From Halalkalirubrum salinum (GTDB lineage: Archaea; Halobacteriota; Halobacteria; Halobacteriales; Haloferacaceae), in contig NZ_SRSG01000004.1 of assembly GCF_005543295.1 (NCBI RefSeq), positions 1 through 50,805 on the forward strand: DNA of 50,805 bases, in the 5' to 3' direction. The position numbers and the translations under genes were made by a program. The notes beneath the pieces were generated by a model. That model worked only from the letters and a program-made list of their open reading frames with translations. It made no database searches and was not told the origin of the DNA. Positions 1 through 50,805 of the stretch are shown in pieces. How positions within the stretch are numbered: the stretch's first letter is position 1; each line of letters opens with the position of its first letter.

Positions 1-105
1 AGACGCTCAAAAGATCCACAAGCAGCGACCAATCCTCCAAGAACGGCTTGCTACCACCATCCAACCGACTGCTGAGGCTTAGCTAAAGACCAATGGGCTT
101 CTACT

Positions 106-2076
106 ATGTTGATTCAATCTCTCTATTTCGCCTCTCTCGCTCAACTACTCCCGATCGAACCGCCCCTCCCGATCGACGTCCTCGTGGTCCTCGCTATCGT
201 CACCGTTACGCTCGTTCTCTTTGTTCTCCAACCGGTTCCCATCGACGCGACGGCGATCGCAGTCATGGTCGCGTTGATCCTCTTAGGATCGTGGACAGGA
301 GTCTCCCCCGAGGAAGGTGTCTCCGGGTTCTCGAATCCGGCGACGCTGACCGTACTGGCGATGTTCATTCTGAGCGAGGGCGTTAGACAGACTGGGGTGA
401 TTCAAATTCTCACTCGCCGAATGGAGTCGTTCGCGGGCGATAGCGAGACTCGCCAGCTTCTGGCGATCGTCGGGCTTGCCGGTCCCCCAGCAGGCTTCGT
501 GAATAATACGCCCATCGTCGCCGTGTTGATCCCCGCGGTGATGAATCTCGCCCGGAAGACGAACACGTCACCATCGAAGCTGCTCATACCGCTCTCGTTT
601 GCCGCGATGCTCGGTGGAACCCTCACCGTTATTGGAACCTCGACAAACCTCCTCGCAAGCGACGTCTGGGCGCAGGTTGGCGGGCCAAACGCCCAGCCGT
701 TCTCGCTTTTCGAGTTCACACAGCTCGGCGTTATCGTCCTGGCTGTCGGCATCGTCTACCTACTCACGATCGGCCGCTATCTCACCCCGGCACGGATTCG
801 AGCCAGCGACTCATCGACCGACGATTTCGGAATGACAAATTACCTGACCGATGTCGTAGTCCTGGCGGATTCACCGCTGATCGGCTCACCGGTTCGAGAG
901 ATCCGCAGTAACGACCTCGACTTGGACGTGTTTCAACTCGTGCGTAACGGGCGGACGATCGTTCAGGGACTCCAACGCGAACAGATCAATGCTGGCGACG
1001 TCCTGTCGGTACGGGCGGATCAGGAGACGCTTATGCAGGTCATCGAGGACGAGAACCTCAAACTCCTCCCCGAGGTGATTGAAGACGCCGAGAGCGGGGA
1101 CGAACCGCTTCCCGCCGGATTTACATCGGAACAGCATTCGTGGAACCCGCCTAGCGAAAGTGCAAGGTCGGATGAGTCGGATACGGACGAAGACGAGGAC
1201 ACAGACGAGGAGATATCAGATGACACAGAGGCCCTCACGGAAATCGTGTTACTGCCACGACGGTGGGCAGGCAAACAGAGTAGCGCCTCGGATTTCGAGC
1301 AGGAGAACGACGTGACTGTGCTGGCGGTTCGACGCGGTAACGAGGTTATCAGGCAGCGACTTCGAGACGTGAGCCTGCAGTCGGGTGACGTTCTCCTGGT
1401 GCAAGCGAACGAGGACAGCGTTGCGCGCCTGCGTGCTGATCGAACTATTATCGTGTCCGGGGAGGGACAGTGGGAGGAATTCGATCGATCGAAGATCCCC
1501 ATCGGCATCGGCATCATCGCTGGTGTCGTGGGGTTGGCCGCGCTGGAGCTTCTGCCCATCGTGGTGAGCGCGTTGACCGGCGTCGTCGCTATGTTTTTCA
1601 CCGGGATTCTTCGGCCGGCGGACGCCTACGACGCCGTTGACTGGGACGTTATCTTCCTCCTCGCAGGTGTTATTCCTCTGGGTATCGCGGTCGAAGCCTC
1701 TGGAACGTCAGACTTGCTTGCGGACGGCATCACAGCTGCCAGCGTACTGCTACCTCCAATTGTTCTTCTCGGTGTGTTTTACCTCGGGACAGCGCTAATC
1801 ACCGAGATCGTAAGCAATGCCGCTAGCGTTGTGTTGATGCTTCCAATCGCAGTTGACGTCGCCACACGCCTCGATGTCAATGCCTTCGCATTCGCGCTTG
1901 CAGTTACCTTCGCCGCCAGCACCCCGTTGCTTACGCCCGTCGGATACCAGACGAACCTGATGGTGTATGGGCCGGGAGGTTACAAGTTCACCGACTTCGC
2001 TCGCGTCGGTGCGCCGCTCCAGCTTATTCTCACAGTGGTTACGACTCTCGGGATCGCGTTCTTTTGGGGGCTGTGA
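106..2076 (+). CDS. SLC13-family permease with two TrkA-C domains
   Basis: This 656-residue membrane protein resembles the SLC13/DASS (CitT/ArsB-like) transporters, which move di- or tricarboxylates, sulfate or related anions, usually with sodium. Residues 1 to about 225 carry hydrophobic segments and the family hallmark FVNNTP near residue 131. Two TrkA-C-like (RCK-C) soluble domains follow, at about 230-310 and 370-455. They are separated by a very acidic linker rich in Asp, Glu and Ser. The second membrane half spans about 470-656 and contains NAASVV and the closing STPLLTPVGYQTN motif. This order (membrane, two RCK-C, membrane) is typical of prokaryotic SLC13 proteins. The substrate cannot be read from sequence. 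The ATG at 106 places the first hydrophobic segment at the N-terminus. The upstream neighbour is outside the window. Confidence 0.9.
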   Translation: MLIQSLYFASLAQLLPIEPPLPIDVLVVLAIVTVTLVLFVLQPVPIDATAIAVMVALILLGSWTGVSPEEGVSGFSNPATLTVLAMFILSEGVRQTGVIQILTRRMESFAGDSETRQLLAIVGLAGPPAGFVNNTPIVAVLIPAVMNLARKTNTSPSKLLIPLSFAAMLGGTLTVIGTSTNLLASDVWAQVGGPNAQPFSLFEFTQLGVIVLAVGIVYLLTIGRYLTPARIRASDSSTDDFGMTNYLTDVVVLADSPLIGSPVREIRSNDLDLDVFQLVRNGRTIVQGLQREQINAGDVLSVRADQETLMQVIEDENLKLLPEVIEDAESGDEPLPAGFTSEQHSWNPPSESARSDESDTDEDEDTDEEISDDTEALTEIVLLPRRWAGKQSSASDFEQENDVTVLAVRRGNEVIRQRLRDVSLQSGDVLLVQANEDSVARLRADRTIIVSGEGQWEEFDRSKIPIGIGIIAGVVGLAALELLPIVVSALTGVVAMFFTGILRPADAYDAVDWDVIFLLAGVIPLGIAVEASGTSDLLADGITAASVLLPPIVLLGVFYLGTALITEIVSNAASVVLMLPIAVDVATRLDVNAFAFALAVTFAASTPLLTPVGYQTNLMVYGPGGYKFTDFARVGAPLQLILTVVTTLGIAFFWGL

Positions 2077-2398
2077 ACCCAACACGAATTGGTGTGGCAC
2101 AATGTTGCGTCCAAGCCCCTACGCGGCTAAACGTTCGCGGATTAGACACTGATGGGGGTACCTCGTCGAGTGCAGATCGGCCGACTGTCCGAGAACTCAA
2201 TGGACCCGACGATCATCCGAAATCGAGGACAAGAGGATGGCGGAAGAGAAGACGGATGACTGTACTCCGCTCAAGGATGCGACGGACAATATACGACGAG
2301 AACTTATTTTGTGGGTGTCCGACGCGGAATATCAGCGATTTTATTTATAATATGCTGTTGACATTTAGAGATGAGAGTGATGCTCGAAATCGACCTCG
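2077..2398. other. Intergenic stretch without a convincing gene
   Basis: These 322 bases lie between the permease and the convergent DUF4260 gene. One open frame on the plus strand spans most of it, but its translation is rich in Arg and Cys and lacks the acidic composition of the neighbours, so I do not call it. The distal part (about 2300-2360) is AT-rich with a TATA-like run at 2339-2353, with no gene start behind it. Confidence 0.5.
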
Positions 2399-2806
2399 TT
2401 AGTCGTTTCCAACGGGGATAGAATCTTCGCGGCTGCGGACCGTTTCACTGTGGCTGACTTCGGGGCTGAGATGGGTATGTTTGAACCCGGTTGGGAATTT
2501 TAATCCGTACCCAACAGCGCGGTCCATCCCAATGTGGGCGATCCAGACGAGCGCGACCCAGGTGATCGGAGCCATCCCCGCCCAGAAACCAATTGCCCCG
2601 AGTGCGATCGGCACAACGGTGGTGTGGAATGCATTGTACAGACGGCTCCCCGTGTGCGGCCCAGCGAGGTAGCCGAGCATGGAGATGTCTGGGGCAAGGG
2701 CAAGCACCACGAACAGCCACACCGGTGCACCGAGCCCAAAGTACGCTGCGGTCGCCGCACCGAACAACGCAATACCCTCAAAACGAAGCATGGTTTTCGG
2801 ATCCAT
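2399..2806 (-). CDS. DUF4260-family membrane protein
   Basis: This 135-residue protein has about four hydrophobic segments. It carries motifs of the DUF4260 family: PDISMLGYLAGP in the first half, and WIAHIGMDRAVGYGLKFP followed by FKHTHL near the C-terminus. The conserved His and Asp residues in these motifs suggest a family-specific role in the membrane, but none is established. An AT-rich TATA-like element lies about 28-34 bases upstream of the ATG, which supports this start. Two 16-base direct repeats lie further upstream. It is transcribed alone; the next minus-strand gene upstream starts at 3416, with about 170 bases between. Confidence 0.82.
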   Translation of the reverse strand: MDPKTMLRFEGIALFGAATAAYFGLGAPVWLFVVLALAPDISMLGYLAGPHTGSRLYNAFHTTVVPIALGAIGFWAGMAPITWVALVWIAHIGMDRAVGYGLKFPTGFKHTHLSPEVSHSETVRSREDSIPVGND

Positions 2807-2830
2807 ACAGATGGAATGCTGACAGAGTAT

Positions 2831-2842
2831 ATTAATAAGATA
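2831..2842 (-). promoter_or_regulatory. TATA-like element of the DUF4260 gene
   Basis: Read on the minus strand, the AT-rich run TTATTAATATA sits about 25-35 bases before the ATG at 2806. That is the spacing expected for a leaderless or near-leaderless haloarchaeal transcript. Confidence 0.5.
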
Positions 2843-2859
2843 TGAAATATGTTATCACA

Positions 2860-2898
2860 GGTATACTAACCGCGAGTTCACTGGTACACTAACCGCGA
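2860..2898. repeat. Two 16-bp direct repeats upstream of the DUF4260 gene
   Basis: GGTATACTAACCGCGA at 2860-2875 recurs as GGTACACTAACCGCGA at 2883-2898, with one mismatch and 23 bases between starts (about two helical turns). Both lie just upstream of the TATA-like element of the minus-strand gene starting at 2806. The phased spacing suggests a pair of binding sites for an activator. The protein that binds is unknown. Confidence 0.6.
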
Positions 2899-2975
2899 TC
2901 CGGAAAGAATAGCCCCCCGTAGGGGCAACTCGAGCGGCGCTCGGTCTCATCGCCCAGAAGCCGTTTCATCGGATC

Positions 2976-3416
2976 TCATTGAACCGATGCGGCAGGTGGG
3001 TCTTGACGCGTCCAGTCTCGCCGGTAGACGAGGTAGCCAACGAGGGCACCTGACACGATCCCGACAGGGAATCCAGCTAACAGGATCGCTGAGGCGAGTC
3101 CCATCGCCTGCGCTGAGAGGATGGCGACAGCGACCCCACCACCAGCAAGGAAGCCGAAGAGTGCCGCCACCGTCGTCCATAACCGGCGTACTGTCTCCTG
3201 TGATGCGGTTCCAGTGTTTCGCCGTTCCTCCCAATAGGTGATTCCCAGATACGTGAGTGGAATGAACGCGATACCTGCTACGAGTCCAATGGGCAATCCG
3301 AGCATCAGCGATGGCCAGATGTAGGGGTCGAGCAGTTCTGTCACAGCGACTCCGACTGCCACGAATCCGAGGAGGCCGGCGAACAGGCTAACGAACGTTT
3401 TCATATATTTGTTCAT
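2976..3416 (-). CDS. Small four-segment membrane protein, unknown function
   Basis: This 146-residue protein has four hydrophobic segments, arranged as two pairs. Each pair contains a small-residue-rich helix (LMLGLPIGLVAGIAF and ILLAGFPVGIVSGALV), so the protein looks like an internal duplication joined by a charged loop with Glu-Glu-Arg-Arg near residue 64. I do not recognise the family. The ATG at 3416 or the one four codons later could be the start. An AT-rich run follows upstream (about 3419-3450). Function unknown. Confidence 0.65.
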   Translation of the reverse strand: MNKYMKTFVSLFAGLLGFVAVGVAVTELLDPYIWPSLMLGLPIGLVAGIAFIPLTYLGITYWEERRNTGTASQETVRRLWTTVAALFGFLAGGGVAVAILSAQAMGLASAILLAGFPVGIVSGALVGYLVYRRDWTRQDPPAASVQ

Positions 3417-3619
3417 ACTGATATATTACCTCAAGAGAGCATTATTTCTCCGATGATTCTCGTTTTTTGAGACGCAGCATTCGGCACAACTGTCGATCGA
3501 AGGTCCGTGGAACCGGTCAAGAGGCCTTCGCCGAAATAGACCTCCCGTCCCATCGAGCCCCTGGCTCTGCCCTGTGCTGAATTCGATGGCCATAACACGA
3601 TCGCCGTTGAGTACTATAT

Positions 3620-4384
3620 GTGAGCGAGCAAGCTACGAGCCGCGTCGATATGCACGTGAAGGTCCTCTCGACGGCGGTCGTCGATCGCGCGAAAGCTCGT
3701 GGGATCGACGCTCTCGTCTACGCGCCGCACTTCGTTCGGCTTCCAGAGATCCGATCGCGGGCAGAACGGTACAGCGACGACGAACTGCTCGTCGTTCCCG
3801 CTCGAGAAATATTCACGGGAGACTGGCAGAACCGTCACCACATATTGGCGGTCGGGCTTTCAGACCCAATCCCGGATTTCATTACCCTCGAGGGCGCCTT
3901 CGCGGAGCTTGAACGGCAAGACGCTGCCGTCCTCGCTCCGCATCCTGAGTTCATGAATGTCAGCCTGGACCGTCCTGAAATCACGGCTCACGCCGATCGC
4001 ATCGACGCGATCGAAACGTACAACGCGAAGCTGTTTCCACACCAGAACCGCCGTGGCCAGCGGATCGCCAGTGACCTCGACGACCCCGGCTACGGATCGT
4101 CGTACGCACATCTACAGCGAACTATTGGGGAGGCATGGACCGCGTTCGACACAGAGATCGACTCGCATGCGGCGCTCGTCGATGCCCTCAAATCGGGTGT
4201 CGATCGACGAGCAATCCACCGAACTGGCGCGTCTCATCGTGTTCAGGCTGCGATCGAGTTTGCGCATCTCGGCTTCGAAAACTCGTGGGGAAAGATCGAC
4301 CGACTGCTGTTGTCGGGAACAGAACCCACGCATCCCCGAAATTTGCTTTATGACAGCCGCTTCGATGACGTATCCGTCTACTAA
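3620..4384 (+). CDS. PHP-domain phosphoesterase-like protein
   Basis: This 254-residue protein has the layout of haloarchaeal PHP-associated proteins. The metal-site region is unusual: RVDMHVKVLS (residues 8-17) stands where most PHP proteins have D-x-H-x-H. Later positions keep plausible ligands, including VLAPHPE near residue 107 and a Glu-rich segment with IDAIETYN. PHP domains use two or three metal ions to hydrolyse phosphoesters; the substrate here is unknown. The start is a GTG at 3620, directly after ACTATAT, chosen because it precedes the conserved motif by seven residues. The stop overlaps that of the convergent S9 peptidase by four bases, so both genes share a termination region. 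Confidence 0.75.
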   Translation: MSEQATSRVDMHVKVLSTAVVDRAKARGIDALVYAPHFVRLPEIRSRAERYSDDELLVVPAREIFTGDWQNRHHILAVGLSDPIPDFITLEGAFAELERQDAAVLAPHPEFMNVSLDRPEITAHADRIDAIETYNAKLFPHQNRRGQRIASDLDDPGYGSSYAHLQRTIGEAWTAFDTEIDSHAALVDALKSGVDRRAIHRTGASHRVQAAIEFAHLGFENSWGKIDRLLLSGTEPTHPRNLLYDSRFDDVSVY

Positions 4385-6273
4385 TTGCTTGTTTGGTCGG
4401 TTGATCCGTTTGCGAGCCGCCGCGTGAGGAATTCATCGAGCAGCCGAAACATCCTGAGCTTCTGGTCTTGATCGGTCGAGGCATGACCTTCTTCGCCGAG
4501 TTCCTCGTACTCAACAGTCCCGCCGGAGCCGAACTCGTAGTCGAGTTCTTCGAGCCGATCGCGGAACAGCTGTGCTTGCGACACCGGCACGCGGCGATCG
4601 TTCACGCCGTGAATCATCAACAGCGGTGCGTCGAGATTTTTCGCATGCGTCAGCGGGCTTCGATCGCGATACAGCGCCGGGTTCTCTTCGGGCGTTCCGA
4701 GGTACTTCATCATCAACTCTGTCCGGAAGTGTGGCATCGTCGTCTCGTACATCTCCTCGAGATCGGTGAGTCCGATCCACGCGACACCAGCGTCGTAGAG
4801 TGAGGGATACTGTACTAGTTGCCAGTACGCAGAGTAGCCGCCGTAGGAACCGCCGAAGACGGCGACGCGATCGTCGTCGAGCCACTCGTTCGTTTCAAGC
4901 GCGTGTTCGGCGGCGACAACCACGTCACCCTGTTCGGCCCCACCCCAGTCGTCGATCAGTGCCTCAACGAACGCTCGGCCACGTCCAGTCGAGCCACGAT
5001 AGTTCACCTGTAGTACCGAGTACCCACGCGCACAGAGCACCTGCGTGTAGAGGTTGAACGCCTTCGAACTCCGCGCACGTGGTCCGCCGTGTGGATTGAT
5101 GATGAGCGGCGAGGGACGTTCGCCGGAGTCGTACAACAGCGCGCCGATCGATAGCTCTTCAGCTGGCTCGTGGTCGATCGCCGCAGCGGGGGTCTCCGGG
5201 ACGCCGTCCGAATCGACCGTGAAGTATGTCGCGTCGGCGAAGTCTTCCGGCTCGAACGGACCGTACTCCGCTTCGAGCAGCACCTCGTACTCGTCTGTTT
5301 CGAGATCGTAGGCCAGTAGCTCAGGCCGGCGCGTCGGCGTTGTGTGCTGAAACACGACCCGGCCATCGGCTGTGAGCGGCTCATCAGCGCTGGCTACGAA
5401 CGACGCGACGCCATCAGGAACGTCCAGCTCGCGGCCAGCCCCCGAGTTTAGGTCCCACACGACTGGCAGCGTCATCGCGTCGCGGCTTCGAACCCCGAGG
5501 ACGCGATCGCCATCTGGGAGAAACGCTACCGGGGATTCGTCGTACTCCGTCTCGGCGTACCACGTGACTGCATCTTCGTCAAAATCGTAGACGCCGATCC
5601 GTCCGAGATCCTCGGAGTTGTCCCCGACGAGCAACCGCGAGCCGCTCGCGTCCCACTCGATGGGCGTTGCTTCTGCGCCGACCGCTCCGATCTCGAGGTT
5701 TCGGGGATTCGATCCGTCGATATCGGCAACGTACACGTCGCGATTATCGTAGTCGTCGGTCTCGTTCGTTGCGTACGCAATTCGTTCCTCATCTGGGGAG
5801 AGGTGCGAGGTCCAGACGGCTCGATCGTACTCGGTCAGCTTCGTGACGGCCCCGGTGTCGAAGTCGTACCGATAGACGTTCATTTGGCCGTCGCGGCTCG
5901 AGCCAAAGAGCAGGTGGGATTCGCCGACGTCGTGGATCGACGCTTGGCCGTCCATTTCGACGAGTTGCTCGACAGTGCCGTCCGCATCGAGGGCGTGAAT
6001 ATCGTTTTGTTCGTTGCCAGCGTCGTCGTTATGAAACAGAACACGGTCGCCGTCAGCGTCCCAGCGAAGATACCACCGGGCATTTCGCGGCACCTCGCCG
6101 TCCGATCGCTGGGCGAGTTTCCCGGTCTCGGTGTCGAGGACGTAAACCTCGTTCCGGCCAGAGATGTCGTAGTAGAGCGCGATTCGATCCCCGCCTGGAG
6201 AGAGCACCGGATGGGCCATGGTCGGGAGCTGTGCGAGTTCAGAGAGCACGTCGATATCCGCCGATTCTGCCAT
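4381..6273 (-). CDS. S9-family prolyl oligopeptidase-like serine peptidase
   Basis: This 630-residue protein has an N-terminal beta-propeller (about residues 1-370) built of repeated D-x-D and SPDE-type blades. A C-terminal alpha/beta hydrolase domain follows. The catalytic triad is visible: Ser476 in GGSYGG, Asp559 in HGVNDRRVP, and His597 in GEEGHAS. The oxyanion region INPHGGPR is present. The family cleaves short peptides, often after proline or as acylaminoacyl-peptidases, in the cytoplasm; no signal peptide is seen. I chose the ATG at 6273 (MAESADIDVL) rather than a start 15 codons earlier, because the extension is arginine-rich and unlike a haloarchaeal N-terminus. It is convergent with the PHP gene, with a 4-base overlap of stops. 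Confidence 0.88.
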   Translation of the reverse strand: MAESADIDVLSELAQLPTMAHPVLSPGGDRIALYYDISGRNEVYVLDTETGKLAQRSDGEVPRNARWYLRWDADGDRVLFHNDDAGNEQNDIHALDADGTVEQLVEMDGQASIHDVGESHLLFGSSRDGQMNVYRYDFDTGAVTKLTEYDRAVWTSHLSPDEERIAYATNETDDYDNRDVYVADIDGSNPRNLEIGAVGAEATPIEWDASGSRLLVGDNSEDLGRIGVYDFDEDAVTWYAETEYDESPVAFLPDGDRVLGVRSRDAMTLPVVWDLNSGAGRELDVPDGVASFVASADEPLTADGRVVFQHTTPTRRPELLAYDLETDEYEVLLEAEYGPFEPEDFADATYFTVDSDGVPETPAAAIDHEPAEELSIGALLYDSGERPSPLIINPHGGPRARSSKAFNLYTQVLCARGYSVLQVNYRGSTGRGRAFVEALIDDWGGAEQGDVVVAAEHALETNEWLDDDRVAVFGGSYGGYSAYWQLVQYPSLYDAGVAWIGLTDLEEMYETTMPHFRTELMMKYLGTPEENPALYRDRSPLTHAKNLDAPLLMIHGVNDRRVPVSQAQLFRDRLEELDYEFGSGGTVEYEELGEEGHASTDQDQKLRMFRLLDEFLTRRLANGSTDQTSN

Positions 6274-6327
6274 ACCACCGATTGGTCGGGTTCGTACAAA
6301 AACGTGGGTGGAGACCACAGACCGCCG

Positions 6328-6420
6328 GTGTTCAGACAGTTGTTGACCCAGACAGTCGGTGCTCAGAAACTTCTTGGCTCAGACAGCCGGCCCTCAGATA
6401 GTTGTTAGCTCAGCCAAGCA
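6328..6420. repeat. Three 31-bp imperfect tandem repeats
   Basis: Three units (6328-6358, 6359-6389, 6390-6420) share the pattern G-t/c-G/C-Y-TCAGA-N-A-N-TT-N-TT followed by CAGACAG or its remnant. They lie between the start of the S9 peptidase gene and the stop of the PsiE-like gene, both on the minus strand, so they are upstream of the peptidase. They are not a CRISPR array because there are no spacers. They may be a decayed tandem duplication or a cluster of binding sites. Confidence 0.6.
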
Positions 6421-6423
6421 GCA

Positions 6424-6909
6424 CTACACTTCTCCGGACGACGATCGGTTGCCCGGTCTTTCGATCCGTTTGACCGCGGCGTACACGAGCACAAGCGCGA
6501 GGAGCAACACACCGGAGGCGGCGGCGATCGAAAGCGCCTCTTGGCCGGTGGCGAAGCTCTCAGCGCGGAATCCGATCACGTCCCGCGCGACGGCAATGAT
6601 CGCCGTGCTGACGACGATCTCGAGTACCGGTTCGTCATTGGCGTACGCGATCAGGGTACGGTGCACTTCGATAATAATCAACAGTAACAACACAGTATCG
6701 AGGAGTTCAATCACCGCGTTCGGGTCGGTAAACAGCCCACTAGAGAGCAGTTCGTACAGCCCAAGAATCATATCGAACAGGCCGATCACAAACAGCACGA
6801 TGGTAAAGTAGGCTGCCCCGAGGACGAGCCACCGCATCACGCGGTACGACAACCGTCCGAGACCCGACTGGGTGATAGACACACACAATAATATGTGCTC
6901 GACATACAT
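6424..6909 (-). CDS. PsiE-like (phosphate-starvation-inducible family) membrane protein
   Basis: This 161-residue protein has four hydrophobic segments. The order matches the PsiE family: a first pair of helices, a hydrophobic stretch with LLLLIIIEVHRTL, the segment ISTAIIAVARDVI-like (here VVSTAIIAVARDVI), and a last helix before a basic end. The biochemical role of PsiE proteins is not known; the E. coli founder is induced by phosphate starvation. The start is uncertain. The ATG at 6909 lies inside a 12-base palindrome, while GTG at 6882 and ATG at 6837 are also in frame and the last would still leave TM1 intact. Confidence 0.72.
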   Translation of the reverse strand: MYVEHILLCVSITQSGLGRLSYRVMRWLVLGAAYFTIVLFVIGLFDMILGLYELLSSGLFTDPNAVIELLDTVLLLLIIIEVHRTLIAYANDEPVLEIVVSTAIIAVARDVIGFRAESFATGQEALSIAAASGVLLLALVLVYAAVKRIERPGNRSSSGEV

Positions 6910-6915
6910 ATGTAT
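6904..6915. promoter_or_regulatory. 12-bp perfect palindrome over the PsiE-like gene start
   Basis: ATACATATGTAT is a perfect palindrome that covers the ATG chosen for the PsiE-like gene. It could be an operator, or it could mean the real start is further inside the gene. The AT-rich run nearby (6888-6893, ATATTATT on the coding strand) could be a TATA element for the later start. Confidence 0.35.
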
Positions 6916-6949
6916 AGGCCCTCGTGTTGAGAAAAACGAAGTCGACGCG

Positions 6950-7684
6950 CTATCGTGCTGTTATTTCGCGTTCGATCTGTCGTTTTGATTCGGTGATCGA
7001 TCGCGCACGATCGGCGATCGCAGTCAGCGCCGGATACGTCGGATCGGCGTACAAATACGTTTGTATGCTGGGGATGTCAGTGTTCATCCCGTGGTTGATC
7101 TGTTCGATCTCGGCTTGTCGGTCTGCAGCAAGTTCGTCGAGCACTGAACACGCATCGATACTGTATCGATGCAGTGCAACCAACCCGCCGAAGGACTCTC
7201 CGGAGACGTGACCGTCCAGCGGATCTTCGATCGCTTCGATCTCCCGGCCAATGTGTCGAATCGATTGATACTCACGCTTGAGGCGATCGCGGAACTCCAC
7301 TCGCTCTTTGCGGCACCGTCTGGCACCCGAAAGCACCATGTTCTTTAGTTCCGGAGAGAGGACGGGAGCGCTCGACAGCGCGGCAAAGAGCTCGGAGCTG
7401 AACTCCGCGGCAAAATGTGTTCGGAACGACTCGCCGTAGTCAGCTTCGAAATGCGGGACTGCCATCACGGTTTCTGCGTACGCCGATCGAACCGCTGACA
7501 GGCTTTCCTGTTGATTTGACGATCCCATGACCGTTCCTTGATGAGTCGCACAGGGACCTGACGCGGTGGGCGTGTCGACTCGATCGATCCGACGGATAAA
7601 CGAGCGAAACGCTGCCGCCTCATCGTCGATTCGCCGGCGCTCGGTCCGGACGATCTCACAGGCCGATCGCAAGCGGGGATCCAT
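6950..7684 (-). CDS. Haloarchaeal hypothetical protein (possibly DUF7260-like)
   Basis: This is a 244-residue soluble protein without signal peptide or membrane segment. It is rich in charged residues and predicted helices, with many Arg/Glu pairs (RTERRRIDDE near residue 14, RKERVEFRDRLKREY near 144), so coiled-coil helices are likely. The overall look recalls the DUF7260 group of halobacterial proteins, but I am not certain. No catalytic motif is visible. An AT-rich TATTTTATTTTTGCC-like region about 25 bases upstream of the ATG at 7684 (on the coding strand) fits a leaderless promoter. Codon usage, with many CGATCG, matches the chromosome. Function unknown. Confidence 0.65.
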   Translation of the reverse strand: MDPRLRSACEIVRTERRRIDDEAAAFRSFIRRIDRVDTPTASGPCATHQGTVMGSSNQQESLSAVRSAYAETVMAVPHFEADYGESFRTHFAAEFSSELFAALSSAPVLSPELKNMVLSGARRCRKERVEFRDRLKREYQSIRHIGREIEAIEDPLDGHVSGESFGGLVALHRYSIDACSVLDELAADRQAEIEQINHGMNTDIPSIQTYLYADPTYPALTAIADRARSITESKRQIEREITAR

Positions 7685-7942
7685 CGTTTGGTTCTCATCG
7701 CTGGCAAAAATAAAATTATCGGATATATTATATTTATGTGACTATGGGCATTGGGAGCGCTATATATTGGACAGAAGCACACGATTGTCGCCCACCACTA
7801 CTGCACGTACACCGCCCATACAATACAAAACAGCAGTAGTGCGCGCTGGGAGTGTGAAAGCACTATTTAAAAATCATATACTCTTAAGCCGGTATTGTTT
7901 AGCAATAAGGTCGTAATATGGGCATAGATAGGGTTTCCCGAA
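7685..7942. other. AT-rich divergent intergenic region
   Basis: The region between the divergent 6950-7684 gene and the EamA gene holds TATA-like runs near 7707-7740 and 7861-7885. It also holds a 9-base inverted repeat (CACTACTGC at 7796-7804 and GCAGTAGTG at 7833-7841) with a 28-base loop. No gene is apparent. Confidence 0.45.
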
Positions 7943-7975
7943 ATAAATTCGGCTGTTTTCTTTGGGTCAATTACA

Positions 7976-8353
7976 ATGGTAACGTGGGGAATTTGGGTGG
8001 TCTTGGGCAACGCTGCCTCAGAGTCCATTGACCCAAGGACGGCCGCTGCGATCTCCTACCTCGTCGCGGCGCCCTTTGCACTTGGATTGATCCTGTTTTC
8101 AGACGCATCGCTGTCAATTACTGTCAGAGGTGGCTTGCTCGCTGGCGCGGCTGGATTGTTCACTGGGATCGGCCTTATTTCGATGTACGTCGGCCTCTCT
8201 GGCGGATCGACGACGATCGTCTCCACGATTGGTGCGATGTACTTCGTCGTTGCAGCCATCATTGGTATGGTCGTCCTCGGAGACGAGGTTACACTAACGA
8301 GGCTTACTGGGATATCATTCGCCGTTATTGGGGTCGTTCTGGTCACCCAATAG
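7976..8353 (+). CDS. Half-size EamA-type (DMT superfamily) membrane protein, 5' end unresolved
   Basis: The 125 residues from the first ATG contain one EamA unit. Motifs are TWGIWVVLG at the start, an internal YVGLSGGSTTIVSTI stretch, and a last helix ending in GVVLVTQ. Single-EamA proteins are thought to work as dimers in transport of small metabolites. The ATG at 7976 falls in the middle of the first membrane helix. The same frame stays open back to 7928, and the codons from ATA at 7943 (ATA-AAT-TCG-GCT) would encode the missing half, reading INSAVFFGSITMVTWG. No ATG, GTG or TTG is available there. The true start may be an unusual codon, or the gene may have lost its start. TAATAT at 7914-7919 lies about 25 bases before 7943. 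Confidence 0.7.
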   Translation: MVTWGIWVVLGNAASESIDPRTAAAISYLVAAPFALGLILFSDASLSITVRGGLLAGAAGLFTGIGLISMYVGLSGGSTTIVSTIGAMYFVVAAIIGMVVLGDEVTLTRLTGISFAVIGVVLVTQ

Positions 8354-8446
8354 TGAAATTGAGCACCTATCTCATCGTCTACAAAGGTGAGCGATCGGAT
8401 TCGCACACTCGGTACGGATAAAAACAGGCAACCCAACAGGCCACTT

Positions 8447-9625
8447 TCAATTAGTACTTACAACCTTGATGACGTCGCCCTCGTCAAGTTCGTAGCTGTC
8501 GGAGATTTTTCGCTTCGATCGCGCGTCGACCGCGTGAAGGTAGCCCTCGCCGATATCCGTGTGAACGGCGAACGCGAGGTCCTTTGGTGTCGACCCTTGT
8601 GGGAGCAAGAAGGCATCAGGCAGGACTGTTCCGGTCCCGTCAGTCCACTTCGACTCATTTTGCACTGGGAACGCGGTGAGGTGCTCGAGCAGATCGTACA
8701 CTGCGGTATTAAGTGCGGTCTGAACCCCCGTCCCACCGTAGGTGTCCATGACCTCGCGGATCCGTTCAAGCCCTGCGGTCTGCTCGTCGCTCAGATCGCC
8801 GACAATCGTAAATTCTGGGTCGCCAGGATCGTACTCGATCACGCCAGCCTCTGCGCCTCGTCGCAGCGCCAACTCGCCGTCTGCGGTCGCGGGAACAACG
8901 TATTCGGCGGCCGCTCGGAGCCGATCGATCGTCTCTCGGTCGGCGATGTCGGCTTTGTTCGCGACGAGGACGATCGGCTTCGTCCGCTCGCGAACGTCGG
9001 TCGCAAGCGCCTCGCGGTGCTCGTCGGTCCACTGGATCGGGTCCTCGGGGTACTCGAGCGCTCTGAGACTCGCCGCAACGTCGTGTTCTGTTGCACCAAA
9101 ACCCGTCAACAGTTCTGCGAGCGCCTCGTCAATGTCGAAATCCGGCGATCGCGACTTGCGTTCGATCGACTCCCAGTTCCTGTCGATGATACCCGCGAGC
9201 CACAGGTCGAGCTCTTCGCGGATGAACTCGACATCCGAAACTGGATCGTGGCTGCCGGGTTCGACCGGTTCGCCCTCGGCGTTCGTCGCCCCAGAGGCAT
9301 CTAAGACGTTGACGATCGCGTCGGCGTTCGTGAGTTCGTCGAGGAACTGATTCCCCAGACCTCGCCCTTCGTGTGCGCCGGGAACGAGTCCCGCGACGTC
9401 GATCAGTTCGATCGGGACGTAGCGCTTACCGTCGCGACAGCGGTCGTTCCCACAGCGCTCATCGAGGTCGAGACACGGACACTCGGTCCGGACGGTCGCG
9501 ACGCCCCGGTTCGGGTCGATCGTGGTAAACGGATAGTTGGCGACGTCGACGTCTGCGAGCGTCGCCGCAGTGTAGAAGGTTGACTTCCCGGCGTTCGGCT
9601 TGCCGGCAAGGGCGATCGAAAGCAT
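8447..9625 (-). CDS. ychF: YchF/OLA1-type P-loop ATPase/GTPase (OBG family)
   Basis: This 392-residue protein belongs to the OBG/YchF branch of TRAFAC P-loop proteins. It has G1 GKPNAGKST at residues 8-16, a switch segment YPFTTIDPN, G3 DVAGLVPGAH, and the NKAD motif (VANKADIAD) typical of the family. The C-terminal part is a TGS-like domain with LPQGSTPKDLAFAVH and ends in GDVIKVVS. Members bind ribosomes and hydrolyse ATP or GTP. The family is nearly universal and this copy is full length. The ATG at 9625 starts MLSIALAGKPN; another ATG two codons earlier is possible. It stands alone on the minus strand, 78 bases downstream of the DUF5800 gene. Confidence 0.92.
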   Translation of the reverse strand: MLSIALAGKPNAGKSTFYTAATLADVDVANYPFTTIDPNRGVATVRTECPCLDLDERCGNDRCRDGKRYVPIELIDVAGLVPGAHEGRGLGNQFLDELTNADAIVNVLDASGATNAEGEPVEPGSHDPVSDVEFIREELDLWLAGIIDRNWESIERKSRSPDFDIDEALAELLTGFGATEHDVAASLRALEYPEDPIQWTDEHREALATDVRERTKPIVLVANKADIADRETIDRLRAAAEYVVPATADGELALRRGAEAGVIEYDPGDPEFTIVGDLSDEQTAGLERIREVMDTYGGTGVQTALNTAVYDLLEHLTAFPVQNESKWTDGTGTVLPDAFLLPQGSTPKDLAFAVHTDIGEGYLHAVDARSKRKISDSYELDEGDVIKVVSTN

Positions 9626-9703
9626 ACCCACCCGTTCACGGCCGCAGGGAAACTGCCTTTCGATCCTGCGAGCGGTCCGTTTCAGGGCGGCTGGCTGACA
9701 CGC

Positions 9704-9904
9704 CTACGTCCGCAGAATGTCCTGTACCCGTCGTGGCTCACCGGTGAGATCAGGGCTCTCTTCGACAATCTTCAACACCTCATGATCGGTCACGTCTGGA
9801 TAGGACTTCTCTGTCGCCTCCTCGATGAGCGACTTCTCGAGGCGGAATTCGGTGCCCTGATAGACGACATCGACGCCGTCTTCGTCGAAGGAAAGCTCGG
9901 TCAT
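9704..9904 (-). CDS. DUF5800-like small haloarchaeal protein
   Basis: This is a 66-residue acidic protein with a hydrophilic N-terminal beta-rich part (VDVVYQGTEFRLEKSL) and a helical C-terminus ending in PRRVQDIL. It resembles the short halobacterial DUF5800 family, whose role is unknown. The ATG at 9904 (MTELSFDEDG) is preferred over one nine codons earlier because the acidic MTELSFDEDG start is typical. It lies 67 bases after the stop of the AddA-like gene on the same strand and may be cotranscribed with it or have its own promoter. Confidence 0.75.
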   Translation of the reverse strand: MTELSFDEDGVDVVYQGTEFRLEKSLIEEATEKSYPDVTDHEVLKIVEESPDLTGEPRRVQDILRT

Positions 9905-9971
9905 GATCGATTCTTTTGCCTCGGCGGGCAAATACTCGCGGATTCGGAGTGATCGACGGGCACGTTTTCGG

Positions 9972-12900
9972 TCAGCGTTCAGCGCTGTTGTTAAGATACG
10001 CGTCGCCGCAGCCGAGCGATCGATGTGGACAGTACTGACAGTACGGCCCCGGTGTCACTGTCTTGTAGTCGGAGCTGTTTGCGGCTTCGAGCGTCGATTT
10101 TAGCTCCGGGATCTGCTCGAACACCTCGGCGCGATCGAACAGCGTGAGCTGTGGACCCGACTCGCCAAGCGAGAGGTACCCAACTGAGGCGATCGGCTCG
10201 TCGAATCGAGCATCACAGGCCAACAGGTACAACACGAGCTGAGCGCTGTCTTCGATCGAGCGATCCGCATCAGTCGTTTTGTAGTCGATCACGACGAGGT
10301 CGTCGTCCGGAGTTCGATACACCGCGTCGACGTAGCCAGTGATCCCGTCCGCGCCGGTCCGCGCTGCCAGCGCGTCGAGAGAAAACGGCAGTTCCGAACT
10401 CACGATCGACCACTCGGAGACCACGCTTTCGAAGTAGCGATCGATACACGCCTTTGTCGCAGGCACTGCTGCCGACAGCGACTGTTGGCGAGCGATCCGT
10501 TCACAGGCGGCGTCCCACTCGGCTTTTTCCGTGTATCCCCGCCAGTAACAGTCCTCTCTAACCTCGTGAAACAGCGTTCCGATCGCCCGCTGGGAGACCG
10601 CATCCTGTCCGTCACGATCAGCAGTAGCCGCCAGCGGCGGGTCATCGAACCCATACACGACGTGATCGAGGTAGTGTTTTCGCGGACAGTCCCCGAACGC
10701 TTCCAGCGACGTGTGGCTGTGAACCCGCGGCAGCCGATCAGCACGCTCGCCGGCAGTTGGCGTCGCCTGGTACGGTGAGTCCGCGGGGGCGTCTGCTGTC
10801 AGCGTTCCCCGCTTGAGCTGTCGGGTCAGCCGGCGGATCTCTGTGATTGCTCGATCGGGACTCGCTCGCGTGCCGTCGTACCAGGTGATCTGTTCGCGGG
10901 TCGTCGTTCGAACCTGTTCGACGGCCGTCGTCAGATCACACACTGCCGTCGGATCGTCCGCCTGAATCGTCTCGACGGCGTCGGTGACCGCGTCCCACGT
11001 GTCAACCGACGGTCCGCCGTGTCGCCACCCGATCGACGGCGGGAGCAACTCGTCGAGCTCCGCCGCTGGCACCGTCGCGGTATCGTCGTTGTTCCCAAAG
11101 AGGACAAGCCGATCGCGAGCGCGGGTGATTGCGACGTGGAGCACGCGCCACTGCTCGGCAACCGCTGCCGCCGAGAGCGGCTCGGTTAGCGGGTCGATTG
11201 TTGGCGACTCGATCCGCCGGCGCAACACCGACCAGTCCGTGCGTTCACCCCAGAGCCGGAAGCTCGGCGGCGGCGCCCACGAGGGGCCGAGAAACGGCAC
11301 CAAGACGACGGGAAAGTCGAGCCCTTTGGCCTGATGGACCGTCATCACGTCGACCGCATCTTCGCTTCGATCGCCACCGTCATCGCGCCCCTGCTCGGTG
11401 TTCGTGAGTGCGGCCGGATCTGCGAGGTAATCGATGAACGCCGTCGACAGCCGGGTTTCGATCGGCGCATCCTCGAACGCGTCGATTCGGGATTCAACCG
11501 CTGGCAGGAGCCTGCGGTCGCGGTCGGTGAACGTCCAGTCGATCCGGGTCCGTTCACGAAGCTCGGCGTAGACGGCCGAGACTGAGTCCGTCTGCACAGC
11601 GTCGACGAGCGCGGGGATATCCTCCCGTGCACGAGTGAGCCCATCTGGGTTCGAGACGGCAGTCCTCTCGATCGATCCGACAGCATCGACGATCGTCCCC
11701 GCCTCGTCGGCCAGCGCGCGAATGTCTCCATCCGAAAGTCCATACACCAGCTTGAGAATCCGGATCGCGTGGCGATCGTCGCTCGGGTCGACAATGAGCC
11801 GGAGATACGCGACGAGCGTCTGTATCCCCGGCGGGAGCGACGACGAGGAGCCGCCGGCTCTGACGTGCGGGATGCTCTCTTCGGCGAGTGCCGCACACAC
11901 GGCCTCCGCCTCGCGGTTCTTTCTGACGAGTACCGCGAGTTCATCGAGGTCGTGGCCGTCGATCTCGTCGAACCCGTCGGTCAAAAGCGCCGACACTGTC
12001 GCGCTGACCTGTGCGGCCTGCGTCTCGAGGTCGCCGTCGGCCTCGACAGTACAGATCGATCGCTCGCCGCGGCCTCGATCCGAGGTGAGCGTCTTCGTAC
12101 TGCCCGGAAGCTCGTTTGAGAGGTCCAAGATCGGCTGCCGCGAGCGGAAATTCAACTCCAGCGCCATCGATTCGATTCCCGGGAATGCGGATTCGATGTC
12201 GGTGATGTTCGTCGGATCGGCCCCGCGCCACTCGTATATCGCCTGATCGGCGTCGCCGATCACGAACAGGTCTGCGTCCGTGGCCAACTGATCGATGAGT
12301 GCCAACTGTGCGCTGTCGGTATCCTGGAACTCGTCACAAAAGACGTAGCCGTAGCGATCGCACACGTCTGCACCGAGATCGCTCTCCAGCAGTGCCGTCG
12401 CGCGGCGGATCAGGCCGTTGTAGTCGACGGCCCCTCGCTCTTGTAACCGCGACTCGTACCGACGGTATCCCTCGAGGAAGTCGTGCGCTCGCAGGAATAG
12501 CTCGATGTACGAGCCCAGCCGGACAATCGGCGTCTGTGCGGTGTCCCGCAACGTCCCGCCGTGGGCGCCACCCCACGTTCCGAACAGCCCAGAGGGTACT
12601 CGCGACCAGTCACTCCCCTTCTGCGGCAGCGTTTCAATCAACGAGCGAACGATATCCGTGCAATCATCGAGGTACGACCGAACCTCCTGACCGAACGGAT
12701 CGCCCTCGTCGATCGAGGTGCTGCGGTATCGAAGGACCTGTTCGAATCGTTCGAGTCGCTCGACGAGACGACCGTGGCCCCCACTGGACGTGAACGCGAG
12801 CGCGCCGTCGCTGTCAGGGCCGAACTGCTCGTCTGCGGTCGATCGCAGGTCGCGGACGACCGATCGACACGCTATCAGCGTCTCTCGATCCGGCAGGTGT

Positions 12901-13397
12901 GTTTCAATATCGTCGGGGCTAATCCCCTCCCGGCTGAACGATTCGATGAACTGGTAAAGATCGTCCGCAGTCGCCCGATCACGGCTGACATCGCTGAGCG
13001 TGAGTCCGTCGTGAATTTCGGCGATGACCGCTCGTTTTCGATCATCGGTGAGAAGTTCGAACTCCGGATCGAGTCCGACGGCATACGCGTACTCGCGCAA
13101 CAGCCGATAACAAAACGAGTGATACGTCGAGGCGTCGATGTCGTACGCGCTCGCGTCTTCGATCGTGTCTGTCAGTCGCTCGACCGCACTGTGGGCAGCC
13201 TTGTTCGCGAACGTCAACACGAGGACGTCGTTCGGGTCAACGCCGCGTTCGTCGATGAGCCGATCAATCCGCGCGACCATCGTCGTCGTCTTTCCAGTTC
13301 CTGCACCGGCGTCGACGACGATCTGCTCGGCCTGTGCGGACGCAACGTTCGGCTGATTGCCCTTGAGTCGTGGGCTCGATGGCAAGTCGTCGGTCAT
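9972..13397 (-). CDS. AddA-like UvrD/Rep helicase with C-terminal Fe-S PD-(D/E)XK nuclease
   Basis: This 1141-residue protein combines an SF1A helicase and a RecB-type nuclease, the layout of AddA/AdnB subunits that process DNA double-strand ends for recombination. Walker A is GAGTGKT at 31-37. Motif II is DEFQDTD at 355-361, motif III GDADQAIYEWRGA at 381-393, motif V VMTVHQAKGLDFP and motif VI HVAITRARD lie further on. The C-terminal 200 residues hold GYVD...VVIDYKT and QLVLY, an intact nuclease site. Four cysteines follow the AddB/Cas4 pattern: CPRKHY, then C-x2-C-x5-C in YCQYCPHRSLGC. The ATG at 13397 overlaps the TGA of the preceding nuclease-like gene by four bases, so translation is probably coupled. 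Confidence 0.88.
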   Translation of the reverse strand: MTDDLPSSPRLKGNQPNVASAQAEQIVVDAGAGTGKTTTMVARIDRLIDERGVDPNDVLVLTFANKAAHSAVERLTDTIEDASAYDIDASTYHSFCYRLLREYAYAVGLDPEFELLTDDRKRAVIAEIHDGLTLSDVSRDRATADDLYQFIESFSREGISPDDIETHLPDRETLIACRSVVRDLRSTADEQFGPDSDGALAFTSSGGHGRLVERLERFEQVLRYRSTSIDEGDPFGQEVRSYLDDCTDIVRSLIETLPQKGSDWSRVPSGLFGTWGGAHGGTLRDTAQTPIVRLGSYIELFLRAHDFLEGYRRYESRLQERGAVDYNGLIRRATALLESDLGADVCDRYGYVFCDEFQDTDSAQLALIDQLATDADLFVIGDADQAIYEWRGADPTNITDIESAFPGIESMALELNFRSRQPILDLSNELPGSTKTLTSDRGRGERSICTVEADGDLETQAAQVSATVSALLTDGFDEIDGHDLDELAVLVRKNREAEAVCAALAEESIPHVRAGGSSSSLPPGIQTLVAYLRLIVDPSDDRHAIRILKLVYGLSDGDIRALADEAGTIVDAVGSIERTAVSNPDGLTRAREDIPALVDAVQTDSVSAVYAELRERTRIDWTFTDRDRRLLPAVESRIDAFEDAPIETRLSTAFIDYLADPAALTNTEQGRDDGGDRSEDAVDVMTVHQAKGLDFPVVLVPFLGPSWAPPPSFRLWGERTDWSVLRRRIESPTIDPLTEPLSAAAVAEQWRVLHVAITRARDRLVLFGNNDDTATVPAAELDELLPPSIGWRHGGPSVDTWDAVTDAVETIQADDPTAVCDLTTAVEQVRTTTREQITWYDGTRASPDRAITEIRRLTRQLKRGTLTADAPADSPYQATPTAGERADRLPRVHSHTSLEAFGDCPRKHYLDHVVYGFDDPPLAATADRDGQDAVSQRAIGTLFHEVREDCYWRGYTEKAEWDAACERIARQQSLSAAVPATKACIDRYFESVVSEWSIVSSELPFSLDALAARTGADGITGYVDAVYRTPDDDLVVIDYKTTDADRSIEDSAQLVLYLLACDARFDEPIASVGYLSLGESGPQLTLFDRAEVFEQIPELKSTLEAANSSDYKTVTPGPYCQYCPHRSLGCGDAYLNNSAER

Positions 13398-14272
13398 TCG
13401 AATCGCACCTCCGCGTTGATGTACGGCGAGCACATGCCGGTGTACGAACAGTCCCCACACACCGTCTTCCGAATGTCGGCGAACCGATCGCCAGGGTCGT
13501 ACGCCTGTGCGGACAGCCACGTGATGAGGTTGTCGAGCACCGAGAGCGCCGCGTCACGTTCGGCCTCGTAGGCTGCGTCGAGCCGACGGATTTCGGGAAT
13601 AATTTCGATTTCACTCGCGTCGCCTGCTTCGGGGACGCTTGGCCTGACCGTCTGGGTCAGTCCGACGTACGCGAACCCAACCGGGGATTTTCCCGCAGGT
13701 GCGCCGTCAGTGGCGAACCGATCGCCCGTCGCGAGCGCCTCCATGGTTGCAACCGCTCTGAGCACGCTCCCGGCAGGCCCTGGAATGTACATGTTGCCTC
13801 CAGTGTGTTTTGAAATTGTGTTTCTCGCGCCATCGAACGCCACGTCGTCAACGTCAAATTGATACTGCAGGACGACTGGTTGGTCGTCGATCGAGACGAT
13901 TGCGTCGATCGGACAGTCGATTTCATGACCACCCAGTCCGAGGGTCGCGATTTCGTCGCTCGCATACACCCCGGTCCCGTGGCTATCTGCGTACTGATCG
14001 AGGTACGATCGAATCGCCTCCCGGCAGTCAACGTTGACGGCTTTGTCGTCGATCGCCTCTTCGGCGAGACGGCTCAGTGCCTCGTCGATTCGATCCTCGA
14101 CGGTGCCACTGTGCGTTAGTCCAGCCGTGATCGCGTCCCGAACTGCCGCAAGCGCTCGCTCGCGTGCTTGGATGGCAGGGTCGCGAGCTATTTCGAGGCG
14201 ATAGCGGTATTCGTACTGCCTCGGACAGGCGAGATACGTCGTCAGCTCGTCGATCGCGATCGGTTCGCTCAT
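13394..14272 (-). CDS. Stand-alone Cas4/AddB-like nuclease domain, catalytic site lost
   Basis: This 292-residue protein looks like the Fe-S nuclease domain of AddB or Cas4 as a separate polypeptide. Cys16 lies in LACPRQYEYRYR, and the C-terminus has C-x2-C-x5-C at 272, 275 and 281, giving the four cysteines of an Fe-S cluster. The PD-(D/E)XK centre is altered. The first acidic position survives as Asp123 in PIDAIVS, but the D-x-K strand reads VVLQYQF, with Gln136 and Gln138 where Asp/Glu and Lys are expected. No Q-x3-Y follows. I infer a structural rather than catalytic role. It overlaps the AddB-like gene by ATGA (14269-14272) and the AddA-like gene by ATGA (13394-13397). Confidence 0.72.
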   Translation of the reverse strand: MSEPIAIDELTTYLACPRQYEYRYRLEIARDPAIQARERALAAVRDAITAGLTHSGTVEDRIDEALSRLAEEAIDDKAVNVDCREAIRSYLDQYADSHGTGVYASDEIATLGLGGHEIDCPIDAIVSIDDQPVVLQYQFDVDDVAFDGARNTISKHTGGNMYIPGPAGSVLRAVATMEALATGDRFATDGAPAGKSPVGFAYVGLTQTVRPSVPEAGDASEIEIIPEIRRLDAAYEAERDAALSVLDNLITWLSAQAYDPGDRFADIRKTVCGDCSYTGMCSPYINAEVRFE

Positions 14273-16458
14273 TGTGAGCGTTCCTCCGCAGTCCCAATAT
14301 CGCCGTTGGCCATATCGATCTGCGTGTAGACGGCGTCGCGGAACCGCGGCTCGACGTCCTCGCGGTCGCACAGTTCAGCGATTGCCGCTAACCGCTCGCG
14401 GATTGTGCGCATGTCCGCACGATCGCCGAGACTCGCCGCCCGCTCGACCGCCGAAAGCGATCGCCACGGCTCTTGTATCGCCGCAGCAGCGACACCGGTC
14501 GGCGTGTATCGGGTGATCTCTGGTTGTTCATGAGATGGTGAATCGCTCCCACCGCGGGTTCCGTTGGATCGCCCTGCGGCGTCGACGGTATATCCAGCCG
14601 CCATCGTGACCTGCGAGAGCGCCTCTAACGAGCGGAGGAACCGCGAGGGATGTCGCCGTCGACCGAGCGATCTGGTGCCACGATCGGCCGTACAGAGGTA
14701 GAGCCGGTCGGTCCCGACCCGAGCACCAACAGCGAGTTGTCGCCGCGAAAGCGCAGTGTAGTAGGCGTCGTAGGCGTTGCGATCGGGCGTCTCGACCGCC
14801 GAAAACGACGTTGACACCGTTGTGGGACCGAGCGTTGTCACACCGGGATACGCCGCCGATCGTTTGACCCAGTCGGTCGGAAACAGTCGGGTAAGTGTCT
14901 GTGTGTCGGGCGGATAGATGCCCTCGACGACATCGACGAGAAAGACGATCGACCGCGAGTCGTACTTTGCGACCCGAATTGGATCGACGAGGACGCCGTT
15001 TTCTTCGACAGACAGCTCTGTCGTGTACTGATCCGGTGCGACGTACTGGATCGCCCGTTCGAGCGTCTCTAAGAATGACTGATAGCCGCCGGCCAGGAAG
15101 TCCGCGCCGTCGAAGAAGGCGGCAATGTCGCGGATCTCTCGGATGTTGCGATAGGAGCCGTAGGCGTCGACCTCGCGTTCGTCGGCGATCCGATCTTTCA
15201 GGTCTGTTTCGACGATCCAGCGATCGATCGCTCCCGCGATCGTCGGCTCCGCGCGGATCGTCTCAAGCAACGCCGCGTCAACTGTGGTCCGCCCCTCGAG
15301 CGTCGCCATTGCCTCGGCATCGTCGGAAGCCAACACCCGGATCAGTGCGTGAATCTCACGAATCGCGGGATCCTCTGAGAGTCCCTCGACAGTTGCCGAT
15401 GCCGTCGAGACGCCGGCACGGCGAAGGATCGACCGGGCCTCGTGAACCGGTTGATTGATGTCGCGAAGCAACACGGCAAAATCCTCGTAGCGATAGCCCG
15501 CCTGGTCTCGAAGCGCCTCGATCTCTTCGGCGATCGCCTCAAGTTCAGCCGCAAAAGTCTCCGCAGCGACGCGATAGGCGGTGTGATCGCGGTCATCGGG
15601 CAAGGCCCCGGATGCGAGCCAGCGGCCGATCGCCGCCGGGTCCGAAAGCGCCTCGGAATCGAACTCCGTCGGCACACACTGCAGTCCCGCGGCCGTCCCG
15701 ATCGACTCGACCGAGCCGCTTTCGTTCCAGATCCGCTGGACGCTCGCGTCCCGTTCACCGAGACAGTACAGCTCCGCGTCCGTCGTTAGTGCCGAGAGAT
15801 ACGATCGTTCGAGCGAGCCGAACTCCTCGAAATCGACAACGAGCACGGCGTCGAATAGCGCCGACACGAACTCGCTGACAGCAGGCGTCGAGAGGGCGTC
15901 ACGGGCTCGTTCGACCAGCTGGGCCTGTTCGAGCGACGATCGCTCCGCTAGTGCTTCCCGAAATCTTGTTTGGACCGCTTCGAGTTCTTCGATCGCGGCG
16001 GCCATTGTCGGATCGTCGTCGGTTCGATCGCCGAATCCACCCCAGCTCGCGACGAGGAGAACCCGGCCGACGTCGCGACCGAACGACTCCGCCTCGGCGG
16101 CCCGTTTGAGGTACGGCGTTGACCAGTTCCACCCATTGATGACGGTCCGGAGCAACTCGTAGCGCTCGTAGTCTGAGAGGACCTGTTCATCCGGGGCGGC
16201 GTAGGCGTGGATCGAGGCCGCGTGATCGAGCACTGATTCGACGTTCGGCCGGGCTGGAATCGACAGCTCCGCGGCGAGGTCGCGCTCGAACGCCGTGGTA
16301 CCACTCGGAAACCGCTTGAGAACGAGGATATCGGCTGGATCGTGGCCTTCAGCGAGGAGTGTTTCGTAGGCGCTCGCAGCCCGGGCCGCGAGCGATCTTG
16401 CGGAGAACTCATCGATTCGGAGTCGACCCGCAAGCGTTCTCTCGTGATGTTCGCTCAC
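14269..16458 (-). CDS. AddB/AdnA-like inactivated UvrD-fold subunit
   Basis: This 729-residue protein shows a degenerate SF1 helicase layout. No Walker A (G-x4-GKT) is present in the N-terminal domain. The motif II region reads VVDFEEFGSLERSYLSAL (about 207-224), clearly homologous in position to DEFQDTD of its partner. It is followed by DAELYCLGERDASVQRIW, matching DADLFVIGDADQAIYEW. Later YDSRSIVFLVDVVEGIYPP and YTALSRRQLAVG resemble motifs V and VI of AddB-type proteins. In B. subtilis AddB and mycobacterial AdnA, the corresponding helicase fold does not drive unwinding and can read a Chi-like sequence. AddB usually carries a C-terminal nuclease; here that part is the next gene. It starts with GTG at 16458 and is first in a three-gene coupled operon. 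Confidence 0.8.
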   Translation of the reverse strand: MSEHHERTLAGRLRIDEFSARSLAARAASAYETLLAEGHDPADILVLKRFPSGTTAFERDLAAELSIPARPNVESVLDHAASIHAYAAPDEQVLSDYERYELLRTVINGWNWSTPYLKRAAEAESFGRDVGRVLLVASWGGFGDRTDDDPTMAAAIEELEAVQTRFREALAERSSLEQAQLVERARDALSTPAVSEFVSALFDAVLVVDFEEFGSLERSYLSALTTDAELYCLGERDASVQRIWNESGSVESIGTAAGLQCVPTEFDSEALSDPAAIGRWLASGALPDDRDHTAYRVAAETFAAELEAIAEEIEALRDQAGYRYEDFAVLLRDINQPVHEARSILRRAGVSTASATVEGLSEDPAIREIHALIRVLASDDAEAMATLEGRTTVDAALLETIRAEPTIAGAIDRWIVETDLKDRIADEREVDAYGSYRNIREIRDIAAFFDGADFLAGGYQSFLETLERAIQYVAPDQYTTELSVEENGVLVDPIRVAKYDSRSIVFLVDVVEGIYPPDTQTLTRLFPTDWVKRSAAYPGVTTLGPTTVSTSFSAVETPDRNAYDAYYTALSRRQLAVGARVGTDRLYLCTADRGTRSLGRRRHPSRFLRSLEALSQVTMAAGYTVDAAGRSNGTRGGSDSPSHEQPEITRYTPTGVAAAAIQEPWRSLSAVERAASLGDRADMRTIRERLAAIAELCDREDVEPRFRDAVYTQIDMANGDIGTAEERSQ

Positions 16459-16690
16459 AGGCAGCGTTGTGCGGCATCGTACTTAAGCGTGTGACCGCGG
16501 GAATCGCTGTAAACGGATCGTATAATCGTGACTCACTCCCGAGAGTGCCTCGTATCCATGTACAACACCCGACGTTCCGCCCGGTTGTGCAAATACCACG
16601 TACCGGTTGTACAATTACCACGTACCGGTTGTGCAAATACCACGTACAACCGCGTTAATGGTATCATTCCAGCCAAACTCCATAGCATAC
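16459..16690. promoter_or_regulatory. Divergent promoter region between the AddB-like operon and a winged-helix gene
   Basis: These 232 bases separate two divergent genes. On the minus strand, CTTAAGTA (about 16478-16485) lies 20-27 bases before the GTG at 16458 and could be the TATA element of the helicase-nuclease operon. Another AT-rich spot is at 16519-16524. On the plus strand, the 22-bp repeats end at 16646, and a weak TATA-like GTTAATGGTAT lies about 30 bases before the winged-helix ATG. Confidence 0.45.
16581..16646. repeat. Three 22-bp direct repeats (iteron-like operator)
   Basis: Units at 16581-16602, 16603-16624 and 16625-16646 follow each other without spacers. Each reads CCGGTTGTRCAA then WTACCACGTA. 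Units 1 and 3 are identical and unit 2 differs at two positions. Each unit contains TTGTRCAA, a perfect palindrome in unit 2. Partial inverted copies flank the array (GTACAAC at about 16560 and GTACAACCG at about 16645). The array abuts the putative TATA region of the winged-helix gene at 16691, so autoregulation is the simplest inference. Confidence 0.75.
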
Positions 16691-16957
16691 ATGATGCGCG
16701 ACAAGATACACAACCTCCCCCCAAGCGCAAAACTTGTCTTCAAGATCCTCGAGTGGAACGGCGGGATGACACAGAAAGCCCTGGCCGAAGAGTCGCTTCT
16801 CGCGCCACGGACTGTTCGAAGCGCGCTTGACGATCTTTCGTCGATCGATGCAGTCACCGAAGACGTCTACATTCCTGACGCGCGAAAACGGGTGTACTCG
16901 CTTCGATCGGAGTTCAGCGATGCGACGACGAACGGTGAACCCGAAATTCGAAACTGA
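16691..16957 (+). CDS. Small winged-helix DNA-binding regulator
   Basis: This 88-residue protein is a haloarchaeal winged-helix (MarR/ArsR-like) regulator. NLPPSAKLVFKILEWNG forms the first helix, MTQKALAEESLLAPRTVRSALDDLSSI is the helix-turn-helix, and VTEDVYIPDARKRVYSL makes the wing. The C-terminal 15 residues are polar and probably disordered. ATG codons at 16691 and 16694 are adjacent; either would serve. The gene stands alone and is divergent from the AddB-like operon, with three 22-bp direct repeats between them. It probably binds those repeats and controls itself, and perhaps the operon; no ligand-binding domain is visible. Confidence 0.82.
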   Translation: MMRDKIHNLPPSAKLVFKILEWNGGMTQKALAEESLLAPRTVRSALDDLSSIDAVTEDVYIPDARKRVYSLRSEFSDATTNGEPEIRN

Positions 16958-17005
16958 GCGGTCACTCTTTGGGTCGGTCAGCGTAAACGCGTACCGGAGT
17001 CCGTC

Positions 17006-17425
17006 TCAGAACGTCAGGTGTGAGGAGGACCCCGGCATGTCGTCATCGTCGTCGTCGATCCCGCCGTCGTGGGCATATGTGTAGCCACGATCCGTCAGGT
17101 ACACCGTTTCATCCTCGACAGCTACGTCAACAGCGACGAGCGTCGACCCGGCTGCTTTTCCATTGTCACAGTGGCCCGAACAGCTATCGAACATCGAGCC
17201 GTGTTTCGGGCAGATGATTTCGCCGTCACGAATGGCCGCGCCGCGGCCCCGATCGAGGCGCTGGTCGGTTTCGTGTTGACAGAAGTTGAGCCACCCTTCT
17301 ACGCCGTCCTCGCACCGAACGAGGATCGCCTCTTCGGCCTCGCCGCGGGGTGATCGGACTGTAAAGAGGTACGAGCCGTTGTCGGGCACCGCGTCAACTG
17401 ATGTGATTTCGCTCCCGTCGGTCAT
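17006..17425 (-). CDS. Rieske-type [2Fe-2S] protein
   Basis: This 139-residue protein has a Rieske cluster site: C-x-H in NFCQHETD near residue 57 and C-x2-H in ICPKHGSMFD near residue 77. These bind one iron by two Cys and the other by two His. The rest of the fold (VDVAVEDETVYLTD) matches stand-alone ferredoxins of oxygenase systems rather than cytochrome bc1 subunits, and there is no membrane anchor. The last 30 residues are a long acidic tail with six consecutive Asp. It likely transfers electrons in the cytoplasm; the partner is unknown. The ATG at 17425 (MTDGSEITSV) is preferred to one nine codons upstream. The downstream gene on this strand lies beyond the winged-helix gene and is convergent. 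Confidence 0.85.
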   Translation of the reverse strand: MTDGSEITSVDAVPDNGSYLFTVRSPRGEAEEAILVRCEDGVEGWLNFCQHETDQRLDRGRGAAIRDGEIICPKHGSMFDSCSGHCDNGKAAGSTLVAVDVAVEDETVYLTDRGYTYAHDGGIDDDDDDMPGSSSHLTF

Positions 17426-17465
17426 CGGTTCGGTTTTAGACCGAGTAGACAAAACGGTTCGGCGA

Positions 17466-17675
17466 TCAGTTTCGGCCGAGCAGGAAATACAGGACGATCC
17501 CGAGAATTGGTGCGAGGAAAACGACGATCGCCCACAGGAACGCCGGCTGGTCGCTTCGTTTCTGCGCGTCAGTGTAGGTCCACCAGATCAGCGCGATCTG
17601 TGCCACGAGGATCAATAGGCCGAACAGCCCAGCAATCGCGTTTGCACCGGCCTGTAAGGCTACTAAGGGGAACAT
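17466..17675 (-). CDS. PLDc_N-type small membrane protein
   Basis: This 69-residue protein has two hydrophobic helices separated by a YTDAQKRSDQPAFLW loop and ends in LGIVLYFLLGR. This matches the short PLDc_N domain found at the N-terminus of cardiolipin synthases and also as free-standing proteins. The role of free-standing copies is unclear. The ATG at 17675 is preferred over one four codons earlier, because the helix starts right after. The gene lies 41 bases upstream of the Rieske gene on the same strand. Confidence 0.75.
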   Translation of the reverse strand: MFPLVALQAGANAIAGLFGLLILVAQIALIWWTYTDAQKRSDQPAFLWAIVVFLAPILGIVLYFLLGRN

Positions 17676-17815
17676 CTGTGAACACACTGACTCAACTATG
17701 AAATAAAAGGGTTATGAAGGGGATATTGGACGGCACCTAAATTCGCGTGAATTTCGACTAACTCGGGCAAACGAAGTCGACCCACTAAGTGCTCAGGCAG
17801 TCAACTGCCAATCGC

Positions 17816-18394
17816 ATGACGCCTAATTCGAACCCCCCACCGAAAGACGACCAATACGAGAATATTAAATCGACGAGTAAGCTGTTCCTCTCGGCGATCG
17901 CACTCGCATTTGTCGTCTACTTGATCACGCTGCTGCCGGGAACCCAGCAGTTGGTCCCGCTGACACCCGTCCCGTTTGCCGCGATAATCACGGCGATCGT
18001 CACGCTCAGCATCGTCGGCGCGTTGCTCATGGCCGCTTCGTCGATCGCCTCAATTGTTCAGTCCACGATCGGCTCGCCGCAAGCCGTCGGTGAGAACGCC
18101 GCGTCGGTGGCGTACTGGCTCGTCATTCTGACGGCGATCGGCCTCGCGCATCGCGGGCTCTCAGCCATTGTACTGCCATACCTTGAGGGACTGTACTGGA
18201 CGTACGACGCCGCCTTCTTACTCCTCTCGATCACGGCCCTCGTTGCTATCGCTGTGCGGCTGTTTGCCGCGATCGACCCAAGCGCCGAACTGATCGCGCG
18301 GTCGGTCGTCGGCGAGCCCGATCGCACCGGTCGTGACCAATCCCAGACGACCGCGCAAAACGACGCGAGCGGTTCGAAGGAGGACACCGCATGA
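17816..18394 (+). CDS. Hypothetical membrane protein with four helices (first of a coupled pair)
   Basis: This 192-residue protein has a polar N-terminal 28 residues with several Pro and Asn, four hydrophobic segments (about 30-50, 58-85, 96-118, 125-148), and a polar acidic end. I do not recognise a family. It contains no obvious catalytic or transport motif. The ATG at 17816 begins MTPNSNPPPKDD; one nine codons upstream is less likely. Its stop codon overlaps the ATG of the next gene (18391) by four bases, so the two membrane proteins are probably made together and may form a complex. Confidence 0.65.
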   Translation: MTPNSNPPPKDDQYENIKSTSKLFLSAIALAFVVYLITLLPGTQQLVPLTPVPFAAIITAIVTLSIVGALLMAASSIASIVQSTIGSPQAVGENAASVAYWLVILTAIGLAHRGLSAIVLPYLEGLYWTYDAAFLLLSITALVAIAVRLFAAIDPSAELIARSVVGEPDRTGRDQSQTTAQNDASGSKEDTA

Positions 18395-19023
18395 GTGCGA
18401 CCGAGCGGTCTGAAGCGTCCGATTCATCTCGCGTCTCTGAGGATAGTGAGATGCCGATCGTCGCCGGTGTTGCAGCCGGACTTGTGGCGTGGCTCGGTGG
18501 ATACGTATTCACGTACGTGGTTGCTGCCGATGAGATCAGAAACTCAGGGCTGAATCGGATCGTTGAGGCGCTGTCCGGCGACGCCGCGACCTACGAGATC
18601 GTCGGCTGGGTGTTTTATAACGCACACTTCGTCGACACTGTCTTCCAGAATCTCCCGATCGTGGGGAGTGTCACCGCCAACTACGTCGGTGGCGAGGACG
18701 GGTTCACGGCTGCGTTGTACGCGATCCCGATCGCCCTCCTGTGTCTCGGTGGTGCCGCGACGGCGGCGTACACCCACGCGGCCGATGCCACGTCGGGAAT
18801 CCGTGCCGGAGTCGTGCTGGTGCCGGGATACCTGGTCGCTACAGTAGCTGGTGTGTTCCTGTTTGAGGTGACTACCGGGTCGGCTACGGCCGGTCCGGAC
18901 CAGCTCGCGGCGATCGTGCTCGCAGGGATTGTGTACCCGGTCGTCTTTGGATCGATCGGCGGTGCGGCCGTCGGCTGGTATCTCGGTCGCCAGCGCAATC
19001 AGAACTCAACGACTAACCAATAG
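18391..19023 (+). CDS. Hypothetical membrane protein (second of a coupled pair, perhaps DUF7978-like)
   Basis: This 210-residue protein begins with a polar acidic 20-residue segment. It has about five hydrophobic segments, the second half containing small-residue-rich helices such as IALLCLGGAATAAYTH and GSIGGAAVGWYLGR. The general pattern recalls halobacterial transporter-like membrane proteins, but I cannot name the family with confidence. It overlaps the preceding membrane gene by ATGA. It ends about 110 bases before the wtpA start and seems unrelated in composition to the wtp genes, which have fewer CGATCG sites. Confidence 0.65.
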   Translation: MSATERSEASDSSRVSEDSEMPIVAGVAAGLVAWLGGYVFTYVVAADEIRNSGLNRIVEALSGDAATYEIVGWVFYNAHFVDTVFQNLPIVGSVTANYVGGEDGFTAALYAIPIALLCLGGAATAAYTHAADATSGIRAGVVLVPGYLVATVAGVFLFEVTTGSATAGPDQLAAIVLAGIVYPVVFGSIGGAAVGWYLGRQRNQNSTTNQ

Positions 19024-19101
19024 TGATCGCATTCCCCCGGTGTTCACCCGCAATTAGAAACCAAATTTAATTATATTCTCACCATGTTGTAATCGTATTA
19101 G

Positions 19102-19108
19102 ATTATAT
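19102..19108 (+). promoter_or_regulatory. TATA element of wtpA
   Basis: ATTATAT lies 26-32 bases before the ATG at 19134, which fits a leaderless haloarchaeal promoter and supports that start codon. A second AT-rich run (AAATTTAATTATATT, 19063-19077) lies further upstream and could bind a regulator. Confidence 0.55.
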
Positions 19109-19133
19109 GAGTCTGTAGTCCAGATACACTTCT

Positions 19134-20084
19134 ATGCGTCTCGTTGGGGATCAGGGCCGAGCCAAAATGAGCCGTCGTGCAGCCCTCCTCACAGCGGGTG
19201 GATTTGTTGGAACCAGTCTTGCTGGCTGTTTAGCGGGCAGCTCTGGCCCGGTGAGTGTATTGTCGGCCGGAAGCCTCGCACATACGTTTGAAAACTACGT
19301 CGGACCAGCATTTAAAGATAAAACCGGGATCGAGGTTCAAGGAGAGTATTACGGAGCCAATGCCGTGATGCGGATGGTCGAAGATCAAACGAAACATCCT
19401 GACGTTATCGTAAGCGCCGACGCAACGCTCCTTCGGGACCGGTTATACGGTGAGTTCACCGACTGGGATATTGAGTTTGCTACGAACAGCCTCGGTATCG
19501 GGTATAATGAAGAGACGGGGTTCGGACGGGGACTCGATCGCGGTGAGCCCTGGTACAAACTGGCGCTTGAAACGGACAACGGCGATATTTCAATTGGGGA
19601 CCCCGACCTCGATCCGCTCGGCTATCGCGCTGTCCAAGCGTTCAAACTCGCAGAAAACGAACACAACCTCGACAGATTTCAAGACAAGATGATGGATCTT
19701 GTTTACGAGGAACCCGAAGAACCACAGATGATGGCTGGCGTGGAAACAGGATCTCGGGCTGGGGCAATCGTCTATCATAACATGGCGGTCGATCACGACA
19801 TGCCATTCTTTGAGTTCCCCCAGGCGTATAATTTCGCCCAGCCTGAGTTAGCTGACCATTATGCAACGGTTGAGTTCACGACGGATGAAGAAGAATACAC
19901 CGTAGAAGGGAGACCAATATTATACAACGCCACAGTAAATCAAGAGGCCGACAACCCTGATGCTGGCCGTGAACTCGTCCAGTTTCTTCTCGACGAATCA
20001 GCTTTGCTCGTCGATGCTGGGCTGACAGTCGGAGATAACTTACCTCGTCCAGAAGGAGACGTTCCAGCGGAGATCAGCATATGA
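19134..20084 (+). CDS. wtpA: Tungstate/molybdate-binding protein WtpA
   Basis: This 316-residue lipoprotein is the substrate-binding part of a Wtp/ModA-type ABC importer. MSRRAALLTAGGFVG, starting at residue 12, gives a twin-arginine signal, and the lipobox is TSLAGC. The mature protein begins with VSVLSAGSLAH and AFKDKTGIEVQGEYYGAN, then DVIVSADATL, the anion-binding stretch of Wtp/ModA proteins. YNATVNQEADNPDAGRELVQFLLDES resembles the C-terminal region of WtpA. The ATG at 19134 fits a TATA element 26-32 bases upstream; the ATG at 19167 would give a shorter signal. It overlaps wtpB by four bases. The oxyanion cannot be told apart (tungstate versus molybdate) by sequence. Confidence 0.9.
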   Translation: MRLVGDQGRAKMSRRAALLTAGGFVGTSLAGCLAGSSGPVSVLSAGSLAHTFENYVGPAFKDKTGIEVQGEYYGANAVMRMVEDQTKHPDVIVSADATLLRDRLYGEFTDWDIEFATNSLGIGYNEETGFGRGLDRGEPWYKLALETDNGDISIGDPDLDPLGYRAVQAFKLAENEHNLDRFQDKMMDLVYEEPEEPQMMAGVETGSRAGAIVYHNMAVDHDMPFFEFPQAYNFAQPELADHYATVEFTTDEEEYTVEGRPILYNATVNQEADNPDAGRELVQFLLDESALLVDAGLTVGDNLPRPEGDVPAEISI

Positions 20085-20899
20085 GCCTCATCAGCCGCTC
20101 TCGAAGTCAGCAATCAGACCGACTGCCAGAACTGCTTATTCCTGCGCTTTTGGGTGCGCTTGTCTTGATCTATTTTGCTATCCCATTCGTCGCATTTCTC
20201 GCACGGACTGGCGCAGCAAACACCATCACAGAGTTGTCTACGCCGAAAGCGCAGGTAGCTATTCGAAACTCGCTGCTTACGGCTCCGATTTCAACACTCA
20301 TTGCAACCGTTTTTGGCGTCCCGCTCGCGTACGTCCTCGCTCGAACGTCGTTTGTCGGCAAACGGTTCATTGAAGCGCTCGTAATCTTGCCGCTTATAAT
20401 ACCACCTGTCGTCGGTGGGGCGATGATTCTCACTGCTATCGGCCGGTTCACTCCGATCGGTTCTGCGGCGGCAGCTATCGGTATCTCACTCACTAACAGT
20501 CTGATCGGGGTGGTCCTCGCACAGACGTTTGTCGCCGCTCCGTTCGTGATCATTACCGCCCGTGCTGGATTCGGTGCGGTCGACGAACGATTAGAGCACG
20601 CCTCCAGATCGCTCGGTTACGGACCACTTTCGACATTCTGGAACGTTTCACTCCCGCTCGCTCGCGGCGCAATCATCGCGGGTATCATCCTTACGTTTGC
20701 ACGAGCGATCGGGGAGTTTGGGGCGACAATGATGGTCGCGTACAATCCTCGAACGATGCCGACCCGCATTTGGGTTGATTTTATCGCCGGGGGAATCGAT
20801 GCGATCGTTCCGCTGGCACTGGCACTTCTTGGAATTACGCTTGTGGTCCTCACCGCAGTGCAATGGTTCGGTCGCGTCCCGACAGTGATCGACCAATGA
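20081..20899 (+). CDS. wtpB: Tungstate/molybdate ABC transporter permease WtpB
   Basis: This 272-residue membrane protein has six hydrophobic segments. The ABC-permease EAA loop reads DERLEHASRSLGYGPLSTFWNVSLPLARGAIIAGIIL-like text, split here as EHASRSLGYGP followed by SLPLARGAI, near residue 180. It forms the membrane channel for the anion delivered by WtpA and driven by WtpC. The start overlaps wtpA by ATGA at 20081-20084, and the stop overlaps wtpC by ATGA at 20896-20899. Confidence 0.92.
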   Translation: MSLISRSRSQQSDRLPELLIPALLGALVLIYFAIPFVAFLARTGAANTITELSTPKAQVAIRNSLLTAPISTLIATVFGVPLAYVLARTSFVGKRFIEALVILPLIIPPVVGGAMILTAIGRFTPIGSAAAAIGISLTNSLIGVVLAQTFVAAPFVIITARAGFGAVDERLEHASRSLGYGPLSTFWNVSLPLARGAIIAGIILTFARAIGEFGATMMVAYNPRTMPTRIWVDFIAGGIDAIVPLALALLGITLVVLTAVQWFGRVPTVIDQ

Positions 20900-22008
20900 T
20901 CCTTGAACTCGACCGGCTTACACACCGATACGGTGATGAATTGGTAATTGAGGACGTCTCGTTCGGACTCAACAAAGGCGAACTTGTCGCCCTGCTCGGT
21001 CCAAGCGGTTGTGGGAAGACGACAATCGTGCAGACGATCGCCGGTCACGTCCAACCGACTGCCGGACAGGTATTACTCCGTGATCGGGACGTGACAAGAG
21101 AGCCCCCTGAAAATCGCCATGTGGGGGTTGTGTTTCAGCAATCGACGCTGTACCCACATATGACCGTCAGCAAGAACGTCGCCTATGGTCTCAAGGCCCG
21201 TGGCATTGAACCGAACCAGTTGGACGAACGAGTGAGCCAGTATCTCGAACTCGTTGATCTCTCTGAGCAAAGGACGGCGTACCCATCAGAACTGAGTGGC
21301 GGTCAACAACGTCGGGTCGAGTTGGCTCGAGCCTTAGCCCCAGAGCCAGACGTCTTGTTACTCGACGAACCGCTGTCCGCACTCGACCGCCAGTTACGTA
21401 CACAACTACGCGAGGAGATTGCACGCATACAAAACAAGACTGGTGTGACGACCCTATTTGTCACTCACGATCAAGAAGAGGCGATGGCACTTGCCGATCG
21501 ACTCATTGTGATAAACGACGGCCACGTCTCAGGGTCTGGCACGCCTCGGACGCTATATGAATCTCCGCCAACCCCGTTCGTCGCGTCATTCCTTGGTCGA
21601 TCGAACGTCTTCCCGGCGGTAATTGCGTCTCAGCGGCCACTGACCCTCCGAGTAGGCCATCAAGAACTGGTCCTGCCCAATAGAGAAACAACTGCTTCAG
21701 TGGGAGCACGTGTTATGTGCCACGTCCGTCCACCCGACCTCGCATTGTCGTCCACCGGTCCAACCGGCGGTAATGATTTCGCACATTCACTCACTGGTGA
21801 AGTCGTGTCTGTCGCAGATGTTGGCTGCCGCTATGACGTGAGAATCAAAAGCATATCTGGCGATGCGTTCGTCGTAGAGGCGTCAAACTCTCCTCCGGAG
21901 CCTGGTGAGATGGTCACAGTTGAGCTGCCACGAGACCAAATCACGATATTCAAGTCGAAAAATCAGGACTATGATAGCACGATTGACGTACCTGAAACCG
22001 AATTGTAA
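20896..22008 (+). CDS. wtpC: Tungstate/molybdate ABC transporter ATPase WtpC
   Basis: This 370-residue ATPase has Walker A GPSGCGKT near residue 35, the Q-loop FQQSTLYPHMTV, the signature LSGGQQRR, Walker B VLLLDEPLSALD and the switch HDQEEAMAL. The C-terminal region (about 245-370) is a TOBE-like regulatory domain with CHVRPPDL and a GEVVSVADVGCRYDV stretch, which in this family can bind the anion and inhibit transport. The ATG at 20896 overlaps the wtpB stop; an upstream in-frame start at 20863 would lie inside wtpB. The gene ends the operon. Confidence 0.92.
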   Translation: MILELDRLTHRYGDELVIEDVSFGLNKGELVALLGPSGCGKTTIVQTIAGHVQPTAGQVLLRDRDVTREPPENRHVGVVFQQSTLYPHMTVSKNVAYGLKARGIEPNQLDERVSQYLELVDLSEQRTAYPSELSGGQQRRVELARALAPEPDVLLLDEPLSALDRQLRTQLREEIARIQNKTGVTTLFVTHDQEEAMALADRLIVINDGHVSGSGTPRTLYESPPTPFVASFLGRSNVFPAVIASQRPLTLRVGHQELVLPNRETTASVGARVMCHVRPPDLALSSTGPTGGNDFAHSLTGEVVSVADVGCRYDVRIKSISGDAFVVEASNSPPEPGEMVTVELPRDQITIFKSKNQDYDSTIDVPETEL

Positions 22009-22037
22009 TTTCACAGTTGAGGAAAATCGCTACTGGT

Positions 22038-22115
22038 TCGTCAATATAACCGATCGTACACAAAACAACCATTGAATCGTCGGTATAACCGAACGAACAC
22101 AAAAACGGTTATACC
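22038..22115. promoter_or_regulatory. Direct and inverted repeats around the promoter of the zinc-finger gene
   Basis: A 28-base block is repeated: 22038-22065 and 22077-22104 share TCGTC, TATAACCGA, CG and ACACAAAA with four substitutions. GGTATAACCG (22082-22091) is an exact reverse complement of CGGTTATACC (22106-22115), with 14 bases between. The right arm overlaps the probable TATA box, about 26 bases before the ATG at 22138. A repressor bound there would block TBP. Confidence 0.65.
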
Positions 22116-22137
22116 CCCGGCGGTCATCCCCACGAAT

Positions 22138-22431
22138 ATGCCCGGGTGGGAATGTGCGATCGGCGACTGTGAACGAGTTTTCGAGGACGGAGAATCGCTC
22201 ATCCTCCACCAGGCGACAGAGCACGATCGTCACGAGTGTAAAGTCTGCAACACGCTCACCTACGACGGCTACGTCGCGATCCGGCATGCGTTCGACGAAC
22301 ACACCCGTGCGCAGTTCGTTCGCGCGTACGACGCGGACTCCGCGGATGTTCGGCGACGAGAACAAATCAAACAGGTCGTCGAAGACGAGGTCGATCTTCG
22401 AGCAGTGTTCGCGGAATTACAGGACGAGTAG
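22138..22431 (+). CDS. Small protein with two C2H2-like zinc-finger motifs
   Basis: This 97-residue protein has two pairs of zinc ligands. The first is C-x4-C in ECAIGDCE with two His in LHQATEHDRH; the second is C-x2-C in CKVCNT with two His in RHAFDEHT. They are arranged like tandem C2H2 or C2HC fingers. The C-terminal 35 residues form a charged helix (VRRREQIKQVVEDEVDLRAVFAEL). Short proteins of this type are common in haloarchaea and are thought to bind nucleic acid or protein, without a proven role. The ATG at 22138 is supported by a TATA-like element overlapped by an inverted repeat. It is convergent with spt5, with 7 bases between the stops. Confidence 0.78.
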   Translation: MPGWECAIGDCERVFEDGESLILHQATEHDRHECKVCNTLTYDGYVAIRHAFDEHTRAQFVRAYDADSADVRRREQIKQVVEDEVDLRAVFAELQDE

Positions 22432-22438
22432 GAATCGA

Positions 22439-22876
22439 TTACCGCTCGTCGCTGTCGAGGACCCGAATCTGATCCCCCCGAACGGTCACCGGAATCGGAA
22501 CCGTTGCCTCGTAGAGTTCGACAGTCACCTGATCTTTGCCCTCGTCGATCCGCTGGACGCGGGCTTTCTCGCCCTGGAACGGCCCGGCGATGAGTTCGAC
22601 AATATCGCCCTCGGCGATCCCTTCGACGTCGGGAGTCGGCGAGAGGAAGTGTTCAACCTCCGTGAGCGAGGAGTTCCCGGGGACGATCGTCCGGGCGTGG
22701 GGGATCTCTTCGAGGATGCGCTCTAACACCGCGGTGTTGTCTGCCTCGACCATGACGTAGCTCGTCAGCTGGTCGGGTGCGAGGATCGCGTGTACCTCGT
22801 CCTCTTCTCGGCTCGCGATCATGTCCGCGACCGTCTGTTCCTGGCTCGCGGTGGTTTTGACGGCGAACAGGCCCAT
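22439..22876 (-). CDS. spt5: Transcription elongation factor Spt5 (NusG family)
   Basis: This 145-residue protein has an N-terminal NGN domain (residues 1-90; [18 protein letters not shown] at the start) and a C-terminal KOW domain ([24 protein letters not shown]). Archaeal Spt5 pairs with Spt4 on RNA polymerase and increases processivity. The length is normal for the family. It is preceded by secE with a one-base overlap (secE TGA shares 22876), the conserved haloarchaeal order of ftsZ1, secE and spt5. Translation is probably coupled. Confidence 0.95.
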
Positions 22877-23049
22877 CAGAACCCTCCGGGCAAGACGCTC
22901 ATGATTGCGAAGATCACGAAGCCGATGAAGCCGACGAGGAAGATCCCGGCGGCGGCGATCTTCGATACCTGCGAGAACTCCTCCCAGGTGGGCGTACTTG
23001 CCAGTTTGAGAACCCGAATGTAGCTGTTGAGATCGTACGGAACGTCCAT
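22876..23049 (-). CDS. secE: Preprotein translocase subunit SecE (Sec61-gamma)
   Basis: This 57-residue protein was found by reading the gap between spt5 and ftsZ1. It starts [20 protein letters not shown], followed by [10 protein letters not shown] (the conserved amphipathic helix before the membrane) and one membrane helix (about 31-53: [18 protein letters not shown]). SecE clamps SecY in the protein-conducting channel. The ATG is at 23049 and the stop overlaps the first base of the spt5 start. The order secE-spt5 just downstream of ftsZ1 is conserved in haloarchaea. Confidence 0.95.
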
Positions 23050-23128
23050 ATTGGCCGATCGTTCGGCGTCCGGGCTTTTTTAGTTGTTGATTTGCCCGGT
23101 CCGAGGCCAGTATATCAATCTGTGAAAA

Positions 23129-24277
23129 TTATTCGACGTAGTCGATATCCTCATCGTCGGCCTGTGCCACTTTCGCCTGCATCGCCTCGCTGCGGCCGTA
23201 GATCTGCGGGGACTCGACGCCGGTCACGACGATCATCGTCCGCATCTTGCCTTCGAGTTCGTCGTCGATCGACGTTCCCCAAATAATTCGAGCGTCAGGG
23301 TCGATCCGGTCGTAGATCTCCTCGACAACGCCTTCGGCCTCGCCGATCGCCATGTCGTTGCCACCGGTGACATTCACGAGCGCGGAGTTTGCCCCAGAGA
23401 TGTCGACATCCAAAAGCGGCGATCGGAGCGCGCTCTTGACCGACTCTTGGGCCTTCGAGTCGGTATCGGACTCTCCAAGGCCGATCATCGCCACGCCGCC
23501 TTTTTCCATCACGGTCCGAACGTCCGCGAAGTCGAGGTTGACGAGGCCCGGGCGGGTGATGAGTTCGGTGATCCCTTTGACCGATCGCATGAGCACCTCG
23601 TCGCTCACTTTGAACGCCTGCCGGACGGGGAGTTTGCCGACCGCGTCGAGGAGGCGATCGTTTGGGACGACGATCACGGTGTCGCTCACGTCACGGAGGC
23701 GTTCGAGCCCCGCTTCGGCGTTCGTCCGGCGAACCTCTCCCTCGGCAGTGAACGGCGTCGTAACGATCGCGATCGTGAGCGCGCCCGACTCGCGGGCGGC
23801 TTTTGCGACGACAGGCGCAGAGCCGGTTCCAGTCCCACCGCCGAGGCCTGCGGTGACGAACACCATATCCGAGCCCTCAATTGCGTCGTAGATCTCCTCT
23901 TGGGACTCGATCGCCGCCTCTTCGCCGACCTGCGGAAGCGATCCTGCACCGCGACCCTGGGTCTTTTGTTGGCCCATCAAAATCTTCGTGTCCGCTTCGA
24001 TCTCGACGAGGTGCTGAACATCGGTATTCGCGGCGACAAGCTTTGCCCCTGTAATTCCCTCTTCGAACATCCGGTTGACGGTGTTTCCACCGGCTCCACC
24101 GCAGCCAACGACAGTGATATCAGTTTGCAGATCCGCTAAAACGTCGCGTAGTTCGTCGTCGGTCATCGTTCCCGTTGGGGAGGGCGCTGCGTTCTGGCCG
24201 GAGGTGTCGAACCCTTCGGCCGACCCTTCCGGTGTTTCTTCGGCTTCTTCGATCGCATCCTCGACGATAGAATCCAT
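23129..24277 (-). CDS. ftsZ1: Cell division GTPase FtsZ1
   Basis: This 382-residue protein is a full-length FtsZ. It has an acidic variable N-terminus (about 40 residues), [17 protein letters not shown], the tubulin signature [10 protein letters not shown] near residue 140, the T7 loop region [13 protein letters not shown], and a short C-terminal tail ending in DDEDIDYVE. FtsZ1 is one of two haloarchaeal division FtsZ proteins and forms the midcell ring. The ATG at 24277 ([11 protein letters not shown]) is preferred over an in-frame TTG at 24286. Downstream on the same strand are secE and spt5, 79 bases away. Confidence 0.95.
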
Positions 24278-24375
24278 AGTATGCAACAGGATTACTGACC
24301 AAGCCTATTTACCTTTCCCCTTCGTCATACCTCCGTCTGACACACTCACAGAGACGTTCTCAGCGGTTTACCGAC

Positions 24376-25797
24376 TCAACAGTTCTCGGTTGTCGACGGG
24401 ATGGGGAAGCGATCGACCTGTTCTGTCGTCACTGCCGTGGGGTCGATCGTTCGTCCGTCAACCTCAACGGATTGTCCCGCGGCGAGCTTGCCAAATGCTG
24501 GGCCTTCAGGGATTCCAAGCGTCTCTGCGAGCGATGGATCGAAGCCAGTTGTCCGCGCGATCACCGTCTCGCCGTCATCGCCGTCCTCGCTGTCCTCACC
24601 GCCGCGTTCGATCGAGTCGTACTTCGGTTCGAGCACGCCCATCAGCTCGTCGACGATCGCGTCGTAGTGTTCGTTTGGAGTGTCCTCACTGTCTTTGGTC
24701 GGAATCGCAACTCTATCTGTCGGTTTGGTTGCGCCCTCTGTGGTCTCAAAGGCGACCGCGTTCGTCTTGACGGCCTGGTAGGTCGCGTTGAGATCGACGC
24801 CGCTGGCAGCCGCAACCAGCTCGGCTGGCAGTGGCCAGATATCGACTGCATCCGCAGATTCTACGCTGACGTCGCCGAATCGGAGACCGTTGTCGATCGG
24901 CGAGAGTTCTGACTCCAGTTCCGAAACGAGTTCAAGCGATCGATCGCCGACCGTTCGAACCCAGGTTTCAGAGACGACGTGATAGCCGAGGTCCTCGATT
25001 GTTGCCGTCAGGGCAGGTTTCGTTCCTTCGACGATGGCGTGTTCGGCGTTGCTTTGTTCGAATGCGCGCTCGATCACCTCTGGGTTTTCCTCGACGGGCC
25101 CCATCGCTTCGAGCTGCCAATCGGCACCGATGTGGCCGACAGCCCAGTCGGTGTCGGTCACAATTCGGGTAAACCTCGGGGCGTAGTGGCCGCCGCCGAA
25201 ACCGACGACGTGTCTGGGGGTGGCGGTGTCGTCAAAGCGATCGGCCGGCGTCCTGCCAACAGCAAGCACCGCGCGAGCGACGGCCTCTGCGGCGTCTGGG
25301 TCGCGCCACTGGGGCTCGTCGCTGCCCACCTCTGCGAACAACGACGGGACTGACAGCTCCGAAGGTCCGTGGTGGGTACACTCGATCCCGAGATCGTAGT
25401 CTTCCGGCGCGAATCGATCGAATGCGTCGACGATCGCCTTCTGGGTGTTCGGTGCCGCCCGTGTGAGTCCGCCGTCGGTGCCGCCGTACTCAGCAGCACC
25501 GAAGTTGCCCGTCACGTGTGCGGTGAGGAGTTTGCCGGTGTTGCCGGCGTGTCTCGAGACGAAAATAATGCACTCGAGCGCTTCGGGCGCTGCAAACGCT
25601 GGTGTGGGGTCTCCGAGGTAGATGTGTAGCTCCTCGAACGTTCGCAGCTCGAAGCCCGGTGTGGTGTAGTACGTTCCGCCGCCGCGATCGTCGGGGGTGT
25701 CTGTGTCCTCGTGTTCGGTCCACGACCTCACCTCGAGTAGTTTCTCGCCGATGTGCGTGGAGGCGTGGTCTGCGTTGCTGACGACGATTCCGATCAC
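24376..25797 (-). CDS. dtdA: D-aminoacyl-tRNA deacylase (GEK1/DtdA type)
   Basis: This 473-residue protein belongs to the archaeal/plant D-Tyr-tRNA deacylase family (DTD2/GEK1), which removes D-amino acids from tRNA. Motifs include IGIVVSNADHAS at the N-terminus, GIECTHHGPSEL near residue 150, VGFGGGHYAPRFT, and GHIGADWQLE. These are the histidine-rich sites of the family. The open frame runs to 26721, but that extension is antisense to aroE and is not coding. I place the start at GTG 25797 (MIGIVVSNAD), which gives the expected family length. The gene is divergent from aroE, with 66 bases between. Confidence 0.9.
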   Translation of the reverse strand: MIGIVVSNADHASTHIGEKLLEVRSWTEHEDTDTPDDRGGGTYYTTPGFELRTFEELHIYLGDPTPAFAAPEALECIIFVSRHAGNTGKLLTAHVTGNFGAAEYGGTDGGLTRAAPNTQKAIVDAFDRFAPEDYDLGIECTHHGPSELSVPSLFAEVGSDEPQWRDPDAAEAVARAVLAVGRTPADRFDDTATPRHVVGFGGGHYAPRFTRIVTDTDWAVGHIGADWQLEAMGPVEENPEVIERAFEQSNAEHAIVEGTKPALTATIEDLGYHVVSETWVRTVGDRSLELVSELESELSPIDNGLRFGDVSVESADAVDIWPLPAELVAAASGVDLNATYQAVKTNAVAFETTEGATKPTDRVAIPTKDSEDTPNEHYDAIVDELMGVLEPKYDSIERGGEDSEDGDDGETVIARTTGFDPSLAETLGIPEGPAFGKLAAGQSVEVDGRTIDPTAVTTEQVDRFPIPSTTENC

Positions 25798-25863
25798 AGC
25801 CAATAAAACGCGATCTACGCTCGAATAGCCACCGTTTTTGATCCGCTGTGTGGACGTACCGAT

Positions 25864-26664
25864 ATGGATGTTTACGGACTGATCGGCAACCCAGTTGGCC
25901 ATTCGCTCTCGCCACCGATGCACGAGGCGGCCTACGAGGCGCTTGGGATCGACGCGCGATACGTCACATTCGAGCCGGCAATCGGCTCGGCTCCAGAGGC
26001 GGTATCTGCGGCCGAAACACTCGGAGTCGCGGGACTGAACGTCACCGTCCCGTTCAAACAGGACGTTCTGGACGTGGTTTCCCCCGAGCCGCTCGCCGAA
26101 CGGATTGGTGCGGTGAACACGATCGACTTCACCGGCGAGACCCCGCAGGGATACAACACCGACGCAATCGGCGTCACGCGGTCGTTTGAACACCACGGCG
26201 TGTCGATCGACGGCCGGGACGCGGTCGTCGTCGGGGCCGGGGGCGCAGGCCGAGCGGCCGCGTTCGCGCTCGCAGACGCCGGGGCGTCCGTTCACATTGC
26301 GAACCGAACTGAGTCGCGGGCGATCGACCTCGCAGCGGCGGTTCCGGGGGCATCTGCCGGTGGGCTGGACACCCTTTCTGAGCGCGTTCCGACAGCCGAT
26401 ATTCTCGTCAACGCGACGAGCGTTGGCATGGAGAGTGACGAGACACCGGTGCCTGCGGGGGTGCTTCACGACGATTTGACCGTCCTCGACGCGGTTTACG
26501 CCCCGCTGGAGACCAGGTTGCTCCGTGAGGCGAGCGATGCGGGTGCGGAGACGATCGACGGTGCGTGGATGCTCCTGTTTCAGGGTGTGGCTGCGTTCGA
26601 GATCTGGAGCGGCGAGGATGGTCCCGTTGACGCGATGAACGAGGCGCTGCGATCGCGGCTCTGA
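25864..26664 (+). CDS. aroE: Shikimate dehydrogenase
   Basis: This 266-residue enzyme reduces 3-dehydroshikimate with NADPH in aromatic amino acid synthesis. The N-terminal substrate domain has [13 protein letters not shown] (residues 8-20) with the two serines, and [13 protein letters not shown] with the catalytic Lys. The NADP site is [16 protein letters not shown] near residue 123, followed by NRTESRA. NATSVGM completes the pattern. The length is normal for bacterial-type AroE. The ATG at 25864 is the natural start. Divergent dtdA lies 66 bases away. Confidence 0.95.
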
Positions 26665-26736
26665 GCGAACACGATCCATTGCAGCTATCTGGCGGCCGAG
26701 CAGAACCGCCCGGGTGGCCAATCGATGGGTGATTCA

Positions 26737-26745
26737 TTTTTATAT
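26737..26745 (+). promoter_or_regulatory. TATA box of the acidic repeat-HhH gene
   Basis: TTTTATATA lies 25-33 bases before the ATG at 26770. It fits a leaderless promoter and argues against the in-frame start at 26725. Confidence 0.6.
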
Positions 26746-26769
26746 ACCGCCCCATCGTATCAGAATTCA

Positions 26770-27648
26770 ATGAGTCTGCTGCAGAAGCTAAAATCGATCC
26801 TTGGACTCGATTCTGGGGAGGCTGCTGAGAGAGACGAGACGACCGTTACCGTCGAACACGACGCCGAAACAACAGGAACTGCCGACGAACCGGCAGCGAC
26901 TACGGCTGAATCTGAGGCGGCCGACAGCGAGTCCGGGGCGGACGACGAGCCGATCGCCACAGAGACCGAGGCAGCCGCCTCGACTGGCTCACTGGTTGAA
27001 GAGCCCGACGAGCCCGAGGACGCTGCTGAGCCCGCTGAAGCGGCAGGTCCGGAGAGCGACGATCTGTCGCTCTCTGAGGACGACGAAGACGACGACGCGG
27101 ATGCGAAACCAGACGTCTCTACGGATCAAGATACTGACGTCTCTACGGATGAAGACACTGACGTGTCCGAGGATGTAGATACGACTGAAGCTGAAAGCGA
27201 CGACGACGCGATTGAAGACGAAAGCGACGACGACGCGATTGAAGACGAAAGCGACGACGACGCGGTTGAAGACGAAAGCGACGACGACGCGGTTGAAGAC
27301 GAAAGCGACGACGACGCGGTTGAAGACGAAAGCGACGACGACGCGGTTGAAGACGAAAACGATGAGACGGTTGAAGACGAAAGCGACGACGACGCGGTTG
27401 AAGACGAAAGCGACGACGACGCGGTTGAAGACGAAAACGATGAGACGGTTGAAGATGACAGCAAAGACGAAGAGACATCAGTCGACACGATCAAGGGAAT
27501 TGGCCCTGCGTACGCTGATCGACTCGCAGACGCCGACGTGCACACTGTCACAGAACTCGCTACCTCTGACGCTAACACGCTCGCGGATGAAATCGACGTC
27601 TCCGAGAAGATCGTCAGCACATGGATCGAACGGGCAGAAAACGAGTAG
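26770..27648 (+). CDS. Acidic repeat protein with C-terminal helix-hairpin-helix domain
   Basis: This 292-residue protein has three parts. Residues 1-15 (MSLLQKLKSILGLDS) form an amphipathic helix. Residues 16 to about 235 are extremely acidic and probably disordered, including a 9-residue repeat (ESDDDAVED and close variants) encoded by 27-base tandem repeats. The last 55 residues are a helix-hairpin-helix fold: IKGIGPAYADRLADADV...TVTELA, then a helix with STWIERAE, as in DNA-binding or protein-binding HhH domains. Short N-terminal helices of this kind may attach to membranes. The acidic tract could mimic DNA or keep the domain soluble in high salt. The function is unknown. Confidence 0.85.
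   Translation: MSLLQKLKSILGLDSGEAAERDETTVTVEHDAETTGTADEPAATTAESEAADSESGADDEPIATETEAAASTGSLVEEPDEPEDAAEPAEAAGPESDDLSLSEDDEDDDADAKPDVSTDQDTDVSTDEDTDVSEDVDTTEAESDDDAIEDESDDDAIEDESDDDAVEDESDDDAVEDESDDDAVEDESDDDAVEDENDETVEDESDDDAVEDESDDDAVEDENDETVEDDSKDEETSVDTIKGIGPAYADRLADADVHTVTELATSDANTLADEIDVSEKIVSTWIERAENE
27193..27456. repeat. Coding 27-bp tandem repeats (acidic linker)
   Basis: Six 27-base units start at 27193, then a 24-base variant at 27355, two more 27-base units, and a final 24-base variant at 27433. They encode ESDDDA(I/V)ED and ENDETVED. Neighbouring 27-base units are almost identical at the DNA level, which points to recent expansion and probable length variation between strains. 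The antisense strand has a long open frame here only because of the repeat. Confidence 0.9.
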
Positions 27649-27749
27649 CGACCGACACGTACCAAACCCGGAGCGATAGACACGTGAATATATACCACGG
27701 GAATATGCCACCGCGAAACTGTTAGGCGTTCTGCGATGATAGGAAGGGT

Positions 27750-29321
27750 ATGAGTCGCACCACCGTCGTCACCGATCGATCGGAATTCCGATCGGTCGCC
27801 GACGACGTCACCGTAGGAACAAGAGTCCCAATCGAGGTTGAAACTGTCGTCGACGATCCGTTTTCGGCGTACCGTCGCGCACGCGAGGGCCCGGGCGGTG
27901 TCTTTCTCGAAACGACTGGCGGACAGGACGGTTGGGGATACTTTGGTGTCGATCCGATCGATCGGCTCACCGTGAGTGCAACAGCGGCCGTCTGGGAGGC
28001 GGCCGCTGACGACGCCGGAACCCACGGCGACTATCGCCGACTCACCCCGTCGCTCGAAGCGCTGGAGGGATTTCTTGCAACCGAGGCGGTCGATCGATCG
28101 ACGACAGCGGTCCCCTACCCGTGTGGCGCGATCGGCTGGCTTTCCTACGATATTGCTCGCGAACTGGAAGACTTACCCGAGACAGCCGTCGACGATCGAT
28201 CGATCCCACGGGTGGCTGTCGCGAAGTTCGATCAGCTGGTCGCGTGGCACACAGATGATGTCGGCGAAGAGACTCGGGTTCTGGTGACCGTCTGTCCAGT
28301 GATCGACGCCGAGACCGACGCAGACGAGGTCTACGAGGCGGCGATCGATCGCGCTGAATCGCTCGTCGGCCGACTCCACGAGGGAGATCCGTCAGTTGGG
28401 TCCGCGCCTGTCGAGGCCGAAACCGCAGAGTTCGAAAGCGATACCGGCAGAGAGGCGTTCGCCGATCGCGTCCGCCGCGTCAAAGAATACATCCGCGACG
28501 GCGACACCTTCCAGGCAAACATCTCCCAGCGACTCGTCGCGCCGGCGGCGGTGCATCCTGTCGAGGCGTACAACGCCCTTCGGACAGTAAACCCCGCGCC
28601 GTACTCCGCGCTGGTTGAATTCTCAGGCCGGGCGTCTGCTGCCGACGGCGATCGCTGGAGCGGGACCGACCTCGTTAGCGCCAGCCCGGAACTGCTGATT
28701 GAACGCGACGCGGACCGGATCGTGACCGAACCGATCGCCGGCACGCGTCCCCGAGGAGAGACCCCCGAAGCCGACGAGCGGCTCGAAGCAGACCTCCTGA
28801 ACGACGAGAAAGAGCGAGCCGAACACGCCATGTTGGTCGATCTCGAACGCAACGACCTCGGGAAGATCTGTGCGTACGGCTCGGTCGACGTCAAGGAGTA
28901 TCGCCGAATCGATCGCTACTCGGAGGTCATGCACCTCGTGTCCCTCGTCGAGGGCCAGCTCGCACCAGCGTACTCGCTGGCGGATGCGATCGCCGCGGCG
29001 TTCCCTGGCGGGACGATCACTGGTGCACCCAAGCCACGGACCATGGAGATCATCGACGAGATGGAAACGACTCAGCGAGGCCCCTACACCGGGGGCATTG
29101 GCATCTTCGGATTCGACGGGAATGCAACACTGAACATCATCATCCGAACGCTCACCCGCCACGACGAGGAGTACCACCTCCGCGTCGGCGCTGGCATCGT
29201 TCACGATTCTCTCCCGAACACTGAGTACGATGAGACGCTTGCGAAAGGCAAAGCACTCGTGACTGCGATCGACGAGGCGCTGTCTGATCAACGACTGACG
29301 ATCGAGGAGGTGTCACAATGA
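27750..29321 (+). CDS. pabB: Chorismate-using synthase component I (PabB/TrpE-like)
   Basis: This 523-residue enzyme joins chorismate and ammonia. The N-terminal part has GPGGVFLETTGG (residues 48-57), and the catalytic domain has GDTFQANISQR, VSASPELLIE, PIAGTRPRG at 328-336, AEHAMLVDLERNDLGK, and GTITGAPKPR. The PIAGT motif has alanine where bacterial aminodeoxychorismate synthases have lysine (PIKGT), so anthranilate synthesis is possible. The context is para-aminobenzoate-like: a glutaminase partner overlaps by four bases, and a class IV aminotransferase follows. Haloarchaeal copies next to pabC are usually called PabB. GGAAGG just before the ATG could act as a ribosome binding site. Confidence 0.88.
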   Translation: MSRTTVVTDRSEFRSVADDVTVGTRVPIEVETVVDDPFSAYRRAREGPGGVFLETTGGQDGWGYFGVDPIDRLTVSATAAVWEAAADDAGTHGDYRRLTPSLEALEGFLATEAVDRSTTAVPYPCGAIGWLSYDIARELEDLPETAVDDRSIPRVAVAKFDQLVAWHTDDVGEETRVLVTVCPVIDAETDADEVYEAAIDRAESLVGRLHEGDPSVGSAPVEAETAEFESDTGREAFADRVRRVKEYIRDGDTFQANISQRLVAPAAVHPVEAYNALRTVNPAPYSALVEFSGRASAADGDRWSGTDLVSASPELLIERDADRIVTEPIAGTRPRGETPEADERLEADLLNDEKERAEHAMLVDLERNDLGKICAYGSVDVKEYRRIDRYSEVMHLVSLVEGQLAPAYSLADAIAAAFPGGTITGAPKPRTMEIIDEMETTQRGPYTGGIGIFGFDGNATLNIIIRTLTRHDEEYHLRVGAGIVHDSLPNTEYDETLAKGKALVTAIDEALSDQRLTIEEVSQ

Positions 29322-29995
29322 GCACAGACCGCGCGGACGCAACCCAACACGCTATCGGGGGGCCTATTCCCGACACCGAACTCCTCGTGATTGACAACTA
29401 CGACTCGTTCGCGTACAACCTCGTCCAGTACGTTGGCGAGTTCGCCGACAGCGTGACTGTCCGGCGCAATGACGCGGTGACCGTCGAAGACATTCGATCG
29501 CTTGACCCCGACGGCGTCGTGATCTCGCCGGGACCCGGAACGCCACAGGAGGCCGGCGTTTCGATCGCCACCTACGAGCTCAATCGGCCGATTCTGGGGG
29601 TGTGTCTGGGCCACCAGGCGCTGTGTGCCGCACGCGGATCGCGAGTCGGCCACGCACCCGATGTCGTCCACGGCAAGCCCTCGTTGATCAGCCACGACGG
29701 GCACGGGATCTTTGCGGGGCTTCCGCCACAGCTCAACGTTGGACGCTACCACTCACTGTGTGTCGATCGACCAGATCTTCCCGAAGAGCTGTACGAGACC
29801 GCACGAACCGAAGACGAACGCGAGGTCGTAATGGGTGTTCGCCACCGCGATCGTCCACACATTGGTGTCCAGTTCCACCCAGAGAGCATCCTCACAGATG
29901 CCGGGAAGCCGATGGTGCGAAACTTCATCGCGCTGTGTGCGACCTGGCGTGATCGACACGACCGCGGCGAGGAGTGGTCCTGGGAGCATGTCTGA
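29318..29995 (+). CDS. pabA: Glutamine amidotransferase component II (PabA/TrpG-like)
   Basis: This 225-residue class I glutaminase releases ammonia from glutamine for its partner. The catalytic triad is complete: Cys in GVCLGHQAL, and His with Glu in GVQFHPESIL. The substrate-site stretch LVIDNYDSFAYNLVQY lies near residue 25, and GRYHSLCV precedes the triad His. PabA and TrpG cannot be told apart by sequence, and one protein may serve both. It starts by ATGA overlap with pabB and overlaps the next gene by eight bases, so the three are an operon. Confidence 0.9.
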   Translation: MSTDRADATQHAIGGPIPDTELLVIDNYDSFAYNLVQYVGEFADSVTVRRNDAVTVEDIRSLDPDGVVISPGPGTPQEAGVSIATYELNRPILGVCLGHQALCAARGSRVGHAPDVVHGKPSLISHDGHGIFAGLPPQLNVGRYHSLCVDRPDLPEELYETARTEDEREVVMGVRHRDRPHIGVQFHPESILTDAGKPMVRNFIALCATWRDRHDRGEEWSWEHV

Positions 29996-30923
29996 GGACG
30001 GCCATTCAGACGAGCTTCAGTATCACGTCAATGGGGAGATCGTCCCGGCCGCCGAGGCAACTGTCTCAGTCCGAGATCGCGGCTTCATGTACGGCGATGG
30101 GGCCTTCGAGACGATGCGGGCGTACGGCGGATCGATATTCGCGTGGGAGGCACACGCCGATCGACTCGCCGAAACGTGTTCGATTCTCGGAGTTGACCAC
30201 GGTCTCGATCGATCGGAACTCAAAGCCCGGATCGACAAGACGCTGGCCGCAAACAATCTCTCGGAGGCATACGTCAAACTCTCTGTCACCCGTGGCGTCC
30301 AGCCCGGGAAACTCACGCCAGATCCAGTCGTCGATCCGACCGTCGTCGTGTACGTGAGCCCGCTCGATCGCGGCGGTCGGGAAGGATCGTCTGTCTGGGA
30401 CGGTCCAGCGACAATACAGACGGTGAAGACCAAGCGCATCCCAGACCAGGCCGTGCCGGCGCGGGCAAAAACCCACAACTACCTAAATGGCATTCTCGCC
30501 CGCCTCGAACTCCGGGTGAGCGACGCCGACGAGGCACTGATGCTCGATACGAACGGGAATGTCGCCGAGGGGGCGACGAGCAACCTCTTTTTTGTCGACG
30601 ATCGCGCGCTCAAAACCCCATCACTCGACGGGCCGATCCTCCCTGGAATCACCCGACAGACAGTGATCGAACTGGCTGAATCGGAGGGGATCCCGGTCGA
30701 GACGGGTCGGTATCGACCTGACGATATCCGATCGGCTGACGAGGTCTTCGTGACCAACAGCACCTGGGAGCTTCGACCAGTCGATCGAGTCGACGGCATC
30801 GCGATCGATCCAGAAACCGACGGCCCTGGACCGGTGACAAAGCTATTGTCGGCGCTGTTCGACGACCGGATCGAACGCGAGTACTACGGCGACGAGAGCG
30901 CGTCGAAAAGCGACGCCCGGTGA
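29988..30923 (+). CDS. pabC: Class IV aminotransferase / aminodeoxychorismate lyase-like (PabC)
   Basis: This 311-residue PLP enzyme has the class IV fold. YHVNGEIVPAAEATVSVRDR and GDGAFETMRAYGG lie at the N-terminus. The catalytic lysine is in RAKTHNYLNGILARL near residue 157. GNVAEGATSNLFF and PGITRQTVIELA follow. In the pab operon it most likely splits aminodeoxychorismate into para-aminobenzoate and pyruvate; branched-chain aminotransferase activity is the alternative. The start (MSEDGHSDEL) overlaps pabA by eight bases; the open frame extends further upstream but inside pabA. Its 3' end overlaps the convergent phosphotransferase by 40 bases. Confidence 0.85.
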   Translation: MSEDGHSDELQYHVNGEIVPAAEATVSVRDRGFMYGDGAFETMRAYGGSIFAWEAHADRLAETCSILGVDHGLDRSELKARIDKTLAANNLSEAYVKLSVTRGVQPGKLTPDPVVDPTVVVYVSPLDRGGREGSSVWDGPATIQTVKTKRIPDQAVPARAKTHNYLNGILARLELRVSDADEALMLDTNGNVAEGATSNLFFVDDRALKTPSLDGPILPGITRQTVIELAESEGIPVETGRYRPDDIRSADEVFVTNSTWELRPVDRVDGIAIDPETDGPGPVTKLLSALFDDRIEREYYGDESASKSDAR

Positions 30924-31843
30924 AATTCGATTGCACGATCGCCGGTCCGCTCGGGGTACCCCGGTCGCGTAACGACGCCCTTGGAATCGACGGCAGCATG
31001 GGCAACAGCGGCGATCCGTTCGGCTTGAGTCGGGCGTACGTACCCTCGAACAGATCGGTATCCGTCACGAAACGCAACGGTGAGTCCGTCGATGTTTCCC
31101 CCGTACCATCGCGCGACCATGTGTTCGGTCTTGGCGATCGACAGCCCAACTGGCGCGGCGATCGGCCCACCCCAATCGAGCACCGCCACAATCTCACCGT
31201 CACGGACGATCGCGTTTCCGGGGCGAAGGTCCCACGGATACAATCTGATTGCATCGCTTGTGGGTCTCCCGTGCTCGACGGCATCGCGCGCTCGATCTGC
31301 AAGATCGTCAAATTGTGCTGGAAGCCGATCGATCCCTGCGATCGCGTGCGCTGACAGCCACCTTGCAGGCACGTCCCCATTCTGCACACGGATCTCGCTG
31401 GCATCGGAGGTCGTGAGCGAACCGCAGCGATCGAACACGAATACCTCGTGCAGCGAGGCGAGTATCTCACCCACCGATCGAGCGATCGACCGCCTCGTTG
31501 CTTCCGGGATCGATACAAAACGCTTGTGCAGATCATCACCTGGGATGTACTCCGTCACGAGGTATTGGCGTGTGTCGATCGTGGGTGCCGCGATCACTTC
31601 GGGAACGGGAACGGTGGTCTGTGCTGCAATTGCTCGCATAAGCGCGCCCTCCGTTTTGAGATCGTTTTGCCCGTCTGTTCCGGCGGGCGACGCCTGGACG
31701 ACGACCGTCTGGCCGCTCGAAAGTGAGACAACGGTTGTGTCTTTGTGGTTTCCCTGCTCGGGTCGCTTGACGGATTCGATCGTAGCATCTGGGCCGATCG
31801 TGTTGAGGAGGCAGTTGAGGTCACTTCGCTGGGTTTCAGTCAC
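30884..31843 (-). CDS. APH/choline-kinase-like phosphotransferase, altered catalytic loop
   Basis: This 319-residue protein follows the APH (aminoglycoside/homoserine/choline kinase-like) fold. ETVVSLSSGQTVVVQASP-like strands at the N-terminus, split as TVVSLSSGQ and VVVQASP, are followed by TEYIPGDDLHKR in the hinge. The catalytic loop reads LYPWDLRPGNAIV near residue 215. The usual HGDLHPGN has His and Gly replaced by Pro and Trp, but Asp and Asn are kept. VLDWGG stands for the metal-binding D(F/W)E/D motif. Activity is uncertain. The gene overlaps the HAD gene by ATGA at 31840-31843, so the two are probably cotranscribed, HAD first. Its tail overlaps the convergent pabC by 40 bases. Confidence 0.82.
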   Translation of the reverse strand: MTETQRSDLNCLLNTIGPDATIESVKRPEQGNHKDTTVVSLSSGQTVVVQASPAGTDGQNDLKTEGALMRAIAAQTTVPVPEVIAAPTIDTRQYLVTEYIPGDDLHKRFVSIPEATRRSIARSVGEILASLHEVFVFDRCGSLTTSDASEIRVQNGDVPARWLSAHAIAGIDRLPAQFDDLADRARDAVEHGRPTSDAIRLYPWDLRPGNAIVRDGEIVAVLDWGGPIAAPVGLSIAKTEHMVARWYGGNIDGLTVAFRDGYRSVRGYVRPTQAERIAAVAHAAVDSKGVVTRPGYPERTGDRAIEFHRASLFDALSSP

Positions 31844-32511
31844 AATTCGACGACCTCCACAAGCTCAGCGAGCGATCGGAGCACGTATTCGGGTCTGTAC
31901 GGATCCGGGGGCTCACCCGCTGGTGCGTACCATGCCGACTGCATCCCACAGCCCTGTGCGCCGGCGATATCAAGTCGGAGAGAATTGCCGACATATAACG
32001 TGTTTGCAGCGTCGACATCGAGAGCCGACACTATTGTGTGAAACGGCTCGCCGTTCGGCTTCCGACGCGGGAGATCACCCGCGTAAACGATTGTTTCGAA
32101 GTACGGCTCGATGCCGAGCGCGTCAACTTTTGGCCGCTGTCTGTGTTCGGGGCCATTGGTGAGCAATCCGAGCGGGACCTCATTGGCGAGTCGATCGAGC
32201 ACTGTCCGCGCATGTGGGGTAAATGACACCGCGCTCCGATCGACGGCACTGATAAATCCCTCAGCGAGCGCAAGGCCGTCGATCGGTGTCCGCCCCTCCT
32301 GTGCGGCGACCGTTACGAACCCCCCGGCGAGGTAGCCGCGTTCGTCGTCCGGTGGCGGCGAGCCATTGAGTGCGTCCCAGAGCTGATCCGGTGTGCCAAA
32401 CCGATCGATGCCCGCAGCGGTGAACGTTGCTTCGTACAGTTGCTCTGCTGGCTGACTGTGTGTACAGAGCGTTCCGTCCAGATCAAACACGACAGCAGCG
32501 ATCGGTGACAC
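31840..32511 (-). CDS. HAD-superfamily hydrolase
   Basis: This 223-residue protein has the four HAD motifs. Motif I is VVFDLDGTL with the nucleophile Asp and the acid/base Asp. Motif II is GLLTNG, motif III lysine is in RRKPNGEPF, and motif IV is YVGNSLRLDIAGAQGCG. It has a helical cap of subfamily I. Such enzymes dephosphorylate small metabolites; the substrate is unknown. The start is uncertain. I chose GTG 32511 (MSPIAAVVFD) because the in-frame extension to ATG 32556 or GTG 32577 has codons unlike those of neighbouring genes. It precedes and overlaps the phosphotransferase by ATGA. Confidence 0.85.
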   Translation of the reverse strand: MSPIAAVVFDLDGTLCTHSQPAEQLYEATFTAAGIDRFGTPDQLWDALNGSPPPDDERGYLAGGFVTVAAQEGRTPIDGLALAEGFISAVDRSAVSFTPHARTVLDRLANEVPLGLLTNGPEHRQRPKVDALGIEPYFETIVYAGDLPRRKPNGEPFHTIVSALDVDAANTLYVGNSLRLDIAGAQGCGMQSAWYAPAGEPPDPYRPEYVLRSLAELVEVVEL

Positions 32512-32761
32512 AGTATTAGTAAGTCGTAGACCTGCAAAACCCTCACGTCGAAACATACGTTCCCGGTAATCAGGCACAGCGCTGAACGATCAAGCGGAAA
32601 ACGACGACGGCGACGATGGCCGATGTCAGTGATAGGATCACTGATACATGTTGGCGCTGGTGCAAACAAACAAGCACTAGTGATCGAAAGACAGTAGATT
32701 TGGGCGGACCGGTCTGGACGAAATTGAGTGACAACTCAGTTATTAGATGTGTGCAAAAAGT

Positions 32762-32835
32762 AGCGGGAGGTAGATTTGAACTACCGATCTCCGGGTTATG
32801 AGCCCGGCGGAATCTCCTGGCTATCCCATCCCGCT
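32762..32835 (-). tRNA. Initiator tRNA-Met (anticodon CAT)
   Basis: On the minus strand the 74 bases fold as a cloverleaf. The acceptor is AGCGGGA / TCCCGCT (7 pairs), and the T stem is GTAG / CTAC with loop TTCAAAT. The anticodon arm is CCGGG CTCATAA CCCGG, with CAT in the loop. A1:U72 and three consecutive G:C pairs at the bottom of the anticodon stem mark it as the archaeal initiator rather than the elongator. There is no intron, and CCA is not encoded. Confidence 0.95.
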
Positions 32836-32937
32836 ACATGAATCAACAGTGCTGGTACTGTTAAGGGTTATGATTCGATCGCTGTCTGTGATTTTTCCAC
32901 GAGTGAGGAACTCACACACGGTCGCGCAATCGCTTGG

Positions 32938-33198
32938 TCAGTACTCCGCTTCGAACCGTTCTTCAGTTCCATCAGCGTAGACAATTCGATCGACGATCTG
33001 CCTCGATTTTTCTGTGTTGTGGTAGCGATACAAGTGATCGTCCGACTCGTCTGCAGTGCGATTGTGCGATCCATCACAGAACGGGTACGACTCTGAGAGG
33101 CCGCACATACAGATCGCAATATCGCCTTTCTCGTCGTCAATATCAGATTCGTCAAGGTAGCGCGGTCCGGTCGCGTCGTGATCGATGAGTCGTGGCAT
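32938..33198 (-). CDS. CDGSH-type iron-sulfur protein
   Basis: This is an 86-residue protein with the CDGSH zinc-finger-like 2Fe-2S site: C-x-C in ICMCGLSES and PFCDGSHN (about residues 30-46). The cluster is held by three Cys and one His. The remainder is charged, with a RYHN region and an acidic C-terminal end. Such proteins are redox or cluster-transfer factors; the role in haloarchaea is unproven. The ATG at 33198 gives MPRLIDHDAT. It is divergent from the VOC gene at 33278, with 79 bases between. Confidence 0.9.
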   Translation of the reverse strand: MPRLIDHDATGPRYLDESDIDDEKGDIAICMCGLSESYPFCDGSHNRTADESDDHLYRYHNTEKSRQIVDRIVYADGTEERFEAEY

Positions 33199-33277
33199 AC
33201 GTGCCGTTACAATGCCGCGAAAGAAAACGATCGCCCTTCAATACGTTTTTGCAACGTGCGATCGATTGATGTATTGT

Positions 33278-34069
33278 ATGACTGGCATTATTGATCACAC
33301 GATGATTCGCGTCTCGGACCTCGAGGAATCGCTCGATTGGTACGGGACAAACCTCGGCTACGAGGAGAAAGATCGCTACGAGGGCGACGGCTTCACGATC
33401 GTCTACCTCGGGCCCGAGAACATGCACGAGGACGGCGCGTATCTCGAGTTGACCCACAACGAGGACGGCGATGACCTCGAAATCGGTGACGCGTGGGGCC
33501 ACATCGCGGTTCGCGTCCCAGAAGACGAACTCCAGTCGTCGTACGAGGAGCTGATGGACAACGGCGTCGACGACTACCGCGATCCCGAATCCTGCGGGAA
33601 CCGCTACGCGTTTGTCAAAGACCCCGATGGACACGAGATCGAGATCGTCAAGCGCGACTACGGCGAGAAATGGAGCATCGATCACACGATGATCCGCGTC
33701 GAAGATGCCGACGAGGCGCTCGGGTACTGGGTCCGAAAGTTCGACTACGTCGATGTTGGCCGGTGGGAGGCCGATACCTTCGCGAACTTCTTTGTCGAAC
33801 CTGAGGACGCCCCAAAAGAGGCGATGAGCCTCGAACTCACCTACAATTACGACGGTCGCGAGTACACGATGGGCGACGCGTGGGGACACCTCTGTGTGCG
33901 TGTCGACGACCTCGAAGCAGACTGGGAGAACCTGATGCTTCGAGAAGCACCCGACTACCGCGATCCCGAGTCGTGTGATACTCTCTATGCGTTCACCAAA
34001 GACCAGGACGGCCACGAGATCGAGCTGCTTGAGCGCGATCCCGACGCTGCGTCGCTATTCCCGTTCTGA
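33278..34069 (+). CDS. Two-domain VOC-superfamily (glyoxalase-like) protein
   Basis: This 263-residue protein carries two VOC modules. The first (about residues 1-128) begins IIDHTMIRVSDLEESLDWY, split here as IIDHTMIRV and EESLDWY. The second (about 129-263) begins IDHTMIRVEDADEALGYW. Each has the paired beta-alpha-beta-beta-beta units and His/Glu metal positions (IDHTMIR and LELTHNEDG; IDHTMIR and LELTYNYDG). Both end in DGHEIE(I/L). It resembles a tandem glyoxalase I or dioxygenase-like enzyme; the substrate is not known. The ATG at 33278 gives MTGIIDHTM; an in-frame start 31 codons upstream lies in the promoter of the divergent CDGSH gene. Confidence 0.88.
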   Translation: MTGIIDHTMIRVSDLEESLDWYGTNLGYEEKDRYEGDGFTIVYLGPENMHEDGAYLELTHNEDGDDLEIGDAWGHIAVRVPEDELQSSYEELMDNGVDDYRDPESCGNRYAFVKDPDGHEIEIVKRDYGEKWSIDHTMIRVEDADEALGYWVRKFDYVDVGRWEADTFANFFVEPEDAPKEAMSLELTYNYDGREYTMGDAWGHLCVRVDDLEADWENLMLREAPDYRDPESCDTLYAFTKDQDGHEIELLERDPDAASLFPF

Positions 34070-34128
34070 TCTACTGATCGCGCTTCACAGTATTGTTTTT
34101 GAAACCGTTGTAGGTCGATTATTTCTGG

Positions 34129-34686
34129 CTACAGCAGGCCGAGATCGCTCAGCTTTCCGGCGACGGCTTCGACACCGCGTTCGGCATCCTCTGGCGTCTT
34201 CCCACCCGTGATGACGAGTTTGCCCGAGCCGAACATCAACACCACGACATTTGGATCCTCCATCCGGTAGACGAGTCCGGGGAACTGCTCGGGCTCGTAT
34301 TCGACGGCTTCCAGCCCGAGGCCGATCGCGATTGCGTTGAGATTGAGCTGGGACCCAAGATCTGCGCCCGAGACGATGTTCTGGATGGTCAGATCTGGGG
34401 TGTCGGGAACGGGGATTCCGAGATCGCCGAGGCGCTCGAAGACGATCCCGACTGCTTCCTCGAGAGTCGCGATGCTGTTCGCGCCGGTACAGACGATCTT
34501 TCCGGAGCGGAAGATGAGCGCGGTCGCTTTCGGATCGTTCATCCGCAACACGAGGCCAGGGAAGTTTTCTTCGTCGTAGTTCGCCCCACTGAGGTCCATC
34601 GAAAGGGCCTCCAGATCCAGCTCTTGATCGATACCGGTCGATCCAACAACGTTCTGGATTTCGATCGAATCCGTGTAACTAGCCAT
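34129..34686 (-). CDS. tbp: TATA-box-binding protein
   Basis: This 185-residue protein is the archaeal TBP: two direct-repeat halves of about 90 residues. Both have the pattern EIQNVVGST...LDLEALS and TIQNIVSGADLGSQLNLNAIA. YDEENFPGLVLRM and YEPEQFPGLVYRM are the corresponding strands, and IFRSGKIVCTGANS and MFGSGKLVITGGKT close each half. It binds TATA boxes and recruits TFB and RNA polymerase. The ATG at 34686 (MASYTDS) lies 29-35 bases after a TATA-like run, AAATATA. The upstream in-frame ATG at 34698 is only about 20 bases from it and less likely. Confidence 0.95.
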   Translation of the reverse strand: MASYTDSIEIQNVVGSTGIDQELDLEALSMDLSGANYDEENFPGLVLRMNDPKATALIFRSGKIVCTGANSIATLEEAVGIVFERLGDLGIPVPDTPDLTIQNIVSGADLGSQLNLNAIAIGLGLEAVEYEPEQFPGLVYRMEDPNVVVLMFGSGKLVITGGKTPEDAERGVEAVAGKLSDLGLL

Positions 34687-34714
34687 TATATACCCCATAT
34701 ATATGAACTCGCAT

Positions 34715-34721
34715 AAATATA
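34715..34721 (-). promoter_or_regulatory. TATA box of tbp, within an AT-rich start region
   Basis: TATATTT on the coding strand (34715-34721) lies 29-35 bases before the ATG at 34686. TATATATA and TATATAA-like runs also lie between this element and the start codon (34688-34704). They could be extra TBP sites and allow autoregulation. Confidence 0.5.
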
Positions 34722-34821
34722 CCCTACTTGTCCCGACCAATAACTCAAATTATCGGAGATATTGTCCGGTAAATGGGCGCTCAACGGTCACTACGCGTCA
34801 AGTCTCATTGATCAGGTCACA

Positions 34822-34855
34822 CCCGATCGATCTACCGGGCCGATCAGTAGATCGG
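34822..34855. promoter_or_regulatory. Imperfect inverted repeat upstream of tbp
   Basis: CCCGATCGATCTAC is partly mirrored by GTAGATCGGG within 34822-34855, with an 11-base loop and a 4-base bulge. It lies between the start of tbp and the stop of the UspA gene, on the transcribed side of the UspA gene. It may be a terminator-like hairpin or an operator. Confidence 0.35.
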
Positions 34856-34931
34856 GACGATACCAATATCTCAGTACTGGTCGGCCATCACTGCGATAGT
34901 GACGGAACGAACATTACGATGTCAACTCCGA

Positions 34932-35357
34932 TCAACGGACAACAGTAACGGGAACTGACGCCCGGCGGGCAACTGTCTCGGCGACGCTTCCGAGAAGCAC
35001 CCGCGCAGCCCCATCACGTCCCGTACTTCCCATGACGATCGCGGTGCAGTCGTGTTCGTCAGCGTATTTGACGATCTGATGGGGTGGCTGGCCGAACCGG
35101 ATCGCCGTGGTAACGTCGAGGGCAGAATCGTCGATTCGATCTCGGCCAGTCTCGAACAGTTCTTCCGCGTAGCGGCGTTCGGCGGCAAAGACTTCATCTT
35201 CGACGATCGAGCCATCGCCGTGGTACGGATGATTTGTCGGCCCGGAAATAACGTACAATAGATGTACTTCTCTCGGGGAATAGGCTGAAATCGCGTACGC
35301 AAGCGCGTCCCATGCCGCCTCTGAGCCGTCGATCGGAAGTACCAGCCGTTCAGTCAT
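34932..35357 (-). CDS. UspA-family universal stress protein
   Basis: This 141-residue protein has the Usp fold. LVLPIDGSEAAWDAL at residues 5-19 is the N-terminal strand-loop, and VMGSTGRDGAARVLLGSVAETV near residue 108 (written here in parts as VMGSTGRDG and RVLLGSVAE) is the ATP-binding G-x2-G-x9-G-(S/T) motif. It ends PVTVVR. This type binds ATP and probably forms dimers. The partners are unknown. It is one of four Usp genes in this window and the second of them downstream of tbp. Confidence 0.9.
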   Translation of the reverse strand: MTERLVLPIDGSEAAWDALAYAISAYSPREVHLLYVISGPTNHPYHGDGSIVEDEVFAAERRYAEELFETGRDRIDDSALDVTTAIRFGQPPHQIVKYADEHDCTAIVMGSTGRDGAARVLLGSVAETVARRASVPVTVVR

Positions 35358-35454
35358 GTCTAAGATCTCTGCGGCAAAGAATATATATTCGGGGTACTGC
35401 CACAGCGTGTCTCACTATCTACGCACAGAACATATTAAACGAGCCATTCACTGA

Positions 35455-35805
35455 TCAGCCACCCGGTAGAACCGTTGCTTCGATCTCTCCGCCAACACGA
35501 GACAGTTCACTTTCGAGAAGTTCTACTAGTGCTGGGGGACAGCCGTGGTCGATAAACGGCTCGACGGGTTCAATCGTTATTGAGACGTCGAACTGGACCC
35601 CCTCAGAAAGACGCGTTCGGTCGACAACGACCTCAGCGACGCCCGGACAGTCGATCCACGAGAGCAGCCAGTCGACGAGCCACTCTTCGTGTGTCACGTC
35701 GACGCGCTCGATCGTGTACCGTGCGAGATATTGTGTATTATGAGACGAGATACGCTCTCTACTGCGGTCCGATTTGTGAGTGCCGGTCGTACGTTGTGTG
35801 GACAT
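35455..35805 (-). CDS. Hypothetical haloarchaeal protein, 116 residues
   Basis: This 116-residue protein begins with a polar Ser/Thr/Arg-rich 25 residues. The middle part (THEEWLVDWLLSWIDCPGVAE) is helical with three Trp, and the C-terminus alternates charged and hydrophobic residues. There are no membrane segments or recognised motifs. A TATA-like TATAAT at 35825-35832, about 24 bases before the ATG, supports the gene and its start. I do not recognise the family. Confidence 0.6.
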   Translation of the reverse strand: MSTQRTTGTHKSDRSRERISSHNTQYLARYTIERVDVTHEEWLVDWLLSWIDCPGVAEVVVDRTRLSEGVQFDVSITIEPVEPFIDHGCPPALVELLESELSRVGGEIEATVLPGG

Positions 35806-35824
35806 GATTGAACATCACCCTTCT

Positions 35825-35832
35825 GTATAATT
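35825..35832 (-). promoter_or_regulatory. TATA-like element of the 116-residue hypothetical gene
   Basis: On the minus strand ATTATACA lies 20-27 bases before the ATG at 35805, as in a leaderless promoter. Confidence 0.45.
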
Positions 35833-35939
35833 GTTTGCTGTGAACAACCATATACCTGCAATGGGATTCCCAGTAGATGGGGCAAGCCCAGTGGCACAAA
35901 ACGGACGCCAACCGAATGGTCCATGTCGAAACGGGCGTC

Positions 35940-37049
35940 TCAGTTGTGTCGAATCGCCTCGGCTGCGGTATCGACCTCCGCTGCAGTCGAGACGGCGTGG
36001 ATCGACACCCGAACTGTGTTGGCCATGGGCAACGATCGGATTACGATGTCATCGTCGGCTAGTCGCTCAACCGTGGTTTCAGGATCGTCCACGCGTACAG
36101 ACACAAGTCCGGATTCAAACGATCGCGGACTGATGAGCTCATCGTCGTCGAAGTGCGATTTGAACCGATCGGTGAGCGTCTCGATTTGGCCGCGAATCGT
36201 CTCGACATCGAGATCCTCGACCGCGTCGATCGCTTCAACGAGCCCGCTGTGTGGGGCAATCGACGTCGTCCCAATCTCGAATCGGGTCGCTCCCGGCTTG
36301 TATGTGATTTCCTCGTCTGTGGGCGTCTCGACGCTGCGGTAGCCAATTGCCCCCGGGCGCATCTCCGCTGCAGCGTCCTCGTCAACATAGAGAAAGCCCG
36401 ATCCCCAGGGCCCAAGGAGCCACTTGTGGCCGGCCGCAGCGACCGCGTCGGCCCCCCATGCGTGGAAGTCGACCGGCATCTGGCCGGGCGACTGGACGGC
36501 GTCGACGAGCACAAACGTTTCACTCTCGTGGGCAATCGATGCGAACTCTGCGACCGGCAGTACGGTTCCATGTGTCCAGGTCAGTGCACTGAAACACACC
36601 AGCCGCGCGTCCGCCACGGCCGCAGCGAATTCGTCCCGATCGATCCGCCCGTCGGTCGTCTCTATCACTCGTGTCTCGACACCGTCACGTTCGAGTTGTT
36701 TCCAGGGTAATACGCCTGCTGGGTGTTCGAGGTCAGTTCGCACGACAACGTCACCTGGCTCAAAGTCAATTCCCAGCGCAACGCGATTGATCCCGTCGGT
36801 CGTCGATTCGGTCAGCGCGATCTCGTGGGATTTTGCGCCGAGAAAGCCTGCAATCCGTTCGCGGATCCGATCGCACGCCCCGAAGGCGACCTCGTATGGG
36901 TCGTTCACACCCGAGTTGTACTCGTGATCTTCTAACGCTGCCGCAGCGGCATCAACGACGCACCGAGGACTAGGGCCATGTGCGCCGTAGTTGAGATACG
37001 TTGCCTGCGACAGCGCGGGGATGTCCGCGCGGAGTTCTTGTGGGGTCAT
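35940..37049 (-). CDS. Class V aminotransferase / cysteine desulfurase-like PLP enzyme
   Basis: This 369-residue protein is a fold-type I PLP enzyme of class V. N-terminal YLNYGAHGPSPRCV is followed by EIALTESTTDGINRVA. WTHGTVLPVAEF and VDAVQSPGQMPVDFHAWG mark the PLP pocket. The Schiff-base lysine is in AAGHKWLLGPWG (near residue 220). It lacks the Cys-bearing loop that follows this region in true cysteine desulfurases. The role could be selenocysteine lyase-like, isopenicillin epimerase-like or aminotransferase. The ATG at 37049 (MTPQELRADI) is preferred to one 17 codons upstream. It stands alone on the minus strand. Confidence 0.85.
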   Translation of the reverse strand: MTPQELRADIPALSQATYLNYGAHGPSPRCVVDAAAAALEDHEYNSGVNDPYEVAFGACDRIRERIAGFLGAKSHEIALTESTTDGINRVALGIDFEPGDVVVRTDLEHPAGVLPWKQLERDGVETRVIETTDGRIDRDEFAAAVADARLVCFSALTWTHGTVLPVAEFASIAHESETFVLVDAVQSPGQMPVDFHAWGADAVAAAGHKWLLGPWGSGFLYVDEDAAAEMRPGAIGYRSVETPTDEEITYKPGATRFEIGTTSIAPHSGLVEAIDAVEDLDVETIRGQIETLTDRFKSHFDDDELISPRSFESGLVSVRVDDPETTVERLADDDIVIRSLPMANTVRVSIHAVSTAAEVDTAAEAIRHN

Positions 37050-37213
37050 ACACACACCTGCGGCGCGCAACCGGCGAGACTGTTCCGGCTTGTCTCCCAT
37101 TCAAACGGGATCCACGTAAACACGGCCAACGCAATGTCCGAAGCTCTCATCAGCTATTGATTTATCCGCACTGGTGAAAAGTATTGTGTGATGATCGCAC
37201 AATACCACACTCG

Positions 37214-37660
37214 CTACGTGTGGTTCGCCTTTACGATCGTCACCGGTTGTGGTGCCATGCGAGCAACCCGTTCGGTGACGCTGCCGAGCAGTCGCCGGTA
37301 CTCCCCAGATTCTTCACGAGAGCCAAGAACGATTAATCCGATCCCGCAATCGTCAGCATAGCGGAGGATCTCTTCGTGTGGGGTGCCGTGGATCAGTGCA
37401 TCCACGACCACAACACCCTCTGATGCCGCACGCTCGGTGATCTCATCGATCGCGTCCTGTCCCATTTGTGCGAGTCCCGACTCCAGCCCCTCGAATTCGT
37501 GGACATACTCATCGCCAGTGTACGCTTCGTAGGTTGACGCGTCAACCACGTGTATCACGTGAAGCGTAGCGTCGTATCTTGATGCCGCGTCGATTGCGTG
37601 GTCGATCGCTGCATCAACCCCGTCGGTCCCGTCTGTCGGAAGCAAGATATCACTGTACAT
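37214..37660 (-). CDS. UspA-family universal stress protein
   Basis: This 148-residue protein has YSDILLPTDGTDGVDAAIDH at the start, and the ATP-site segment VLGSREESGEYRRLLGSVTERV (in parts VLGSREESG and RRLLGSVTE), followed by PVTIVK. The loop G-x2-G... is slightly changed, with SREE where the consensus has T or S before R-G-x-G, so ATP binding is likely but not certain. ATTATGGG about 28 bases before the ATG (37687-37694) is a plausible TATA element. Confidence 0.88.
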   Translation of the reverse strand: MYSDILLPTDGTDGVDAAIDHAIDAASRYDATLHVIHVVDASTYEAYTGDEYVHEFEGLESGLAQMGQDAIDEITERAASEGVVVVDALIHGTPHEEILRYADDCGIGLIVLGSREESGEYRRLLGSVTERVARMAPQPVTIVKANHT

Positions 37661-37756
37661 AGGTGGTTATTGCGTGGTTCTCCCATAATAGCTGTCGGCC
37701 GTTCCTATGTAAAGGGAATAAGACCCACGATCGGTTAGACATCGGCTGTTTAGACG

Positions 37757-38173
37757 TTATGTTGAGGCTTGGTCGGTGTCGCTTAATCGATTGGTGTCGA
37801 TCGAACTGTACTTTTCTTCGAACTCTTGGAGCAACTGGCCGATTTTTGCGTACCACGCGTTGAGCATTGCCTGCATTTCGTCGGTGATCTCGTCGGCAGC
37901 AGCCGCGCGGTACACGTGGTAGTAGCCGCCGCCGTCGTAGTTGCGCTGTTCTTTTTGCACCAGCCCGGAGGCTAAGAGCCGCTGGATCGATCGATACGTG
38001 GTTGATCGCTCTCGATCGACCGCCTCGGCAACCTCGTCTACGGTCAACGGCGCGTCGTACGCGGCGATCGCCCGGAAACACCGCTCATCTAGCGGTTTGA
38101 GCCCATGGAAACACTCAAACAGCCCCTCACACTCCATCTCCTCGCGGAGCATCTCAGATACCGAATCAGCCAT
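37757..38173 (-). CDS. Winged-helix (TrmB/MarR-like) transcriptional regulator
   Basis: This 138-residue protein has a helix-turn-helix core: LDERCFRAIAAYDAPLTVDEVAEAVDRERSTTYRSIQRLLASGLVQKE (given in pieces: PLTVDEVAEAVD, RERSTTYRSIQRLL), then a wing NYDGGGYYHVYRAA and a C-terminal helix AWYAKIGQLLQEFEEKY. Its N-terminus (MADSVSEMLREEMECEGLF) has one Cys. The type is common in haloarchaea, often near Usp or sulfur genes, and the Cys-Glu-Gly stretch may sense a signal. Its gene is divergent from the tandem Usp gene, with 86 bases between, so it may control both. CTTTTACA about 27 bases upstream (38197-38204) is a TATA candidate. Confidence 0.82.
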   Translation of the reverse strand: MADSVSEMLREEMECEGLFECFHGLKPLDERCFRAIAAYDAPLTVDEVAEAVDRERSTTYRSIQRLLASGLVQKEQRNYDGGGYYHVYRAAAADEITDEMQAMLNAWYAKIGQLLQEFEEKYSSIDTNRLSDTDQAST

Positions 38174-38226
38174 ACGCGTTGCTACGCATCGGAGGTGTAA
38201 AAGTGTTGGTATGGTGCAAGAACCAC

Positions 38227-38236
38227 AATATTATAT
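38227..38236 (+). promoter_or_regulatory. TATA box of the tandem Usp gene
   Basis: ATATTATATT lies 24-33 bases before the ATG at 38260, in the 86-base region shared with the divergent regulator. Confidence 0.6.
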
Positions 38237-38259
38237 TGATTGGGTGCCTACAGGTGGTC

Positions 38260-39114
38260 ATGAAGGCGTTGTACGCGACCGATCTCTCGGAGGCCTCGCA
38301 AGCGGCCGTGCGGACGCAGCCGTGTCTCGAGTGTCTTGATCGGATCGGCGTTCGTGAAATCCACCTCGTAACGGTCATTAGCTCGGACATGCACTATGGG
38401 ATGCCTGGTGTCGACTACCGAAAAACCAAAAAACGACTCTTGAGCCGACAGGAATCGATCTTTTCGGAGGCCGGATTCGATGTCGAGACACATATTGTTC
38501 GTGGGACGCCCCACAGGCGAATCAACGGCGTCGCAGAGGCGGTCCACGCCGACCTGATAATCGTCGGCTCGCGCGGGCAGAGTCCGCTGCGCGATCGCGT
38601 GATCGGCGGCACCGCCAGAAACGTTGCCCGAACCGCCGTTCGGCCGCTGTTGTTACAGCGGATCTCGAAAGTGAACGGCGACTATGAGGTTGCGAGAAAG
38701 CACCTGTTTCGTGATGTGATGTTCGCAACCGACTTCTCGGAAAACGCCGATCGGGCCTTCGAGCAGTTCTCAGTCCTGCGAAATGCGACCCAACGCGCCA
38801 CGCTGTTGCACGTCTTGCCGCGTAACGAACGCCGCGAAACTGACATGGAAGACGCTCGGGCGGACGCGATCGATCGACTCGAGGGGCACGCCGCCACACT
38901 CGAAGCGTGGGGGATCGAGGTCGAAACGATCGTCCGCGAGGGCGAACCAGTCACAGACATTCTTGAGGTCGAATCTGCGGTGTCGCCGACGCTCACGTTG
39001 ATCGGTTCGCGCGGTCGCAGCCGGCTCCGGCGGCTGCTCTTGGGTGGAACTTCAGAGCGAATCGTCGGCCGCGCGAACGGAAACGTCTTGCTCGTGCCAC
39101 CACAACGGCGGTAG
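38260..39114 (+). CDS. Tandem UspA-domain protein
   Basis: This 284-residue protein has two Usp domains. The first (1-145) begins MKALYATDLSEASQAAV and has the ATP-site segment IVGSRGQSPLRDRVIGGTARNV (in pieces). The second (about 148-284) begins DVMFATDFSENADRAFEQF and has LIGSRGRSRLRRLLLGGTSERI (in pieces). Both keep the G-x2-G-x9-G-(S/T) signature, so each probably binds ATP. The start at 38260 agrees with a TATA box about 24-33 bases upstream. It is divergent from the winged-helix gene and presumably under its control. Confidence 0.9.
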   Translation: MKALYATDLSEASQAAVRTQPCLECLDRIGVREIHLVTVISSDMHYGMPGVDYRKTKKRLLSRQESIFSEAGFDVETHIVRGTPHRRINGVAEAVHADLIIVGSRGQSPLRDRVIGGTARNVARTAVRPLLLQRISKVNGDYEVARKHLFRDVMFATDFSENADRAFEQFSVLRNATQRATLLHVLPRNERRETDMEDARADAIDRLEGHAATLEAWGIEVETIVREGEPVTDILEVESAVSPTLTLIGSRGRSRLRRLLLGGTSERIVGRANGNVLLVPPQRR

Positions 39115-39117
39115 CGT

Positions 39118-39288
39118 TTAGTACATTTTAGCGATTAAGTCCAGTTCGAGTCCAGTGAGTGAGAGAGGGAGTATCGTAGCCAGCCAGCGATTTCGGCATC
39201 TCTCACCCAACCAATCAACCGACTCCTCACTCAGTTTCTTCAGGTCTGGACCGTCGGTTTTGGGATTCCTAACCGATGAGTTTACCAC
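39118..39288 (-). CDS. Possible 56-residue protein or remnant, no family recognised
   Basis: Reading the gap between the tandem Usp gene and the membrane regulator, the minus strand has a frame from GTG 39288 to TAA 39118. It begins MVNSSVRNPKTDGPDLKKL and contains SEESVDWLGERCRNRW and TGLELDLIAKMY. The frame stays open further upstream to 39384, without an ATG. The composition (many Arg, Leu, Trp) differs from that of acidic haloarchaeal proteins, and there is no TATA element at the right place. It may be a transposase-like remnant or chance. It ends three bases after the Usp stop. Confidence 0.2.
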   Translation of the reverse strand: MVNSSVRNPKTDGPDLKKLSEESVDWLGERCRNRWLATILPLSLTGLELDLIAKMY

Positions 39289-39380
39289 GGGTATAGCCCA
39301 CCCTAAGTACGGGCAACTCCGGTGAATCTGACGGCGTCGTATACTCCGAGGTTTCGTCGGTCTGCTAGGCCCAATGTGGT

Positions 39381-40001
39381 CTAGTCAAGTTGTTGCTGCA
39401 GGTCATCGCTCGGATAGATGCGATAGGTCCGACCTTGTCGTTCTCGGTACAACAGGCCGCGTTTTTCGAGCGATCGCACTGTCTGGCTCACTTTGCTCTT
39501 TGAGAAATCGGATCGATCGCGCAATTCGATCTGTGTGATTCCGGGAGACTGCAAAACAGGCTCGAGGATGCGTCGTTCGTCATCCGGTAAGAGATCAAGG
39601 ACACGCGTCTGTGGATTTGATTCAAGATTGGTCGATCCATCCTGTGCGTCTGCAATATCCATTGTCGAAGCCGTTCCTTCAGGACCGACCGACGAGCCCG
39701 TCTCTTCGGAGGGTAGGTTCCGATCCGCATGTGCGGTGTTTTCGGTCTCTGTTGCATCAGAGAGGTTGCTCCGAATCAACGCATAGACACTCCCAATCAC
39801 GGCTACGATAAGGAGCGTCCCAAACACGTACCACAACGGATCTGGGCCGTGCATTGTTCCCATCGACGAATCCATCATCGAACCCATCGACTCTTCGATC
39901 GCACGACCTTGTTGGTAGGCCTGCCAGCTCAGAGCCCCGCCGAATGCGAGGACAATTGCGAGCAGTCCGCCAACGATCGTATCTGCTTGACGAGGGTTCA
40001 T
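39381..40001 (-). CDS. Membrane-anchored winged-helix regulator with Met-rich outer loop
   Basis: This 206-residue protein has two membrane helices (about 8-28 and 56-75) and a polar linker (80-125). A C-terminal winged-helix domain follows (about 128-206), with LLPDDERRILEPVL, ITQIELRDRSDFSKSKVSQTVRSLEKRGLLYRE (in pieces) and a wing RTYRIYPSDD. The loop between the helices (34-52) carries Met39, Met42, Met43, Met47, Met50 and His51, spaced as in copper/silver-binding motifs. With the wHTH in the cytoplasm, this loop faces outside. It looks like a one-component transmembrane regulator. The ATG at 40001 (MNPRQADTIV) is preferred to one 22 codons upstream. It lies 67 bases downstream of the M20 peptidase gene on the same strand. 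Confidence 0.8.
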   Translation of the reverse strand: MNPRQADTIVGGLLAIVLAFGGALSWQAYQQGRAIEESMGSMMDSSMGTMHGPDPLWYVFGTLLIVAVIGSVYALIRSNLSDATETENTAHADRNLPSEETGSSVGPEGTASTMDIADAQDGSTNLESNPQTRVLDLLPDDERRILEPVLQSPGITQIELRDRSDFSKSKVSQTVRSLEKRGLLYRERQGRTYRIYPSDDLQQQLD

Positions 40002-40067
40002 TGTTCGACTTTGCGTTGGGAGCGTTGACTGTTCATACGAGAATATTAGGCGCGTGGAGTGAGTCAA

Positions 40068-41345
40068 TTACGATTTGGATAGTGATCGTTCCTTATCAGA
40101 CGAGACCCCCCACGCATTCGCAAGCGCCCACGGCAGTCTGACGAACACCGTTGTGTTCTCAATGAGCGCAGCAACCGTCGTGTACTCGTCGACAGCGTGC
40201 GCGGTATCAGTCCCGACGCCAAACTCAACCGTCTCTATCCCGGCGTTTCTGAGTGCCTTGACGTCGCCGCCGCCGGTTGCGCTGCGACGGACAATCGGCT
40301 CACCTACGACCGTCTCTACGGCCGCCGAAATCGCCGAAACGATCGGCCCGTCGATCGGTTCGTAGGTGCCGATGCTCCAGGAAACGTCAGTGATCTCAAT
40401 CTGTTCGAACTGGTCGAGACACTCGCGGATATCGCCGAGAATCGTCGGCGTATCCACACCCGCGCTCAGGCGGATATCCACGCGCGCGGTCGCATGCTCT
40501 GGAACGCTGTTGACCATTTCGCCGCCCTCGATCGTCCCCACGTTCACTGTCGGCCCTTCGAAGAGCTCACGCGCAGCCGCCTCGCCAAGAGTGTCTGCGT
40601 AGTAGTCGATCGACTCGTCGATGATGGCTCGCACGGCCGGATCAAACTCAAACCGGCGTGCAGGGAGCCGTCGGTTAAGGGCTTCAAGTGCCGAACACAG
40701 CGCGTTGATCGCATTTGTCCCGAGCATGGGTCGCGAGCCGTGAGCCGCCTCTCCAGTCGCCGTCAGCGTAAGCCAGATGCTGCCGCGATCGGCAACGGTC
40801 GTCGAGTATCGGCCGTCTGTACTCGTCGTTTCGCCCACTACACAGGCTTCGGCGTCGATTGCCCCTGCTTCGAGCACAGCTGGCATACCTGCATCGCCGG
40901 CGACCTCCTCGTCGCTTACGAACAGAAATGCGATCGACAGCGGTGGTACTTCGTCCACGCGGACAAACGCTTCGGCCGCCAGCAGCATCGACGCGACAGC
41001 GCCTTTCATGTCCGTCGCGCCGCGGCCGTAGATCCGATCGTCGTCTCTGTCACCAAGCGGGTCGAAGGCCCACTCCTCGGCGGTAAACGGCACGGTGTCG
41101 ACGTGGCCTTGATACAGGAGCGTCCGATCGCTCGCACCGGGAATCCGCGCGAGGAGGTTCGGCTTCTCTGGATCGACCGTAATCCGTTCGGTCTCAATGC
41201 CCAGCGATCCGAGCCGCTCGCCGATCGCGTCGATACTCTCCCGCGTCGTCCCCGGGGGATTCTGCGTGTCGATCGACAACAGCGATAACAGCGTCTCGAC
41301 GTGTCGATCTGCGTCGATCGTCTCGGCGTACTCGATCGCGTTCAT
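40068..41345 (-). CDS. M20-family peptidase (ArgE/DapE/CPG2-like)
   Basis: This 425-residue protein is a dinuclear zinc amidohydrolase. The metal ligands are His in YQGHVDTVP, Asp in GRGATDMKGAVA, and Glu-Glu in FVSDEEVAGDAGM. The dimerisation domain sits in about 190-310 (GEAAHGSRPMLGTNAI), and the last metal His is in GTDTAHAVDEY. The closest families are acetylornithine deacetylase and succinyl-diaminopimelate desuccinylase; without the arginine or lysine genes nearby the substrate is open. The ATG at 41345 (MNAIEYAETI) is preferred to one 18 codons upstream. It is divergent from the sulfur module at 41544. Confidence 0.9.
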   Translation of the reverse strand: MNAIEYAETIDADRHVETLLSLLSIDTQNPPGTTRESIDAIGERLGSLGIETERITVDPEKPNLLARIPGASDRTLLYQGHVDTVPFTAEEWAFDPLGDRDDDRIYGRGATDMKGAVASMLLAAEAFVRVDEVPPLSIAFLFVSDEEVAGDAGMPAVLEAGAIDAEACVVGETTSTDGRYSTTVADRGSIWLTLTATGEAAHGSRPMLGTNAINALCSALEALNRRLPARRFEFDPAVRAIIDESIDYYADTLGEAAARELFEGPTVNVGTIEGGEMVNSVPEHATARVDIRLSAGVDTPTILGDIRECLDQFEQIEITDVSWSIGTYEPIDGPIVSAISAAVETVVGEPIVRRSATGGGDVKALRNAGIETVEFGVGTDTAHAVDEYTTVAALIENTTVFVRLPWALANAWGVSSDKERSLSKS

Positions 41346-41510
41346 GTGCGTGTGTACGCGCTGAGCGGTATAATTATTGTGCCCACAAAACAAAACCATG
41401 CTGCAATACGCAGTCCCAAAATTTCCCGATCTATGCCTCTATTAACATACATTCCTCTTTCATGGGAGGATTTGAAGCTCTCGTGTTATCTTGCACCGAG
41501 TACACAACAT

Positions 41511-41518
41511 TTATATTA
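41511..41518 (+). promoter_or_regulatory. TATA box of the sulfur module
   Basis: TTTATATT lies 26-33 bases before the ATG at 41544. It fits a leaderless promoter of the four-gene plus-strand cluster. Confidence 0.6.
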
Positions 41519-41543
41519 TTGTGCAGTATAGACACTACTGTCA

Positions 41544-42737
41544 ATGCAAGAAATGGATTTCCCGACGCCGGCAGAGCCAGTTGAATCGGTTGAGCCCCAC
41601 GAACTGAAAGCCGCGATCGACGCTGGCGAACCGATCACGCTGTTGGACGTCCGAATGGAATCAGAGTACGAAAAGTGGCGTATCGACGGCCAGTCTGTCG
41701 AGTCAATTAATGTTCCGTATTTCCACTTCCTCGACGAAGAAGTCGATGAGTCGGTCCTCGAGCCGATCCCAGATGACCGTCTGGTGACGATCGTCTGCGC
41801 GAAAGGTGGCGCAAGCGAGTTTGTCGGCGGAAAACTGCTCGAACTCGGCTACGACGTGAATAACCTCGCAGAGGGGATGAACGGCTGGGCGAGCATCTAC
41901 GAGGCCGTCGAAGTGACGAACTACGACGGACCAGGGACGCTTCTGCAGTACCAGCGCCCCTCGAGTGGGTGTCTCGCGTACATGGTCTACGACGACGAGG
42001 CGGCTGCAGTCATCGACCCACTGCGGGCGTTCACTGATCGCTATCTCGAGGATGCCGAGGAGTTAGGCGTCGATCTCGACTACGCGTTCGACACGCACAT
42101 CCACGCCGACCACATCAGCGGGCTCCGCGCGCTGGCTGCAGAAGGCGTCGAAGGAGTGATCTCACAGGCAGCGGTCGATCGCGGTGTAACCTACGCCGAC
42201 GAGATGACGCTGACCGAAGACGGTGACGTCTTTGAGGTCGGCTCGATTGATATCGAGACGGTGTTCACGCCGGGACACACGACTGGCATGACCTCGTATC
42301 TCGTTGGCGACTCCCTGCTCGCGACGGGTGATGGCCTGTTCACCGAGAGCGTTGCCCGCCCAGACCTCGAAGAGGGCGACGAGGGCGCACCTGAGGCCGC
42401 GCGCATGCTGTACGAGTCCCTGCAGGAACAGGTGCTCACGCTCCCTGATGACACCCTCATCGGTGGGGCACACTTCAGCGACGCGGCCGAGCCAGCGGCC
42501 GACAAGACCTACACGGCGACGATCGGCGACCTCGTCGAGTCGATGGAGGCACTCCGGATGGATGAAGACGCGTTCGTCGAGCTCATCCTCTCGGACATGC
42601 CCCCACGACCCGCGAACTACCTCGACATCATCGAGACGAACCTCGGCCAGCAGTCTGTCGACGACGAGGAGGCGTTCACCCTCGAACTCGGTCCGAACAA
42701 CTGTGCGGCGAGTCAGGGCGCGCTAACCGAGGAGTAA
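41544..42737 (+). CDS. Rhodanese and metallo-beta-lactamase-fold persulfide dioxygenase-like fusion
   Basis: This 397-residue protein starts with a rhodanese domain (about residues 10-128) with active Cys85 in VTIVCAKGGASEF. It continues with a metallo-beta-lactamase domain (about 140-395). The metal site is THIHADHISG, and later GHTTGMTSYL, GDGLFTESVARPD and LIGGAHFSDA. The enzyme type is ETHE1-like persulfide dioxygenase, which turns glutathione-type persulfide or related sulfane sulfur into sulfite. The rhodanese part can move sulfur from or to thiosulfate. The order rhodanese first, then MBL, is the reverse of many bacterial fusions. It is first in a four-gene run and is followed after 3 bases by the YeeE-like genes. 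Confidence 0.88.
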   Translation: MQEMDFPTPAEPVESVEPHELKAAIDAGEPITLLDVRMESEYEKWRIDGQSVESINVPYFHFLDEEVDESVLEPIPDDRLVTIVCAKGGASEFVGGKLLELGYDVNNLAEGMNGWASIYEAVEVTNYDGPGTLLQYQRPSSGCLAYMVYDDEAAAVIDPLRAFTDRYLEDAEELGVDLDYAFDTHIHADHISGLRALAAEGVEGVISQAAVDRGVTYADEMTLTEDGDVFEVGSIDIETVFTPGHTTGMTSYLVGDSLLATGDGLFTESVARPDLEEGDEGAPEAARMLYESLQEQVLTLPDDTLIGGAHFSDAAEPAADKTYTATIGDLVESMEALRMDEDAFVELILSDMPPRPANYLDIIETNLGQQSVDDEEAFTLELGPNNCAASQGALTEE

Positions 42738-42740
42738 ACC

Positions 42741-43247
42741 GTGCTCTCGATAGTCTCTGGTGTCGAACTCCTCCAGGCGGCCTCGCTTGAGGCACTGTTC
42801 CCGAACGGGATCAGCCGGTACGCGATCGGCGGCCTCTTCGTCGGGCTCGGCGTGGCGACGATCTACCTCGCGACGGGGATCATCGCCGGCGCGAGCACAA
42901 CGCTTGAGTCGACGCTCTCGTACGTCTCCGATCGCTCCCGGTTCAGTAAGTACCGCAGTTCCCGTGACTGGCGGATCGTCTTTGCGCTCGCGACGGTCGC
43001 CGGCGCGGCGATCTGGGCGCTGGCATTTCAGGACGGAATCTGGACCACTGATGTCGGTCTTGGCCGACTGTTCGTCGGCGGGATCCTCGTCGGAATCGGA
43101 ACCCGGATCGGCAAGGGCTGTACCTCGGGCCACGGCGTCTGTGGCGTCGGATCGGCGTCTCGGACCTCCCTCGTCGGCGTCGTGACGTTCCTCCTGACGG
43201 CGATCGTCACCGCACAACTGCTCATGGCTGCCGGGGTGAGCCCATGA
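42741..43247 (+). CDS. YeeE/YedE-family transporter, first half
   Basis: This 168-residue membrane protein has four to five hydrophobic segments. It carries the conserved Cys motif GKGCTSGHGVCGVGSASRTS (in pieces: RIGKGCTSGHG, CGVGSASR), as in YeeE/TsuA thiosulfate transporters. The start is a GTG at 42741, three bases after the stop of the dioxygenase, and the stop overlaps the next gene by ATGA. Full-length YeeE proteins hold two such units; here they are separate genes, which probably pair to form one channel for thiosulfate or another sulfur compound. Confidence 0.85.
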   Translation: MLSIVSGVELLQAASLEALFPNGISRYAIGGLFVGLGVATIYLATGIIAGASTTLESTLSYVSDRSRFSKYRSSRDWRIVFALATVAGAAIWALAFQDGIWTTDVGLGRLFVGGILVGIGTRIGKGCTSGHGVCGVGSASRTSLVGVVTFLLTAIVTAQLLMAAGVSP

Positions 43248-43702
43248 GCGGGCGACATCCCGCCTTCATGCCGGTAGTCGTTCTCGGCGGCCTGCTGTTT
43301 GGGTTTGGGCTCGGCTACAGCCACATGGCCCGCCCAGAGGTCGTCCTTGACTTCCTGCAGTTCACCGACTTCGGGCTGTTGTTCGTCATGTTCGGGGCGG
43401 CGATCGTCACAGGCATTGTCTTCACGATCGCAACGTGGAGCGGCCGACGTGCCCCCCTGACCGGCAAGAGCTACGCCCGCCGGCTGAAGTCCTTCGATCG
43501 GAACGTCCTGATCGGCGGCTCGATCTTCGGTGTTGGCTGGGGAATCTCTGGGATCTGTCCCGGCGCGGCCTACGCCAGCGTCGGGATCGGCAACTACCCG
43601 ATCCTCGTCGCGATCGCCGGCATGCTGCTCGGCGCGTACCTTCAGGGCGTCTGGCGAAGCGAATCCAGCACGAGCGAGACAAACGCTGTCAAGGCGGATT
43701 AA
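43244..43702 (+). CDS. YeeE/YedE-family transporter, second half
   Basis: This 152-residue membrane protein has four hydrophobic segments and the second-half motif GVGWGISGICPGAAYASVG (in pieces: GWGISGICPGA, YASVG), with the conserved Cys. It overlaps the first-half gene by four bases, so the two are probably cotranslated and form one transporter. The C-terminus is short and polar. Together with the dioxygenase the pair suggests uptake of a sulfane compound followed by oxidation. Confidence 0.85.
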   Translation: MSGRHPAFMPVVVLGGLLFGFGLGYSHMARPEVVLDFLQFTDFGLLFVMFGAAIVTGIVFTIATWSGRRAPLTGKSYARRLKSFDRNVLIGGSIFGVGWGISGICPGAAYASVGIGNYPILVAIAGMLLGAYLQGVWRSESSTSETNAVKAD

Positions 43703-43747
43703 CAGACCTATGCACCTATCAAGTCACATACAACCGGGGTTCACGCG

Positions 43748-43897
43748 ATGATCGGAATCGAAGGATTGAGCCCGACCGCCCAGGCGATCGCTGTGCTTGT
43801 GATCGTCCTGATTCAGGCACTCGTCCTATACGTCGGGTATGGCAAACTGACTGATCTGCTTGCCCCGCCGCTGCTGCGAGCGATTTCAAAAAAATAG
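43748..43897 (+). CDS. 49-residue single-helix membrane peptide (DUF7512-like)
   Basis: Found by reading the gap after the transporter genes. The ATG at 43748 opens a 49-codon frame: MIGIEGLSPTAQAIAVLVIV, then LIQALVLYVGYGK and a short basic end. One hydrophobic helix covers about residues 10-32. Small proteins like this, often labelled DUF7512, are seen next to YeeE pairs in haloarchaea, which makes it a likely accessory subunit. The role is unknown. The DNA after the stop begins the convergent lipoprotein gene within 10 bases. Confidence 0.75.
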   Translation: MIGIEGLSPTAQAIAVLVIVLIQALVLYVGYGKLTDLLAPPLLRAISKK

Positions 43898-43906
43898 TTG
43901 CCGGGC

Positions 43907-44491
43907 TCAGGGGCACTGCTCAGCCTCAAACCGCTGTTTTTCCGGGCCTTGATCGATCAGCTGTATTTTTGCTGATGTGAGATCGACCACTGCTGCCAGC
44001 CCGCCGTATTCGTGTGTCTGGTCGTGTCCGCGGACGACGACGCAGGTCGCCTCGTCGGGAACCTCGATCGTCTCAGAGCGGGTGAATGGCTGCTGGGAGT
44101 GTGCGTGCAGCAGCTCACGCCGACCGAGTCGCGTCCCGTCAAGCGCTTCAACCTGCCACCAGTTCGCGTATCCGTCCTCACCATCGTCATCGTGATGCAG
44201 CGCTACGTCGAACGTATACGATCCGTTTTCACGCTCGAACGTGACGTCAACGACATTGGCTTCACGGAGACCGAGATCCTCCGCATCTACGTCGTTTACG
44301 ATCGCTGTGTCAGAGTCTGCGTCGGCATCCGAATCGTTGTTCGTGGGTGTGTCTTCTGTCGTTGTACACCCGGCTAATCCGGCAAGTGTAACGAGACCGC
44401 ATCCGCTGGCCAGCAGGCGGCGCCGGCACTGACACCACTGTCTATATCCATGGTTCGGCCATTCGTGGCCCGGAGGAATAACAGCACGCAT
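43907..44491 (-). CDS. Putative lipoprotein of unknown function, start uncertain
   Basis: This protein carries a twin-arginine lipoprotein signal: RRRLLASGCGLVTLAGLAGC, with the lipobox ending in Cys. A Thr/Asp-rich spacer follows, then a beta-rich domain with FERENGSYTFDVALHHDDDG, WWQVEAL and DEATCVVVRGHDQTHEYGG. The C-terminus ends EAEQCP. The in-frame ATG at 44491 leaves a 22-residue arm before RRR, which is long and rich in Pro, Trp and Cys. The nearest ATG (44451) is in another frame, and its reading MDIDSGVSA would be a normal n-region. A single base difference just before RRR would join it. The protein is on the outside of the cell; the substrate is unknown. Confidence 0.62.
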   Translation of the reverse strand: MRAVIPPGHEWPNHGYRQWCQCRRRLLASGCGLVTLAGLAGCTTTEDTPTNNDSDADADSDTAIVNDVDAEDLGLREANVVDVTFERENGSYTFDVALHHDDDGEDGYANWWQVEALDGTRLGRRELLHAHSQQPFTRSETIEVPDEATCVVVRGHDQTHEYGGLAAVVDLTSAKIQLIDQGPEKQRFEAEQCP

Positions 44492-44657
44492 CGCCACGGC
44501 AGCGAAGATGATCACGGATCTATATCGATACCGAAACCACACGTCCGCTGAATAAACTCCTGTTGAGAGAATAAAATGAGATCGTGTTTTGCGTTAATTT
44601 TACCATATCCTTGTTATTAGTATAGTAACTATTTTCAATGGCCGCTAAGTCAGAGCG

Positions 44658-45161
44658 ATGAGTTCGCTTGTAGTACTCAGATTCGACGACATGAACGGTG
44701 CGGAGGCGATGCGCGACCGGATGTACCACTTCCAAAAACGGGAGTTGATCACCCTCGAGGACGCTGCAGTCGTTGTCCGCAATAAAAAAGGACGCGCCAA
44801 AGTCAAACAAGCCCACAGCCTCGTCGGCGCAGGGGCTGTCGGCGGTGCCTTTTGGGGGATGCTGATCGGATTGCTGTTTTTCGCCCCGTGGCTCGGCCTC
44901 CTGGCCGGCGCTGCCAGTGGCGCGATCGCCGGTAAATTCGGTGACATCGGCATTGACGACGACTTTATCAAAGAAGTTCGGGACGCGATCGAACCCGGAA
45001 ACTCTGCGCTGTTCCTGCTGAGCCGGGACGGCAATCTCGAGCGTATCGAAGACGAGCTGTCGGACTTCGAGTACGAATTCGAGATTATCGAGACGAACCT
45101 CTCCCCAGAGGACGAAACCAACCTGCGCGAGACCTTCGCCGCAGAGGAACTCTCAGGGTAA
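44658..45161 (+). CDS. DUF1269-family protein
   Basis: This 167-residue protein has the DUF1269 pattern. An N-terminal soluble part (SSLVVLRFDDMNGAEAM, then LITLEDAAVVVRNKKGRAKVKQ) is followed by a central hydrophobic stretch rich in Gly and Ala (about 55-90) with GLLFFAPWLG. A C-terminal soluble part carries DDFIKEVRDAIEPGNSALFLL. The hydrophobic stretch may insert in a membrane. The function is unknown. The ATG at 44658 is the natural start; ATG 44639 upstream reads out of frame and stops after seven codons. Confidence 0.85.
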   Translation: MSSLVVLRFDDMNGAEAMRDRMYHFQKRELITLEDAAVVVRNKKGRAKVKQAHSLVGAGAVGGAFWGMLIGLLFFAPWLGLLAGAASGAIAGKFGDIGIDDDFIKEVRDAIEPGNSALFLLSRDGNLERIEDELSDFEYEFEIIETNLSPEDETNLRETFAAEELSG

Positions 45162-45439
45162 AAAAACAGACACTCGTCTCAGTCAAAAACTGCTCCAGGT
45201 ATTGCTCGAAAACTACACTCGCGGCCTGTCTGTCCCCCGGATGTCTAACCACTCACAGCCCGGTTCGATACGTGGACTCTCCGGCTTTTGCGATCGCTCG
45301 AGAATCCGCTTGCGACGGCCCCGCGGGGACTGTCGTAACCGCGGCGGTTACGGACTGACTGTTTCAGCGTGTAGGACTGTGTCGCTGGGTCTCGATACCA
45401 GAACCATCTGGCAGATTGCCAGTCGGACGGAGCGTCCCA
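45162..45439. other. Intergenic region with operator-like palindrome
   Basis: The 278 bases between the DUF1269 gene and the exporter gene hold no convincing gene. A run of A residues directly follows the DUF1269 stop. A perfect 19-bp palindrome lies at 45334-45352, and CCCCGCGGGG at 45320-45329. Confidence 0.5.
45334..45352. promoter_or_regulatory. Perfect 19-bp palindrome upstream of the exporter gene
   Basis: CGTAACCGCGGCGGTTACG reads the same on both strands except for the middle base. It lies 88 bases before the ATG of the MFS exporter at 45440. This is the size and shape of a TetR- or MarR-type operator. No such regulator gene is adjacent. Confidence 0.6.
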
Positions 45440-47101
45440 ATGAGCGCTGATCGGGAAGAACGGCAAGGCGAAGACACTCCCTCGAGATCGTCTCAGGACA
45501 CACTCTCGTACTGGGGCCCAGCTATTGCAGTGAGTCTCTCGATGTTCATCGCCGTCATCGACTCGACGCTGATGAACGTGGCCGTCCCCGCTATCGTCTC
45601 AGACTTCGATACAACTGTCCCAGTCGTTCAGGGCGCGATCGCGCTCTACTCGCTCGTGATGGCCGCGTTGATGCTGCCCGCTGGCAAACTCCCCTCGATT
45701 TACGGCGTCCGGCGGCTGATGCAGGTTACGCTCGTGATCTATGCCGTCGGGACGTTGCTGGCTGCAATCAGTTGGAGTCCAGTGGTCCTGTATCTGGGCT
45801 GGTCTGTCATCGAAGGTGCTGCGGCGGCAGTGCTCATGCCCCTGACGTTTACGATACTCGTGGTCACCTACGAGGGGAAGGATAGGGCGAAAGCACTTGG
45901 ACTACTGGCTGGCGTAAACGCAACAGGAGCGGCTGTCGGGCCGATCGTCGGTGGTGCCCTGACAACCTTCGCTAGCTGGCGGTGGGGATTTGCGCTTGAG
46001 GCGGTCGTTGTTGTCGTCGCCCTCGTGTTCGTCCGCTACGTGAGCGCAGCCCCATTGGGTCAGGGTCGCGACTCTCTCGATCTCGGCGGGACAGCATTCT
46101 CGATGATCGCTGCGACGTCGCTCGTCGTCGGCCTCCTTCTCGCTGGGAAGTTCGGCTGGCTGGTCGCGACACGGCCGTTCGTCGCCTTCGGTGTCCAATT
46201 CAATCCCTTTGGGACATCGCCGGCTGTCTGGTTAGTCGGGCTGAGCTTGCTTGCGTTCGCCGCGTTCGCTCAGTACGAGCGCCGCCTCGAACAGGCCGGC
46301 GGCTCACCGCTCGTCCCGATCTCGATGTTGACAAACCGCGCGTTCACCGCGGGAACCCTCACTTTCGGCGTGCGGTCGTTGGTCATGGCTGGATTCATTT
46401 TCGTTGTTCCGGTGTTTCTCCAGTCCGGGCTCGGCTACACGGCATTCGCGGCCGGCGTCGCCATGCTTCCGTTCTCTGTCGGGACACTGCTCGTCTCGAC
46501 GTTTACCACCGGCTGGCGCGCCTACGTCTCGCCGAAGACGCTCATCCAAATTGGAATCGTGCTCGTCGGTGTCGGGCTGGCATTGCTGTTTGTAGGAACG
46601 GCCCCTGATCAGACGATCGTGGGGATGGCGGTTCCGATGGCGGTGATCGGCATCGGCGTCGGATTGTTGATGCCACAACTGGTCAATATGACGCTGTCAT
46701 CGGTCCCCCAGGCGAACTCGGCTGAGGCGTCCGGCCTCATGAACGCGACCGGGATGCTCGGATACGCGATCGGAACTGCCGTCGTGGGAGCGTTCCTCCT
46801 CGGGCAGTTCTACCAGGGTGTTACTGACGGCGTCCTCCGGGCGAGTGACGTCGCCGTGTCGATCGCACGACGGGACGAACTCGCTCGGGCACTTCAAGAA
46901 GCCTCCGAGACGGCGACGGAGGCAACTCGTGAGGCGTTCCTGGCAGGACTAACTACTGCCGAGCAAGAACTGCTCGAAGGGATCTTCGAGGCTGCCATGG
47001 TCGGCGCACAGCGAGCGACGTTGCTCCTTCTCGTCCTCTTCGTGTTGCTCACGCTCGTCGTTTCAGCGTTTCTCCCGCGCAACATCGAGTTCGACTCCTA
47101 A
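45440..47101 (+). CDS. DHA2-type (14-helix) MFS exporter
   Basis: This 553-residue protein has about 14 hydrophobic segments. Helix 1 carries LSMFIAVIDSTLMNVAVPAI, the D1 motif of DHA2 multidrug exporters (EmrB/QacA type), and LPAGKLPSIYGVRRLM is motif A. The region GVNATGAAVGPIVGGAL is motif C of drug antiporters. The C-terminal segment about 480-530 is polar and alpha-helical. Substrates cannot be named. The ATG at 45440 is preferred to one eight codons upstream. A 19-bp palindrome in the promoter region suggests repressor control. Confidence 0.9.
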   Translation: MSADREERQGEDTPSRSSQDTLSYWGPAIAVSLSMFIAVIDSTLMNVAVPAIVSDFDTTVPVVQGAIALYSLVMAALMLPAGKLPSIYGVRRLMQVTLVIYAVGTLLAAISWSPVVLYLGWSVIEGAAAAVLMPLTFTILVVTYEGKDRAKALGLLAGVNATGAAVGPIVGGALTTFASWRWGFALEAVVVVVALVFVRYVSAAPLGQGRDSLDLGGTAFSMIAATSLVVGLLLAGKFGWLVATRPFVAFGVQFNPFGTSPAVWLVGLSLLAFAAFAQYERRLEQAGGSPLVPISMLTNRAFTAGTLTFGVRSLVMAGFIFVVPVFLQSGLGYTAFAAGVAMLPFSVGTLLVSTFTTGWRAYVSPKTLIQIGIVLVGVGLALLFVGTAPDQTIVGMAVPMAVIGIGVGLLMPQLVNMTLSSVPQANSAEASGLMNATGMLGYAIGTAVVGAFLLGQFYQGVTDGVLRASDVAVSIARRDELARALQEASETATEATREAFLAGLTTAEQELLEGIFEAAMVGAQRATLLLLVLFVLLTLVVSAFLPRNIEFDS

Positions 47102-47216
47102 ACGGAGTGGTTGGTGACGGGCCTCGGCCGTGCTGCGTCGTTTCGACGGCATCGATCGACTGGACGGCCGAGACGAGGCCTTTAGCGTGCGCCGGAAGCT
47201 CGACGAGCAATAGCGA

Positions 47217-47885
47217 TCAGCGATTCGCCGACCCCGCCTCGAGTCGGTCCCGTATTTGATCGGAGACGCCGGTCAGGTACGTCGTCCCGAAGATAGCGAC
47301 CAGCAAGCCACCGATCGAGTTGTAGATGAGGTCGAGGACGGTGTCATCGAGGCCATACTGTGTAAGCACTCGGGGAATACCAAGCACCTGTGCACCGATC
47401 GCAACGTAGAACTCGATCAGCTCCCAGAAGACGCCGAAGGCCATCACGAAAATCAGGAGGTACACGAGCGTAAACCTCGGGCCCATGTGGAGGTGCTCGG
47501 TGTGTTCTTGCAGAGCTCGCGTTATTGCGTAGGCTGACCCGACGACCAGCGACGACGACAGTGCGTGGGTCATGTGATCCCACCACCATGTCGCACCGTA
47601 CAGACTTTCGAAATCGAGGCCGGGAAGCGGCACCGTCCCGAGCGCGTGTAGCGACATCGCCAGGGTGATCCAGAGAACGAGCCCCACGTTCATCGTGATC
47701 TCGTACCTCCGCTCCAGTATTGCTGGTAACTGCGTGACGAGAAGCCCGATCGTGGCATTGGTCATGATCGAGGCGTCCCCAACGTACAGTCCGATACCGA
47801 GCAGTGCAACCATCATCGCTTGGAGAAGCCGCACGAGTCCGGCCTGTGTGCGTCTGGAGACGAGCACGCGAGCTCTGTTGCTCAT
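47217..47885 (-). CDS. DUF2238 (YjdF)-like membrane protein
   Basis: This 222-residue membrane protein has about six hydrophobic segments. It carries the family motifs WWWDHMTHALSSSLVVG near residue 100 and FGVFWELIEFYV, then LDDTVLDLIYNSIGGLL. The conserved Asp, His and Glu in the membrane could bind a metal. The biochemical role is unknown. The ATG at 47885 overlaps the preceding gene by four bases, so the two membrane proteins probably belong together. Confidence 0.82.
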   Translation of the reverse strand: MSNRARVLVSRRTQAGLVRLLQAMMVALLGIGLYVGDASIMTNATIGLLVTQLPAILERRYEITMNVGLVLWITLAMSLHALGTVPLPGLDFESLYGATWWWDHMTHALSSSLVVGSAYAITRALQEHTEHLHMGPRFTLVYLLIFVMAFGVFWELIEFYVAIGAQVLGIPRVLTQYGLDDTVLDLIYNSIGGLLVAIFGTTYLTGVSDQIRDRLEAGSANR

Positions 47886-48490
47886 GAAGCACTCACCCCT
47901 TCCCCACCAAGACGATCGAGGTTAGCCTGGAGTCGGCGTCCGAAGTACACCCTGAAGAGGCCGCCAGCGACGAACCCTGCGAGCGTCGCGGCAGTGAAGA
48001 TAATCATCAGTTCGTCGTTGGTCTCGACAAAGGACGTTCCGAGATACTGAGCCGAAGCTGCCGAGCCGACCGCCCAAAAGCCCACTGTCGCCAGTGTGGC
48101 AAGCACCACAAAAAACACGGCAAAGTTTGGCGTCATCCGCACCTGCCCCGTCAACTGCAATGATACGACGACGAGCATTCCCAACGCGGCGACACTGAGA
48201 CCAGTGATGAAGTCGGAGAGGAAACTCAGACCAATGCCCCCGATTGAAAGCGGGATCGTACAGAGCAAAAGGAGCGGCCACGGGACCGTTCGGGTCCATG
48301 TTCCGCTGACGATCGCCGGGATGACAGCGACGAATACTGCGAGAGCTATCAGTGCCATGCGGACAAACAGGAGATCGAAGAGCGCAGTTATTGCGACGAC
48401 GACGAGCGCGCCGACGAGTAACCAAGAGACCGCCGCGTTGATTCGTGAGTCCTTGATGAACCACTCTTCAGGCAGTTGTTGGCTACTCAT
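47882..48490 (-). CDS. Hypothetical membrane protein (partner of the DUF2238-like gene)
   Basis: This 202-residue protein has about five hydrophobic segments after a short polar start (MSSQQLPEEWFIKDSRIN). I do not recognise a family. It ends DRLGGEGVSAS and its stop overlaps the DUF2238-like ATG. The frame stays open to 48691, where the codon is TTG. A TATA-like run (GAATTTAATT, 48697-48707 on the coding strand) lies just above it. That would leave a leader of about 190 bases before the ATG at 48490, or a longer protein from a non-ATG start. I prefer 48490 because the extension is arginine- and serine-rich and lacks acidic character. Confidence 0.68.
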   Translation of the reverse strand: MSSQQLPEEWFIKDSRINAAVSWLLVGALVVVAITALFDLLFVRMALIALAVFVAVIPAIVSGTWTRTVPWPLLLLCTIPLSIGGIGLSFLSDFITGLSVAALGMLVVVSLQLTGQVRMTPNFAVFFVVLATLATVGFWAVGSAASAQYLGTSFVETNDELMIIFTAATLAGFVAGGLFRVYFGRRLQANLDRLGGEGVSAS

Positions 48491-49029
48491 ACCCGAGACC
48501 CGTTGTTGCGACGCTGACCGCGAAGCATGCCGTCGACTGGCGGTGTTTGGCGCCCTGAAATAGGTGCTCCGAGATGACGCGTGCTGGGTGTTTGTGTCAA
48601 AGGATGAGGCAAGCCAAGCGAAGATCGTATCGCGTAACTCCTCGCGTGGGTTGGCCTGGTTTCGATCGCCGTGATAGCGTTCATAACTCAAATTAAATTC
48701 GCTTTACTAGGGTAAGAACTGGGACGATCTTTCATCTGTACGTGTTGTGGTCTTTCTGATAATAAGAGTCAGTAAGTAACATAAATTTGTGAGTTCAAAT
48801 GCCAACTGAATATCCCCTCAAACCTACTTTTTACCCAACAAGATTCAGTTTATGAGTCCTTAGACTGCATAATATAACAATTAAGAACACATTTAAGTGG
48901 ACGTATAAGAATTCTATTCCACATCGGCTGCCGGGAGTTTCGACGACCACTGATCGCCACTTGAATTTCTGGGTTGACGAATGTTTCTACATTTATTACC
49001 TTACCAATTGCCGCCGTAGCGCACGTAGA
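48491..49029. other. Intergenic region, AT-rich
   Basis: These 539 bases hold the open N-terminal extension of the minus-strand gene (to 48691) and an AT-rich stretch, 48690-48960. The AT-rich part has several TATA-like runs on both strands. No RNA gene or small ORF stands out. The AT-rich stretch is the likely divergent promoter for the MscS-type gene and the minus-strand membrane pair. Confidence 0.5.
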
Positions 49030-49911
49030 ATGTTACCAATGCAACAGGGCATCTCGATCGATCTGCAACAGTTCGTCCCAACAATTCTCAGCGCAGTCAC
49101 GACAACAGTGATATTCCTCATCGTGTTCCTGGTTGTCTACCGGGTTGGGCGGTCAATCATGATTCGGTCAGTCAAAAACGGACTTCAACGGCGTAACTTC
49201 GACGACACGCTGATCGGATTTACCGTTAGTATGACCGTGTTGGTGACGGCGGTCTTTGCGGTCGCGCTGGCCGCGACGGTTGCTGGCTTTGGCACTGTCC
49301 TCGCCGCGTTCGCAACCTTGGGTGGGGCACTGACGCTCGCAGTCGGCTTCGCTGCACAGGATCTCATCGCGAATTTCGTTGCTGGTGTGTTCATCGTCAA
49401 AGACGAACCGTTCACGGTCGGTGACTGGATCGAGTGGGACGACAACGAGGGTGTGGTTCGAGAGATCCAAATGCGGGTGACGAAACTGGACACGTTCGAT
49501 AACCAACTGGTCACCGTACCAAACTCCGATCTCGCCAATGCAGCGATAATAAACAACGCGGCGAACGATCGGCGGCGAGTGTCGATCGACTTCCAAATCG
49601 GATACGATGCGGACATCAACCAGGCACGAGACGTCATCATCGAGGAGGGAACTCACATCGACGGCGTGCTTGAGACTCCCGAGCCATCAGCACCAGTCAC
49701 GGAGCTCGGTGACTCAGCAGTTATCCTCTCGGGACGACTCTGGATCGACCCCTCCGAAAGCAGCTACGGAGTCACAACTGCGGAGTTCACCGAGCGGGTT
49801 AAACAGCGATTTGACGCCGAGGGGATCGACATTCCCTATCCAAATACTGCACTCTCGGGCGGTGTCACGGTCGCGAACACTGCGATTCGGGAGGGAGCAA
49901 CCGGAGATTGA
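49030..49911 (+). CDS. MscS-type mechanosensitive channel
   Basis: This 293-residue protein is a small MscS channel. Three N-terminal helices span about 15-125. The pore helix TM3 is rich in Gly and Ala (FGTVLAAFATLGGALTLAVGF), followed by the MscS signature AAQDLIANFVAGVFIVKDEPFTVGDWIEW (in pieces: AAQDLIANFVAG, EPFTVGDWIEW). The beta domain has VVREIQMRVTKLDTFDNQLVTVPNS-like text (VTVPNSDLAN). It opens on membrane stretch to release solutes after a salt drop, an expected safeguard in a haloarchaeon. ATG codons at 49030 and 49039 are in frame; the first gives MLPMQQGIS. Confidence 0.92.
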   Translation: MLPMQQGISIDLQQFVPTILSAVTTTVIFLIVFLVVYRVGRSIMIRSVKNGLQRRNFDDTLIGFTVSMTVLVTAVFAVALAATVAGFGTVLAAFATLGGALTLAVGFAAQDLIANFVAGVFIVKDEPFTVGDWIEWDDNEGVVREIQMRVTKLDTFDNQLVTVPNSDLANAAIINNAANDRRRVSIDFQIGYDADINQARDVIIEEGTHIDGVLETPEPSAPVTELGDSAVILSGRLWIDPSESSYGVTTAEFTERVKQRFDAEGIDIPYPNTALSGGVTVANTAIREGATGD

Positions 49912-50094
49912 GTTTCTCACGTGGGGTCATCGACTCCCGATACCACTTCCGTCCGCCTCACTGCGAGCACAGACCACTGAGTTGTAGTAGCGTTTGCACT
50001 TATGTTCTCGCTTCGATTCAGGAACTACTGGCTCACGCACTCTCAGACTGCATTTCGAGGTGGTTGTTGCAAAGAGTTGCAAACGTTACTATCG

Positions 50095-50514
50095 CTACGG
50101 TTCGAAGGCTTCCGGGACGATCGTTACCGGGACTGCTGCCTCTTCGGCAACCACGAAGTCGGTATGTCCTTCACGAACTGTGGCCAGCCGATTTTTTGCT
50201 CGATGCCCGATCACAATATGGTCGATATTATCGCTTTCTGCGATTTCGAGAAGCTGCTTGCCGATCGTTGTCCCTGACCGGAGTCCATCGCGACTCAGAT
50301 GCTCGAGTTCAAGTTCAGCGTCAACGGAGAGATCGGAATTTAACAGCCAATCCCCAACCTCATCGCGGAACGCTCGTTCGTCGTTCGATGCACTCTCAGT
50401 CTCTGTTATGTGCGTCACATACAGTTTTTCATCTAACCCTGGGGCCAGTCGTACTCCGACGGTTAACACGGTCTCAAACTGGCTGTCATCGCTGATTGCG
50501 ACCAGGATGCCCAT
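50095..50514 (-). CDS. UspA-family protein with diverged ATP loop
   Basis: This 139-residue protein has the Usp fold: GILVAISDDSQFETVLTVG at the start, an acidic middle part, HIVIGHRAKNRLATVREGHTDFV and a C-terminal VPVTIVPEAFEP. The ATP-loop consensus G-x2-G-x9-G-(S/T) is not met, because GHRAKNRLATVREGHTD lacks the second glycine, so ATP binding is doubtful. The ATG at 50514 (MGILVAISDD) is preferred to one 22 codons upstream. It is the fourth Usp gene of the window. Confidence 0.82.
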   Translation of the reverse strand: MGILVAISDDSQFETVLTVGVRLAPGLDEKLYVTHITETESASNDERAFRDEVGDWLLNSDLSVDAELELEHLSRDGLRSGTTIGKQLLEIAESDNIDHIVIGHRAKNRLATVREGHTDFVVAEEAAVPVTIVPEAFEP

Positions 50515-50805
50515 ATACAAATAATGGGTTAGAATCAATAATAGTTGACGCCACGCTGAACCAGACCTGCCGAATGGCAATCTGCTCAGGTACTTGTGAT
50601 TAATTCGGTCAGTAGATTTGCTTAGTAGACGAGAGTAGATTCTGTTGTCTGTCTAAGGAAGCGAGGCTGACAACGCTTCCTCTTCTGAGGACTAGTACTG
50701 GTCGTCTCTGACGTACTTCCAAGCGAAGTGTGAATCTGGAGACCCTATTTGTGAAATTTTACTGAGGGGTACTGGCTGTAGAAGAACTTGACCGAACTAT
50801 AGCGA
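50515..50805. other. Window end, hairpin and no gene
   Basis: The last 291 bases hold an 8-bp perfect inverted repeat (AGGAAGCG at 50656-50663, CGCTTCCT at 50674-50681) with a 10-base loop. A short minus-strand frame of about 34 codons (stop at 50692) has no start. The hairpin could be a terminator or a subterminal hairpin of an IS200/IS605-type element at the edge. Confidence 0.4.

Follow-up and report, generated by a model that had tools for sequence, protein, structure and literature searches.

What kind of helicase-nuclease is encoded by three overlapping genes of the haloarchaeon Halalkalirubrum salinum, and which of its parts are still catalytically equipped? The genes lie in a 50,805-nucleotide stretch of DNA, the whole of which is referred to here as the window. 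A preliminary description based on the letters alone had reported three minus-strand genes joined by two ATGA overlaps, and the listing of open reading frames together with the gene starts bears this out. Relevant coordinates are provided in Table 1. Longer versions of P2 (325 aa) and P3 (1182 aa), starting at upstream GTG codons, were offered by the open reading frame lister. The starts were set at the ATGA overlaps because the overlap start position is the one conserved across relatives. The 22-bp tandem repeat upstream of P1 is unique to that place in the genome, is found in four copies at the equivalent position in a sister species, and is a possible operator. By Pfam, the neighbors in the window are housekeeping-like and include an Obg-like GTPase, a Rieske protein, and an ABC transporter. 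A second three-gene set (L007), whose P2 is intact, is located elsewhere in the same genome.

Table 1. Features of the three-gene locus (positions counted from the first nucleotide of the window)
Feature	Position	Strand	Description
P1	14269..16458	-	GTG start, 729 aa; AddB/AdnA/RecC-like helicase-fold scaffold (predicted), Walker A absent
P2	13394..14272	-	ATG start, 292 aa; stand-alone AddB/Cas4-type PD-(D/E)XK domain (predicted), degenerate catalytic residues, Fe-S cysteines present
P3	9972..13397	-	ATG start, 1141 aa; AddA-like UvrD-family helicase fused to PD-(D/E)XK nuclease (predicted)
P1 stop/P2 start ATGA overlap	14269..14272	-	
P2 stop/P3 start ATGA overlap	13394..13397	-	
P3 nuclease domain	10017..10718	-	Intact H944, D1024, D1038-Y-K1040, Q1053-x3-Y1057; Fe-S C904, C1120, C1123, C1130
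P2 residues 136-138 (Q-Y-Q)	13859..13867	-	Motif III; aligns with D-Y-K of the active clade (D154/Y155/K156 of L007)
P2 residue R45	14138..14140	-	Motif-I His position of the active clade
P2 Cys16	14225..14227	-	First Fe-S ligand position, invariant
P2 Cys272, Cys275, Cys281	13430..13459	-	C-terminal Fe-S cysteine cluster, invariant
22-bp repeat, three tandem copies	16581..16647		In the interval separating P1 from a divergent winged-HTH gene

An AddB-type protein divided between two genes might simply reflect a frameshift introduced into a fused AddB by sequencing or assembly, or else a pseudogene in decay, and fused two-gene AddAB pairs are indeed present in archaea outside of the Halobacteria. 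Among 80 loci collected from GTDB haloarchaea by a P1 search, however, the identical split is observed in every case, and no fused version of P1 and P2 was encountered in any haloarchaeal locus fetched. All three genes are present in 79 of the loci, the 80th being interrupted by a contig end. With the start taken as the ATG or GTG closest to the overlap, which introduces a mild bias toward short overlaps, P1 and P2 overlap by 4 or 8 bases in 80/80 loci, and P2 and P3 by 4 or 8 bases in 72/79, by 1 in six, and by 11 in one. These start and stop overlaps are conserved across relatives, and omega is well below 1 for P1, P2, and P3. Split, overlaps, and omega together refute the frameshift or pseudogene reading, the probability of which is negligible. 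The separation of the AddB-type nuclease domain into its own gene, as claimed in the preliminary description, is real, and the gene order it proposed to check is conserved in the haloarchaeal loci fetched. The stoichiometric coupling also claimed there is an inference drawn from the overlaps. The architecture is, on the other hand, no peculiarity of this genome: the three-gene system is an old haloarchaeal family. P1 is present in 103 of 116 Natrialbaceae genomes, with the named copies mostly placed in the tree within clade B, one of the two clades described below. A virus-borne origin was considered and rejected, given that P1 has no match among 50,697 phage records.

The relationship of P1 to AddB was approached through profile and fold. 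The TIGR02773 addB model matches P1 weakly (E=2.6e-4, residues 298-375). When run against the PDB, the P1 family profile finds AddB (3u44_B, E=6.5e-9), UvrD1 (5.9e-9), and AdnA (6ppj_A, 1.3e-3). In a Foldseek search with the AF2 model (pLDDT 86), the top query-normalised TM-score belongs to AddB (3u4q_B/4cei_B, 0.62-0.63, E about 1e-21), with UvrD and Rep also providing good fold matches. Profile-profile comparison with fused archaeal AddB yields a probability of 96-97% over the part that precedes the AddB nuclease domain. The Walker A motif ([AG]x4GK[ST]) is absent from every P1 sequence examined, and no nuclease domain is detected in P1 by Pfam. Family profile, Foldseek, and motif search agree, and the earlier assignment of P1 as an AddB/AdnA-like protein devoid of Walker A is supported. 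The assignment of P3 as an AddA-like protein, with both Walker A and nuclease predicted to be intact, is likewise supported, by Pfam matches to UvrD-helicase (1.6e-59), UvrD_C (2.4e-24), and PDDEXK_1 (1.3e-21) and by motor and nuclease residues that are invariant in 116/116 near-full-length homologues (43 from clade A and 73 from clade B).

P2 had been described as a separate Cas4/AddB-like nuclease. It is matched by PF12705 (PDDEXK_1, E=1.1e-5), but its clade profiles gave no meaningful match to PDB sequences, and for this reason a fold search was needed. The best Foldseek matches to the AF2 model (pLDDT 89) are the ACE1 Cas4-family structure 9iac, AddB (4cej_B/4ceh_B), and AdnA (6ppr_A). In profile-profile comparison, P2 aligns weakly with fused archaeal AddB (hhalign probability 8-20%, as compared with the strong match of P1), and hence its identity as the AddB nuclease domain rests on position, fold, and the link to clade A. 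In the window P2, the four Fe-S cysteines are present, motifs I, III, and IV are missing, and the motif-II aspartate is the sole catalytic residue remaining. Judged from these residues, the protein is a pseudo-nuclease. The gene of its own and the nuclease fold thus stand from the earlier claim, whereas the catalytic activity implied by it is not supported for this copy.

The extent of this loss is evident from the family, which is composed of two clades, A and B, divided by a single branch of the P1-only tree (SH-aLRT 98); the window copy belongs to clade B. All 46 clade A P2 proteins display the residues C-H-D-D-Y-K-Q-Y-C-C-C, which leaves the H...D...DYK...QxxxY site intact. Among the clade B proteins, the motif-I His, the motif-III Lys, and the motif-IV Gln and Tyr are absent in 75/75 and the motif-III acid in 74/75, whereas the motif-II Asp and the four cysteines are retained in 75/75. 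Omega values of 0.15-0.38 demonstrate that clade B P2 is under purifying selection. Given the invariant motif-II Asp and the existence of PD-(D/E)XK enzymes with a displaced acid or lysine (PMC1185551), P2 could be imagined to cut still by means of a migrated or alternative catalytic residue, such that the enzyme keeps two nucleases. The clade B alignment, however, contains no substitute lysine column (the best reaches 12%), and the residues standing in for the lost ones differ within the clade. Together with the near-complete loss of the original site, these observations render an active P2 highly improbable.

The system shares much with AddAB, namely an AddA-like subunit with an SF1A motor and a PD-(D/E)XK nuclease (P3) and an AddB-like partner with a motor-dead helicase fold and an Fe-S nuclease fold (P1 plus P2). 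The Fe-S cysteines of the AddB nuclease domain are matched by the invariant Cys 16, Cys 272, Cys 275, and Cys 281 of P2. Whereas the AddB nuclease is part of the same chain, P2 is a separate gene in all 80 loci, and whereas both AddAB nucleases are intact, P2 is degenerate in all 75 clade B proteins and intact in all 46 of clade A. AddAB, or RexAB, is bacterial; the three-gene system is archaeal. AdnA of the mycobacterial AdnAB is matched by P1 in profile and fold. AdnA and AdnB each possess a motor and a nuclease, whereas P1 is without Walker A and without a nuclease. On the basis of sequence, clade B resembles RecBCD in that the motor subunit would carry the single active nuclease, with dead helicase and dead nuclease folds in its partner. 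RecC is a single chain, whereas P1 and P2 are two, and RecC keeps no metal-ligating PD-(D/E)XK residue (PMC1185551), whereas P2 keeps four Fe-S cysteines and the motif-II Asp. A RecD-like third motor was neither found by Pfam among the window neighbors nor evident among the conserved flanking families. No description of such a three-gene system was found among the listed results of literature searches on archaeal or split AddAB.

P3 also has the same domain order as the UvrD-Cas4 fusions of pfam12705 (PMC5704561), and P2 has the Cas4-like fold and Fe-S cysteines. The four cysteines of the window P2 are present as in Cas4, but its RecB-type motifs are not intact. According to the available portion of PMC5704561, such fusions, some of them stand-alone, occur in many bacteria and mesophilic archaea, and unfused UvrD and Cas4-like operons in Clostridiales; neither an AddB-like third protein nor a dead nuclease is described there for these operons. 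P3 might accordingly act alone as a fusion of the type reported by Hudaiberdiev et al., with P1 and P2 forming a DNA-binding unit of their own that has no more than the operon in common with it. This is very unlikely, however, in that P1 and P2 jointly match the fold of AddB, the partner of AddA, and in that, contig ends apart, no fetched locus has P1 without the others, the loci having been fetched by P1.

The system is probably a split AddAB that took on a RecBC-like form independently, with a single motor and a single nuclease. The AddB half would be formed by P1, a helicase-like scaffold or scanner, and P2, a nuclease-fold Fe-S domain, with P3 as the AddA half carrying the sole motor and the sole functional nuclease. 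In the most likely arrangement, P1, P2, and P3 assemble into a single complex that gains entry at DNA ends. There, P3 would translocate 3'-5' and cut, the unwound strand would be guided or scanned by P1, and P2 would serve as a structural Fe-S gate, like the dead nuclease domain of RecC. In AddB, the helicase-like domain is the Chi scanner, and the nuclease cuts the 5' strand (PMC4824097). With P2 predicted not to provide this cutting, P3 alone must resect, or the product differs, and consequently "3'-overhang resection" is not a secure description. Loss of the P2 nuclease would have converted a two-nuclease AddAB-like enzyme, the state of clade A, into a one-nuclease RecBC-like enzyme. For RecC, the nuclease domain of which is inactivated, AddAB has been proposed as an intermediate stage (PMC1185551).

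The genomic surroundings of the clades bear on function. Of 34 named clade A loci, at least 8 adjoin ago and agaP (Argonaute-PLD, APAP), with some paralogues lying directly downstream of agaP. Haloarchaeal plasmids also carry clade A sets, and BREX-5 and R-M genes are among the neighbors of this clade. It is mobile and defence-linked. The accessible text of PMC11442185 mentions that some ago-agaP operons have a helicase gene nearby and does not describe P1, P2, or a relation to AddAB. In addition, P3 scores against the Gabija GajB models, in common with UvrD-family helicases; no PADLOC GajA match was found among P1-P3 and, by Pfam, no GajA-type OLD ATPase-nuclease among the window neighbors. 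From these links clade B could be viewed as a chromosomally fixed antivirus or antiplasmid system that degrades invading DNA ends and is unrelated to homologous recombination. The clade B flanks examined contain no recurring recognisable defence gene, however, and their commonest families are mostly not common to clade A. Furthermore, the window neighbors are housekeeping-like, the window genome lacks a Piwi protein or Argonaute, and a system so close to fixation in a single archaeal family does not resemble mobile defence. Clade B is thus considered unlikely to serve in defence.

The window genome encodes two NurA-domain proteins, and at least one is found in each of the 116 Natrialbaceae. 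Since these proteins co-occur with P1-P3, the three-gene system does not replace NurA, and a substitution for NurA-HerA was rejected. The end-resection role put forward for it in the preliminary description is putative. End resection in H. volcanii has been ascribed to Mre11-Rad50, and the organism is said to lack NurA (review, PMC7776575); contrary to that statement, NurA profile matches were observed in the H. volcanii control genome.

Returning to the split AddAB, it is plausible, and suggested here tentatively, that both stages of an AddAB-to-RecBC-like transition coexist in haloarchaea. Clade A would represent the mobile, defence-linked, two-nuclease stage, and clade B, with its Fe-S pseudo-nuclease, a near-fixed, one-nuclease enzyme domesticated as a chromosomal DNA-end processor alongside NurA. 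Clade B may accordingly act in chromosomal repair and clade A in defence.

Textbooks present AddAB and RecBCD as bacterial machines; the probable AddAB-type enzyme described here is archaeal and near-core. Public plasmid records frequently label P1 "DNA helicase UvrD" despite its lacking Walker A, and the system may therefore be hidden by annotation. The division of AddB into P1 and P2 amounts to a natural dissection of that protein. Argonaute-PLD systems may have a helicase-nuclease partner, as suggested by their link to clade A. Finally, comparison of the two clades offers a way to test why a second nuclease disappears when its Fe-S cysteines persist; this step is the one that has been put forward for RecC (PMC1185551).

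Listed in the table are the three minus-strand genes and two ATGA overlaps reported in the preliminary description, an anatomy borne out by the open reading frames. The encoded proteins are P1, an AddB/AdnA-like scaffold without a Walker A motif, P2, a stand-alone Cas4/AddB-type PD-(D/E)XK domain, and P3, an AddA-like helicase-nuclease. Longer frames for P2 and P3 are possible from upstream GTG codons; the overlap start is the position that relatives conserve.

Coordinates of the three genes and their junctions in the window
Feature	Position	Strand	Remark
P1	14269-16458	minus	Open reading frame as first described
P2	13394-14272	minus	Open reading frame as first described
P3	9972-13397	minus	Open reading frame as first described
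P1/P2 junction	14269-14272	minus	ATGA overlap
P2/P3 junction	13394-13397	minus	ATGA overlap

The three-gene split is no accident. P1 is present in 74 of 194 Halobacteria genomes, and P2 matches mostly adjoin it where both were found. The layout is constant in 42 loci (those fetched from this set, that of the window, and L007 from elsewhere in its genome) and in 80 loci from GTDB genomes, one of which is truncated by a contig end. The P1/P2 overlap measures 4 or 8 bases in 80/80 GTDB loci, as does the P2/P3 overlap in 72/79. Outside of the Halobacteria, a phylum-wide draw of 393 genomes yielded partial matches only, in open frames of about 920-1150 residues; among eight such matches fetched, four were a fused AddB adjoining AddA, and in the other four a UvrD-nuclease protein had been matched instead. 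Other phyla were covered only by a pattern scan of GTDB contigs and of plasmid and phage records.

P3 contains the Pfam domains UvrD-helicase, UvrD_C and PDDEXK_1. Its NCBIfam ranking places PcrA/Rep/UvrD first, followed by AddA and RecB, with every score below cut-off. No Pfam domain was found in P1, and its single sequence matched the NCBIfam AddB family weakly (E=2.6e-4). A 34-sequence P1 profile matched UvrD1 (5.9e-9), Bacillus subtilis AddB (6.5e-9) and AdnA (1.3e-3) in the PDB. For the AF2 model of P1 (pLDDT 86), AddB gave the top query-normalised TM-score (0.62-0.63, E about 1e-21), with strong matches also to UvrD and AdnB. Many public plasmid records (PLSDB, e.g., L188, L190 and L191) call P1 "DNA helicase UvrD" despite the family lacking a Walker A motif. 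P2 matches PF12705, and the fold of its AF2 model (pLDDT 89) matches a Cas4-family nuclease, AddB and AdnA. In profile-profile comparisons with fused archaeal AddB, P1 aligns ahead of the nuclease domain (probability 96-97%) and P2 falls weakly on the C-terminal part (probability 8-20%). At the level of sequence, P1 and P2 are thus collinear with AddB, the P2 half weakly so.

The second nuclease that the preliminary description had assigned to P2 does not hold. In an alignment of P2 from both locus sets, in which some genomes occur in both sets and the counts refer to sequences, the family falls into two clades. In clade A, all 46 sequences carry His 45, Asp 141, Asp 154-Tyr-Lys 156, Gln 190, Tyr 194 and four cysteines (L007 numbering); four further plasmid copies are also active-type, one with the histidine replaced by aspartate. 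In clade B, that of the window, the His, Lys, Gln and Tyr are gone in 75/75 and the motif-III acid in 74/75, with the motif-II Asp and four cysteines retained in all. The lone exception, from Halorussus ruber, reads DYR in motif III and may be an intermediate. No alignment column in clade B exceeds 12% Lys, giving no indication that the lysine has migrated. The window P2 displays Arg 45, Asp 123 and Gln 136-Tyr 137-Gln 138, with the motif-IV Gln and Tyr replaced by Arg and Thr, and its cysteines are Cys 16, 272, 275 and 281. The omega values of 0.15-0.38 (close pairs) indicate that the clade B P2 is maintained. The P3 motor and nuclease residues checked are all kept in 43 clade A and 73 clade B sequences.

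A P1 tree, constructed without P2 by a quick method, unrooted and with some long branches, parts the clades by a single branch (SH-aLRT 98). The active state of P2 would be ancestral, given that the wider nuclease family is active. P1 occurs in 103/116 Natrialbaceae genomes, by a search that does not itself tell the clades apart; named Natrialbaceae P1 sequences are mostly clade B on the tree. The window P1 shares its sub-branch with archaeon SHRA6 and Natronocalculus.

In at least 8 of the 34 named clade A loci, P1 is preceded on its own strand by the Argonaute-PLD (APAP) pair ago-agaP and starts only a few bases past the agaP stop. The one-strand order ago-agaP-P1-P2-P3 is seen in L131 (3124-10061) and likewise in L133, L143, L149, L150, L157 and L167. 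These genes probably constitute a five-gene unit. A passage of PMC11442185 notes that some ago-agaP operons have a helicase gene in their vicinity; this gene is probably P3. Further clade A copies adjoin BREX-5 and R-M genes, and others are plasmid-borne. For clade B, no recurring defence neighbour was found among the commonest flanking families, in a rough survey that called some antisense frames in G+C-rich DNA; a UvrA-like gene, named from its sequence alone, lies nearby in 14/46 loci. Among the products of neighbouring genes in the window are an Obg-like GTPase, a winged-HTH protein, an ABC transporter and a Rieske protein. Between P1 and the divergent winged-HTH gene, a 22-bp repeat (CCGGTTGTGCAAATACCACGTA) occurs three times in tandem (16581-16647) and at no other site in the genome; the sister species has four copies in the same place. 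The array is a possible operator.

The genome harbors other such sets. A second three-gene set, L007 (contig C1, 2895-9306), belongs to clade A with the P2 nuclease intact and a DprA/ShosA-like gene nearby. L009 (contig C59, 4246-9733) pairs an 868-residue PDDEXK_1 protein with a 962-residue UvrD-nuclease, bringing the genome, alongside the other sets, to at least four UvrD-nuclease sets. In L008 (contig C37, 49-11843), a 1211-residue, weakly P1-like protein adjoins a 1211-residue UvrD-nuclease, followed by 1022- and 457-residue proteins of unknown kind. The three partner proteins have no PADLOC match, and L008 is possibly an uncharacterised defence system. Two proteins with a NurA domain are encoded on contigs C32 and C18 (L178 and L179). 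The H. volcanii control genome is likewise matched by the NurA profile, contrary to a review stating that H. volcanii lacks NurA.

The two nucleases of AddAB act on opposite strands, that of AddA cutting the 3' strand and that of AddB the 5' strand, and the dead helicase domain of AddB scans for Chi (PMC4824097). An Fe-S cluster is, according to the title of PMC2658068 (cited in PMC4824097), essential for broken-DNA binding in AddAB. The dead nuclease domain of RecC forms a hoop to accommodate single-stranded DNA; in Rigden's proposal, AddAB is similar to the stage that preceded the inactivation of this domain (PMC1185551). Clade B fits this picture, with the Fe-S cysteines of P2 retained, its nuclease gone and that of P3 intact. 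Its P1, P2 and P3 would form one complex with a single motor and a single nuclease, for which end resection, as suggested in the preliminary description, is a possible role. Judged from its sequences, the split AddAB-like set with a P2 pseudo-nuclease is a variant on the known AddAB-type enzymes.

Follow-up and report, generated by a model that had tools for sequence, protein, structure and literature searches.

The gene at positions 39381..40001 of the minus strand encodes a protein of 206 amino acids (ATG start at 40001) that is probably a minimal transmembrane one-component Cu(I)/Ag(I) regulator of copper and silver resistance. It lies in a window of 50,805 bases, the whole stretch of DNA analysed here, which is one contig of the 3.4-Mb, 62-contig genome of Halalkalirubrum salinum. 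The protein joins a membrane hairpin to a winged helix, its loop conserves Met and His ligands, its charge pattern places that loop outside, and its relatives are linked to copper genes, a linkage seen in haloarchaea and in weaker form in a second archaeal class. From these features we infer metal binding, specificity for copper and silver, a switching mechanism, target genes and a direction of control. Somewhat more cautiously, we lean towards a broader reading in which the family, spanning haloarchaea and the second class, is a kinase-free extracytoplasmic Cu(I)/Ag(I) sensor made of a hairpin, a Met/His loop and a winged helix, and would represent a metal-sensing kind of transmembrane transcription regulator (TTR).

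The open reading frame runs where the initial annotation had placed it, and its translation begins with positive charge, followed by a first transmembrane segment (TM1, residues ~8-26; 39924..39980, minus strand), a Met/His loop predicted to lie outside (MGSMMDSSMGTMH, residues 39-51; 39849..39887, minus strand), a second segment (TM2, residues ~57-76; 39774..39833, minus strand), a variable cytoplasmic linker (residues ~78-133; 39603..39770, minus strand) and a winged-helix DNA-binding domain, the most conserved part of the protein (residues ~135-200; 39402..39599, minus strand). Hydropathy places one TM segment within residues 6-28 and another within residues 54-81, with no further one towards the C-terminus; in the alignment of relatives, Tyr73 of TM2 and the following Arg77 are identical in 88/88 members. 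AlphaFold2, run on the 88-row alignment, gives helices at residues 3-40 and 55-92 and leaves residues 41-54 unstructured, in a model that is modest (mean pLDDT 64, pTM 0.27, with values below 50 at residues 93-126 of the linker) and of which the helix boundaries alone are used as evidence. A loop thus separates the two helices, as annotated, while the 19 residues ascribed to it are a loose figure for what can be taken as ~14 unstructured residues or as 25-30 residues between the hydrophobic cores.

The winged helix that had been proposed from the sequence was confirmed by Pfam, where residues ~140-195 match DUF7343 (E 7.1e-9) and MarR_2 (E 8.1e-9; 36.0 bits against a cut-off of 27), both beyond their curated cut-offs, and MarR itself with 29.7 bits against 24.6. 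In the MarR dimer fold, N- and C-terminal dimerisation helices flank the wing. Sequence matches of the regulator to MarR structures are weak, and a Foldseek search of the PDB, with the low-confidence AlphaFold2 model as query, returned zero matches at E<=0.001. The Pfam search of the protein gave no match to PF24273 (TRASH) or to a histidine kinase family. With at least one predicted TM region and a predicted DNA-binding domain on one chain, the regulator falls among the TTRs by the criteria tested.

The orientation of the hairpin follows from its attachment to a DNA-binding domain: the winged helix must face DNA and so lie inside, and two TM segments then put the N-terminus inside and the loop outside. 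The distribution of Lys and Arg agrees with this prediction. Across the 88 members, the mean count of these residues is 2.44 at the N-terminus, 0.38 in the loop and 1.30 just past TM2, and the two inner sides combined exceed the loop in 88/88. The annotated topology, with the loop outside and the winged helix cytoplasmic, is therefore borne out in every member at the level of topology prediction.

Met39, Met42, Met43, Met47, Met50 and His51 lie in the loop where they had been reported. In the window's protein alone, 5 Met in 22 residues, compared with the frequency of 0.0206 that Met has in ten proteins encoded nearby in the window, give a binomial P of 7e-5, or 0.013 when corrected for 185 windows. 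Met enrichment is shown far more strongly by the family alignment than by this single-protein test. The alignment was made from 93 unique relatives read from their loci, of which five were removed (L060, which starts at a contig end; L061 and L118, each with an internal stop; and L141 and L142, short frames with a non-homologous N-terminus), leaving 88 rows with the window included. The L118 copy (~7956-8519) is open apart from its in-frame stop, which falls on the conserved TM1 Trp.

Among these 88 members, Met makes up 19.7% of the loop (a frequency of 0.197) and His 7.1%, against 0.000-0.008 Met for the TMs, the linker and the winged helix; Cys is absent from all regions counted, and every member has at least four Met and His residues in the loop. 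The initial annotation had proposed alignment of homologs as a check on the Met residues, and the outcome differs by position. Met43 is Met in 88/88, and most other positions are largely kept: Met39 is Met in 67/88 (with a gap in 17), Met42 in 76/88 (His in 9), Met47 in 62/88 (His in 6), and His51 is His in 78/88. Met50, by contrast, is not conserved, being Met in just 34/88 and Val in 43. Entropy is lowest in the winged helix (0.40 bits), followed by the loop (1.06), TM2 (1.34), TM1 (1.57) and the linker (2.54 over residues 80-133), which ranks the loop as less conserved than the winged helix and more so than the TMs and the linker. A Met/His ligand set is thus conserved on what alignment and charge pattern predict to be the outer side.

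The family is widespread in haloarchaea, with matches in 136/391 genomes; its named homologs are haloarchaeal without exception, and public records label it 'MarR family transcriptional regulator'. Matches that appeared to be limited to the HTH (query residues ~80-200) were considered as other architectures and rejected, since most of these frames show the full TM hairpin and Met/His loop. Many loci are on plasmids, and annotated plasmid records place the regulator near permease, SHOCT, DUF302, thioredoxin, plastocyanin/azurin, HMA and P-type ATPase genes. The neighbouring permease belongs to PF03773 and bears two YHS stretches (for example, L106:5481-6875), which makes it a possible metal exporter. 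An AsnC neighbour bears a TRASH domain, and some of the islands that hold the regulator contain such AsnC-TRASH genes.

A search for linkage to CopA-type pumps was another check proposed at the outset; linkage to P-type ATPases was found, and it extends to a wider putative copper-handling set that was counted by sequence match (P-type ATPases, YHS permease, SHOCT, cupredoxin, DUF302 and TRASH). The count took one locus for each distinct protein, provided that the locus spanned 7 kb or more (84 plus the window; L061, L118, L141 and L142 were kept here), and used as queries proteins from annotated loci of the regulator family (five of six records). These queries were also run against 40 control stretches, each 16 kb long and lying ~100 kb away on the same contigs; a second control consisted of 20 stretches around genes matched weakly, mostly via the winged helix. 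At least one copper-handling family lies within 6 kb in 73/84 loci, compared with 2/40 displaced controls and 0/20 stretches around other winged-helix genes; the remaining 11/84 loci have no listed copper gene within that distance. By family, the counts within 6 kb, each against the 40 displaced controls, are 39/84 vs 1/40 for P-type ATPases, 36/84 vs 0/40 for the YHS permease, 47/84 vs 0/40 for SHOCT, 38/84 vs 0/40 for a Met-rich small protein, and 21/84 vs 0/40 for both cupredoxin and DUF302. Fisher's test gives P 6e-19 for the copper linkage (computed with 72 rather than 73 loci and thus slightly conservative), a value that overstates independence because the loci share descent and the queries were drawn from loci of the same family.

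Weight therefore rests on the contrast with the controls and on the variety of arrangements. The YHS permease stands directly upstream on the same strand, with gaps of 123-172 bases, in 32/84 loci; elsewhere, an opposite-strand P-type ATPase lies a few hundred bases upstream (e.g., L122, L130 and L139), or SHOCT and the Met-rich small protein follow downstream of the regulator. The small protein is rich in Met and His, looks exported and has no Pfam match; it is encoded at L106:7769-8089 and, on another contig of the window's genome, at G000:C25:104645-104938.

Could the loop respond to oxidation, with copper genes linked because copper stress is oxidative? The loop is Met-rich and Cys-free, methionine oxidation under copper stress has been described in E. 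coli (PMC9302797), and thioredoxin and universal-stress-protein (Usp) genes also occur among the regulator's neighbours. We nevertheless regard such a Met-oxidation switch as unlikely: the frequent replacement of Met by His would keep a metal ligand and not the sulfoxide chemistry, a pattern that fits a metal site better; His51 is retained in most members; and metal transporters and metal-binding proteins dominate the neighbourhood.

The same neighbourhood bears on a relay, in which the loop docks a partner carrying the metal signal (the YHS permease or the Met-rich small protein) and senses no free metal. Both candidates are frequent neighbours, the permease mostly directly upstream, and the Met-rich small protein is present elsewhere in the window's genome, so that it may still serve as a partner there. 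This reading is also improbable, for members without nearby partners, including the window's, retain the loop; the sole PF03773 find in the window's genome is a 311-aa frame on contig C17, not the ~460-aa YHS type; and the second class keeps the loop beside other neighbours.

The window's own copy is an orphan, with no copper family genes found within its 50.8 kb. Just upstream lies an M20 peptidase gene (40068..41399, minus strand), which is not among the copper-handling neighbours of the relatives, and downstream a convergent universal-stress-protein gene; farther away are genes for a TrmB-type regulator, rhodanese/MBL and sulfur-transport proteins, a TATA-binding protein (TBP) and an MFS transporter. 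The TBP gene (34129-34740, minus strand; PF00352, E 3e-56) is near stress-protein and sulfur genes. At 41544-43702, a rhodanese-MBL fusion gene precedes two genes for YeeE-type sulfur transport (one assigned by Pfam, the next by eye), possibly forming a sulfur-handling operon. Copper genes are found on other contigs of the same genome. On C20, an AsnC-TRASH-like regulator and an HMA protein accompany a CopA-like ATPase (63% identical), so that this pump has another candidate regulator beside it; C25 holds the Met-rich small protein paired with SHOCT, as well as another P-type ATPase. Given this separation, the regulator would act in trans in the window organism.

Upstream of the regulator, a 12-codon open reading frame (39998..40036, minus strand) ends in a TGA that overlaps the regulator's ATG (ATGA). 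An ATG at exactly -35 is present in 55/88 members, the window included, against a mean of 0.8 at other offsets, and in 54/55 it opens such a 12-codon frame with the overlapping TGA; the encoded peptide is not conserved. Ahead of the frame, at ~-78 to -58 from the regulator's ATG (40059..40079, minus strand), is a conserved promoter-like element that overlaps the end of the peptidase gene. We considered this element as an operator and dropped the idea, since permease promoters carry a similar element equally far from the permease ATG; the element, ~23-43 bases before the ATG of the short frame and so at a spacing close to that before the permease ATG, is instead read as a core promoter. A weight matrix built from it scored above 16.5 at the regulator's own upstream copy alone, with lower matches scattered and also present in controls, and this search found no operator common to the regulator and copper genes. 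The arrangement suggests that the transcript may start at the short frame and that the regulator may be reached by termination-reinitiation.

That the protein controls something else and merely rides in plasmid copper islands, with a structural Met loop, would suit the many plasmid loci, the peptidase gene beside the window copy and the shared operator that the weight-matrix search did not find, but it is very unlikely, as the linkage recurs in several different arrangements and in the second class, and the loop has lower entropy than either TM helix.

When the phylum was searched with a profile, distant homologs came up in another archaeal class, 21/59 of whose genomes have a match. Most follow the order TM-loop-TM-winged helix, their loops reading HHYMMM, HHMMM, HMMM or PHMMM, for example; among the paralogs are ones with Cys-Met loops (CTMM) and ones without a Met cluster. 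A P-type ATPase match occurs in just 6/16 of the larger stretches from this class (L199, L259, L261, L262, L263 and L267), so that the numbers outside haloarchaea are small and the linkage there is weaker. At L199, L259 and L267, P-type ATPase and SHOCT genes are both nearby, together with a protein that we take to be DUF411-like; the L199 pump has an N-terminus rich in His and Met, which presumably recalls CopB. Phylum relatives of similar build without a Met cluster in the loop (L252-L254, L256 and L257) have no P-type ATPase match in their stretches; YHS is matched at L254, and at L258, where the relative is longer, P-type ATPases are matched weakly. The Met/His loop is thus a subfamily trait, and pump linkage tends to accompany it. 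Paralogs of the second class at L260, L234, L271 and L267 have the loops CTMMHPS, RCSMM, NTCFGAFYGF and QSCEAWMYR, respectively, and such differences suggest that the same membrane winged-helix frame may have been adapted to other signals.

The initial annotation had called a one-component membrane regulator of this sort unusual, a view that does not hold for transmembrane one-component regulators as such: TTRs are a common kind, with 50,302 in one survey (PMC10269533). In the main text of that survey, the words 'metal', 'copper' and 'MarR' never occur, and in the open-access literature, so far as its text is available, we recognised no description of a metal-sensing transmembrane one-component regulator. 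TTRs are thus a known kind, and a metal-sensing member is what we did not find described there. Like the TTRs CadC/ToxR and ArnR/ArnR1, the regulator carries membrane segments and a DNA-binding domain on one polypeptide and would act from the membrane; it differs from them in that its presumed sensor is a Met/His-rich loop of ~14-30 residues and its winged helix is C-terminal. In archaeal ArnR, the HTH is N-terminal and two TMs are C-terminal, with a HAMP-like and a sensor domain also present (PMC6396743).

By analogy, the nearest functional model is CusS, a periplasmic Cu/Ag sensor in which a loop Met triad and a His stretch are reported to be jointly needed (PMC10100754). CusS senses Cu(I)/Ag(I) through extracytoplasmic Met/His sites (PMC10100754), as the regulator is predicted to do; in contrast to CusS, the regulator would work without a kinase or response regulator and has its DNA-binding domain on the same chain. 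Copper control in haloarchaea has been assigned to an Lrp-TRASH regulator, named VNG1197C (PMC3600143). With CopR/CopT-type Lrp-TRASH regulators, the protein shares a winged-helix/HTH domain and a tie to copper ATPases, whereas those have a C-terminal Cys TRASH domain and no membrane hairpin, and the regulator is predicted to be membrane-bound and is Cys-free. MarR and DUF7343 proteins likewise share the winged-helix DNA-binding domain, and the regulator differs from them in placing a membrane hairpin with a Met/His loop ahead of it. In the available text of a 2022 survey of Haloferax mediterranei, the annotated metal-responsive regulators are not copper-related (PMC9240420). In silver RNA-seq of Haloferax alexandrinus, a COG0701 permease rises by 3.49 log2 at 0.5 mM silver, and several HTH proteins are also induced (PMC10694973); we could link none of these genes to the regulator family, and they are not counted as evidence.

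We propose that the side chains of the loop Met and His residues would act as ligands for Cu(I) or Ag(I) on the outer side of the membrane. Binding may then alter the packing of the helical hairpin or the dimer state, and this change would shift DNA binding by the C-terminal winged helix at the inner face. Copper-efflux and copper-handling genes, which in most relatives are the neighbouring ones, would thereby be switched. If this is true, archaeal copper control would gain a second, extracytoplasmic layer that needs no two-component system, and the sensor would be small enough for a few point mutants to probe how a metal signal passes from a membrane hairpin to a DNA-binding domain.
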